Assembly (NCBI GenBank): GCA_902573015.1
Contig: CACGIE010000011.1
Coordinates: 1-37,538 of the forward strand
Source: an uncultured Candidatus Poseidoniales archaeon
Lineage (GTDB): Archaea; Thermoplasmatota; Poseidoniia; Poseidoniales; Thalassarchaeaceae
Length of the DNA: 37,538 nucleotides
Direction of reading: 5' to 3'
Shown: positions 1-37,538 of the stretch, piece after piece
How the letters are laid out: every line of letters starts with the position of its first letter
How positions within the stretch are numbered: the first letter of the stretch is position 1
Translations under genes and position numbers: made by a program
The notes under the pieces: model-generated
Seen by the model: only the letters and a program-made list of their open reading frames with translations
What the model was told of the DNA's origin: nothing
The model's database searches: none

Positions 1-303
1 GGGAGTCTGCGTCGTCGACCCGTTCGCGTCCACGTAGTGCCCCGCAGTCGCGTTCATGCAACTGGTCTGCCCCGTCTGGTTCTGCCAGGTGCCAGTGGCA
101 CATGGGGTCTGGCCGGAGGATCCGTTCGTGTCCACGTATTGGCCTGGAATCGCCTCAATGCAACTCGACTGCCCGGTCTGGTTCTGCCAGCTCCCGGCGA
201 GGCACTCAATCGCGGAGTCGGATCCCCAGAGGGGAACATGCTGACCGACCGGGGCTGCCTCGCATGAGCCACCTTCTACTGGCCGGAACTGGCCCGATGG
301 GCA
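1..303 (-). repeat. Tandem 102-bp (34-residue) Cys-rich repeats
   Basis: Two near-identical in-frame units occupy 1-102 and 103-204, and a divergent 33-residue unit lies at 205-303. Each begins with Cys, has a WQNQTGQ(S/T)SC core and ends with G(Q/H)YVD(T/A)NGS and QTP. The DNA is also repeated: the segment starting at 56 recurs 102 bp later at 158. The pattern resembles ephrin-receptor-like or GCC2/GCC3-type Cys-rich modules. The array continues beyond the window. Confidence 0.85.
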
Positions 304-2445
304 GGGGAGGTCGAAACCCGTCTGCTCGTACGGGCTAGAGGAGTTCCTCTTGATGCCCGGCAGCCAGTAGTAGGTAGAAGGGTCGAAGGAGGACGGGTCA
401 GCGGGGACGGTTGCGTTCTGTGTGCTGGAGTAAGCCCCTGCCCCCATCATGTCCATCTCCGAACCGAACACGGGTCTGAAGTCGTTCATTTCGGGTGAGA
501 CAAGCATCCCGGCGACGCTCTCATTTACGTTCTGAGCGTCATAGCCATTCCAGTTGTTGCCGATCGTTGTGTTGTTAACGGGTATAGGGTGTGATTCGTT
601 AGAGTTGGTTCTGTGCCCGCTTATCGAGTCCGCCACGTTGGACATGATCGTCGAGTTCTCGTTGCCCCCTGTAGAGTCGTAGAGGACTATGATGTGGTTC
701 CTGTCATCCTCTGAACCGAGGAGGACCGTATTGTTGGTGACGCTGTGGTAGTCGCCCTTGGCCACTATGGCCCCGTTGGCGTTCCAGAGAACGTTGTGGT
801 GCACGCTGGCGTTCCTTCCAGAATTCGTTCCTCCGAATGGCCCATCCATCCTGATTCCGTACTTCGGCACGTCGTGTATCCAGTTGTAGGCGACAGTGGC
901 GCCCTGTTGCTCAGCCTGCATCATCTGGACGACGGTCCCGTCAGACTGGATGTATGCTGTGTCGTAGATCTCGTTGAACATTATCTGGGGCGCGTTCCCT
1001 ATCCTGATTGTAGCCGAGGTTCCTGTCTTGTGCATCGTGTTGTTGGTGAACCGGTTGGTCGTACCATCCATCATGATGGTCGTCATCAGGCTCTTCTGGT
1101 CGGAGCCCGACCAGTCGATGTGGTAGAAATATGAGTTGTTGATGGTGTTGTTCTGGGAGCTCGATGCCCCTCCATGGGCCTCGAACGCAGCCCCATCAGT
1201 GTAGAGGAAGTCACAGCCGTCTATGAGGCAGCCAATGCAATCATCGACTCTGGAAATGTATCTGTTGTCCATGTCCTCGCCAGCATGACCTAGGGACCTC
1301 TTCGAGGTACTAGGGTAGAGTAGCGTGGAGTTCCTGATCTCCGAGCCGTCGCAGTCATCCAGGCTGAAAGTCGTAGCGAAGTAATCGAATCCCTCGACAA
1401 CCACCCCATCGTCATCCGAGCATAGGATTGCGTATGGCTGAGTCTTCATCCTGATGTTCAGGTCGTTTGGATCTCTGCCGTCCCTAGGCATGTAGTATAC
1501 TGTATTGGTAGAGGACTCGTGGTCGAAGAACCACTCTCCCGGGACGTCCAGCAACTCAAGTTTCTGGGTGAGGAAGTACATGTGGTGTTTGTACTTCCAC
1601 TCGCTGCTGGGTACTTCCAGGAATGTGAAGGAGCCGTTACTCGTGTTGTGAGAGGTAACATTCCTGCTCCAGGTCCTGAAGGACCCGATATTTAGTACCG
1701 CTATCGCCCCTGTGGCGTTCACCCCACTGTCAATGAGGCCGTCGTGACCGGAGTAGGAAGAATTGTCGTCCTCTAACTCGCCGTTTACGTAATTCAGGCA
1801 GTAGTACTTGCTACCGCTCTGGTACTTTACCATTCCATCGTTGCAGGGCGTAGTCGCATCCGTCTCGTAGTCATCCACGTCTACGCTACCGTGTGCCCAA
1901 TACTCGTCGTCGTTGAGAGCAGTCCCATCAGAGAAGTTCGCGTTGGGCCACCTTGCTGGCATCTCCTCTTGGTAGTCGACGAAGAGTTGCCATGCATCCT
2001 GTGAGAGGTCCGTCTTCCAGACGGTCCCCTCCGAGGAAGAAGAGTCGTGAACAGACCAGGACCCGTCCAAGTCATCCTTCACGCTCCTGCTGCCGTCGAG
2101 AATCACTCTCTCTCCATCCGCGGCCTTCAGCCTCATGCCAGGCTCGTCCAGAGTGATGGCCTCGTGGTACACTCCTTCTCTGACAATTACCGAATCCCCC
2201 TGTCCTGCAAGGTCAACTGCGACCTGGATCGAGGCCGTGGGGCAATCCGAGGTACCCGCCCAGGAGTCGTTCCCGCTGACGATGTCTGCGTAGAAAGCGC
2301 CACCGGAGTGAGTCTGGTTAGTGCAGCTGGCTCCCGGGGAAGACCCCATCGGGAAAGGCTCGTCGACCATCCGGTATCCGTTGCTCATGGAAGCCGCCAC
2401 CGAAGTCAGCATCAGTATTACTAGTAATACTGCGGTGCGCCTCAT
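1..2445 (-). CDS. Secreted right-handed beta-helix protein with C-terminal Cys-rich repeats (3' end outside window)
   Basis: An open frame of 815 codons runs from the ATG at 2445-2443 to the left edge without a stop, so the protein is incomplete. Residues 1 to about 20 (MRRTAVLLVILMLTSVAAS) form a signal peptide. Residues about 52-95 resemble the first coil of pectate-lyase-like beta-helix proteins (a SGNDSWAGT segment, then a VIVREGVY segment). The middle, about 390-620, is rich in short Asn-containing rungs such as NNTINNSYF, RFTNNTMH and HHNVLWNANG, typical of parallel beta-helices. From about residue 715 it changes to Cys-rich 34-residue repeats. The product is probably extracellular or surface-bound; the substrate is unknown and could be a polysaccharide. 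A TATA-like box lies 27 nt upstream of the ATG, which favours this start and a leaderless mRNA separate from the operon behind it. Confidence 0.85.
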   Translation of the reverse strand, partial: MRRTAVLLVILMLTSVAASMSNGYRMVDEPFPMGSSPGASCTNQTHSGGAFYADIVSGNDSWAGTSDCPTASIQVAVDLAGQGDSVIVREGVYHEAITLDEPGMRLKAADGERVILDGSRSVKDDLDGSWSVHDSSSSEGTVWKTDLSQDAWQLFVDYQEEMPARWPNANFSDGTALNDDEYWAHGSVDVDDYETDATTPCNDGMVKYQSGSKYYCLNYVNGELEDDNSSYSGHDGLIDSGVNATGAIAVLNIGSFRTWSRNVTSHNTSNGSFTFLEVPSSEWKYKHHMYFLTQKLELLDVPGEWFFDHESSTNTVYYMPRDGRDPNDLNIRMKTQPYAILCSDDDGVVVEGFDYFATTFSLDDCDGSEIRNSTLLYPSTSKRSLGHAGEDMDNRYISRVDDCIGCLIDGCDFLYTDGAAFEAHGGASSSQNNTINNSYFYHIDWSGSDQKSLMTTIMMDGTTNRFTNNTMHKTGTSATIRIGNAPQIMFNEIYDTAYIQSDGTVVQMMQAEQQGATVAYNWIHDVPKYGIRMDGPFGGTNSGRNASVHHNVLWNANGAIVAKGDYHSVTNNTVLLGSEDDRNHIIVLYDSTGGNENSTIMSNVADSISGHRTNSNESHPIPVNNTTIGNNWNGYDAQNVNESVAGMLVSPEMNDFRPVFGSEMDMMGAGAYSSTQNATVPADPSSFDPSTYYWLPGIKRNSSSPYEQTGFDLPCPSGQFRPVEGGSCEAAPVGQHVPLWGSDSAIECLAGSWQNQTGQSSCIEAIPGQYVDTNGSSGQTPCATGTWQNQTGQTSCMNATAGHYVDANGSTTQTP

Positions 2446-2467
2446 CGTCCGTTCCCATAGTGGGGTG

Positions 2468-2477
2468 GATAAAAGCC
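2468..2477 (-). promoter_or_regulatory. TATA-like box of the beta-helix protein gene
   Basis: On the minus strand the sequence reads GGCTTTTATC, centred about 27 nt before the ATG at 2445. That is the spacing expected of an archaeal promoter driving a leaderless transcript. No Shine-Dalgarno sequence is evident. It lies in the 54-nt gap after the KAS III stop. Confidence 0.5.
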
Positions 2478-2499
2478 TACCCAGCGGTGTTCGCACGCC

Positions 2500-3486
2500 C
2501 TACGTCCATACGAATGCGTTCGCGCCCCATGCCAGACCCCCGCCGAAGGCAGCCGTAACGATCAGGTCCCCACTGTTCACGAGTCCCTCGTCAACAGCCT
2601 CACGGAGTGCTATTGGGACGCTTGCCCCTGCGGTATTCCCGTACCTCTGGAGATTGGTGAAGGTCTTGTCCATGGGCAATCCCAGATTCTCCATGCCAGC
2701 CTCAACGATTCTGAGGTTTGCCTGGTGGGGGATAATCAGGTCGACCTCCGAGAGGTCCCTTCCTATCCTTTCGAGTACCCCCCTGACAGCCTGAGGAAAG
2801 GCCTCGATAGCGAATCTCCATACTGCTCTCCCATCCATCTGGAAGTACTGGTCACCTTCATCGAATCCAGAGGAGAGGATGGGCGTCCTTACGCCTCCGG
2901 CAGGAATCTCGATAACCTCAGATCCGCTACCGTCTGACATCATCCAGCTGCCCAGCATCCCCCTTCCGTCTCCTACTTCTGAAAGAACGGCCGCTCCAGC
3001 CCCGTCCCCGAAGAGCACGCAAGTCCCCCTGTCATCCCAATTCAGGATCCTGCTGTAAACCTCCGATCCAACTACGAGGACGTTGGAGTAGTCCCGGGTT
3101 CCCGCATATCTAGATCCTACGTCCAGCGCATGTACCCAACCAGCGCATACCGCGTTGATGTCGAAGGCCGCCGCATTTTTGCACCCAAGCTTGTGCTGCG
3201 TTATTCCTGCCGTGGAAGACAGGGGGACGTCCGGGCTGCTCGTTGCAAGGATCAGCATGTCGATGTCATCCGGGGACAGGCCCGCCTCCTCGATCGCCTG
3301 CTGGCTCGCAATCACTGCCAGGTCGCTCGTGCAAACGTCCGGGTCTGCTATCCTCCTCTCTTTGATTCCAGTTTTCGTGGTAATCCACTCATCGCTGGTC
3401 TCTACTAGCCCTGCCCAGTCCTCGTTCGTCATCACCTTGGAGGGGACGTGGGACCCTAGGCCCACTATTCCAGCAGGAGGCATCAT
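2500..3486 (-). CDS. Beta-ketoacyl synthase III (FabH-like) of the six-gene operon
   Basis: A thiolase-fold KAS III enzyme, about 328 residues from the chosen start, the usual family length. The family condenses an acyl-CoA or similar thioester with a malonyl or other nucleophile through a Cys-His-Asn triad. All three are visible: Cys in DINAVCAGW, His in IIPHQAN and Asn in RYGNTAGAS (residues 134, 274 and 304 counted from the longer start at 3546). The N-terminal segment PAGIVGLGSHVPSKV aligns with the first strand of FabH, which favours the ATG at 3486. The longer start at 3546 would add 20 unlikely residues and overlap the aldehyde dehydrogenase. It is the last gene of the operon. Archaea lack a bacterial fatty acid synthase, so a role in a specialised pathway is more likely than housekeeping lipid synthesis; this is inference. 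Confidence 0.88.
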   Translation of the reverse strand: MMPPAGIVGLGSHVPSKVMTNEDWAGLVETSDEWITTKTGIKERRIADPDVCTSDLAVIASQQAIEEAGLSPDDIDMLILATSSPDVPLSSTAGITQHKLGCKNAAAFDINAVCAGWVHALDVGSRYAGTRDYSNVLVVGSEVYSRILNWDDRGTCVLFGDGAGAAVLSEVGDGRGMLGSWMMSDGSGSEVIEIPAGGVRTPILSSGFDEGDQYFQMDGRAVWRFAIEAFPQAVRGVLERIGRDLSEVDLIIPHQANLRIVEAGMENLGLPMDKTFTNLQRYGNTAGASVPIALREAVDEGLVNSGDLIVTAAFGGGLAWGANAFVWT

Positions 3487-3523
3487 GCCCGACCGACTAT
3501 TGAGGACTTTCACTCTTGCTGCA

Positions 3524-4979
3524 CTAGTCGTGCTTAACGCACACATTCATGGCCTCCGAGAAGAATCCCAGGCTCCACTTCCCGCCTTCCCTCCCGACCC
3601 CGCTGTCCTTCACCCCTCCGAACGGTACTCGGAGGTCCCTGTGCAGCCAGGCGTTTATCCATACCATCCCGGTCTCAATTGATTCCGAGAACCTCCTACC
3701 CCTCTCTAGGTCGCTAGTCCAGACGCTTCCTGCGAGGCCGTAGCTAGTGCAGTTTGCTATTTCAAGAGCCTCATCATCGGTCTCGAATCTGTGAAGCGTA
3801 ACCACCGGACCGAAGATCTCCTCGGTGGAGCACCTCGAGTCGGGAGAAAGACCCGAGATAACAGTCGGAGCCATCCAGTTCCCGCCACCGAGATCGGACG
3901 GTAGGCAGGGCTCCCCGCCCGTCAGGACCGTCCCTCCCTCTTCGAGCGCGAGGTCGACGTAACTCCTGACCTTCTGGAGGTGTTCCTTCGATATCAGGGC
4001 CCCTAGTTGGGTGGATTCATCTGACGGGTCTCCGATGGTCAGGGCTTCTACTGCCTCAACGAACTTCTCCTCGAACTCATCGTAAATCGAATCCTCTACG
4101 AGTACCCTAGAGCCGCACAGACAAACTTGTCCCTGGTTGAGGAAACCAGACCTTACGACTCCGGCGACGGTGGCCTCCATCTCGCAGTCCGCGAAGACAA
4201 TGCTGGAGTTCTTCCCCCCCGAGTTCGAGGCTCATCTTCTTGAACATCGGAGCGGCGGAGGAGGCCACCTTCTCTCCTGTAGAAGTGCCGCCTGTGAAAG
4301 AGACCAGGTCCACGCCAGGATGCTCCACGAGAGGGGCGCCTGCTCCGATACCGTCACCGTGGACGAGGTTGACCACTCCGGCCGGTAGGCCGACACTGTC
4401 CACCGCTCTCATCAGGAGGTCAGCTGTCATGGGGGTTAGCTCGCTTGGCTTGCATACCACTGTGTTGCCCATGCCTATCGCGGGAGCAACCTTCCATGAC
4501 AGTAGGTACAGGGGGAGGTTCCAAGGTGTGATCAGTGCTCCTACTCCGACGGGCTTGTAAAGGACATAATTGGTGGAGTCATCATTCTCGAAGATTTCCG
4601 GCTCCTGCTCCCTGATCATGCTTGCAAAGAATCGGAAGTTAGTGACAGACCTGCTGGCATCAAGGGATCTAGCAAGTGAAATCGGCTTACCGGTATCCCT
4701 GCTCTCTAGTGCCGCTATCTCCTCGTAGGACGACTCAAGGTAGTCTGCTATCCTGTCCAGCCAATCAGCCCTATCATCCGGACTAAGGGAACCCCATCCA
4801 GGTTGAGCCTCCCGAGCAGCCTCAACAGCCGAATCTATCGTCTTAGATCCCGATAGTGGGACCTTTCCGTATACCCGTCCGGTGGCTGGCTCTAACACAT
4901 CCATCCAGTCCTTGCCAGAGTGCTCTACGAAACTGCCTCCGATGTAATTGCTAAGGCAAACTAGATCCTGCTCATCCAT
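3524..4979 (-). CDS. Aldehyde dehydrogenase, 2-aminomuconic/2-hydroxymuconic semialdehyde type, interrupted by a frameshift
   Basis: Two overlapping frames together make one ALDH of about 484 residues. The N-terminal part (ALITPWNLPLYLLSWK, KPSELTP, FTGGTSTGE, LELGG) is read from 4979. The C-terminal part (NQGQVCLCGSR with the catalytic Cys, EIFGPVVTLHRF, WLHRDLRVPFGGVKDSG) is read to 3524. The break is in a run of seven C at 4214-4220. Removing one base restores GG-KNSSIVFADCEM across the junction. The family oxidises an aldehyde to an acid with NAD(P)+. The Cys motif and the WLHRDLR...GVKDSGVGREGG end are closest, from memory, to ALDH8/AmnC/XylG enzymes acting on muconic semialdehydes. It overlaps the upstream hydrolase gene by 8 bp. 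Sequencing error, phase variation and true decay are all possible; otherwise the protein looks intact. Confidence 0.85.
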
Positions 4980-6156
4980 CTAAAGCACCCTCGTTGGAAA
5001 ATGGGTCTTGGCGAGTCATCCCCTCCGAGTAGTCCTTCCAGTCGATAGAGAAGCTGTCTCTGTTTGGATCCCACTCGTCCCAGGTTACAACCTGCTCCAA
5101 CTTATCTAGGTACATTTCTGGAACAACTCGGGGAACTATGAATGCCTTCTGCCTGTGAAGCGGATATGGGTTCCTAAGGGTGATTCCGAGGACTCCGAGA
5201 ACTGCCCTTGCCACGTACCATGTAGCCTGAGAGTTCCAGCCATGTGCTATCTTGATCACTATCCCTAGACCGTTAGGCCAGTCCTCGTGCTCGATAGCGA
5301 GTCCGAGTAGCCCGTCAGCTCCTTCCTTTGCAATCAGGCTGCCGTTACCCGCCTTGAGGCAAGTTGAGTCAAGTCTGTTGAATCCCCCTATCAGGTCGGG
5401 GTGGCGGTTCATCGCCTCCCAAATCCAGTCATCTTCCTTCTCTCTGACTATGCCTGCGAACATTATAGCCAACTCGTCTACTGTGTTGGATACGGTGGGT
5501 AGGCCGCAACCGTCCTTTGCAACCCTCTGAGGCTCCCAATCCGGAGAATCCATGATATTTCTCAGGACATCAATGAACATGGGGAACCAAGGAGAGCTCG
5601 GAAGTGTGTAACCGGCTCTGTTTATGCCCATCCTTCTGAGCGCCTTTAGTATCGCGGCATGCTCTCCCGAGCATGTGTGGAACCACCTTCTTGGCCTTCT
5701 AACTTGTCTGCCGAACTGAATTAGGGGAACGTCCAGAGGGCACTGCATCAATCCCCATTCGGACTCGGTAAGAAGCGACTGAGCAGTAGCAACGTGTTCA
5801 GTGTCACCGTTATGCGAGGAGCAAGAAATAGCCTTCTGCTCCCAGGTCAGACCATCGGCTTCCAATACGTCCGCAAACGCCTTCATCAACAGGGGTTTCA
5901 TCATCGATCTCCCATATACCAGGACGTTCCCTCCGAACGAGTGAATGACCTCGGTTCCATGCGACCAGGAAATGGCTCCATGGATGGTGTTCTCGGAGAC
6001 GTCTAGTCGACGGAAGTCCACCAGGGGTTCCCATTCGACGTCTCTTCCGGTGGCTATCCCATCGAACTTCTCGCCTAGCGGATTCGTGGGATATACGGAC
6101 GAACCCGGCCTTCCTGGAGAGACGCTTGACGGATTCGCACTCCCCTCTCCGGACAT
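4972..6156 (-). CDS. Asparaginase II family (PF06089-type) hydrolase
   Basis: A protein of 394 residues with the hallmarks of the bacterial L-asparaginase II family, unrelated to the T2 enzyme at 19594. They are RSMMKPLLMKAF (about 84-95), ISCSSHNGDTEH (about 109-120), HTCSGEHAAILKALRRMG, KDGCGLPTVSN, and NRHPDLIGGFNRLDS followed by LIAKEGADGLLG. The family is thought to hydrolyse amides such as asparagine, with a serine-dependent beta-lactamase-like active site. The N-terminal extension of about 40 Ser/Gly/Pro-rich residues looks disordered. The start codon overlaps the stop of the monooxygenase gene (TGATG). Its place among redox and formyltransfer genes suggests an amide intermediate specific to this pathway rather than general asparagine breakdown; that is inference. 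Confidence 0.82.
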   Translation of the reverse strand: MSGEGSANPSSVSPGRPGSSVYPTNPLGEKFDGIATGRDVEWEPLVDFRRLDVSENTIHGAISWSHGTEVIHSFGGNVLVYGRSMMKPLLMKAFADVLEADGLTWEQKAISCSSHNGDTEHVATAQSLLTESEWGLMQCPLDVPLIQFGRQVRRPRRWFHTCSGEHAAILKALRRMGINRAGYTLPSSPWFPMFIDVLRNIMDSPDWEPQRVAKDGCGLPTVSNTVDELAIMFAGIVREKEDDWIWEAMNRHPDLIGGFNRLDSTCLKAGNGSLIAKEGADGLLGLAIEHEDWPNGLGIVIKIAHGWNSQATWYVARAVLGVLGITLRNPYPLHRQKAFIVPRVVPEMYLDKLEQVVTWDEWDPNRDSFSIDWKDYSEGMTRQDPFSNEGALDG

Positions 6157-7397
6157 CAGATACCTCCGTTCACTCGGGGGGCGACTTTGTTCATGAAAGC
6201 CGCCATGTTCCTCATCACCCTGGCGCTATCGTGGTTGAAGAAGTCGAACCAGCACATTATCCGATCATCCGGGTGAAACCTCTCGGATATCTGCTCGCTT
6301 ACGCTATCGACGCTACCTATCACTGCGTTATCGGTGGCTCGCTCTATCTTACTGGGGTCAATGGTCCCCTCCAGGGCGCTCCAGTAGGTGGAGAGTGCCG
6401 AACGTGCCTCATCCATGGCAGCGGCGTCCTGCTCCTCATTGGACAGGCCTTCCTCATCGTTCACGAATACCATCACGGTTCTCGGCATCATCCTTCTTTC
6501 CCACTTCCCACCGTCAACATGGTAACTGGAACTCATTCGTTCGTGAGTCTCCTCGATGATATTGGGAGGGGTGATACTTAGGTTGAACACCTGTACTGGC
6601 CTGAATCTGTTCACCTTCTCTTGGAGAACGCTATCGTGACTGCCCAATACAAGATTTAGCAAATCTCTCCTCCAGTCTTGCGGTATAGTCTTGATATCCT
6701 CGAACAGATACCTATTCCCCATATTTATCGAGTCAGGGAGGGAGTCAAGTTCCAGCTCAACTTGTGCCACTCTTTGGACCTCAGACCAATCATCGTCTGT
6801 CCTGAAATTGCTCCTTGTCAGAATTGTCGGGGCGACTTCGTCACTCGAAACAATTTCTCCGTTCAGGAGTCTTAGGAAAATTTCCGATGCCTCCGAAAAT
6901 ATCTGGCCCCTTAGCGCGGGCCACGCTGCTTCCTCAAGGGCGTCCCTTGGGACAATTCCATATGGTCTTGCCATGAATTCGAATCGGCCCGCAGAGAAAC
7001 CGATGTGTAGCTTTCTGACCTCATCTGGATCCATTCCATGAAGTGCAAGGAACGACCCTACCCTCTCTGCCTGGGCTATGGGCCCTCCTGATGCTAGTAT
7101 TGACATCACCGCACTACCGACCTCCATCCTCTCGGTTCGCGCGAACATCTCCCTTGCTACTTGGAAGAAGTCAGTGCAGAGGCCGACCTCTCCGGGATAG
7201 TGGGGGACAACAGGTTTGCTGTTCCTCTTCTGTATCTCGGTCGAAAGATGGGCCTGGGCGACCCAACCAACTCCGAACCCCAATTTGTCAGCTAGGACCA
7301 CTTGGTCGAAGAAACTAGTGAACATCTCACTCTCTGAGGGAGTATACCCGGTCGTGTCCGGAGTCTGGGAGATGGAGAAGAAAACGTCAAATTCCAT
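6156..7397 (-). CDS. Luciferase-like (LLM class) flavin-dependent monooxygenase
   Basis: A protein of 413 residues with the TIM-barrel features of bacterial luciferase-like oxidoreductases. It starts MEFDVFFSISQTPDTTGY. It then has ADKLGFGVGWVAQAH (about 37-51, the usual 'aEelGfd..w..EHH' region), GSAVMSILASGGPIAQAERVG (about 98-118) and HIGFSAGRFEFMARPYG (about 132-148). The C-terminal part (NAVIGSVDSVSEQISER) matches the usual closing segment. These enzymes use reduced FMN and O2 to hydroxylate or oxidatively cleave a substrate, and need a flavin reductase, which is not seen nearby. It lies 11 nt after the SDR gene and overlaps the asparaginase-like gene by one base, so it is almost certainly co-transcribed. 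The substrate cannot be told from sequence. Confidence 0.85.
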   Translation of the reverse strand: MEFDVFFSISQTPDTTGYTPSESEMFTSFFDQVVLADKLGFGVGWVAQAHLSTEIQKRNSKPVVPHYPGEVGLCTDFFQVAREMFARTERMEVGSAVMSILASGGPIAQAERVGSFLALHGMDPDEVRKLHIGFSAGRFEFMARPYGIVPRDALEEAAWPALRGQIFSEASEIFLRLLNGEIVSSDEVAPTILTRSNFRTDDDWSEVQRVAQVELELDSLPDSINMGNRYLFEDIKTIPQDWRRDLLNLVLGSHDSVLQEKVNRFRPVQVFNLSITPPNIIEETHERMSSSYHVDGGKWERRMMPRTVMVFVNDEEGLSNEEQDAAAMDEARSALSTYWSALEGTIDPSKIERATDNAVIGSVDSVSEQISERFHPDDRIMCWFDFFNHDSARVMRNMAAFMNKVAPRVNGGI

Positions 7398-7408
7398 TGA
7401 AACCCTCT

Positions 7409-8209
7409 CTAAATCGAGCGCATTCTACCACCATCTACGGCCAGGCTGACTCCTCTAACGCCGCTACTACTGGGTAGGCACAGCCAAGTCACAGCAGCAG
7501 CCGTCTCCATAGGGTCGATTAGACGTTGGATAGGGACGCCGCTCATCCAATCGTCTTGGACGGTCTTAACCGGCTTCCCTGTTCTGTTAGAGATGGACTC
7601 AGCAAGAGAGCCCAGCCTGTCTGTATCGGTGAATCCAGGAAGAATGTTGTTTATTGTGATACAGGGGGGCAGCTCTCTTGACAAGGACTTAGCCCAGGAT
7701 GCCATTGCTCCTCTCAGGGTGTTGGAGAGGCCTATGTTGTCAATCGGCTCTCTCACCGAGGTTGAGATGATATTCACAATCCTGCCCGTACCTTCTGATT
7801 CCATATCAGGAACCAGGGCCTTAGTCAGTGTGTGTGAAGCGTGAAGATGTCTTCTGAAGGGGCCTTCAAAGTCATCCAAATCATTCTCCAACAGTGGTCC
7901 GCCGGGAGGCCCTCCAGAATTGTTCACTAGGATGTGGATGGGACCAATATCGCGGACCATATCCTGCACGCCGGCAATGTCCTCAAGGTCCAACTCGATT
8001 GCCTCATGTCCTTCTCCATGCATCTCCCGTATCAGTGAGTCTAGGTCCGAAGAGGTCCTGGCGCAGGCGATTACTCTAGCACCACCTCTCGCCAGCATCA
8101 ATGCGCAGGCCCGACCTATGCCCTTTGAGGCTCCACACACAAGAGCCGTATTTCCACTAAGAATCCCCTCTGCAAAGGGGAAGTCCGAACCTGCAAGATT
8201 GCTTTCCAT
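7409..8209 (-). CDS. Short-chain dehydrogenase/reductase with an atypical active site
   Basis: A 266-residue Rossmann-fold SDR. The dinucleotide motif is ALVCGASKGIGRACALML (about 22-39), followed by ACARTSSDLD, which suggests NADP(H). Next come LVNNSGGPPGGP, NIISTSVREPIDNIGLSNTLRGAM and the C-terminal GVRGVSLAVDGGRMRSI. The usual YxxxK pair is absent: at that position the protein reads SNTLR. A subgroup of 3-oxoacyl-reductase-like SDRs with NNSGGPPxG and SNxxR is known to me, so this looks like a subfamily trait rather than damage. It sits 8 nt after the formyltransferase gene and 11 nt before the monooxygenase. The reaction may be a ketone or alcohol redox step, but the chemistry is uncertain without the Tyr. 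Confidence 0.85.
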   Translation of the reverse strand: MESNLAGSDFPFAEGILSGNTALVCGASKGIGRACALMLARGGARVIACARTSSDLDSLIREMHGEGHEAIELDLEDIAGVQDMVRDIGPIHILVNNSGGPPGGPLLENDLDDFEGPFRRHLHASHTLTKALVPDMESEGTGRIVNIISTSVREPIDNIGLSNTLRGAMASWAKSLSRELPPCITINNILPGFTDTDRLGSLAESISNRTGKPVKTVQDDWMSGVPIQRLIDPMETAAAVTWLCLPSSSGVRGVSLAVDGGRMRSI

Positions 8210-8217
8210 CTGTTCAC

Positions 8218-8940
8218 CTAGTCTGAGTAATGCGCATAAGTCTGGTCCCTAAGTTTTTGTCTGACCGCTTCTAGAATTTCTTCCGGTGCATTCCTGAATG
8301 TGGGATGGTATGCCTCTCCCTGCGGCCTCCTTATTTCGTCCCAGACTCCTTGCTCATATGCAAGTAGGGCTTCTTTCATCAGGACCCCGGCAAGGACCAG
8401 GGTGTGGTAGCACAGATCCTCGTACGTCATGCCTCTCGTCACTGGAAACTCTCTTCTCATCAGAAGATCCCCAGTATCAATACCGTTGTCACAGAAGTGG
8501 GTGGAGGATCCGATTGGGATGTCATGGAAAACCGACCATGCCGGAGATGCAGAGCCTCGGCAGTCAGGGAGTAGGCCAGGGTGCGAGTTGATTACTCCAT
8601 CCGAAGGATAGTCCAGAATCTCTCCTCTGATTATCCTAGTTCCGCCGAATACTATCAGGTCCAGATCCATTCCCTCTAGGTGTGGCATGACCTCCGCTGA
8701 ATTGTGTATAGGAACGGAGACAACATCAATCCCCGACTCATCGGCTTGCTCCTGGATTGATGGGGCTATCTGGTGGCCCTGGATACGCCTGAGGAACTTC
8801 TCCCGTTCTTCATCACCTATCTCGGAGTCCTCCTCTATGATTAACTCAGGGATGAACCCCTCAGACAGTATCTGCATGAGCATCTCTCTACCGTACGGAT
8901 GCTCTTTGAGCAAAAGGAATGCGAACTTCGGTTTGCCCAT
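8218..8940 (-). CDS. Formyltransferase-fold enzyme (PurN/Fmt-like), first gene of the six-gene operon
   Basis: About 240 residues of the N10-formyltetrahydrofolate-dependent formyltransferase fold. The catalytic signature is complete: Asn and His in INSHPGLLPDCRG, and Asp in THFCDNGIDTGDLL, matching the Asn-His-Asp triad of PurN/Fmt. The segment LIVFGGTRIIRGEILDYP precedes it. There is no OB-fold C-terminal domain like that of methionyl-tRNA formyltransferase. Archaea do not normally formylate Met-tRNA, so a small-molecule amine is a more likely acceptor; this is inference. The ATG at 8940 was preferred because MGKPKFAFLLLKEHPYG begins like the first strand and a GGTATCA box lies about 29 nt upstream. 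The ATG at 8964 would add 8 residues. It is the promoter-proximal gene of the operon. Confidence 0.82.
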   Translation of the reverse strand: MGKPKFAFLLLKEHPYGREMLMQILSEGFIPELIIEEDSEIGDEEREKFLRRIQGHQIAPSIQEQADESGIDVVSVPIHNSAEVMPHLEGMDLDLIVFGGTRIIRGEILDYPSDGVINSHPGLLPDCRGSASPAWSVFHDIPIGSSTHFCDNGIDTGDLLMRREFPVTRGMTYEDLCYHTLVLAGVLMKEALLAYEQGVWDEIRRPQGEAYHPTFRNAPEEILEAVRQKLRDQTYAHYSD

Positions 8941-9072
8941 ATGTATGTCTTCCGCAGGGGTCATTGATACCCTTCATTTTCGGTCAAATCTGTCAAAATC
9001 GAGCATCTGTGTCTAGAAAATGCATCCCCAACCTTCAAAATGGGTGTTTGGCTCGCGTGGCTCGCTATGTCA

Positions 9073-9423
9073 ATGGTTTACAACAGCAAGATGAAGGAAG
9101 CAATAAAGGCTGGCGGATGCAACACCGCTGGAGACGCCGCTGGCGCTCTGAATGCAGCAGTAGAAGCTGCAGTTGCATCGGCAGTCGCTCGATGCGGCTC
9201 TAACGGCCGAAAGACCATCCGCTCGCACGACATCGGAAGCGGAAGCTCGGATTCGGGTATGGTCGTAGCCAGCAGGGTCAAGGAGGCCTTCAAGGCTCAC
9301 GGCTGCAACACTGGTGGAGATGCTATGGGAGCAATGAACGCTCTAGCAGAGTCCGCTGTGTCAGATGCAGTTGCAAGGGCTCAGGCAAACGGACGAAAGA
9401 CCGTTCGCGCAAGCGACTTCTGA
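9073..9423 (+). CDS. Tandem histone-fold protein (doublet, short third helix)
   Basis: A 116-residue protein made of two copies of one module (about 1-54 and 63-116), identical at about 33 of 54 positions. Each copy has MVxxSxxKEAxKAxGCNT, a GDAxGAxNA...AVAR helix and an NGRKTxRxxD loop. The GRKT...D segment is the histone L2 loop signature. Helix 3 after it is almost absent, as in the alpha3-truncated histones of bacteria and some archaea. Covalent pairing of two folds would give an intramolecular dimer, as in the doublet histones of Methanopyrus and halophiles. It probably binds or bridges DNA. The ATG at 9073 was chosen because the second copy begins MVVASRVKEA exactly as the first begins MVYNSKMKEA; the ATG at 9040 would add 11 unrelated residues. 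It is transcribed divergently from the six-gene operon. Confidence 0.78.
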   Translation: MVYNSKMKEAIKAGGCNTAGDAAGALNAAVEAAVASAVARCGSNGRKTIRSHDIGSGSSDSGMVVASRVKEAFKAHGCNTGGDAMGAMNALAESAVSDAVARAQANGRKTVRASDF

Positions 9424-9730
9424 AGTCTTAGATCGGGTTTCCCGAGCTACTGCCTAGCGGATGCTCTGCCAGCCAATCGGTAGAGAAGTAAGCTACACTG
9501 ACGAAGATCCCACGACGACGGACGAAACGAACCGTTCAAGTCAGCCACCCACCATGGAGGGTCATGGACGTAAGACCGATCCTCAATGCTGCCAGGCTCG
9601 TCTTGATCTTCCTGTTCATCCTCTTCGTAGTGTTCAGTAGGACATCGATGCTGAGGGATAACCCTCTGAGTGGAATTCTTGGATGACGTGATTAGTATAA
9701 GACTAAATTTCACGATTACCTAGCCGCCCC
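9424..9730. other. 307-base gap with one possible small ORF
   Basis: After the histone-like gene there is a short hairpin (TCGGG-TTT-CCCGA, 9433-9445) that might aid termination. The only coding candidate is the 40-residue membrane ORF at 9564. An 88-residue minus-strand frame here has a composition unlike a real protein. AT-rich DNA at 9693-9709 is suitable as the promoter of the gene at 9731. Confidence 0.5.
9564..9686 (+). CDS. Possible 40-residue single-span membrane protein
   Basis: From the ATG at 9564 to the TGA at 9684-9686 the frame encodes a 40-residue peptide. A basic N-terminus (MDVRPILNAAR) is followed by a strong hydrophobic segment, LVLIFLFILFVVF, and a polar tail. A GGAGGG lies just upstream, but only about 2 nt from the ATG, too close to be a convincing ribosome site. 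The hydrophobic helix bounded by Arg residues is the main support. It could equally be a chance frame. Confidence 0.4.
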   Translation: MDVRPILNAARLVLIFLFILFVVFSRTSMLRDNPLSGILG

Positions 9731-10000
9731 GTGATAGAATCAATAATCGATTTTGCCCATAGCGAGGTGGTAGCCTACCTCGGGATGGCCCTCATCTTGA
9801 CTGCCTTTCTGCTTGAGACCAGGGACTTCCTGAATAGCAAGTCTTCCACTTACTTGTGGATGATGGCAGGAGGTGCGGGCCTACTTGCCATTCGCGCATA
9901 TCTTATCGATGAGTGGGCCTTCTTCATTCTGGAGGCAGTATGGTTCGGGGCTGCAGTAATGGGGCTCTGGGCATTGTCTACACGCAATAGTGACGACTAA
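9731..10000 (+). CDS. Small membrane protein, CBU_0592-like
   Basis: An 89-residue protein starting at GTG with three hydrophobic segments: AYLGMALILTAFLL (about 15-28), YLWMMAGGAGLLAIRAYLI (about 41-59) and AFFILEAVWFGAAVMGLWAL (about 63-82). The spacing and the AVWxGxAxxGLW ending resemble the CBU_0592-type small membrane proteins found in many bacteria, whose function is unknown to me. AT-rich TATA-like DNA (9693-9709) about 25-35 nt upstream of the GTG supports this start. It converges on the SLOG gene with a 2-nt gap. Confidence 0.65.
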   Translation: MIESIIDFAHSEVVAYLGMALILTAFLLETRDFLNSKSSTYLWMMAGGAGLLAIRAYLIDEWAFFILEAVWFGAAVMGLWALSTRNSDD

Positions 10001-10002
10001 TT

Positions 10003-10452
10003 TCACTCTACCTCGACTACTTCTGTGGGGATTCCCATTTTGGATGCTCTCTCAATTACGACCCTAGTCCATTTGCTAGTGGGAGATGGCATAGCTAGGA
10101 TGTGAGATGCTGAATCGAGGATTTTCTTGGTCAGAGAATTGGGCGCCTCAGCTCTGTTTCTATCAACCAAGGTTCTCTGGGGGTCATCCCACTCTTCGGA
10201 GAAGATGGCTATGGGGACCAAATTATTGTCCGACCATCTCTCTGCCATGTAGTCCACTCCGCTCGCCCCTCCGACTATGATCAGATCCGGGTATGTATTC
10301 TCAGAAATCCACTTTTCTAATACCGACTCGAAGATTTCGAAGTCGTAGAAACGACTACTTCCTACTATTGCTAAGTTTACCACTGTCCCGTCTAGGTTGA
10401 GGTCGCGCCTACCCATGGTTTCGATGACTTCCTGACCAGACACCTCGTCCAT
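10003..10452 (-). CDS. SLOG-family (YspA/DUF2493-like) nucleotide-ligand-binding protein
   Basis: A 149-residue Rossmann-like protein. After about 25 residues comes NLAIVGSSRFYDF, then LIIVGGASGVDYMAERWS (about 84-101 region), VDRNRAEAPN and SASHILAMPSPTSKWTRVVIE. The GSSRF and GGASGVD loops are the ligand-binding signature of the cpYpsA/YspA branch of the SLOG superfamily. That branch is thought to bind nucleotide-derived molecules and occurs both in phage or conflict systems and as stand-alone proteins. Nothing nearby suggests a defence island. A TATA-like box 26 nt upstream supports its own leaderless transcript. Confidence 0.72.
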   Translation of the reverse strand: MDEVSGQEVIETMGRRDLNLDGTVVNLAIVGSSRFYDFEIFESVLEKWISENTYPDLIIVGGASGVDYMAERWSDNNLVPIAIFSEEWDDPQRTLVDRNRAEAPNSLTKKILDSASHILAMPSPTSKWTRVVIERASKMGIPTEVVEVE

Positions 10453-10474
10453 AAGTCGTCAGGGTCGCCCCCAT

Positions 10475-10482
10475 GGATAAAT
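10475..10482 (-). promoter_or_regulatory. TATA-like box of the SLOG gene
   Basis: The minus strand reads ATTTATCC, centred about 26 nt before the ATG at 10452. It is almost the same sequence and spacing as the box before the beta-helix gene (TTTTATC). This supports a common archaeal promoter form in this genome with little or no 5' leader. Confidence 0.5.
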
Positions 10483-10518
10483 GCTGCCGAGAGTGATAGG
10501 GAGTCTTACAGTTCCTAA

Positions 10519-11973
10519 TCAGGGTGTGACCCGACTTCTGTCTCGGGGGAAAAGAACCACTTCTCTGACGTTTCCAGCACCGGTTAGCACCATCAGCAAT
10601 CTAGCCACGCCCAAGCCCCATCCAGCATGAGGCGGTGCCCCGTAGCGAAAACCGTCCGTGTAGAATGTGAAGTCCGAGGGGTCAAGCCCGACATCCCTAA
10701 GATTCTGTTCCAATACCTCTACCCTGTGCTCTCTGGCACCTCCGCTTGTCATCTCGTCCCTTCCGTAGTTGAGGTCGAATCCCCTACTTAGTTGCCCCCC
10801 GGTGGATCCTTCTTCACCCGCCTTGTGATGGATGTAGAATGGCTTCATCGACATCGGCCAGCGTGGGATGAAGTGGAAGCCAGGATACTTCTCTGCGATG
10901 ATATCGCAGTGGTGGCTTTCTATATCGTCGCCCCAGCTAATCTCCCCCCCTCCTTGCTTCACTATGTCTATTGCCTCGCAGTAAGGTATTCGAGGGAATG
11001 GTAGCGAAGGCGCCTCTACGGTTACAGGGTCATTTCCTTGGGATTCTCGATATTCGTTTACGGCTTCGATTAGGCCCATGTCGTTCTCGGCAATCTTGCA
11101 CCAGATATGGTTAATCATCCTCTCCTGAACCCCCATAACATCCTCATCGTCCATCCATGCGCCCTCGATATCGAACGATACAAACTCGTTTAGGTGCCTG
11201 TAGGTGTCGTGCTTCTCGGCCCTGAAGGCAGCCCCAATTTCGAAAACCCTCTCGAGACCTCCGAGAACTGCGAGCTGTTTGTACAACTGAGGACTCTGCG
11301 AGAGGTATGCATCAGTCTCGAAGTACTTCATTGGGAACAGATTCGTCCCTCCTTCTGCTGCGGCGGCAATTATCTTTGGAGAGTTGATTTCTTGGAATCC
11401 CTCTGAAATCAAATGCTCCCTTCCGTACTGGAGAACCTTACTCCTGAGTTGAAACATCGCGTTCACGTGAGACCTTCTGAGGTCCAAGTGCCTGTTGTCT
11501 AGTCTCACATCAAGACCAACGTTAACCTCGTCAGTGACCCCAACAGGGAGGGGTGTTTCTGAGACTGCCAGAATCTTCCCATCCTCGACATTAACTTCGA
11601 ACTCAGGTGGTGGCAATGGATCTCCCTCGGGAACCTTAGGGGGGCGCTTCTTCGCCACTTTTCCAGTTATTTGGATAGTCGACTCTCTTGTCGAGGATTG
11701 TATCGAGTCGAATAAATCATTATCCATATTATCCTTCTTCAGGAACGCTTGGATTCTCCCGGTTCCATCACGGAGCATCAGGAAGCAAATCGCACCTCTT
11801 CCCCTGACTGTCTCAGCATACCCTGCTATCGTAACCTCAGAACCAACTAGGGACTCTCCTGCCGTGACGACTTGGCCTATGGTGTGCGTACGGTAAGCAG
11901 TTGGCTCCCAGTTTGTACTGTCTCTCATGAAGCCACGTGCCGGACGGTCCCTTTGAAAGGTTTCAGTCAACAT
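10519..11973 (-). CDS. aspS: Aspartyl-tRNA synthetase, archaeal type
   Basis: A class IIb synthetase that attaches Asp to tRNA(Asp), and in many archaea also to tRNA(Asn). The N-terminal OB-fold anticodon-binding domain includes [19 protein letters not shown]. The catalytic core has motif 2 as [15 protein letters not shown] and motif 3 as [33 protein letters not shown] is also characteristic. The ending [10 protein letters not shown], without the bacterial GAD insertion, shows the archaeal/eukaryotic form. The length of 484 residues is slightly above the roughly 430-440 usual. The extra lies at the N-terminus, so the ATG at 11928 (MRDSTNWEP) is an alternative start. The longer start abuts the trmI stop (TAGATG), which favours translational coupling. 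Confidence 0.93.
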
Positions 11974-12786
11974 CTATTCTACTTCGTCAGCAACCTTCGC
12001 TGAAATTAGCAAAAAGGCGGTGTGCCCCATTGGCTGGTTGCCAGGCCTCACTCCACCTTTGCTCGCCTTGGACCATCTCCTTTCAACTACCTCTCCGCTC
12101 CATTCCACGACGAGCCCCAATCTTTCGCACTCATTCCATGATTTCTCTAGTTGTGAGCTGGTCGGACAGTAGCAGGCCAGTCTTCCTCCAACTCGTAGGA
12201 GCTTCACCGTTTCCGCGAGTACTCCCCAAGGCTCAGCTATGTCGATAATTGCTGCATCGAGAGAGGTGCATATTTCTTCCAAACTTCCCCCGACTTGCCC
12301 TAAATCACCCGTAACCAGGTGCCATTCTGGGAACTCTGGCAGGATTTGCTCCAAGCGATCCATGTTTAATGCTCCAACCTCGGCATGCTCAGGACGAGAC
12401 TCTACGGATATCAAAGTCCCCGAATTCCCCATTACACTTGCTAGGTGCATTGCTAGTCCGGCTGAACCATGACCTCCTTCCAGGACCTTGGAGCCCACTC
12501 CTATCCCCATCCATGAGATCAGGAAACCTGCGTCCTTTGCGCCAATGACCTGGGCCCTTCTGGACATATTCCTCCTTGCCTCGGGGAGTCTGGGATTAAC
12601 TATCGAGAGCGACTTCTGCCCAACTGCAATCCTATCCCCAATTTCGAATCCTTCCAGTAACTTCTCAGCATCGAATCTGCCTAGGCCCTTTACTTTGACT
12701 TCCCCGGGAACCCTGTGTACGAGGTATGCTCTCCCGTCATCCTCCCTGAGTGCCAACCATTCTCCTATGCTCTCGCCCCGTTGCAT
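11974..12786 (-). CDS. trmI: tRNA (adenine-N1)-methyltransferase, TrmI family
   Basis: A 270-residue SAM-dependent methyltransferase expected to make m1A at position 57/58 of the tRNA T-loop. The N-terminal beta domain (about 1-80) is followed by the SAM site GVGSKVLEGGHGSAGLAMHLA (about 98-118). The family signature DIAEPW lies at about 184-189, then RVGGRLACYCPTSSQ. The C-terminal RPGNQPMGHTAFLL segment matches archaeal TrmI. It is followed directly by aspS, so both products serve tRNA and are probably co-transcribed. Its start faces the divergent surface-protein gene across a gap with an 18-bp palindrome. Confidence 0.9.
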   Translation of the reverse strand: MQRGESIGEWLALREDDGRAYLVHRVPGEVKVKGLGRFDAEKLLEGFEIGDRIAVGQKSLSIVNPRLPEARRNMSRRAQVIGAKDAGFLISWMGIGVGSKVLEGGHGSAGLAMHLASVMGNSGTLISVESRPEHAEVGALNMDRLEQILPEFPEWHLVTGDLGQVGGSLEEICTSLDAAIIDIAEPWGVLAETVKLLRVGGRLACYCPTSSQLEKSWNECERLGLVVEWSGEVVERRWSKASKGGVRPGNQPMGHTAFLLISAKVADEVE

Positions 12787-12832
12787 CGGGATAATGGCGA
12801 CGTTTCAAGTCATTCAATCCGGCAACAGCATA

Positions 12833-12850
12833 CTCGCCCTAAAGGGCGAG
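12833..12850. repeat. 18-bp perfect palindrome in the divergent trmI/surface-protein gap
   Basis: CTCGCCCTAAAGGGCGAG reads the same on both strands. It lies midway between the trmI start (12786) and the surface-protein start (12888), just upstream of the latter's TATA box. Position and symmetry fit an operator for a dimeric regulator. A transcribed hairpin of the trmI leader is an alternative. Confidence 0.45.
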
Positions 12851-12856
12851 CAGAAT

Positions 12857-12866
12857 GATTATACTG
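12857..12866 (+). promoter_or_regulatory. TATA-like box of the thioredoxin-motif surface protein
   Basis: GATTATACTG is centred about 27 nt before the ATG at 12888. This fits a leaderless transcript starting at that ATG and argues against the ATG at 12855, which would lie upstream of the box. Confidence 0.5.
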
Positions 12867-12887
12867 AGTATACTGTCTCAAAATACG

Positions 12888-15800
12888 ATGACTTCAGTCG
12901 TCAGACTACTGATTCACCCAGCCACTTGGGTGTGCGTCCTCCTGGCAATAGCCCCTTCATCTTCAATAATCGACTACCAAGAAGAAGAGGTAGAGAGAAC
13001 GGAATTAGAACAGAAAATAGTCCCGTGGTATGCTAATAGCCCCGGACATACCGTATTCGGCGAGTACGTGGGTGCCCATTGGTGCGGCCCATGCATGAGT
13101 AGCGCCTCTCCCTCCTTGGATAATCTGAAGACATCCAATCCAGAGGAGTTCACATTCGTATCATTCTTCGAGTCTAGCAGTGGAGGCTGGCCAAGCGACG
13201 GTCCAATAAATCGCCAAACCCACGTCATGCAATCCTCATCGGGATATCCGACTTTCTCTTTCGCAGACAGCCAGTCCGGCTCCTGCTACAAGGTCGGAGC
13301 ATCGGGATCCAACTACTACGATAGCGACTTCTCTAGCGGAGGCTGCATGAGCTCTTCCTCCAATGATTTTCAACTGGAGATGTCGATGTCATTGAATTCG
13401 AGTACAGAAGAGGTAACAATAACATTGGACTCGATATACACAGGTTCCCTCTCATCTTTCGAAGTCTACGTTTATGGAGCCGTGACTGAGAAGATAGGAG
13501 CGGATTCCTACGACAACGGTGTAAAGCCGCATCATAATTGGAGAGGATGGTTACTGAATAGTGCCGATTCCGGATTCCAGCAGCTTACGCTATCCCAGGG
13601 CGTATGGGAGTCTCACAGTTGGAATGCACCACTAAGCATGGTTAGGGCCGGCGGAGGCTATACCCAGTGGGAGAATTTCTGGCCTGTTTTCGCACTGATG
13701 GACGGCCCGCATTCGAGTTACAACGAGTTCCTAGTAGCAATAGACCCGGACATGGGTCCGATGATAGATGTAGGAATTCTTGAATTTGAGGTTCAGAATA
13801 CAAACGGGGGGATTGGATTCACTCCCGGGGACTTGCTGCAGGTTTCCACCAGAGTCTCCAACAACGGAGTAGAGCCATACACAGAAGGGGGAGATCTAGG
13901 GGTCTATCTGATTAGTGGTTCAGATGAGATCTACCTCGGAGGGCAGTCCATCGGAACTATCGGAGTCGCCGGATCCTTCCTGCATCAGATTGACTTCGAT
14001 ACCTCAGACATAGAACCTATTCCGTCCGGAGTTTCCACTTTCAGGGCTAAACTCGTGGATATGGGAAGTGATAGGAATTCCTCCAACAATGTAGTTGATG
14101 ATATAGAATATCACGACATGCCGCCAGTTCCATCCCCTCCCGCAGCCACAGGTTCGACAACCTTCGAACGCGGCGATAGGGTGGAGTTTGAGACATCTGC
14201 CCTGCCAAACGACCTCGTGGACGACATGAACACAATGTCTCCGACAATGGAGTATTCAAAGTCCGGCTCCGGGGCATGGGACTCAACCTGGGTAACCGAT
14301 CCAGAAATAGTCGGCTCCGGAGCCAATGCGGTATACGTCCACACCATTCAGACCCCTCCAAACGCAGAGACCGGGAAGTACGACACTAGGGTGATGTGGG
14401 AAGACGCTAGGGGGCTGCAGAGCGACTGGCTAGTAACTAGCGAGGCATTCGAACTGAGCAATGCACTGCCGAGGGTACTTGGAAACAATGATGCGGGATT
14501 CGTAGGGATCCCCACTGTGAAGGTGGGCGAAGCAGAATCGATATCCCTTGTGGGTATGGTCAGAGATGCCGAGACTCCACTTTCTATGCTGTCGATCACT
14601 AGCGACGACCCAGAGTTCGTGAGTTGGAACGCCCCTTCTTCCGAGATCACAGTACTTTTCGATAGTATCGAATCCGACTCAAATGGTAATCCGATTCCCC
14701 AGGGCGTGCTCGTCTCAATCTTCGACGGGGAGGACTCCAACAACGGCATGCTCCTGTTCAACGTAATCGAGAATGGGGCTCCACGATGGGAGCCCATCCC
14801 GACACAGGCTGTATTCGAGGGGGGATCTGCTAGCACTGAACTGACTGGTTACCTCTCGGACTTCGATGAGAATGGGAATCCAGTCCCGCCGTCAGAGATA
14901 TCTCTATCTCTGGTCTCAAACAGCAATGAGGACCTAATCCAAGTCTCCCTAGATGGGCAAACGGTCAGTGTAAGCACGGTTGACCAGGACTCCCACGGAG
15001 TTGCAGAGGTAGTAATCATGGCGGATGATGGTTCCAAAACCTCCCAGACTTCCGTGGTATTCTACGTGATCAATGTCAATGATGCACCTGAGATGGATGT
15101 CTCAATTCTCGATGGCCTCGCACTGAAGTCGGGGGAGCTAGCCTCGATAGGCATACTGCCACTAATCTCTGATATCGACGATCCGGATGATGAGATATGG
15201 GTCGATGTTGACACGTCGATCCCAGGAGCGGCCCAATTCGACTACGTCAGCGGAGTCCTAAACATGCAGTGGGACCAGCCCGGGACCCATTCCGTCAAGA
15301 TGACCCTCATCGATAGCCACGGAGACTGGGGCTCCACCACCTTCGCTGTGACCGTTCTGGACTCGAAGCCCCTGACTTGGCACACTGATTTCCAGCACGG
15401 CGATCTGGAGGTGGAACTGGAGGGCTTTGAGATTGGCACAGACCCGACAGTGACTTTGGTGAACAACGGGGAGGTCGTGATCGAAGAGCCAAAGGTCAGG
15501 TGGACAATTTGTAACGGAATTGTCGGGATTTGCCACTCCGCGGGATCTTTCGACGGATTAGGCCCTTTCCAGGCAATTTCTTCCGATGGGGGAGGCCTAT
15601 CCATCGGGGACTACCTGACCCTCTCGGTCAAGGCAATAGATAGCGATGGATGGGATAGGGAGACAGTCGAGCCACTCGACATTCTTGTCCCGACCACCAG
15701 CGAAGAAGATGACGCAATCGAAGCCCCCGTTCAGGAAGAAGAAAAAGAGTCGAACCAGCAATCCGGGGACGGATCCACCGATATTTCCGTCATGGATGCA

Positions 15801-16076
15801 ATGCTGATAATTCTGATCCTTCTGATATTTGTAGGAGGCGGGACGGTTGCTGGTTTGTACTTCTCTGGAGCCATAGGCAGTAGGGGGGAGCCAGCCCCAA
15901 AGCCCCCCTATTCTCCTGATATCCCCGAGGAGCAGCCCCAGGAGGACCAACCCGTGATAGACTTCGAGCAGCAAGAGGAAATCTACCCGCCTCTGCCCGA
16001 GGGCGGCCTCCCGGAAGGATGGACTATGGATCAGTGGAAGTACTACGGGGAGCAGTGGCTAGAGAGACAGAACTAG
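12888..16076 (+). CDS. Large membrane-anchored surface protein with an N-terminal thioredoxin-like domain
   Basis: About 1062 residues from the ATG at 12888. The N-terminus (TSVVRLLIHPATWVCVLLAIAP) is a signal segment. A thioredoxin-like domain follows with the redox motif AHWCGPCMSS at about residue 62-71, then YPTFSFADSQSGSC. The centre holds repeated beta-sandwich domains of PKD/cadherin-like character (NVNDAPEMDV, DSHGDWGSTTFAVTV, DDGSKTSQTSVVFYV). Near the C-terminus an acidic linker leads to one membrane helix, MLIILILLIFVGGGTVAGLYF. A Pro/Glu-rich cytoplasmic tail ends GLPEGWTMDQWKYYGEQWL. The likely layout is outside-facing with redox chemistry or disulfide handling at the cell surface. 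The tail motif looks like a lineage-specific C-terminal module. The longer start at 12855 is unlikely on promoter grounds. Confidence 0.85.
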   Translation: MTSVVRLLIHPATWVCVLLAIAPSSSIIDYQEEEVERTELEQKIVPWYANSPGHTVFGEYVGAHWCGPCMSSASPSLDNLKTSNPEEFTFVSFFESSSGGWPSDGPINRQTHVMQSSSGYPTFSFADSQSGSCYKVGASGSNYYDSDFSSGGCMSSSSNDFQLEMSMSLNSSTEEVTITLDSIYTGSLSSFEVYVYGAVTEKIGADSYDNGVKPHHNWRGWLLNSADSGFQQLTLSQGVWESHSWNAPLSMVRAGGGYTQWENFWPVFALMDGPHSSYNEFLVAIDPDMGPMIDVGILEFEVQNTNGGIGFTPGDLLQVSTRVSNNGVEPYTEGGDLGVYLISGSDEIYLGGQSIGTIGVAGSFLHQIDFDTSDIEPIPSGVSTFRAKLVDMGSDRNSSNNVVDDIEYHDMPPVPSPPAATGSTTFERGDRVEFETSALPNDLVDDMNTMSPTMEYSKSGSGAWDSTWVTDPEIVGSGANAVYVHTIQTPPNAETGKYDTRVMWEDARGLQSDWLVTSEAFELSNALPRVLGNNDAGFVGIPTVKVGEAESISLVGMVRDAETPLSMLSITSDDPEFVSWNAPSSEITVLFDSIESDSNGNPIPQGVLVSIFDGEDSNNGMLLFNVIENGAPRWEPIPTQAVFEGGSASTELTGYLSDFDENGNPVPPSEISLSLVSNSNEDLIQVSLDGQTVSVSTVDQDSHGVAEVVIMADDGSKTSQTSVVFYVINVNDAPEMDVSILDGLALKSGELASIGILPLISDIDDPDDEIWVDVDTSIPGAAQFDYVSGVLNMQWDQPGTHSVKMTLIDSHGDWGSTTFAVTVLDSKPLTWHTDFQHGDLEVELEGFEIGTDPTVTLVNNGEVVIEEPKVRWTICNGIVGICHSAGSFDGLGPFQAISSDGGGLSIGDYLTLSVKAIDSDGWDRETVEPLDILVPTTSEEDDAIEAPVQEEEKESNQQSGDGSTDISVMDAMLIILILLIFVGGGTVAGLYFSGAIGSRGEPAPKPPYSPDIPEEQPQEDQPVIDFEQQEEIYPPLPEGGLPEGWTMDQWKYYGEQWLERQN

Positions 16077-16103
16077 GTAATTCCACCTCATTTCAACATA
16101 AAC

Positions 16104-16121
16104 GCACCTTCAAGAAGGTGC
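16104..16121. repeat. Inverted repeat upstream of lonB
   Basis: GCACCTT-CAAG-AAGGTGC forms a perfect 7-bp stem with a 4-nt loop. It lies 28 nt after the surface-protein stop and 30 nt before the lonB ATG, directly after an AT-rich ACATAAAC element. It may be a regulator-binding site around the lonB transcription start, or a hairpin ending the upstream transcript. No T-run follows, which weakens the terminator reading. Confidence 0.4.
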
Positions 16122-16151
16122 CACTGGCAGGAAAGTCCCCGGGGGAACACT

Positions 16152-18206
16152 ATGGCCGAACAGGAAGACTCGAACTCAGAGGAGGACTCCAACCCAAAGG
16201 ATCCGCTAGAATCTTGGGAAGACGGGTCGGCTTTCGGGGTCTCTGACGACAGCGACCCAGTTTGCGAGACCCCAGTTGAGGATTGGATCAAGGACCTGGA
16301 CATCGAGTCCACAGAACAAGTGCCGATTCCGGACAAGCTCGTCGACCAGGTGATAGGACAGGAAGCCGCCTCCATCGTAGTCAGGAAGGCCTCTGAACAG
16401 AGGAGACACATGATCATGGTGGGGGAGCCCGGTACGGGAAAGTCAATGCTCGCCCGCTCCATGACCGAGTTCCTACCACCAGAGCAACTGGAAGACGTTC
16501 TTGTGTATCGAAATCAGGAGGACGAGAACGAGCCCAAGGTTCGCACGGTTCCAGCGGGCCGCGGATCGAGGCTGATAGCCGAGCGCCGAGCCCATGTCCG
16601 TCAACAGAGAGAGAGGACAAACAGGACCCTTCTCTTCATCGCCCTAGTCGTCGGGGCAGCACTACTACTAGCCACCATATCCTCGGGAGAGATCCTGACG
16701 TTCATTTTCGGATCTTTCATCCTAGTCTTCGGGTACTTCTTCCTCAGGACCAGGCTTACTGCTGGTGACGAGTCCAACATCCCCAAGCTACTAATCAAGC
16801 ACGAGAGGAGCGATGAACCGCCATTCGTCGATGCGACAGGAAGCCTCGCGGGAGCACTGCTTGGTGACGTTAGGCACGACCCCTTCCAGTCGGGGGCCGA
16901 TCTAGCCACTCCTGCTCATGAGAGGGTCGAGCCCGGAGCGGTGCACAGGGCGAACAAGGGCGTGCTCTACATCGATGAGATCAGAATGCTGAGGATGGAG
17001 GAACAGCAGGCACTACTGGTGGCAATGCAAGAGAGGGAGCTATCAATCAGCGGTCGCTCAGAGAGGTCCTCTGGCGCACTGACAAAGTCAGAGCCCGTTC
17101 CAACCGACTTCATCCTAGTCGCAGCAGGAAACCTGGACAGCATCCAGAACATGCATCCCGCACTCAGGAGCAGGATTAGGGGGTATGGATACGAGGTCTA
17201 CGTCAACACCGACATGAAGGACACAGAGAGGAACCGACGCCGGTTGATCCGATTCATAGCGCAGGAAGTCCGGAATGAGATGAAAAAGGACTCGGGCAAG
17301 TCAATCCCACACTTCGACAAACAAGCAATCTCACTGGTCTTGAAGGAAGCGCAGAGAAGGAGCGGTCGCAGGGGCAAACTATCCCTGAGGCTCAGGGAGC
17401 TAGGAGGTCTGGTCAGAATAGCAGGGGACTTAGCTGCCGAGGACGGCTCACCCCTAACACAGTCCAAGCACGTAGTTAGGGCCAGGGCCATCGCAAAGCC
17501 GCTGGAGCAGCAAGTCGCGGACAGGTACCTAGAGAGGCAGTCTGAATACTCAATGCTCGTGAACGAGGGCAACAGGGTCGGGAGGGTGAACGGTCTAGCA
17601 GTCTTGGGTGCGGATACCGGGCTTTCAGACTACTCAGGCGTGGTCCTGCCAGTCGAGGCCATGGTCACTCCCACTCAGGGCAGGTCGGGCCAGGTCATAG
17701 CAACCGGAGGGCTCTCCGACTTAGCAAAGGAAAGCGTGACCAACATCAGCGCGGTAGTGAAGAAACTCACCGGGAAGGACATCAGGGACTTCGATCTTCA
17801 CGTGCAGTTCCCCGGGACCCACAACGTGGATGGCGACAGCGCATCCATCACCATGGCGACAGCCATAATCAGCGCATTCGAGGGAGTCCCGATAGACCAG
17901 AACCTCGCTATGACAGGATCGCTCACAGTTCGCGGAGAGGTCCTCCCGATCGGAGGGGTTTCCGCGAAGATCGAGGCTGCTGTCAAGTCAGGAATCAAGA
18001 GGGTAGTGATACCCAGGTCGAACATGAACGACGTACTAATTGACGAGAAGTTCGAGTCCCAGGTCGAAATCCTAGCAGTGGACTCGCTGGACGAGGTCCT
18101 GGAGCACGCTTTGGTCGGCAAGGAGGAGAAGGTCAGCCTGGTGGAAAGGCTAGCCAAGGTCATCGATACAATTTCTTCGGGCACTGACAAGCAGCCTTCC
18201 GCCTGA
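16152..18206 (+). CDS. lonB: Membrane-anchored ATP-dependent protease LonB
   Basis: A 684-residue archaeal LonB, the AAA+ protease responsible for membrane and regulatory protein turnover. After an acidic N-terminus of about 60 residues comes the AAA+ domain with Walker A GEPGTGKS (Lys97) and Walker B GVLYIDEI. Between them lies the archaeal insertion with two membrane helices (LLFIALVVGAALLLATI and LTFIFGSFILVFGYFF, about 158-200). The C-terminal protease domain has catalytic Ser563 (in NVDGDSAS) and Lys606 (in GGVSAKIEA). Their 43-residue spacing is the standard Lon dyad spacing. Length and domain order are normal. An inverted repeat lies just upstream. Confidence 0.95.
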   Translation: MAEQEDSNSEEDSNPKDPLESWEDGSAFGVSDDSDPVCETPVEDWIKDLDIESTEQVPIPDKLVDQVIGQEAASIVVRKASEQRRHMIMVGEPGTGKSMLARSMTEFLPPEQLEDVLVYRNQEDENEPKVRTVPAGRGSRLIAERRAHVRQQRERTNRTLLFIALVVGAALLLATISSGEILTFIFGSFILVFGYFFLRTRLTAGDESNIPKLLIKHERSDEPPFVDATGSLAGALLGDVRHDPFQSGADLATPAHERVEPGAVHRANKGVLYIDEIRMLRMEEQQALLVAMQERELSISGRSERSSGALTKSEPVPTDFILVAAGNLDSIQNMHPALRSRIRGYGYEVYVNTDMKDTERNRRRLIRFIAQEVRNEMKKDSGKSIPHFDKQAISLVLKEAQRRSGRRGKLSLRLRELGGLVRIAGDLAAEDGSPLTQSKHVVRARAIAKPLEQQVADRYLERQSEYSMLVNEGNRVGRVNGLAVLGADTGLSDYSGVVLPVEAMVTPTQGRSGQVIATGGLSDLAKESVTNISAVVKKLTGKDIRDFDLHVQFPGTHNVDGDSASITMATAIISAFEGVPIDQNLAMTGSLTVRGEVLPIGGVSAKIEAAVKSGIKRVVIPRSNMNDVLIDEKFESQVEILAVDSLDEVLEHALVGKEEKVSLVERLAKVIDTISSGTDKQPSA

Positions 18207-18254
18207 TCACGACCAATCCTTGAAGTGCCACTCTCCGCAGGCGCATCGGTAGTT

Positions 18255-19592
18255 ATGCCTTCCAGCCAACGCTCCTCAATGGGTATTCTGTTCCTAGTCG
18301 TCCTCGTCGATATGCTAGGCCTGACTCTGGTGATACCCTTCCTTACCTACTTCGTCCAGGACCTGGCATCCGCAGAGGGAATAGTTGACACCGGCTCCAG
18401 GGACTTCTGGGTTGGCATTGTCATTGCGACCTATTCCTTGGCGCAGTTCATTTCGACGCCAATCCTGGGATCAATTTCCGATCGAATAGGCAGGAGGCCA
18501 GTTCTTATGTTCGGCATGGCGGCAAACTCCCTATTCTTCATCGTCTTCGGGCTATCTGGTAGCCTGGCCATGGCCATAATAGCCCGGTTCCTGGCTGGTG
18601 CTGGGAACGGTAACATCGCCGTCGCCAAGGCGTACATTGGGGATATCAGCGAGGATGACCAGGTGGCTGGAAGGATGGGCATGCTCGGTGCAGCATTCGG
18701 CTTGGGCTTCATGATCGGACCGTTCTTGGGAGGTGTACTGTCCGACCCAGCAACAGGGATAGGGGGCCCTTTCGAAACCCAGTTCTGGTCTGACTACCCC
18801 TACTTGCTCCCCTGCCTCTTCTCAAGTGCCATGTCAGCGATAGCCCTGATGCTGGCATCATTCATGCTCCCCGAGAGTCTGCCAAAGGAGTCGAGGTCCG
18901 AGTCTGCGAAGTCCCCGATTTCGCAACTGGGCGAGACCTTCACAAGCATCGCGTCGGTATTGCGACTACCAAAAATCTCCGCACTGGTCAATGTGAACTT
19001 CCTGTTCCTAGTCGGTTTCACCATGATGCACGGCACGTTCATCCTGTTCACTTCAATGGATCCGGAAAGCGGAGGCCTTGGTTGGAGCGAGAGAGAAAAC
19101 GGCTGGGTTTTCGCATTCATCGGGTTAGTCGGAGTCGTCGTCCAGGGTGGCCTGATCCGACCTCTGATCCGAAGGTTCAGCCTCAGGGGTTTGATGCTGG
19201 CAGGGACCGTGCTGACCGGCATCGGAATCGCCAGCATACCATATGCCTCAGCAGACATGTCCATGTTGATTTTCTGGTCATTCTGCGCTGCATTCGCTAT
19301 CGGGAACGGAATCTACTCACCCACCCAAAGCTCACTACTGACATTCGCATCCAAGGAAGGAGGCCACGAGCTAGGGACTATCATGGGAGCCCAAGAGGGG
19401 CTGGGGGCCCTTGCCCGGATAATAGGGCCACTCCTATCAGCAGTGATCTGGTCTGAAACTGTCGAGGGGTCCGGACTCTGGTCATACCATACTTGCTTCA
19501 GAGTATCAGGAATCTTCTTCTTTGTGGCGTTACTAATGCAACTAGGTCTAAGGACCTCAGACGACGCAAGGAATACCGCGGGAGGCACATAG
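18255..19592 (+). CDS. MFS transporter, DHA1/TetA-like
   Basis: About 445 residues with around 12 hydrophobic segments, starting MGILFLVVLVDMLGLTLVIPF. The MFS motif A is present as GSISDRIGRRPVLMFG (loop 2-3), and RFLAGAGNGNIAVAKAYI resembles the motif of the DHA1 drug:H+ antiporters. The substrate is unknown and could be a drug, sugar or metabolite for export. The ATG at 18255 was chosen; a GTG at 18225 and an ATG at 18279 are possible. The stop is followed after one base by the isoaspartyl-peptidase-like gene, so the two are likely co-transcribed. Confidence 0.85.
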   Translation: MPSSQRSSMGILFLVVLVDMLGLTLVIPFLTYFVQDLASAEGIVDTGSRDFWVGIVIATYSLAQFISTPILGSISDRIGRRPVLMFGMAANSLFFIVFGLSGSLAMAIIARFLAGAGNGNIAVAKAYIGDISEDDQVAGRMGMLGAAFGLGFMIGPFLGGVLSDPATGIGGPFETQFWSDYPYLLPCLFSSAMSAIALMLASFMLPESLPKESRSESAKSPISQLGETFTSIASVLRLPKISALVNVNFLFLVGFTMMHGTFILFTSMDPESGGLGWSERENGWVFAFIGLVGVVVQGGLIRPLIRRFSLRGLMLAGTVLTGIGIASIPYASADMSMLIFWSFCAAFAIGNGIYSPTQSSLLTFASKEGGHELGTIMGAQEGLGALARIIGPLLSAVIWSETVEGSGLWSYHTCFRVSGIFFFVALLMQLGLRTSDDARNTAGGT

Positions 19593-19593
19593 A

Positions 19594-20385
19594 TTGGCGA
19601 TTCCAGCAGCCGTGGCACACGGGGGTGCCGGAGCGGGACCGGAAAGGCTTGCCAACGTCGAGAGGGCGGTGGCCATAGCCGCGGGAATCCTAGACTCGGG
19701 AGGATCAGCCATAGAGGCGGCAGTAGAGGCATGCGTGGTCTTGGAAGATGACCCAGTTTTCAACGCCGGCACGGGCTCAGTATTCAGGACAGACGGCTCC
19801 GTCCACCTGGATGCCTCTATCCAGACCTCCGAGGGCAAGATGGGTTTCGTCATCGGAATTCAGGATACGCCGAATCCGATCAGGGTAGCAGCGGACCTTC
19901 TCGAAGAGGACATCAACGGGCTCAGCGGGGACGGGGCCAGGCTATGGGCCGACTCCAAGGGTTTCGAGAAGTCAAATGTGCAAGGCAGACCTCCCTTCGA
20001 AGGAGCCACAGACACCGTCGGAGTCGTTACCAGGGACAAATCCGGAATCATCGTTTGTGCCACGAGCACGGGGGGCACCAGCAACAGACCGCCCGGAAGA
20101 GTCGGGGACGTCCCCCTGCCTGGATGCGGATTCTGGGTCCAGGACGGGGTAGGCGTCGGGGCAACTGGGATCGGCGAGGCCATAACGAGGGGCATGATCA
20201 GCCTCAGGGTGGCAGATAGGATACTCGATGGGAACGACCTGGAGGAGTCCATGATGTGGGCCTTGGAAGAGTGCCTCGAGGGAGGTGCAGAGGTGGGCAT
20301 CATAGCACTAGGCGCAGAGGGCACAGGGCACGGAGTCTCCAACAGCACGAACATGCCATGGGCCTCGTGGATTGCCAGGAAGTGA
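19594..20385 (+). CDS. Isoaspartyl peptidase/L-asparaginase-like Ntn-hydrolase (T2 family)
   Basis: A 263-residue Ntn-hydrolase. The nucleophile Thr is in GATDTVGVVTRDKSG (about 145), where autocleavage would create the active beta subunit. CATSTGGTSNRPPGRVGDVPL supplies the substrate-binding residues. N-terminal signatures are AHGGAGAGP and DDPVFNAGTGSVF. The family removes isoaspartyl residues from damaged peptides or hydrolyses asparagine. It is shorter than typical members (about 300 residues). The start is TTG, one base after the MFS stop, so translation is probably coupled. It is unrelated in fold to the asparaginase II-like gene at 4972. Confidence 0.87.
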   Translation: MAIPAAVAHGGAGAGPERLANVERAVAIAAGILDSGGSAIEAAVEACVVLEDDPVFNAGTGSVFRTDGSVHLDASIQTSEGKMGFVIGIQDTPNPIRVAADLLEEDINGLSGDGARLWADSKGFEKSNVQGRPPFEGATDTVGVVTRDKSGIIVCATSTGGTSNRPPGRVGDVPLPGCGFWVQDGVGVGATGIGEAITRGMISLRVADRILDGNDLEESMMWALEECLEGGAEVGIIALGAEGTGHGVSNSTNMPWASWIARK

Positions 20386-20447
20386 AAACCCCTACAATGG
20401 GATGCGCTTAAGGCGGGGTCTACGCTGGAAGGGCCGGAGATGGGACC

Positions 20448-20723
20448 TTGTCAGATATCGACACCCGCATCAAGCAGATTGCTCATGTGCTAGGCCAACT
20501 AGACGACAACCAAGTCCCTCGAAATATTCGCACGGCCTCCAAGGACGCAGTGGAGAAGTGGCTCCTCAACGCCAGCAAGGACATGGACGTCAGGCTCGGT
20601 ATGACAGCCTCTATTCTGGACGAGATTTTCAACGACCCCAACCTTCCTGGCCACTACGGCCCCCTGTGCCTGCAACTACAGACAGCACTCGAGGAGATGC
20701 TGAACGAAGTCACTCGCTCCTGA
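20448..20723 (+). CDS. UPF0147 family archaeal protein
   Basis: A 91-residue, all-helical archaeal protein of unknown function. The core QLDDNQVPRNIR is highly characteristic of the UPF0147 family in archaea, followed by VEKWLLN and LDEIFNDPNLPGHYGP. The start is TTG with GGAGA about 10 nt upstream; no in-frame ATG precedes it. It stands alone between the hydrolase and the aminotransferase. Confidence 0.88.
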   Translation: MSDIDTRIKQIAHVLGQLDDNQVPRNIRTASKDAVEKWLLNASKDMDVRLGMTASILDEIFNDPNLPGHYGPLCLQLQTALEEMLNEVTRS

Positions 20724-20762
20724 GGATTGAATAGCAATCCCCCGCATGGATCTACGTTAGAA

Positions 20763-21878
20763 ATGCCCGAGTGGACTAATCTCTCCTATGCGAATGTCGC
20801 AACGACCTCCCCCGCAGCTCATCGCGTCTCATCGGATTGGGCCGAATCTCTTGCGAGGGGGGGTGCAGCGGAGTTCGATGGCGAAGCTGAGAAGAACGGC
20901 ATGATGCCACTGAGGAAGGCTGCCTCCAGCCTTCTATCCTGCGATATTGCCGACGTGTGCGTCGGATCCAGCGCCACGGAGTTGCTTTGCTCGATCGCCT
21001 GGGCGATATCCCCTCAAGAAGGGACAAACGTAGTTTCCACTAGGTCGTCATTCCCCTCCACAGTATACCCGTGGGCCAGGGTCGCCGATCAGAACGGGGC
21101 TGAGATCAGGCTTGCTGACCACGATGAAAACCTGTACACCGATCCTTCCGAACTCCTCTCACTGATCGATGAGGGCACCTCCGTTGTCACGGTCTCGCAC
21201 GTCGAGTTCTCCAACGGGCAGAGGTATGACTTACGGAAGATTTCCGATGCGGCCCATTCCGTCGGAGCCATGCTCGTGGTAGATGCAACCCAGTCAATGG
21301 GGATGGTCCCCATCGACGCATACGAGACCAATGCCGATGCCATCGTGTCCTCTGGCTACAAGTGGCTCAGGGGGACATACGGGGCCGCTGTCGGATTCAT
21401 CTCCCCCTCGGTCGTCAAGACTCTGAACCCCGGGCTGATGGGATTCAGGAGCAATTCGGATATCTGGGACCTGAGGGCGGATAGGCTCGAACTACCAGAG
21501 GACGCGAGCAGGTTCGAGTTCACGACCATCCACTTCGGTGCGGTCCTAGGCCTTGCGGCTGCTATCGACGAGCTTCTCGAAATGGGGATGGACGAGGTCT
21601 GGAGGCATGACCTGGGGCTCGCCGACCATCTGATAAGAGGGGCGGAGGGACTGGGGATCGAAGTAGTCTCGCCGACTTCGGAGTCGGAGAGAAGCGCGAT
21701 CGTGAGCCTGAGGATGCCCTCTGGCCGGAGCAGCGTAGAGGTATCCGACAGGCTCCAGTCCGAATACTCGATACTCACCACCAGCAGATCGGGGATGCTG
21801 CGCGTGTCACCTCACATCGACAACGACATCTCGCAGATCGACTCTCTAGTTTCAGCGCTGTCTGACATCATCTCATAG
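20763..21878 (+). CDS. Class V aminotransferase (cysteine desulfurase/EgtE-like fold)
   Basis: About 371 residues of the PLP fold-type I, class V family. The PLP Lys is in SSGYKWLRGTYGAAVGF (about 212). The upstream Asp is in MLVVDATQSMGMVPID, and the phosphate-binding segment is VGSSATELLCSIAW. The TATQSxG/GYKWL...G pattern is shared by isopenicillin-epimerase, kynureninase-like and desulfurase-like enzymes. No conserved desulfurase Cys loop is obvious, so an amino transferase, lyase or epimerase is as likely as sulfur mobilisation. The ATG at 20763 is preferred; a TTG at 20727 would add 12 residues of unlikely composition. Its end overlaps the convergent exporter gene by a few bases. Confidence 0.82.
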   Translation: MPEWTNLSYANVATTSPAAHRVSSDWAESLARGGAAEFDGEAEKNGMMPLRKAASSLLSCDIADVCVGSSATELLCSIAWAISPQEGTNVVSTRSSFPSTVYPWARVADQNGAEIRLADHDENLYTDPSELLSLIDEGTSVVTVSHVEFSNGQRYDLRKISDAAHSVGAMLVVDATQSMGMVPIDAYETNADAIVSSGYKWLRGTYGAAVGFISPSVVKTLNPGLMGFRSNSDIWDLRADRLELPEDASRFEFTTIHFGAVLGLAAAIDELLEMGMDEVWRHDLGLADHLIRGAEGLGIEVVSPTSESERSAIVSLRMPSGRSSVEVSDRLQSEYSILTTSRSGMLRVSPHIDNDISQIDSLVSALSDIIS

Positions 21879-22493
21879 GTGCGGTAGGACGATCGCCCCA
21901 GCAATTACGAACATCACGGCAGCGATGCCCCTATCGATGACTCTCCACGCATCGGGGCTATCCAGTACCTTGGACAGCCTCCTAGCGCCGTACCCGATAG
22001 AGAAGAAGAACAGGAACGAAGCAGCAGATGCCCCGATGCCGAAAGCAATCCTCTCATCCCCGGAGAAACCTGTCGATGCACCCCCTATCAGGAACAGTGT
22101 GTCGAAGTAGACATGCGGATTTAGGAAGGTGAACGCGAGAACGGCCCCCATGGTCTTCGACAGGCTTTCCGAGGCCTCGCCTTCCACGACGAACCCTTCC
22201 GGATCCATCGAAGATCTGATCCTCAGTACTCCGTATCCGAACAGGAAAGCGCCCGCACCGTAAGCGATTAGTGACTCGGCCCCATCTACGCTCGCCACTA
22301 TGGCTCCGACACCTAGGATCCCAGCCGCTATCAGGACGGCATCAGCAAGCGAGCACGCTAGGCAGGTAGCGAAAACGTGTGAGCGCTTCAGCCCCTGCCG
22401 CATAACGAAGATATTCTGCGGGCCAATTGCTAGAATGAGTCCCAAACTAAGAGCGAATCCCTCGAGTCCTGCAGACCCGACACTCATGCTCAT
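21873..22493 (-). CDS. LysE/ArgO-type amino acid exporter
   Basis: A 206-residue membrane protein with about six hydrophobic helices. It carries the family's [16 protein letters not shown] motif near residue 24-39 and [16 protein letters not shown] (about 123-138), both diagnostic of LysE/ArgO exporters of lysine or arginine. The ATG overlaps the stop of the L40e gene (ATGA), so the exporter is translated from the ribosomal-protein transcript. It converges on the aminotransferase gene. Confidence 0.87.
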
Positions 22494-22657
22494 GTCGTCC
22501 TGCGCTCTGCTGCCTTCTTCCTAAAGCCCGTGTAACCGCACTTCCTGCACGATTTCGGTGGCTTGACCCCGCCGTGAGCTCGGACGGTGGCTGAGCATTT
22601 CATGCAGACCCACTTGACCAGAAGCCTTGCTTCTGCCTCAGGGTGCCTCTGTGCCAT
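22490..22657 (-). CDS. rpl40e: Ribosomal protein L40e
   Basis: A 55-residue zinc-ribbon protein that is easy to miss because of its length. It starts [18 protein letters not shown] and has the pairs CMKC and CRKC that bind zinc, followed by [12 protein letters not shown]. This is the archaeal/eukaryotic large-subunit protein L40e, which in eukaryotes is fused to ubiquitin. Its stop overlaps the exporter start by four bases. It is divergent from purA across about 105 nt. Confidence 0.92.
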
Positions 22658-22682
22658 GATGTCGCGCGACCTTCCTGACCTT

Positions 22683-22689
22683 CATAATC
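22683..22689 (-). promoter_or_regulatory. TATA-like box of the rpl40e-exporter transcript
   Basis: The minus strand reads GATTATG, centred about 29 nt before the L40e ATG at 22657. That is the spacing seen at other promoters in this window. Confidence 0.4.
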
Positions 22690-22761
22690 GCTTCCCAACG
22701 CAACGGGCAGCCAATTATCACATCCAAAGCATTCAAACACCTATCGCCATGCACCGGGACC

Positions 22762-24105
22762 GTGCCTGCCAGAGTAGTGCTCGGGGCCCAATGGGGGGAT
22801 GAAGGCAAGGGCAAGGCCATAGATCAACTGGCCCCCAACTCCCAATGGGCAGTACGCTTCCAGGGGGGCAACAACGCCGGCCACACAATAGTGGCCGGGG
22901 GTACCACTCTCAAGATGCACCTGCTACCATCCGGAATCACAGCCAGGGATTGCAATCTGGTGCTCGGATGCGGCATGGTGGTAGACCCATGGGTCCTAGA
23001 TAGGGAGCTATCCGAGTGGGCAGAACTGACTGGGGAGAGCCCAGAGGGGAAACGCCTCTTCATCAGCGAGAGAGCAGCCGTAATCCTCCCATTCCACAGG
23101 CTATACGACTCGGCCGACGAGCTTGTCGGGACTACCGGCAGGGGCATCGGGCCAGCATACCGCGACAGGACCGAACGGGTCGGTCTGCGATTCGTGGACA
23201 TCGGGCTAATCTTGGGAAGGGACACCGAGATTGCCGAGATTTCGGAGAGAATGAACGCCCAACTATCCACAGTAGGGATCGAAGAAAAGATCGAACCTGA
23301 GCAACTCAAGTCCGATCTGTCTTGGATCCACCAGAGATTCTCCGAAGCCATCAGAGCCACTGGCCCGATGCTGGACAAGGCCCTCGCCCGTGGCGAACAG
23401 GTTCTCCTGGAGGGAGCCCAAGGAGCCATGCTTGACATCGACCAGGGCACCTATCCCTTCGTAACCTCATCCATCACTTGCAGGGCGAACGCGACACACG
23501 GTGCTGGAATCCATCCCGGACACATAGACCAGTGCTACGGGATTACAAAGGCATACACCACAAGGGTCGGAAACGGTCCCTTCCCGACCGAGCTATCTCT
23601 CGAGGATGGCCCAGGGAAGCAGATGTCAGTGGTCGGCCACGAGTTCGGAACCACCACGGGGCGCCCCAGAAGGACGGGATGGCTAGATGCGGTCGCCCTC
23701 AACGAGAGCCAGCGGCTGAACGGATACACGGGACTGGTCGTCACCAAGCTGGACGTACTGGGTGGATTGGAAGAACTGAAGATCTGCACCTCGTACAATC
23801 TGGATGGGGATGAGATCGACCACGTCCCGTCCTCGTCCGAGGAACTCGCCAGATGCACGCCCGTCTACGAGAGCCACCCGGGATTCCCCGCGCTCGACGA
23901 GGAGGAGTGGATAGAGATGGCAGAGGAGTCCAGGAAGGGAGGGGGCATAGACTCCCTGCCCAGCCCAATCAGGTCCTACCTATCCAGAATCGAGGAGATC
24001 ACAGGCGTGCCCGTAGTCAGCGTGGGAGTCGGCCCGGACCGCCTCGCTTCCGTAGCCAGCGCAGGCGGGCCATTCGACGTGGAAATGTCCGAAGCAACCT
24101 TCTAA
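22762..24105 (+). CDS. purA: Adenylosuccinate synthetase
   Basis: A 447-residue enzyme joining IMP and aspartate with GTP to make adenylosuccinate, the first committed step to AMP. The P-loop is QWGDEGKGKAID at residues 10-21. The IMP-site segment is FQGGNNAGHTIVAGG, and GTTGRGIGPAYRDR and GTTTGRPRRTGWLDAV are the other family signatures. Full length. The start is GTG (CCTGCCAGAGTA follows), the only start consistent with family alignment. It is the only purine-pathway gene in the window. Confidence 0.96.
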   Translation: MPARVVLGAQWGDEGKGKAIDQLAPNSQWAVRFQGGNNAGHTIVAGGTTLKMHLLPSGITARDCNLVLGCGMVVDPWVLDRELSEWAELTGESPEGKRLFISERAAVILPFHRLYDSADELVGTTGRGIGPAYRDRTERVGLRFVDIGLILGRDTEIAEISERMNAQLSTVGIEEKIEPEQLKSDLSWIHQRFSEAIRATGPMLDKALARGEQVLLEGAQGAMLDIDQGTYPFVTSSITCRANATHGAGIHPGHIDQCYGITKAYTTRVGNGPFPTELSLEDGPGKQMSVVGHEFGTTTGRPRRTGWLDAVALNESQRLNGYTGLVVTKLDVLGGLEELKICTSYNLDGDEIDHVPSSSEELARCTPVYESHPGFPALDEEEWIEMAEESRKGGGIDSLPSPIRSYLSRIEEITGVPVVSVGVGPDRLASVASAGGPFDVEMSEATF

Positions 24106-24128
24106 TCGACACGCATCGCCGGGATGGC

Positions 24129-24419
24129 ATGGGATTCAAGTCGAGGGCCCGAAAGAGGAGGGATTCTTCCCAAGGCCGAGATGGGGACTCGTCCAATGAT
24201 GACAAGCCCGAATTCGTGGGGGACGTCCCATGCGACATCAAAGGGTGCGGAAAATGGGCCGACAAGAAGGTAGGCGGTAGGAAGATGGCCTACGACAGAG
24301 CAGTGGACGTCTGGGGGACCTCTGGCATTTCCAAGAAGGTCCGGAAGATCTCGCTCTGCAAGCCCTGCTACAGGACTTGGAAGAAGGAGAAGAAGGGCGA
24401 GCCGAAGGAGTGGGAGTAG
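24129..24419 (+). CDS. Small zinc-ribbon-like basic protein, unknown function
   Basis: A 96-residue basic protein not recognised as a named family. The N-terminal 30 residues are charged and probably disordered (MGFKSRARKRRDSSQGRDG). A four-Cys pattern follows: CDIKGC (about 37-42) and CKPC (about 79-82), separated by KKVGGRKMAYDRAVDVWG. It ends in a Lys-rich tail. The Cys pairs suggest a zinc ribbon that may bind RNA or DNA. The frame is open far upstream inside purA, but the ATG at 24129, 24 nt after the purA stop, is the sensible start. Probably co-transcribed with purA. Confidence 0.7.
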   Translation: MGFKSRARKRRDSSQGRDGDSSNDDKPEFVGDVPCDIKGCGKWADKKVGGRKMAYDRAVDVWGTSGISKKVRKISLCKPCYRTWKKEKKGEPKEWE

Positions 24420-24472
24420 CCCAGAATCAACCTGCGAAACTATGTTAGACGATTCGTCCCCCAGGGTGCCCT

Positions 24473-26089
24473 ATGGGCCAGCCAGTAAATGAGCCGATAA
24501 TGGGATTCGCGCCAGGAAGCCCGGAGAGGGAGGCGCTCCAGAACGAGATGGACAGACAGCTTGGAGAGGTAATCGAGATCCCATGCGTGGTCAACGGCGA
24601 GCTGATCTTCACCGGAAACACCGTCACCCAGGTGGTCCCCCACGACCATGGACACATCCTGGCGAACGTCCACCTTGCTGGGAGGGAGGAGATTGAGGCA
24701 GCTTGCAGGGCGGCCGTCGATGCCCAGGAGTCCTGGATAGATCTGGGCCTGGAGGGCAGGTGCGCCATCTTCGAGAGGTGCGCTGACCTGCTGGCCGGGG
24801 ACTGGAGGATGCGCGTCAACGCCTCCACTATGCTGAACCAGTCGAAGACCGCCTTCCAGGCCGAGATAGACTCGGCCTGCGAGCTGATCGACTTCTGGAG
24901 GTTCAACTGCCACTACGCCAGGGGCTTCCACGACGACCTGCAACCACTGGTCTCTCCCGCGGGCGTCGAGAACTCCACCGAGATCCGCCCCCTCGAGGGA
25001 TTCGTCCTCTCCATCACGCCGTTCAACTTCACCAGCATCGCCGCCAACCTGCCGAGCGCACCCGCTATCGTGGGATGCACCTCCGTCTGGAAGCCGAGCA
25101 GGAACTCGTACCACTCCAACTACGTCCTGATGCAGCTGATGATGGATGCGGGACTCCCTCCGGGGGTCATCAACTTCCTACCCGGATCGGGAGCGGAGAT
25201 CACAGGGGCGGCCCTGTCCAATCCTGACTTCGCCGGATTGCACTTCACCGGCTCCACCTCGACCTTCCAGGGGCTCTGGCAGGAGATCGCCAAGGCACTG
25301 CCCGACCTGAGGTCCTACCCTCGGATAGTGGGCGAGACGGGAGGCAAGGACTTCGTGGTGGCCCATCCGGACTGCGACCACCGGGGCCTGTTGGTGGCTC
25401 TCCTGAGGGGCTCGTTCGAGTACCAGGGGCAGAAGTGCAGCGCGGCCAGCAGGGCTTACATCCCCTCGTCTGTGTGGGATGCGATAGGGGACGACCTGTG
25501 CTCCGAGGTCTCCAGGATCAAGATGGGCGATGCCCGGGACTTCACGAACTTCATGACTGCCGTCATCGACCAGAGGGCCTTCGACAAGATATCCGGCTAC
25601 ATCGAGAGGGCCAAGGAAGACGATTCCTGCGAGGTGGTCGTCGGAGGGGGCCACGACGACTCCACCGGCTGGTTCATCGAGCCGACGATAATAGTCACGA
25701 CCAACCCGGCCTCCGAGACGATGTGCGAGGAGATCTTCGGGCCGGTCCTGACCGTCTACGTCTACGAGGACGACGACTTCGAGGGGGCCCTGGAGACGTG
25801 CGACAAGGGATCGCCGTACGCCCTCACCGGATCCATCTTCGCCAACAACGAGGAGGACGTCCAGAGGGCGTTCGAGGCTCTGCGCTTCGCAGCCGGGAAC
25901 TTCTACATCAACGACAAGCCAACCGGTGCAGTGGTGGCCCAGCAGCCGTTCGGCGGAGCCAGGGCGAGCGGGACCAACGACAAGGCCGGAGGACCGCTCA
26001 ACCTGCTTCGATGGATCAGCCCGCGCTCCGTGAAGCGCACGCTGGACATCCCACAGGACTGGGGATACCCGTTCATGCAGCCAGAGTGA
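24473..26089 (+). CDS. L-glutamate gamma-semialdehyde (delta-1-pyrroline-5-carboxylate) dehydrogenase, ALDH4-like
   Basis: A 538-residue NAD+-dependent dehydrogenase that turns P5C/glutamate semialdehyde into glutamate, the second step of proline breakdown. The catalytic Glu is in GETGGKDFVV and the catalytic Cys in FEYQGQKCSAASRAY. FTGSTSTFQGLWQ, EEIFGPVLTVYVY and AAGNFYINDKPTGAVVAQQPFGGARASGTND agree closely, from memory, with mitochondrial ALDH4A1, including the roughly 540-residue length. No proline dehydrogenase lies in the window. A TATA-like stretch (about 24438-24450) is 29 nt upstream. Codon use is strongly GC-ending, unlike the phosphate genes downstream. Confidence 0.92.
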   Translation: MGQPVNEPIMGFAPGSPEREALQNEMDRQLGEVIEIPCVVNGELIFTGNTVTQVVPHDHGHILANVHLAGREEIEAACRAAVDAQESWIDLGLEGRCAIFERCADLLAGDWRMRVNASTMLNQSKTAFQAEIDSACELIDFWRFNCHYARGFHDDLQPLVSPAGVENSTEIRPLEGFVLSITPFNFTSIAANLPSAPAIVGCTSVWKPSRNSYHSNYVLMQLMMDAGLPPGVINFLPGSGAEITGAALSNPDFAGLHFTGSTSTFQGLWQEIAKALPDLRSYPRIVGETGGKDFVVAHPDCDHRGLLVALLRGSFEYQGQKCSAASRAYIPSSVWDAIGDDLCSEVSRIKMGDARDFTNFMTAVIDQRAFDKISGYIERAKEDDSCEVVVGGGHDDSTGWFIEPTIIVTTNPASETMCEEIFGPVLTVYVYEDDDFEGALETCDKGSPYALTGSIFANNEEDVQRAFEALRFAAGNFYINDKPTGAVVAQQPFGGARASGTNDKAGGPLNLLRWISPRSVKRTLDIPQDWGYPFMQPE

Positions 26090-26124
26090 GAATCGGCAAG
26101 GTTGAACTGCCCGCTCCCTACCGA

Positions 26125-26205
26125 ACTCATGGGGAGCAACTTGCTGAGAGGTCGCCTAGGCGACGACCCGCGAACCTGATCTGGGTAATTCCAGCGGAGG
26201 AAGAG
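26125..26205 (+). promoter_or_regulatory. TPP (THI-box) riboswitch
   Basis: The stretch between the P5C dehydrogenase and the symporter carries the conserved thi-box elements in order. They are GGGGAGC, CTGAGA (26144-26149), a variable hairpin GTCGCC-TA-GGCGAC (26151-26164), ACCTGATCTGG (26174-26184) and GGTAATTCCAGCG (26183-26195). Outer ends ACTC (26125-26128) and GAG (26203-26205) can close the P1 helix. The GGAGG ribosome binding site (26196-26200) is inside the aptamer and 7 nt from the ATG at 26208. The simplest mechanism is therefore that TPP binding hides the site and shuts off translation. No separate expression platform fits in the remaining 2 nt. Confidence 0.93.
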
Positions 26206-26207
26206 AA

Positions 26208-27668
26208 ATGGAAACGAACACCGCATACATACTGACTGCAAGCGTACTGGCCGTCTTCGGGTACATCGGATACCAATCCGCAACGAGGGACATCGACGAT
26301 GACGAATACCTCTCATCCAGGGGGACCCAGGGGTGGCTCGGGATAGGCCTGAGCCTGTTCGCCTCGGGAATGGGCGTCTGGGTCCTGCTGGGACCCTCCG
26401 AGGTCGCCTACTACGGCGGTTTCTGGGACGTGCTCGGATACGCAGCCTCATCGATGACCCCCTTCCTGCTACTGGCCTACGTCGGGCCGATGATCCGCGA
26501 CCGCATCCCCCTCGGAATCACCCTGGCCGACTACGTCAGGCAAAGGCTTGGCAGGCCCATGCAGTTCTACGTGGGGGTGATCTCCATCCTCTACATGTTC
26601 ACATTCCTCTTCGCGGAGTTCACTGCGATAGGCAAGGTGATGGAGCACCTCTCGGGGATGGACTCCCTTCACCCGATGATAATGGTGGGGATCGTCACAG
26701 CGGCCTACACCGCCTACGGGGGCCTTCCTGCCTCATTGGCCACTGACAGGACCCAGGCATGGGTCATCGCCGTCCTCGTCACGATGATCCTGGTTGTCCT
26801 CGTAGGGGGGGACCTTGGCCAGATGATCGATGACGCAAGGGCGTACAACACGGATGACGATTGGTCGCTCCTGGGCAGCATGAGCTACATGGGCTCGTGG
26901 GAATCGGGCCTGGCGCTGATAGTCGCGGTGACAGCCGCGGAGATGTTCTCCCAGGGCAACTGGCAGAGGGTGTACGCCTCGGACAACGACGAGTCCCTCA
27001 GGAAGGGGGCCCTCCTGGCCGCCGCCATGGTCTTCCCACTCGTGTTCGCCATGGGCTTCCTCGGTACCGTGGCGGCCGGGCAGGGGGGGATCGCAGACCC
27101 CTCCATCGCCTTCTTCTACCTGATCGACGAGTCCGGCCTGGTCGTAGCTTCGGTCCTCATAGTGCTGGTGATATCCCTCGTCTGCTCCAGCGCCGATACG
27201 CTGCAGAACGCGATCGTCGCCTCGATATCCAGGGACATCTACGACAGCAGGATGGACCTCCAATTATCCAGGATCGCCACCATAGCGATGATACCCATCG
27301 CGATATACCTTGCATCGGGCCCGACGATCCTCGGCTTCGAGTTCAACGCGTGGAGCGTGTTCGGGATATTCCTGTTCGCTGACATGCTGGCGGCAGCCAC
27401 CGTCTCCCCCGTCCTGATGACCCTGTGGGGGGGAGTGTCGTCCCGCGGGGCCCTCATCGGCTGCGTGGCCGGCTTCGCCTCGGTGGCGATATACGGGCTG
27501 TACGAGCCCCCGGCCGATGCCGCGTTCTACATGTACATCGTGCACCCCACAGGTGGGGCTGTCCCAGCGAGCGAGGGCGGACTCACCAACCTCTACGCGT
27601 TCCTCTCGGCCATCATCGGGTCAACCGCGGCGACGGTAGTAGGTTCATACGCACTGCCCGACGAGTAG
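26208..27668 (+). CDS. Sodium:solute symporter under TPP riboswitch control (candidate thiamin or pyrimidine-precursor transporter)
   Basis: A 486-residue SSS-family (LeuT-fold) symporter with about 13 hydrophobic helices. Signatures include YTAYGGLPASLATDRTQAW (about 168-186), EMFSQGNWQRVYASDN (about 245-260) and SLVCSSADTLQNAIVASISRD (the SSS substrate/Na+ region, about 322-342). The ribosome binding site is part of a TPP riboswitch, so synthesis should fall when TPP is plentiful. Riboswitch-linked SSS transporters in marine bacteria (the ThiV type) have been proposed to import the thiamin pyrimidine HMP, so import of thiamin, HMP or a degradation product is the leading guess. It is followed after 4 nt by a PAP2-type phosphatase. 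Confidence 0.9.
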   Translation: METNTAYILTASVLAVFGYIGYQSATRDIDDDEYLSSRGTQGWLGIGLSLFASGMGVWVLLGPSEVAYYGGFWDVLGYAASSMTPFLLLAYVGPMIRDRIPLGITLADYVRQRLGRPMQFYVGVISILYMFTFLFAEFTAIGKVMEHLSGMDSLHPMIMVGIVTAAYTAYGGLPASLATDRTQAWVIAVLVTMILVVLVGGDLGQMIDDARAYNTDDDWSLLGSMSYMGSWESGLALIVAVTAAEMFSQGNWQRVYASDNDESLRKGALLAAAMVFPLVFAMGFLGTVAAGQGGIADPSIAFFYLIDESGLVVASVLIVLVISLVCSSADTLQNAIVASISRDIYDSRMDLQLSRIATIAMIPIAIYLASGPTILGFEFNAWSVFGIFLFADMLAAATVSPVLMTLWGGVSSRGALIGCVAGFASVAIYGLYEPPADAAFYMYIVHPTGGAVPASEGGLTNLYAFLSAIIGSTAATVVGSYALPDE

Positions 27669-27672
27669 GGCC

Positions 27673-28437
27673 ATGCTCGCAGCGCTCAGGCCCTGGAGGA
27701 GGTTCTGGGCAGGCCCATGGTCACGCAGGGACGGGGCCGGGGGGGCTTGGTTCCCCCTCGAGGTGTTCGTCCTCGGGCTCCTGCTGGTGGCGGTCCCGTA
27801 CTTCTCCACCAACAACATCGCCAGCATGTACCTGGATACGGTCTGGGACCCGGAGATCGCCCTGGACCGCGAGCTCCCGGTCGTCAACTGGATGATCCTC
27901 CCCTACACCCTGCTGTACCTTTTCTACCCCGCCACCCTGATACTCTGCCCCCGGGATGAGAGGGGGCACGCGGAGCTCGCGGTCGGTATGCAGACCCTGA
28001 TCATGGTAACCGCGTTCTGCTGCGCCATCTTCCTTCTGCTCCCTGCCGAGATAGACATGAGGGACCAGATCGACTGGGACTCCCTCAACGGGTGGGAGTC
28101 CGTACTCTTCGAGTTCATCCACTTCTCCGACAACCCCTGGAACGCATGGCCGAGCCTGCACATCGTCCACTCCTACCTGCTCGCACGACTGATGACGGTA
28201 TGGGCATCGAGGAGGGCCGCGGAGTCGAGCGCATGGAACCTCTTCCTGGTCGTGCTCTGGGTAGAGTGGGCCCTGCTCTGCATCAGCATCCTGACCACCA
28301 AGCAGCACTACCTGTTCGACCTGGTGACGGGGATAGCAGTCGCACAGCTTGCCTGGATGGCAACTAAGCCCACCCTCGACGAGATCGAGGAGATGGGTCC
28401 CTCGGCCTTCGCCGAGAAGTGCGGGTGGACCGACTAG
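27673..28437 (+). CDS. PAP2-type membrane phosphatase downstream of the riboswitch-controlled symporter
   Basis: A 254-residue membrane protein with about five to six hydrophobic segments. The PAP2 acid-phosphatase motifs are visible late in the protein. WPSLHIVHSYLLARL (about 160-174) carries the catalytic His, and TTKQHYLFDLVTGIAVAQLAW (about 211-231) carries the second His and the Asp. The first PAP2 motif (KxxxxxxRP) is not clear, as in the inositolphosphotransferase/AUR1-like branch. The active site of such proteins usually faces outward. It starts 4 nt after the symporter stop, so it shares the riboswitch-controlled mRNA. That suggests it removes phosphate from thiamin phosphates or a phosphorylated precursor before uptake, which is inference. 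Alternatively it is a lipid phosphatase. It overlaps the convergent PiT gene at CTAG. Confidence 0.8.
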   Translation: MLAALRPWRRFWAGPWSRRDGAGGAWFPLEVFVLGLLLVAVPYFSTNNIASMYLDTVWDPEIALDRELPVVNWMILPYTLLYLFYPATLILCPRDERGHAELAVGMQTLIMVTAFCCAIFLLLPAEIDMRDQIDWDSLNGWESVLFEFIHFSDNPWNAWPSLHIVHSYLLARLMTVWASRRAAESSAWNLFLVVLWVEWALLCISILTTKQHYLFDLVTGIAVAQLAWMATKPTLDEIEEMGPSAFAEKCGWTD

Positions 28438-30560
28438 TTGTAGACGATGGACAGCAGACCGTTGGCGGCCTTCTCGCATGCGTTCGCCACGTCATCCATC
28501 CTCTGCAGGACCCTGTACATGTGCACAGCAGCCAGCGGCGCATCCTCGCCGTGGCTGAATACGTAGGCAGCGGCCTTGCTCTCAACCAGGTCCGCCTCGT
28601 GCTCTGCCAGGTTGACCTCGTCGATCAACTCCCCGAGCCTGTCCCTCCCCGCCTTGGTGTAACCCGAAAGGGCCACGTCCTTGAGCTGGGAGACAGCGTC
28701 CTCGTAGAGTGAAGTGGTCTTAGCAACGGCCTCTGCCATCTCCTTGAGCATACCCCGTGCCTCCTTGTCGACGAACAGCTCCCTGAAGGATAGTTGCTCG
28801 GCGACGTTCTGTGCATAGTCCGCAATCCTGTCCTGCCTGGAAACCATCCTGAACAACTCGTCCTTGCCCTGTAGGACAGATATCTGGCCAGACCCGAGCC
28901 TCTTCCTGATGTCGTTCTTCACTTCATCTGCCCTGAGCTCTGCTTCGACCGTCGATGTGATGTGGTCCTCCGGGTCGTCCCCATCCGCAGCGGCATTTAC
29001 CGCGCTGAGCATGTGGCCGACCGTCTCCTCTACGGCAACTGCGTGTGCGTGGAAGAGCTCGAAGTGAGTCGGTGCCCCCTTGTTGTCCGCGCTACCGGCA
29101 TCGGAAAGGGCGTCCTCGACGTGGATTTCCTCGTCCCAAGTGGCCCATATCACGTACGCGACAATTGCGAATGCTATCGGGATGATGACCAGGAGCTTGA
29201 TCGGGTCAGAACCGGAGGCAACGTAGATCGCTATCGATCCGAAACCAGCAGCAGGTAGACTTGCAACCCATGAGGAAACGATCTTGCCGAACACCCTGAA
29301 GTCAACGGCCTTGGCTCCGCCCGCGAGGCCGACTCCCACCACTGCTCCAACTAGGGTGTGGGTGGTGGAAACGGGAACGGCCAGGAATGGCATGGAGAAA
29401 ATCAGGATGGTGGTCGCAGCGCCGAACTCTGCGGCGAAACCCCTAGTGGGCGTGATGTCGGTGATCTTGTGCCCTATGGTGTCCATGACTCTCCATCCCC
29501 AGGTCATAACGCCAATCGCTATTCCCGCGCTGCCTAGTAGGACCAACCAAACCGGGACGTCTGCTTTGGCGGCCAGCACCCCATCGCTGGATATTACCTG
29601 GTAGACCGCAGCCATCGGCCCTATGGCATTCGACCGGTCGTTGGCACCGTGCGCGAATGCGACGTATGCCGCAGTGATGACCTGTAGCCAAACGAATATC
29701 CGCTCGACGCCGTGGAAGCCGTCCTCCTCGCCCTTGAACTCGTAGTTCCTCAGTACGTAAGCAAGAACGCTTGCTGCTATTACCGCGATGACGAATGCGA
29801 GGATTATGCTGTTTATCGGGAACCAGGCGTTGTCGACAAAGGGGTCCCAAGAGCCGTTCTCTTTGACTGGGAGCCAGTCGTACTTGTCGTCTATCCAGCC
29901 ATTGGACTCCGCTCTTGAGAAGAATCCCTTGAGGGCCTTGAACTGGAGCGCTATGCCAAGGACGAAGAAAGTGGGGATCGCCATGATCGGGGCGAGCCAC
30001 CTCGACCTCTCTTCGGGGTTGTTCGATTCGAGGATGGTCTCGCGGACTATCCAGAACGTTCCGAATGCCAGCAGTCCCCCCATCAGCGGGCTGGCGACCC
30101 ATGACATGACTACCTCCTGGGTCTTCTCCCAGTTGATCAGCTCAGTGTCGTGCTGGACCTCTAGAACCAGTCCGACTCCGATGATCCCCCCGATTATGCT
30201 GTGAGTGGTGGAGACTGGCAGCCCCAGCCTGGTGGCCGTCGTCAGCCATATCGCAGCCGCCATCATGGCTGCGATGAACCCGTACATCAGGTCGTTGGCG
30301 AAATCGTTTGTCACGGTTTCGAAGTCTACAACCAGTATTCCCTTCCGTACGGTGTCAGTCACCGCATCCCCTGCGAAGAAGGCCCCGCAGAACTCGAAGA
30401 CGGCGGCAATAATCACCGCTTGCTTCAGTGTTAGGGCCTTCGAGCCAACCGAGGTCCCCATAGCGTTCGCAACGTCGTTTGCCCCTATGTTCCAAGCCAT
30501 ATAGGCACAAACGATCAATGACAGAATCAGTACTAGCCACATAACTCCTGAGAGTTCCAT
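28434..30560 (-). CDS. PiT-family phosphate transporter fused to a PhoU-like (DUF47) domain
   Basis: A 708-residue fusion. Residues about 1-470 form a PiT/PHO4 phosphate:cation symporter with both copies of its signature: WNIGANDVANAMG (about 24-36) with LPVSTTHSIIGG, and AHGANDRSNAIGP with VPVSTTHTLVGA. Residues about 495-708 are soluble and helical. They match the DUF47/TIGR00153 PhoU-like proteins (FELFHAHAVAVEETV; FRMVSRQDRIADYAQNVAE; LAEHEADLVESKAAAYVF). In bacteria the two are usually neighbouring genes; here one polypeptide carries both, so the PhoU-like part probably gates the transporter from the cytoplasm. The ATG at 30560 follows an AT-rich divergent control region shared with the AbrB-PhoU regulator. 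Confidence 0.92.
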   Translation of the reverse strand: MELSGVMWLVLILSLIVCAYMAWNIGANDVANAMGTSVGSKALTLKQAVIIAAVFEFCGAFFAGDAVTDTVRKGILVVDFETVTNDFANDLMYGFIAAMMAAAIWLTTATRLGLPVSTTHSIIGGIIGVGLVLEVQHDTELINWEKTQEVVMSWVASPLMGGLLAFGTFWIVRETILESNNPEERSRWLAPIMAIPTFFVLGIALQFKALKGFFSRAESNGWIDDKYDWLPVKENGSWDPFVDNAWFPINSIILAFVIAVIAASVLAYVLRNYEFKGEEDGFHGVERIFVWLQVITAAYVAFAHGANDRSNAIGPMAAVYQVISSDGVLAAKADVPVWLVLLGSAGIAIGVMTWGWRVMDTIGHKITDITPTRGFAAEFGAATTILIFSMPFLAVPVSTTHTLVGAVVGVGLAGGAKAVDFRVFGKIVSSWVASLPAAGFGSIAIYVASGSDPIKLLVIIPIAFAIVAYVIWATWDEEIHVEDALSDAGSADNKGAPTHFELFHAHAVAVEETVGHMLSAVNAAADGDDPEDHITSTVEAELRADEVKNDIRKRLGSGQISVLQGKDELFRMVSRQDRIADYAQNVAEQLSFRELFVDKEARGMLKEMAEAVAKTTSLYEDAVSQLKDVALSGYTKAGRDRLGELIDEVNLAEHEADLVESKAAAYVFSHGEDAPLAAVHMYRVLQRMDDVANACEKAANGLLSIVYN

Positions 30561-30599
30561 ATTCTATATTGGGTATATAGTCAGTATATCAATTTTCGA

Positions 30600-30614
30600 A
30601 TATAGTAACTATAT
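30600..30614. promoter_or_regulatory. AT-rich palindrome between the PiT and AbrB-PhoU genes
   Basis: ATATAGT-A-ACTATAT is a perfect inverted repeat 40-54 nt upstream of the PiT ATG and about 70 nt upstream of the regulator ATG. An imperfect relative, ATATAGTCAGTATAT, follows nearer the PiT gene at 30575-30589. Pairs of such sites in a divergent promoter next to a regulator gene suggest operators for that regulator. In DNA this AT-rich, chance TATA symmetry is possible. Confidence 0.5.
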
Positions 30615-30652
30615 AGAAAATAAACAAAACGAGGTACTGCAAGGATAATGTA

Positions 30653-30662
30653 AGTATATATT
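30653..30662 (+). promoter_or_regulatory. TATA box of the AbrB-PhoU regulator gene
   Basis: AGTATATATT is centred about 27 nt before the ATG at 30685, with no Shine-Dalgarno in between. This fits a leaderless archaeal transcript. Confidence 0.55.
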
Positions 30663-30684
30663 CTGATCCCCTTTCCGCGATTAC

Positions 30685-31728
30685 ATGGCGGGTGCACCTG
30701 AAAAATCTGAAGTTAGAAAAATTCAGTTGACAGGCGGTTCGACCTATATCGTAAGTCTTCCAAAGAAATGGGTCATGGAACATGGGCTGAATGCACGGGA
30801 TCAGATTAGGATAGAATGGAGGCCTTCAGGAACCCTTCGAGTAATTCCCGAGGCATCAACTGTAACTAAGAGGAGGGAGGTAGATGTCGACCTCTCATCC
30901 GTTCCGGATGAAATGATGTTCGATCACCTAATCGCAGCTTACCTTTCTGGCAATCAGCTAATTCGAATTCATTCAAAGAAAGGTTTCTCTAGGTTCCACC
31001 GGAAGGTGTTTAGAAAGTTCATAGGATCGACGAGAGGTATCGAGATTTCCAGTGAGTTTGAGAATACTATCGAGATGATCAGCCTCATCAATCCTGCTGA
31101 GATGCCCCTTTATTCAACCCTAAACAGGATGTACCTTCTCATTTCAAGCCAAGTCAGGGATGTGGTAGATGTTCTGTCATCCGGGGACAAGGAGTTGCTC
31201 GAGGATGCCGAGGAAAGAGAGGGGGAAGTGGATGCGCTAAGATTGCTTCTTGAGAGACAAGTTGGCCAGATTTTAGAGTCAGCTAGCATTGAGTCAAATC
31301 TCGGAACATCTAGGTGGGAAGCATCAGAGTTGAGCAAGGTGGTTCGTACCCTAGAGAGAATGGGCGACCACTCATTCGCAATTTGCACTTTAACCAGGGA
31401 TTATGAATCTCCAAAAGGAATCAATACCGGAACTTTGCCACTATCAGCAATCCCCATTTGGCAGTCCTCAATAAAACTACTAATTTCTAATTTCAGAAAG
31501 AGGCGAATTTCCGAGATTCATCAGGCTAAGGCACAATTGATTTCCGCAAGAAAAGATCTTGAGAAGTATGAGGATGAACTCAGATCCAGCGATATTGACA
31601 TCAAAGACGCGTTGTTTCTCGATAGAATTTCTGAGTCACTAAGAAGGATGTGCGCCTATTCCATAAACATGGCTGAAGTTCTCCTAAATATCCAAGCACA
31701 TAGAGACTCTATAGAAGTAGCAAATTGA
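30685..31728 (+). CDS. AbrB/SpoVT-PhoU domain phosphate uptake regulator
   Basis: A 347-residue archaeal PhoU-type regulator. Residues about 8-55 form a swapped-hairpin AbrB DNA-binding domain (RKIQLTGGSTYIVSLPKKWV; GTLRVIPEA). Residues about 120-340 are a helical PhoU-like domain with two bundles (LLISSQVRDVVDVL; VVRTLERMGDHSFAICTL; ESLRRMCAYSINMAEVLLN). The ERMGDH motif is typical of PhoU metal or phosphate sites. It sits between the divergent PiT fusion and the Pst genes and probably represses both when phosphate is sufficient. The gene is AT-richer than its neighbours to the left. Confidence 0.88.
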   Translation: MAGAPEKSEVRKIQLTGGSTYIVSLPKKWVMEHGLNARDQIRIEWRPSGTLRVIPEASTVTKRREVDVDLSSVPDEMMFDHLIAAYLSGNQLIRIHSKKGFSRFHRKVFRKFIGSTRGIEISSEFENTIEMISLINPAEMPLYSTLNRMYLLISSQVRDVVDVLSSGDKELLEDAEEREGEVDALRLLLERQVGQILESASIESNLGTSRWEASELSKVVRTLERMGDHSFAICTLTRDYESPKGINTGTLPLSAIPIWQSSIKLLISNFRKRRISEIHQAKAQLISARKDLEKYEDELRSSDIDIKDALFLDRISESLRRMCAYSINMAEVLLNIQAHRDSIEVAN

Positions 31729-31745
31729 ATTAAATAAATTCTAAA

Positions 31746-31779
31746 CTATAGAGACAATATATCTTCTATCCGTCTATAG
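31746..31779. promoter_or_regulatory. Inverted repeat in the pstS upstream region
   Basis: CTATAGAGAC (31746-31755) and GTCTATAG (31772-31779) are inverted copies separated by 16 nt, about 60-90 nt upstream of pstS. The CTATAG core is related to the CTATAT halves of the palindrome before the PiT gene. This supports a shared operator for the AbrB-PhoU regulator, but similarity in AT-rich DNA is weak evidence. Confidence 0.4.
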
Positions 31780-31801
31780 CAATAGCGTTGCCTTTTTTCA
31801 T

Positions 31802-31814
31802 TTGGTATATCCAA
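31802..31814 (+). promoter_or_regulatory. TATA-containing palindrome before pstS
   Basis: TTGG-TATAT-CCAA is a small palindrome with the TATA centre about 29 nt before the pstS ATG. It is the probable core promoter. A regulator binding the flanking TTGG/CCAA arms would block TBP directly. A run of six T (31793-31798) just upstream could end the regulator transcript. GAGGA (31826-31830) is a plausible ribosome site. Confidence 0.45.
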
Positions 31815-31836
31815 TACGGGAGTTTGAGGAATTACG

Positions 31837-32829
31837 ATGAATGTAAAGACGAAGACAACCCTAATGATTGCCCTGTTTTTCTGCAGCATGCTCGCAGGAT
31901 GTGCAGGAGATGACGATAAACCAAGCCTGGTTCAGACCGGCTCCTCTACCGTTTTGCCACTTGCCGTGGTGTGGGCAGAGGACTACCAGGATGCCGATGT
32001 ATCGGTATCCGGCGGTGGAAGCAGCCACGGTCTGAACGCCCTCCTCAACGGGGAAGCCGATCTGGCCGATGCAAGTCGGATAATGAAGAACAAGGACTAC
32101 GGGAAATTCGATGATTGCGACGATACTGCTGTAGACGAATCGACCGGATCAACATCCACTCCTTGTAACGGGGTTCTTCCGGTTAAGTGGGTATTGGCCT
32201 TCGACGTACTGGCCACCATTGTTCACCCAGATAATGACTGGGCCACATCGATGAATTTCACACAACTTTACTCGATTTTCACTGATGACAACCCAGCTGC
32301 TTACTGGGACGAGGTTCCAGGGATGGAATCTACAGCACCTCATGAGTTGATAGAAATCTACGCGCCGGATGAAGCAAGCGGGACTTTCGACTTCTTCTTC
32401 GAATCAGTAATCGAAGATTGGGGCAAGGACTCGCAGGTCGCTGGAACAAGGTTAGAGTCCGGGGACGGCGTTTACCATCCTTCGGCAGATGACAATGTGA
32501 TAATGACCGCCATCAAGAATAACCCCTACGCAATAGGATATCTCGGGTTTGCATATGTTAAGGAAAACCCCGGAAGCGTAGGATTAGTCTCATTGGATGG
32601 GGGCTCGGGCCCAGTCGAACCGTCACTTTCGACCGTCGCCGACTACCCGATGGCCAGGCCCCTTCACGTGTACACCGATGCTTATGCAGACAACCGGGAT
32701 GCTGTTGAGGGTTACATCGCCTTCTGCCTTTCCGATGAGGGCCAGTCTGTGGTAGATGAGGTAGGATATGTTCGCGTGGAAATGGTCGATCCAGACCTAC
32801 TATCCGAACAACTGTCGAGAATAAACTGA
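31837..32829 (+). CDS. pstS: Phosphate ABC transporter substrate-binding lipoprotein PstS
   Basis: A 330-residue secreted phosphate-binding protein. The signal peptide ends in a lipobox MLAGCAG, so the mature protein is probably lipid-anchored at Cys22. Phosphate-binding loops are visible: LVQTGSSTVLPLA (about 31-43), SGGGSSHG and APDEASGTFDFF. A Cys pair between about 89 and 108 may form a disulfide. It leads a pstS-pstCA-pstB operon: the permease follows after 8-11 nt. Confidence 0.93.
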   Translation: MNVKTKTTLMIALFFCSMLAGCAGDDDKPSLVQTGSSTVLPLAVVWAEDYQDADVSVSGGGSSHGLNALLNGEADLADASRIMKNKDYGKFDDCDDTAVDESTGSTSTPCNGVLPVKWVLAFDVLATIVHPDNDWATSMNFTQLYSIFTDDNPAAYWDEVPGMESTAPHELIEIYAPDEASGTFDFFFESVIEDWGKDSQVAGTRLESGDGVYHPSADDNVIMTAIKNNPYAIGYLGFAYVKENPGSVGLVSLDGGSGPVEPSLSTVADYPMARPLHVYTDAYADNRDAVEGYIAFCLSDEGQSVVDEVGYVRVEMVDPDLLSEQLSRIN

Positions 32830-32840
32830 GGATTGAGGTG

Positions 32841-34706
32841 ATGACGGAGGCGAATCCATTAGAGGGCGATTCGCCAAAACACAAATTTGTGCTGGGCTCT
32901 CTTTTCGCCTCCGCATCCCTCTCAGTAGTAGCCAGTGCACTGATCATCTACACTCTCGCCGAGGGAACCATCGAGTTCTTCTTGGCCGAGGAAGCCACAT
33001 TCTTGGGCTTCATAGGCGGGGGGGAATGGGTCCCAAACGGTAGGAATCCAAGATTCGGGATATGGCCACTACTCTCCGGGACCTTCCTAATTGCAGGGGG
33101 GGCACTGCTAATCGCAGTTCCATTGGGGGTTTCAGCTGCCCTATACCTGTCCGAATTTGCGAGCAACAGGTCAAGGAAGATACTGAAGCCAGCCGTGGAG
33201 ATACTAAGCGGTATCCCGTCAGTTGTTCATGGGTTCTTCGCGCTTCTTGTCATCAGTCCTTTCATCAGGACCTACTTCGACGCTTCTTACTTCAATGCGG
33301 CTAGCGCCATTATCGTAGTAGCAGCGATGATTCTACCAATCATCGTTAGTATCTCTGACGATGCTATACGAGCCATACCAAGGGAGATGAGAGAGGCGAG
33401 CCTAGCTCTGGGAGCAACGCGTTGGGAGACGGCGAGTCGAGTAGTCTTGCCCGCAGCTAGATCTGGGATCGTGGCCTCTGTGCTATTGGCCCTCGCGAGG
33501 GCCGTTGGCGAGACAATGGCGGTTACTCTGGCCGCCGGTTCAGTCGCCTCGCTTCATTTGGACCCCCTCAGGGAAGTACAGACACTTACCGCATACATAG
33601 CGCAGGTAGCAACCGGAGACATTCCACCTGGAACTGCAACAGACGCAGGTTTCGCCGTAGGCGCTACTCTTTTCATTCTGACTTATACAGCAAACACCCT
33701 TGCTATAGGGGCCACCAAGAAGAGGCTAGGTAGGAAGCCAGGGAAACTCAGCAAGTCATTAGGAAATCTCTCCAGAAAGGCTCGAAGCGTCATCTCTTCG
33801 TTCTCAAATGGCGATATTCCGGGAAGGGCCCCAGTTGATCCTCTATCTCCGAACAGCACTGATTTGAAGAGGAGGAGATCAGAGGTCATATGGCGGCGAT
33901 TGATTGGATCAAGCCTTCTATTGGGAATGGGTTTCCTGACAATTCTATTGCACAGCGTGATCAAGGCAGGGGCGCCCGGAATCGACTTGGCATTCCTAAC
34001 GGACTACCCCTCGTCACGAGCGCACCTAGCAGGGATAGGGCCAGTTATTCTAGGCTCGATTTGGCTGATTGCACTAACGATGATTTTCGCTCTTCCTGCC
34101 GGAGTAGGTGCCGCGGTGTATCTCACTGAAATGTCGAGACCGAGCCCGATAAATCTCTTCTTGAGGAGGACAATTCAGAATCTCGCCGCCGTACCTTCGA
34201 TAATTTTCGGACTCGTGGGTCTGTACGTATTCTCCAGGATGCTGGGCTTCGGACTTAGCCTTCTTACTGGGTCACTAACCTTGGCAATGATGGTCCTCCC
34301 AATGATCGTAGTAACATCAGAAGAGGCGTTACTAGCCGTCCCCAAGGGATTCAGGGAAGGAGCCCTTGCGGTTGGTGCTACACGATGGCAGGCGGTACGC
34401 TACCATGTACTCCCAAATGCAGTCCCCGGAATAGCAACCGGGGCAATACTCTCCGTCGCTAGGGCACTGGGTGAGACCGCTCCAATCCTATTCGTCGCTA
34501 GTATTTTCTCCAAGACGGCGCCAACTGGAGTCTTGGACGGTTTCATGGCCATGCCCATCCAGATATTCTTCTGGACACGTCATCCGTCGCAATCCTTCCA
34601 AGACTTAGCAGCGAGCACTATCCTAGTGCTGCTCATGCTTCTATTAATTCTCAATGCAATAGCCCTGTTCGTCCGTAACAGGGCAGAGGCTAGGAGGTCG
34701 TGGTAA
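32841..34706 (+). CDS. Fused phosphate ABC permease PstC-PstA
   Basis: About 621 residues containing two permease units. The first (about 15-290, PstC-like) has its cytoplasmic coupling loop [20 protein letters not shown]. The second (about 350-620, PstA-like) has [21 protein letters not shown] basic, Ser-rich linker of about 55 residues ([19 protein letters not shown]) joins them. Bacteria normally encode these as two genes; the fusion would fix a 1:1 ratio in the transporter. The ATG at 32841 is used, with a GTG directly before it as the alternative. Its stop overlaps the pstB ATG (TAATG). Confidence 0.92.
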
Positions 34707-35467
34707 TGAAAAAAGGAGGAAACATATCCGTTAAGAATTTGACAATAAAATATGGGGACAAGGTAGCAATTAACGACGTCTCTATCGAATTAATTGAGGG
34801 GAAAGTCACTGCATTCATTGGTCCATCGGGCTGCGGAAAAAGCACTTTCCTTAGGGCATTCAACAGAATGAATGACGAAATCATCGGTGCTTCCATGGAG
34901 GGGGATATTTCTTGGATGGGCAAGCAAATATTGAGCGATGAAATCGATCCTGTTCTCCTACGTCGTGCGGTTTCTATGGTATTCCAGAAGCCGAACGTAT
35001 TCCCGATCTCCATCTACGAGAACGTAGCATTCGGATTACGCATTCAGGGCGAAAATGAACCCTCCAATCTCGATGCCGCAGTCAAGCAGAGCCTAGTGGA
35101 CGCAGCACTATGGGATGAGGTCAAGGATCGACTCTATGATGATGCATACTCTCTATCCGGAGGGCAGCAGCAGAGACTCTGCATAGCTAGAGCACTAGCT
35201 ATCGGCCCCTCGGTTCTTTTGATGGATGAGCCAACATCCGCCCTAGATCCGATAGCTACTGCCAAGATCGAGGAACTCATTTCAACACTGAAATCAAAAC
35301 TAACCATAGTGATAGTGACACATTCGATGAGCCAAGCGTCTAGGATCTCAGATCACACGGCCTTCCTGTATCTGGGCGATCTGATTGAATTCGGAGAAAC
35401 CAAGCAGATATTCGAAGATCCAAAACAGGAGCTAACTGGGCAATACATCTCCGGAAGGTTCGGCTAG
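34706..35467 (+). CDS. pstB: Phosphate ABC transporter ATPase PstB
   Basis: A 253-residue ATPase energising phosphate import. Walker A is [10 protein letters not shown] (about 37-46), the Q-loop region is VFQKPNVFP, the ABC signature is [16 protein letters not shown], Walker B is [13 protein letters not shown] and the switch His is in [16 protein letters not shown] after Walker A is typical of PstB. The ATG at 34706 overlaps the permease stop by one base; a GTG two codons upstream is possible. No separate bacterial-type phoU follows, which fits regulation by the AbrB-PhoU protein upstream. Confidence 0.95.
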
Positions 35468-35507
35468 AACCAAGGACTCAGCGAATTTGTTAATTCCATA
35501 TGGGTCC

Positions 35508-36236
35508 CTAAAATATCGCTTCAGAGATGTAAAAAAAGCCGCTTCCCACTATACCTGCCATCACCAGCTTGTGGATCCATTCTGACTTCATGGCCTCCAA
35601 CCACCTCTTCCCGGCCCTCACGCCGAGCAAAGCGGCCACCACTAGTAGCAAGGTGACCTGTAGGTGCTCTCCTATCTCCTCCGGTCGGAAGTATAGGTAG
35701 ACAGGGACTCTCGACAGGTCCACGCAGAGCGCGAGTACGCTCGCTGTGGCGGCATATGCCATCTTGTCCGGAAGACGACGAGTGAGGAACATCGCCCTCA
35801 AGGCACCTTGGTGCCCGGAAAGGCCCCCCATGAAGCCAGACCCGAATCCGCCTATCCGGTCGTTTGCCTCCGGGATCCTAATCCCCGTCCACGACTCGCT
35901 TAGGGTCAGCAGGGGTAGGAGGATTAGGAAGGCACCTATCAGGGCGAGGAGGGGGTCCTGTGGGACCTTGCTCTGCAAAGCGGCCCCAATGACCGCACCC
36001 ACCACGAGCCAGATGCCGTAGTGCCTGAAAGCGGAGAAGTCGACGCTGTCCCTCAGAGCCAGGAACTTCCCTGCATTGTGCGCCCCATGCACCACTGCGA
36101 CAACTGCCACTGCCTCGTGAGGCCCCATCATCAGGAGAACTACCGGAGTGAGCATGGTCGACAACCCGAAGCCAGCAGGGACGGTCAGGGCTGCGGCCAG
36201 GAACGCAGCAACGAAGGCCAGAGCCAAGAACTCCAT
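35508..36236 (-). CDS. TauE/SafE (TSUP) family permease
   Basis: About 242 residues with around eight hydrophobic segments. The first repeat starts EFLALAFVAAFLAAALTVPAGFGLSTMLTPVVLL, and a second has GGFGSGFMGGLSGHQGALRAMFL. This is the duplicated TSUP arrangement of small-anion or organosulfur exporters (sulfite, sulfoacetate and others). The substrate is not predictable. The ATG at 36236 is preferred because it begins at the first helix; a GTG at 36287 would add a polar leader. It is convergent with pstB, 40 nt apart, and divergent from the kinase pair. Confidence 0.82.
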   Translation of the reverse strand: MEFLALAFVAAFLAAALTVPAGFGLSTMLTPVVLLMMGPHEAVAVVAVVHGAHNAGKFLALRDSVDFSAFRHYGIWLVVGAVIGAALQSKVPQDPLLALIGAFLILLPLLTLSESWTGIRIPEANDRIGGFGSGFMGGLSGHQGALRAMFLTRRLPDKMAYAATASVLALCVDLSRVPVYLYFRPEEIGEHLQVTLLLVVAALLGVRAGKRWLEAMKSEWIHKLVMAGIVGSGFFYISEAIF

Positions 36237-36357
36237 GGCACTCTGAAGAATCGGACAACAATTGATGTTTCTCCCATTATTTTCCACAAACCACAGCCTA
36301 ATAGGTTCCAGCCTTGCCCATGACCTGCTCCTAGAGCATTATGGGGATGGTGGGCCA

Positions 36358-37095
36358 ATGTCGAAGAAGGGTATCCTGATTGCCGTTGAGGGAATGGACG
36401 GATCCGGGAAGAGCACGCAGGCAAAGCTGCTGTACCACTGGCTGAGGGCCAAGGGCCTACCGGTCTTCCACACCGAGTGGAACTCCAGCAAGATCGTCAA
36501 GCAAGCGACCAAGATAGGGAAGAATACCCGTAGACTGCTACCAATCACGTTCCACATGATACATGCCGCAGACTTCGCAGACAGGTGGGCACAGCAGATA
36601 GAACCGGTCTTGGAGATAGGCGGGATAGTGATTTGCGACCGCTACAAGTACACGGCCATGGCGAGGGACGGTTCCAGGGACGTCCCCCGAGAGGTCATCG
36701 AGGACACATACTCATTCGCGAGGGAGCCAGACCTAACCCTGTACTTCGACGTCCCGGTGGACGTCAGCTTCGACCGCATCGCCAAGGGCCGACCGAGCCT
36801 GAAGTTCTACGAGGCCGGTTTGGACATGGGCTGGACAACCGACCCATTCGAGTCCTACAGGATATTCCAGGGCAAGGTCTCGGAGATCTACTCGGGACTC
36901 GTGGACGAGGGCAGGATCGAACGCCTCGATGCCGAGGGAACAGTGGCGGAGGTCCAGTCCAGGGTGAGGGAGACCTTCGACAAGCACATCGACCTCTCTG
37001 AGGTCCAGGTCATCGACCAATCGGACAGGCTAGCACAGAACCTCAGCGAGTCCGACATCGACTGGCTAACTTACTCGGAAGGTGATGGGAAATGA
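36358..37095 (+). CDS. tmk: Thymidylate kinase
   Basis: A 245-residue P-loop kinase phosphorylating dTMP to dTDP. Walker A is EGMDGSGKSTQAK (about 10-22). The DRYKYT motif (about 98-103) corresponds to the DR(Y/F) of TMP kinases, and LTLYFDVPVDVSFDRI matches their strand after it. The ATG at 36358 begins MSKKGILIAVEG, the right distance from the P-loop. A longer frame from 36262 would add 32 residues overlapping the divergent gene's leader and is rejected. The C-terminus is about 30 residues longer than typical bacterial enzymes. Its stop overlaps the next gene (ATGA). Confidence 0.88.
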   Translation: MSKKGILIAVEGMDGSGKSTQAKLLYHWLRAKGLPVFHTEWNSSKIVKQATKIGKNTRRLLPITFHMIHAADFADRWAQQIEPVLEIGGIVICDRYKYTAMARDGSRDVPREVIEDTYSFAREPDLTLYFDVPVDVSFDRIAKGRPSLKFYEAGLDMGWTTDPFESYRIFQGKVSEIYSGLVDEGRIERLDAEGTVAEVQSRVRETFDKHIDLSEVQVIDQSDRLAQNLSESDIDWLTYSEGDGK

Positions 37096-37538
37096 GTCAC
37101 GCGGGCAAGCTGATCGTAATCGAGGGACCGGATAACGTAGGAAGGAGTCTGCACACACGCCTCCTTTCTGCCAGGCTGAAGGCGCACGGCATCGCAACCC
37201 ACATCATAGGGCTGGCCCGCTCCGAACTGATGGGCGAGATTGTGAAGTCAAGAACCGCTGACATCCACCAGCTGAACTGGCGAACCAGGTCGCTCCTGTA
37301 CGCCACAGACCTACACGACCAGATCAAGCACGAGGCCGAGCCGCTGCTGGACGCCGGATTCGTGGTCATCGCGGATCGGTACACACTCACTCCGAGGATC
37401 AGGGAGCAGGTGAGGGGCGGGGACGGGGATTGGATCGACTCGCTCTACTCCAATACCCCAGATCCCGATGCCATGATCGTACTGCACGCAGGACCACGGC
37501 GACTGTTGAATCGAATCATGTTCGGGGAGAGCTTGGAG
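37092..37538 (+). CDS. Second thymidylate-kinase-like protein with degenerate P-loop (3' end outside window)
   Basis: The first 149 residues of a protein related to the preceding kinase: same fold order, with GKLIVIEGPDNVGRSLHTRLL at the N-terminus and FVVIADRYTLTP (about 91-102) where the DR(Y/F) motif belongs. In the P-loop the invariant Lys is Arg (GPDNVGRS), a change that usually cripples nucleotide hydrolysis. The four-base overlap with tmk implies coupled translation, so the two may form a heterodimer with one regulatory subunit. It runs off the right edge in frame. Confidence 0.8.
   Translation, partial: MSHAGKLIVIEGPDNVGRSLHTRLLSARLKAHGIATHIIGLARSELMGEIVKSRTADIHQLNWRTRSLLYATDLHDQIKHEAEPLLDAGFVVIADRYTLTPRIREQVRGGDGDWIDSLYSNTPDPDAMIVLHAGPRRLLNRIMFGESLE

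Follow-up and report, generated by a model that had tools for sequence, protein, structure and literature searches.

Introduction

Aerobic tryptophan degradation by the kynurenine pathway begins with tryptophan 2,3-dioxygenase (TDO) and the formamidase KynB, after which kynureninase yields anthranilate or, alternatively, KMO, 3-HAO and ACMSD lead to 2-aminomuconate semialdehyde. The cluster analysed here, taken with its relatives, shares with this pathway TDO, a KynB-type formamidase and a downstream 2-aminomuconate semialdehyde dehydrogenase. It differs in that the side chain would be lost by oxygen insertion followed by ester hydrolysis, and in that kynureninase was found above its cut-off in only 1 of 60 genomes. 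The tryptophan pathway proposed below is known to us from no textbook.

The bacterial 2-aminophenol meta-cleavage pathway of Burkholderia xenovorans LB400, given as amnJBACDFEHG in the available text of PMC3790839, is another close system. As here, AmnB and AmnA, the dehydrogenase AmnC and a YjgF/RidA-family protein are clustered, and ring cleavage is coupled to semialdehyde oxidation. In LB400, however, nitrobenzene is the named source of 2-aminophenol and amnFEHG come next, whereas the partners here are TDO, a formamidase, a luciferase-like monooxygenase (LLM), an asparaginase II-like protein (ASP2) and a short-chain dehydrogenase-like protein (SDR), and none of 60 genomes has a match to the classical downstream aldolase TIGR03217 that attains the cut-off. 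The words "tryptophan" and "kynurenine" are absent from the main text of PMC3790839. A catabolic cluster for 3-hydroxyanthranilate in the fungus Aspergillus terreus comprises 3-HAO, ACMSD and an FAD-binding Baeyer-Villiger monooxygenase (BVMO) for which the available text of PMC7842363 names no substrate; the present cluster has instead a luciferase-fold enzyme, ASP2 and AmnBA, and 3-HAO is rare. The accessible part of PMC12113859 lists, as separate enriched pathways, the degradation of tryptophan and a predicted "2-aminophenol degradation". The titles and abstract openings searched, with few subscription journals or preprints among them, contained no Baeyer-Villiger cleavage of kynurenine and no tryptophan catabolism by such a cluster.

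Results

The window, i.e. the whole stretch of 37,538 nt analysed, belongs to a member of the Poseidoniales (Marine Group II), hereafter referred to as the order. A six-gene array, encoded entirely on the minus strand, was confirmed at positions 2500-8964 and is listed here together with its upstream neighbour AspS:

8218..8964, minus strand: FMT, formyltransferase-fold protein (Pfam Formyl_trans_N, E 5.5e-12)
7409..8209, minus strand: SDR, short-chain dehydrogenase-like (Pfam adh_short, E 4.1e-33)
6156..7397, minus strand: LLM, luciferase-like flavin monooxygenase (Pfam Bac_luciferase, E 2.1e-6, marginal)
4972..6156, minus strand: ASP2, asparaginase II-like Ser-Lys hydrolase (Pfam Asparaginase_II, E 3.6e-43)
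4107..4979, minus strand: ALDH, 5' part, upstream of the frameshift (Aldedh)
3524..4180, minus strand: ALDH, 3' part, in another frame, past the G7 run (Aldedh)
2500..3546, minus strand: KAS III (FabH-like), co-directional (ACP_syn_III and its C-terminal domain)
10519..11973, minus strand: AspS, aspartate--tRNA(Asn) ligase (NCBIfam PRK05159)

The compact layout described in an earlier sequence-only reading was borne out by the coordinates, with gaps of 8 nt between FMT and SDR and 11 nt between SDR and LLM, and overlaps of 1 nt between LLM and ASP2 and 8 nt between ASP2 and ALDH. The six enzyme families named in that reading were likewise recovered by Pfam, LLM just under its cut-off, but it had overlooked that ALDH is broken into two frames. 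The longest KAS III frame (start 3546) overlaps ALDH by 23 nt; a start at the ATG at 3486 would leave a gap of 37 nt. Counting partial copies, 31 of 40 order loci have AspS upstream of the array; it is a frequent neighbour outside the pathway. A promoter scan upstream of the array, which used sigma-70 patterns unsuited to archaea, found none, and Rfam and tRNA scans of the whole window gave no matches.

In ALDH, seven consecutive G (4220-4214 on the minus strand) break the gene into 4979-4107 and 4180-3524. Three relatives (L081, L082 and L084) have six G at the same run, and in the two nearest, L081 and L082, ALDH comprises 484 aa. A homopolymer error is likelier than a real mutation. The best PDB matches of the intact ortholog of locus L093 were 2-aminomuconate 6-semialdehyde dehydrogenases (AMSDHs; E 2e-133). 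Arg120, Arg464, Cys302, Glu268 and Asn169, the last of which we take to be a further key residue of AMSDH, were each kept in 63 of 63 ALDH rows, at positions hand-mapped from the 4u3w alignment; as the rows had been selected by the motifs ELGGK and PFGG, the conservation of Glu268 follows from that choice. For AMSDH, the available text of PMC4286809 describes a substrate clamp formed by Arg120 and Arg464, together with Cys302 and Glu268. Hydroxymuconic semialdehyde dehydrogenases may have the same key residues, and ALDH falls below the NCBIfam cut-offs of TIGR03216 and TIGR02299. By sequence, ALDH is AMSDH-like.

The arrangement is more than chance, LLM and ASP2 being near-universal in the order. 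ASP2 was found in 137 and LLM in 139 of 145 genomes, and each in 32 of the 33 near-complete ones, while the core genes LLM, ASP2 and ALDH are adjacent in 40 of 40 order loci taken around them, one of which leaves its contig inside ALDH. Counterparts of this core occur in several bacterial phyla and in Marine Group III (MGIII). Among 80 loci fetched by LLM alone (47 bacterial, 33 archaeal), 63 hold ASP2, 65 ALDH, 27 AmnB, 24 TDO (the match at L158 covering just 28 residues at the edge of the locus), 16 KynB and 23 RidA. ASP2, AmnB and TDO are missing from 17, 28 and 30 of the bacterial loci, respectively, some of these stretches being short. The fullest clusters, 11 of the 80 loci, combine the core with TDO, 2-aminophenol 1,6-dioxygenase (AmnBA), a RidA-type protein and a formamidase. 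The order TDO-SDR-LLM-ASP2-ALDH-AmnB-AmnA-RidA-KynB is found in six bacterial loci (L160, L161, L171, L179, L185 and L211), and five MGIII-type archaeal loci (L203, L206, L225, L228 and L233) show the same order with FMT last instead of KynB, three of them with an extra frame, hydrolase-like, that separates ALDH from AmnB. Most bacterial loci carry AmnA and RidA as a fusion, as does one archaeal family.

The remaining genes of such a pathway were sought elsewhere in the order. TDO exceeded its Pfam cut-off in 58 of 60 genomes. AmnB was present in 132 of 145 genomes, including the source genome, and in all 33 near-complete ones; the 13 genomes with no AmnB match are each less than 90% complete. 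The AmnB of the source genome matched solved 2-aminophenol 1,6-dioxygenase beta subunits (E 4e-106, 8ihg), and His13, His62 and Glu251, presumably the iron ligands of this subunit, are all conserved in an alignment to 3vsg. An amino acid permease, judged by eye, adjoins AmnBA in the order. Apart from the single genome with a kynureninase above the cut-off, 11 more gave weaker, sub-cut-off matches, and a tblastn search of the 80 LLM loci gave none; 3-HAO exceeded its cut-off in 3 of 60 genomes, twice strongly, with sub-cut-off matches in 12 more. On these grounds, a kynurenine pathway of the canonical type, with kynureninase and 3-HAO, was rejected. One distant kynureninase match in the window (20727-21878) is 22% identical over 280 residues to the true kynureninase of genome G013 and probably represents a different PLP enzyme. 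Ring cleavage of a trigonelline- or homarine-like pyridine by monooxygenase, ALDH and amidase was an idea dropped once AmnBA and TDO had been found.

LLM scored 27.7 bits against Pfam Bac_luciferase (PF00296; cut-off 27.9), and its AlphaFold model (pLDDT 92.9) shows a clear luciferase fold by structure matching. The type II BVMO 3,6-diketocamphane monooxygenase (4uwm) combines a luciferase fold with flavin chemistry on a ketone, as is proposed for LLM, but LLM is no closer to 4uwm (rank 18, about 14% identity in the structural alignment) than to luciferase. Given that bacterial luciferase, RslO1 and others outrank 4uwm, the fold cannot tell Baeyer-Villiger from other oxygenations; RutA and SsuD were also matched. 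A flavin reductase lies beside the cluster in only 3 of 60 genomes, all of a single genus. A total of 418 LLM relatives were found, and in a midpoint-rooted tree the Marine Group II and MGIII enzymes form a single clade among bacterial ones. LLM is 46% identical to a Streptomyces clavuligerus protein, in whose neighbourhood, unannotated in the record, tblastn detected no other pathway gene. The actinobacterial relative L159 adjoins a partial TDO match. Judged by eye, tryptophan synthase-like genes lie near the relatives L158 and L200, and methyltransferase-like genes adjoin some actinobacterial relatives.

ASP2 scored 148.2 bits against Asparaginase_II (PF06089; cut-off 25). It shares with the Rhizobium etli asparaginase ReAV (7os3), as described in the available text of PMC8602277, both Ser-Lys dyads, present in every ASP2 row with letters there, and in most rows Cys135 and Cys189. 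In contrast, ReAV Lys138 is replaced in all 103 rows, by Glu in 95 and by Gln in 8, so the zinc site Cys135-Lys138-Cys189 is not retained, and all 102 rows with a residue aligned to Cys249 have Asp there. As a result of these differences, the substrate is not readable from the family name. An aspartyl ester is proposed rather than asparagine. A tblastn search of plasmids with ASP2 returned only asparaginases of 26-33% identity among the matches listed (20 of 80). LLM and ASP2 lie less than 200 nt apart in 61 of the 63 loci holding both, which fits consecutive steps.

The AlphaFold model of FMT (pLDDT 88.7) matches structures of methionyl-tRNA formyltransferase and of 10-formyl-THF hydrolase domains. 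Asn126, His128 and Asp163, which we take to be the triad of this fold, are invariant in 21 of 21 rows. FMT is present in 73 and an alpha/beta hydrolase in 63 of the 145 order genomes, with both in none; 9 genomes lack both, 7 of them less than 90% complete. FMT and KynB co-occur in 0 of 80 loci, and FMT occupies the slot of the KynB arylformamidase, MGIII clusters having FMT and bacterial clusters KynB. Three KynB proteins tested matched TIGR03035 arylformamidase with E values of 2e-61 to 1e-55; these and the TDO proteins tested fall below the NCBIfam equivalog cut-offs. The alpha/beta hydrolase does not occupy the FMT position in every genome; in at least 8 it is encoded on the strand opposite to LLM or AmnB. 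As FMT takes the position of KynB and is found with neither KynB nor the hydrolase, deformylation is the better reading of its role.

SDR carries, by eye, SNTxR, with Ser and Arg where the Tyr and Lys of the classical YxxxK are expected. SDR is close to LLM in 38 of the 40 order loci and in 68 of the 80 loci fetched by LLM, and is possibly a 2-aminomuconate/4-oxalocrotonate reductase or a flavin reductase. KAS III exceeded the cut-off of TIGR00747 fabH (348.7 against 292.1 bits) but was found in 0 of 47 bacterial and 16 of 33 archaeal loci. It is present in 51 of 145 order genomes, all within one family, and missing from the five MGIII-type loci and from one whole family of the order. The gene is an addition to the array specific to one lineage, and our results do not support its participation in the pathway; a fatty acid or lipid pathway around it was rejected because of this confinement to one family.

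Discussion

The array without KAS III probably encodes the central part of a pathway for tryptophan catabolism in which Baeyer-Villiger oxidation and ester hydrolysis take the place of kynureninase; membership of its genes is suggested by gene context and conserved active sites. TDO, encoded elsewhere in the source genome, would open the indole ring of tryptophan to give N-formylkynurenine, from which FMT, or KynB or the alpha/beta hydrolase in relatives, would remove the formyl group to give kynurenine. This putative activity on N-formylkynurenine, or on an N-formyl intermediate, is suggested by the alternation of FMT with the two hydrolases. LLM, proposed to be a kynurenine Baeyer-Villiger monooxygenase, would insert oxygen where the carbonyl of the side chain joins the aryl ring, yielding the beta-(2-aminophenyl) ester of aspartate. 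Migration of the aryl group of kynurenine leads to precisely the ortho-aminophenol, the remaining half being a beta-aspartyl ester. ASP2, the proposed beta-aspartyl (2-aminophenyl) ester hydrolase, would release L-aspartate and 2-aminophenol; these two central reactions are ones that we infer. AmnBA would then open the ring to 2-aminomuconate 6-semialdehyde, which ALDH would oxidize to 2-aminomuconate, and the RidA-type protein may deaminate the latter.

The same pathway could follow another order or chemistry, with LLM acting on N-formylkynurenine before deformylation, or by ipso-hydroxylation with loss of the side chain, and ASP2 on a later amide or enamine. The terminal position of the formamidase genes in the fullest clusters, the several oxygenations that a luciferase fold accommodates and the departures of ASP2 from ReAV at the zinc ligand Lys138 and at Cys249 would agree with this. 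We nevertheless regard it as unlikely, as LLM and ASP2 are neighbours, in keeping with consecutive steps, and Baeyer-Villiger oxidation would yield a beta-aspartyl ester, the type of bond that an asparaginase would cut.

Use of the cluster to convert tryptophan to 2-aminophenol or 2-aminomuconate semialdehyde for a metabolite, such as picolinate or a phenoxazinone-type compound, rather than to use tryptophan as food, is improbable. The tryptophan synthase-like and methyltransferase-like neighbours of actinobacterial LLM relatives recall biosynthetic clusters, and 2-aminophenol is partly converted to picolinic acid in B. xenovorans (PMC3790839). Against this stand the semialdehyde dehydrogenase, found in the order and most bacterial loci, RidA, and the permease adjoining AmnBA. 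The unrelated N-formylation pathway of the sequence-only reading, in which KAS III adds or cleaves an acyl unit, agrees with the retained Asn-His-Asp residues of FMT and the co-directional KAS III, but is very improbable given that FMT alternates with formamidase-type hydrolases and that KAS III is absent from the bacterial loci, the MGIII-type loci and one family of the order.

The catabolic part of that reading, a dedicated pathway that combines flavin-dependent oxygenation with hydrolysis and the oxidation of a semialdehyde of muconic type, is supported by our results, and the core genes LLM, ASP2 and ALDH were not scattered in relatives. A link to bacteria, which it suggested, is plausible in view of the position of the archaeal LLM clade. 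Its remark that it knew of no pathway with this set stands for the set as a whole, which matched none that we found, but ALDH and the AmnBA and RidA genes adjoining it in relatives correspond to known 2-aminophenol meta-cleavage.

On balance, we favour a previously undescribed, widespread tryptophan pathway, near-universal in Marine Group II, in which Baeyer-Villiger oxidation of kynurenine and hydrolysis of the resulting beta-aspartyl ester, in place of kynureninase, would return aspartate and feed 2-aminophenol meta-cleavage, with deformylases drawn from three unrelated folds, one of them a formyltransferase fold turned hydrolase. If so, common ocean archaea would degrade tryptophan aerobically by a non-textbook route common to several bacterial phyla, with a bearing on the turnover of free tryptophan in seawater. 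Functions would be assigned to proteins annotated merely as luciferase-like monooxygenase, asparaginase II, formyltransferase and SDR, with LLM and ASP2 forming a kynurenine-cleaving enzyme pair, and 2-aminophenol dioxygenase would gain a natural substrate source besides nitrobenzene.

Gene array and its conservation

The genes under study form a head-to-tail array on the minus strand, read from 8964 down to 2500 in the following order:

within 8964-2500, minus strand, FMT, formyltransferase-fold protein
within 8964-2500, minus strand, SDR, short-chain dehydrogenase-like protein
within 8964-2500, minus strand, LLM, luciferase-like flavin monooxygenase
within 8964-2500, minus strand, ASP2, asparaginase II-like protein
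within 8964-2500, minus strand, ALDH, aldehyde dehydrogenase, frame broken
within 8964-2500, minus strand, KAS III

The sequence-only reading had described six co-directional genes with gaps of 8 and 11 nt or overlaps of 1 and 8 bp, and this was borne out by the coordinates re-measured in the window. The window spans all of contig C11, and its genome has a stated completeness of 63%. The ALDH frame is broken by one surplus G in a run of seven on the gene strand (seven C at window positions 4214-4220); the homologous run consists of six G in three relatives compared with it, and the gene is intact, at 484 aa, in the two nearest of these. The frameshift is likely a sequencing or assembly error. 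The array, including KAS III, is repeated in the loci L208 (Candidatus Thalassarchaeum betae) and L231 (Candidatus Thalassarchaeaceae archaeon), which makes a Marine Group II archaeon the most likely host.

Two neighbours were also observed. The plus-strand gene at 9040-9423 encodes a 127-aa protein with two similar halves, histone-fold-like by eye and with no Pfam match; five loci of the genus (L081-L085) also carry it on the upstream side of the cluster. Downstream of KAS III, positions 1-2496 (minus strand) encode a large protein with Ephrin_rec_like repeats; other genera have their matches of this repeat type on the opposite strand.

Within the order Poseidoniales, ASP2 is present in 137 and LLM in 139 of 145 genomes, and each in 32 of the 33 near-complete ones. 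LLM, ASP2 and ALDH adjoin one another in all 40 regions around the cluster (20 + 20), with SDR nearby in 38, AspS upstream in 31 and KAS III close by in 18. A flavin reductase was found in three of 60 genomes, all of one genus; going by coordinates, it immediately precedes FMT in every one of them. In several genera, a TPR-repeat protein lies between SDR and LLM (loci L061, L066, L070 and L080; assigned by Pfam for the L070 copy and by eye for the others).

Related clusters in bacteria and other archaea

One scan of genomes used an LLM alignment with the S. clavuligerus protein at its head and yielded 418 relatives. The best 80 by this query, which are not a random sample, belong by title to Planctomycetota, Myxococcota, Deltaproteobacteria, Acidobacteria, Proteobacteria, Actinomycetes, Latescibacterota, Krumholzibacteriota, a Silvanigrellales MAG, Marine Group III (MGIII) and Marine Group II. 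Their loci (47 bacterial, 33 archaeal) were searched by tblastn with the pathway proteins at a threshold of 45-60 bits. Six bacterial loci carry a cluster of tryptophan 2,3-dioxygenase (TDO), SDR, LLM, ASP2, ALDH, the 2-aminophenol 1,6-dioxygenase genes AmnB and AmnA, a RidA-type protein (RidA) and arylformamidase (KynB), in this order. Five MGIII-type archaeal loci show the same order from TDO to RidA, with FMT last in place of KynB.

LLM, ASP2, ALDH and AmnB occur together in 19 bacterial and 8 archaeal loci, which contain TDO in 9 and 6 cases, KynB in 15 and 1, and FMT in 0 and 7, respectively; none of these 27 loci has FMT together with KynB. Counting against the proposed pathway, 17 of the 47 bacterial loci show no ASP2, 28 no AmnB and 30 no TDO within the sequence covered, which is short for several of them. 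Where both LLM and ASP2 are seen, they lie at most 200 nt apart in 61 of 63 loci; in L162 and L163 the distance is 2.3 and 4.2 kb. The tblastn search found no kynureninase in the 80 loci. In loci showing both, the AmnA-like subunit and RidA are fused into a single frame in 12 of 15 bacterial and 3 of 8 archaeal cases; the five MGIII-type loci and the window's family encode them separately.

KAS III was found in none of the 47 bacterial and 16 of the 33 archaeal loci, and in the order it is limited to 51 of 145 genomes and 6 of 21 genera, all within one family. On these counts, the role assigned to it by the sequence-only reading, that of a pathway step adding or cleaving an acyl unit, is not supported.

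Tryptophan and 2-aminophenol genes in the order

Of the 145 genomes of the order, 132 carry AmnB, among them all 33 near-complete ones. In the window's genome it is located on contig C7 and retains the iron ligands. TDO (PF03301, over cut-off) was found in 58 of 60 genomes; in the window's genome it lies on contig C6, flanked by heme and thiolase genes rather than pathway genes, as judged by eye. In many loci of the other family, a pair of LigB-type genes and a gene for an amino acid permease come a few genes after the cluster; the product of the second LigB-type gene resembles an alpha subunit and has a RidA domain fused to it. The permease beside AmnBA in L070 (14167-15831) has C-terminal EF-hands, an unusual pairing, and the L079 copy reads similarly by eye.

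Among the 60 genomes, kynureninase exceeded the cut-off in one, with weak matches in 11 others, and 3-hydroxyanthranilate dioxygenase (3-HAO) in three, two of them strong, with weak matches in 12 others. The 4-hydroxy-2-oxovalerate aldolase that acts beyond 2-aminomuconate in the classical pathway was over cut-off in 0 of 60 genomes and in none of 14 control genomes; weak family matches occur in 58 of the 60. The sole true kynureninase (G013:C29:6106-7323) belongs to a genome that also has a strong 3-HAO; the genus may have a classical kynurenine pathway as a second route. The window itself encodes a PLP-enzyme-like protein (20727-21878, plus strand). It matches kynureninase distantly (E 2e-14, below the cut-off) and is 22% identical to the true kynureninase.

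The presumed formamidase position

FMT occurs in 73 of the 145 genomes and an alpha/beta hydrolase in 63, never both, with neither in 9. The chance of zero overlap is 6e-9 under random placement, calculated for the 71 genomes of the family with both kinds and ignoring kinship. The hydrolase occupies the FMT position, between AspS and SDR, in 9 of the 40 loci, sometimes with other genes intervening; a tenth copy runs off the contig end. This position can hold either kind within one genus (FMT in L068, the hydrolase in L069). The hydrolase is not confined to this position: at least eight genomes (G008, G029, G085, G089, G103, G124, G142 and G144) carry it on the other strand from LLM or AmnB, some kilobases away. 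We infer that it is a formamidase; it matched no arylformamidase model. KynB scored 189-208 bits against the arylformamidase model TIGR03035 in the three proteins tested, the equivalog cut-off being 223.

Proposed route from kynurenine to 2-aminophenol

In the known first steps of tryptophan breakdown, TDO produces N-formylkynurenine, from which a formamidase releases kynurenine. AmnBA requires 2-aminophenol as its substrate. Kynurenine, as an aryl ketone with an amino group in the ortho position, could undergo Baeyer-Villiger insertion with aryl migration to give the 2-aminophenyl ester of aspartate, and the asparaginase-like ASP2 would hydrolyse this beta-aspartyl ester. Baeyer-Villiger oxidation has precedent with aryl ketones, and we propose that the two reactions are the shortest chemistry from kynurenine to the AmnBA substrate. 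The scheme would employ LLM and then ASP2, matching the gene order and giving a function to two conserved neighbours that are otherwise unexplained, and would need no kynureninase. SDR is a candidate reductase for 2-aminomuconate or its deaminated form.

The closest solved relatives of ALDH are 2-aminomuconate 6-semialdehyde dehydrogenases (AMSDHs). Their five key residues, of which we take Asn169 to be the fifth, are retained in 63 of 63 intact ALDH rows, with positions mapped by hand; the order supplied 39 of these rows and the LLM-relative loci 24, and ELGGK and PFGG served as the selection motifs. The other four, Arg120, Arg464, Cys302 and Glu268, are those named in PMC4286809.

For ASP2, the reference residues were those of ReAV in PMC8602277: Ser48, Lys51, Ser80, Lys263, Lys138, Cys249 and two zinc cysteines. 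With positions mapped by hand and near-copies included among the rows, the equivalents of Ser48, Lys51, Ser80 and Lys263 are present in all rows with letters there (103, 103, 103 and 102). The Lys138 position holds Glu in 95 rows and Gln in 8, never Lys, and Asp fills the column of Cys249 (102 of 102); both zinc cysteines are also gone in eight rows. The hydrolase machinery is thus retained, in consistently altered surroundings.

The LLM model (pLDDT 92.9) adopts a luciferase fold. Given that RslO1 is the top match and the type II Baeyer-Villiger monooxygenase 4uwm ranks 18, the fold leaves the chemistry undecided. The FMT model (pLDDT 88.7) shows a formyltransferase and formyl-THF hydrolase fold, and Asn126, His128 and Asp163 are invariant in 21 of 21 rows. 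SDR has Ser and Arg at the usual Tyr and Lys positions, like its best PDB match 5va8, as judged by eye.

Origin and novelty

In an LLM tree of 50 rows, midpoint-rooted for drawing only, the 11 rows from Marine Groups II and III group together as one clade (support 100/100) amid bacterial rows; L194, a groundwater Thermoplasmata sequence with KynB, falls outside it. The tree fits a transfer from bacteria to marine archaea, a direction it does not prove. The actinobacterial relatives are its most distant rows. Three of these (L158, L159 and L200) adjoin genes that by eye are tryptophan synthase-like, as in L158 and L200, or methyltransferase-like; a partial TDO match lies near L159, and that of L158 amounts to no more than 28 residues at the edge of the locus. 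They are possible tryptophan-derived natural product clusters. The contig of L174 bears the title Klebsiella pneumoniae MAG and contains SDR-LLM-ALDH; in the tree its sequence is paired with that of a proteobacterial MAG, and the contig is probably mis-binned or mislabelled.

A literature search covering few subscription papers or preprints found no description of an LLM-ASP2 kynurenine route. The words 'tryptophan' and 'kynurenine' do not appear in the main text of the amn cluster paper (PMC3790839). The nearest precedent found is a fungal 3-hydroxyanthranilate cluster (PMC7842363) that includes AMSDH, BVMO and SDR and, unlike the proposed route, proceeds via 3-HAO and ACMSD. We rate the system as known modules linked by an undescribed pair of reactions, those predicted for LLM and ASP2.
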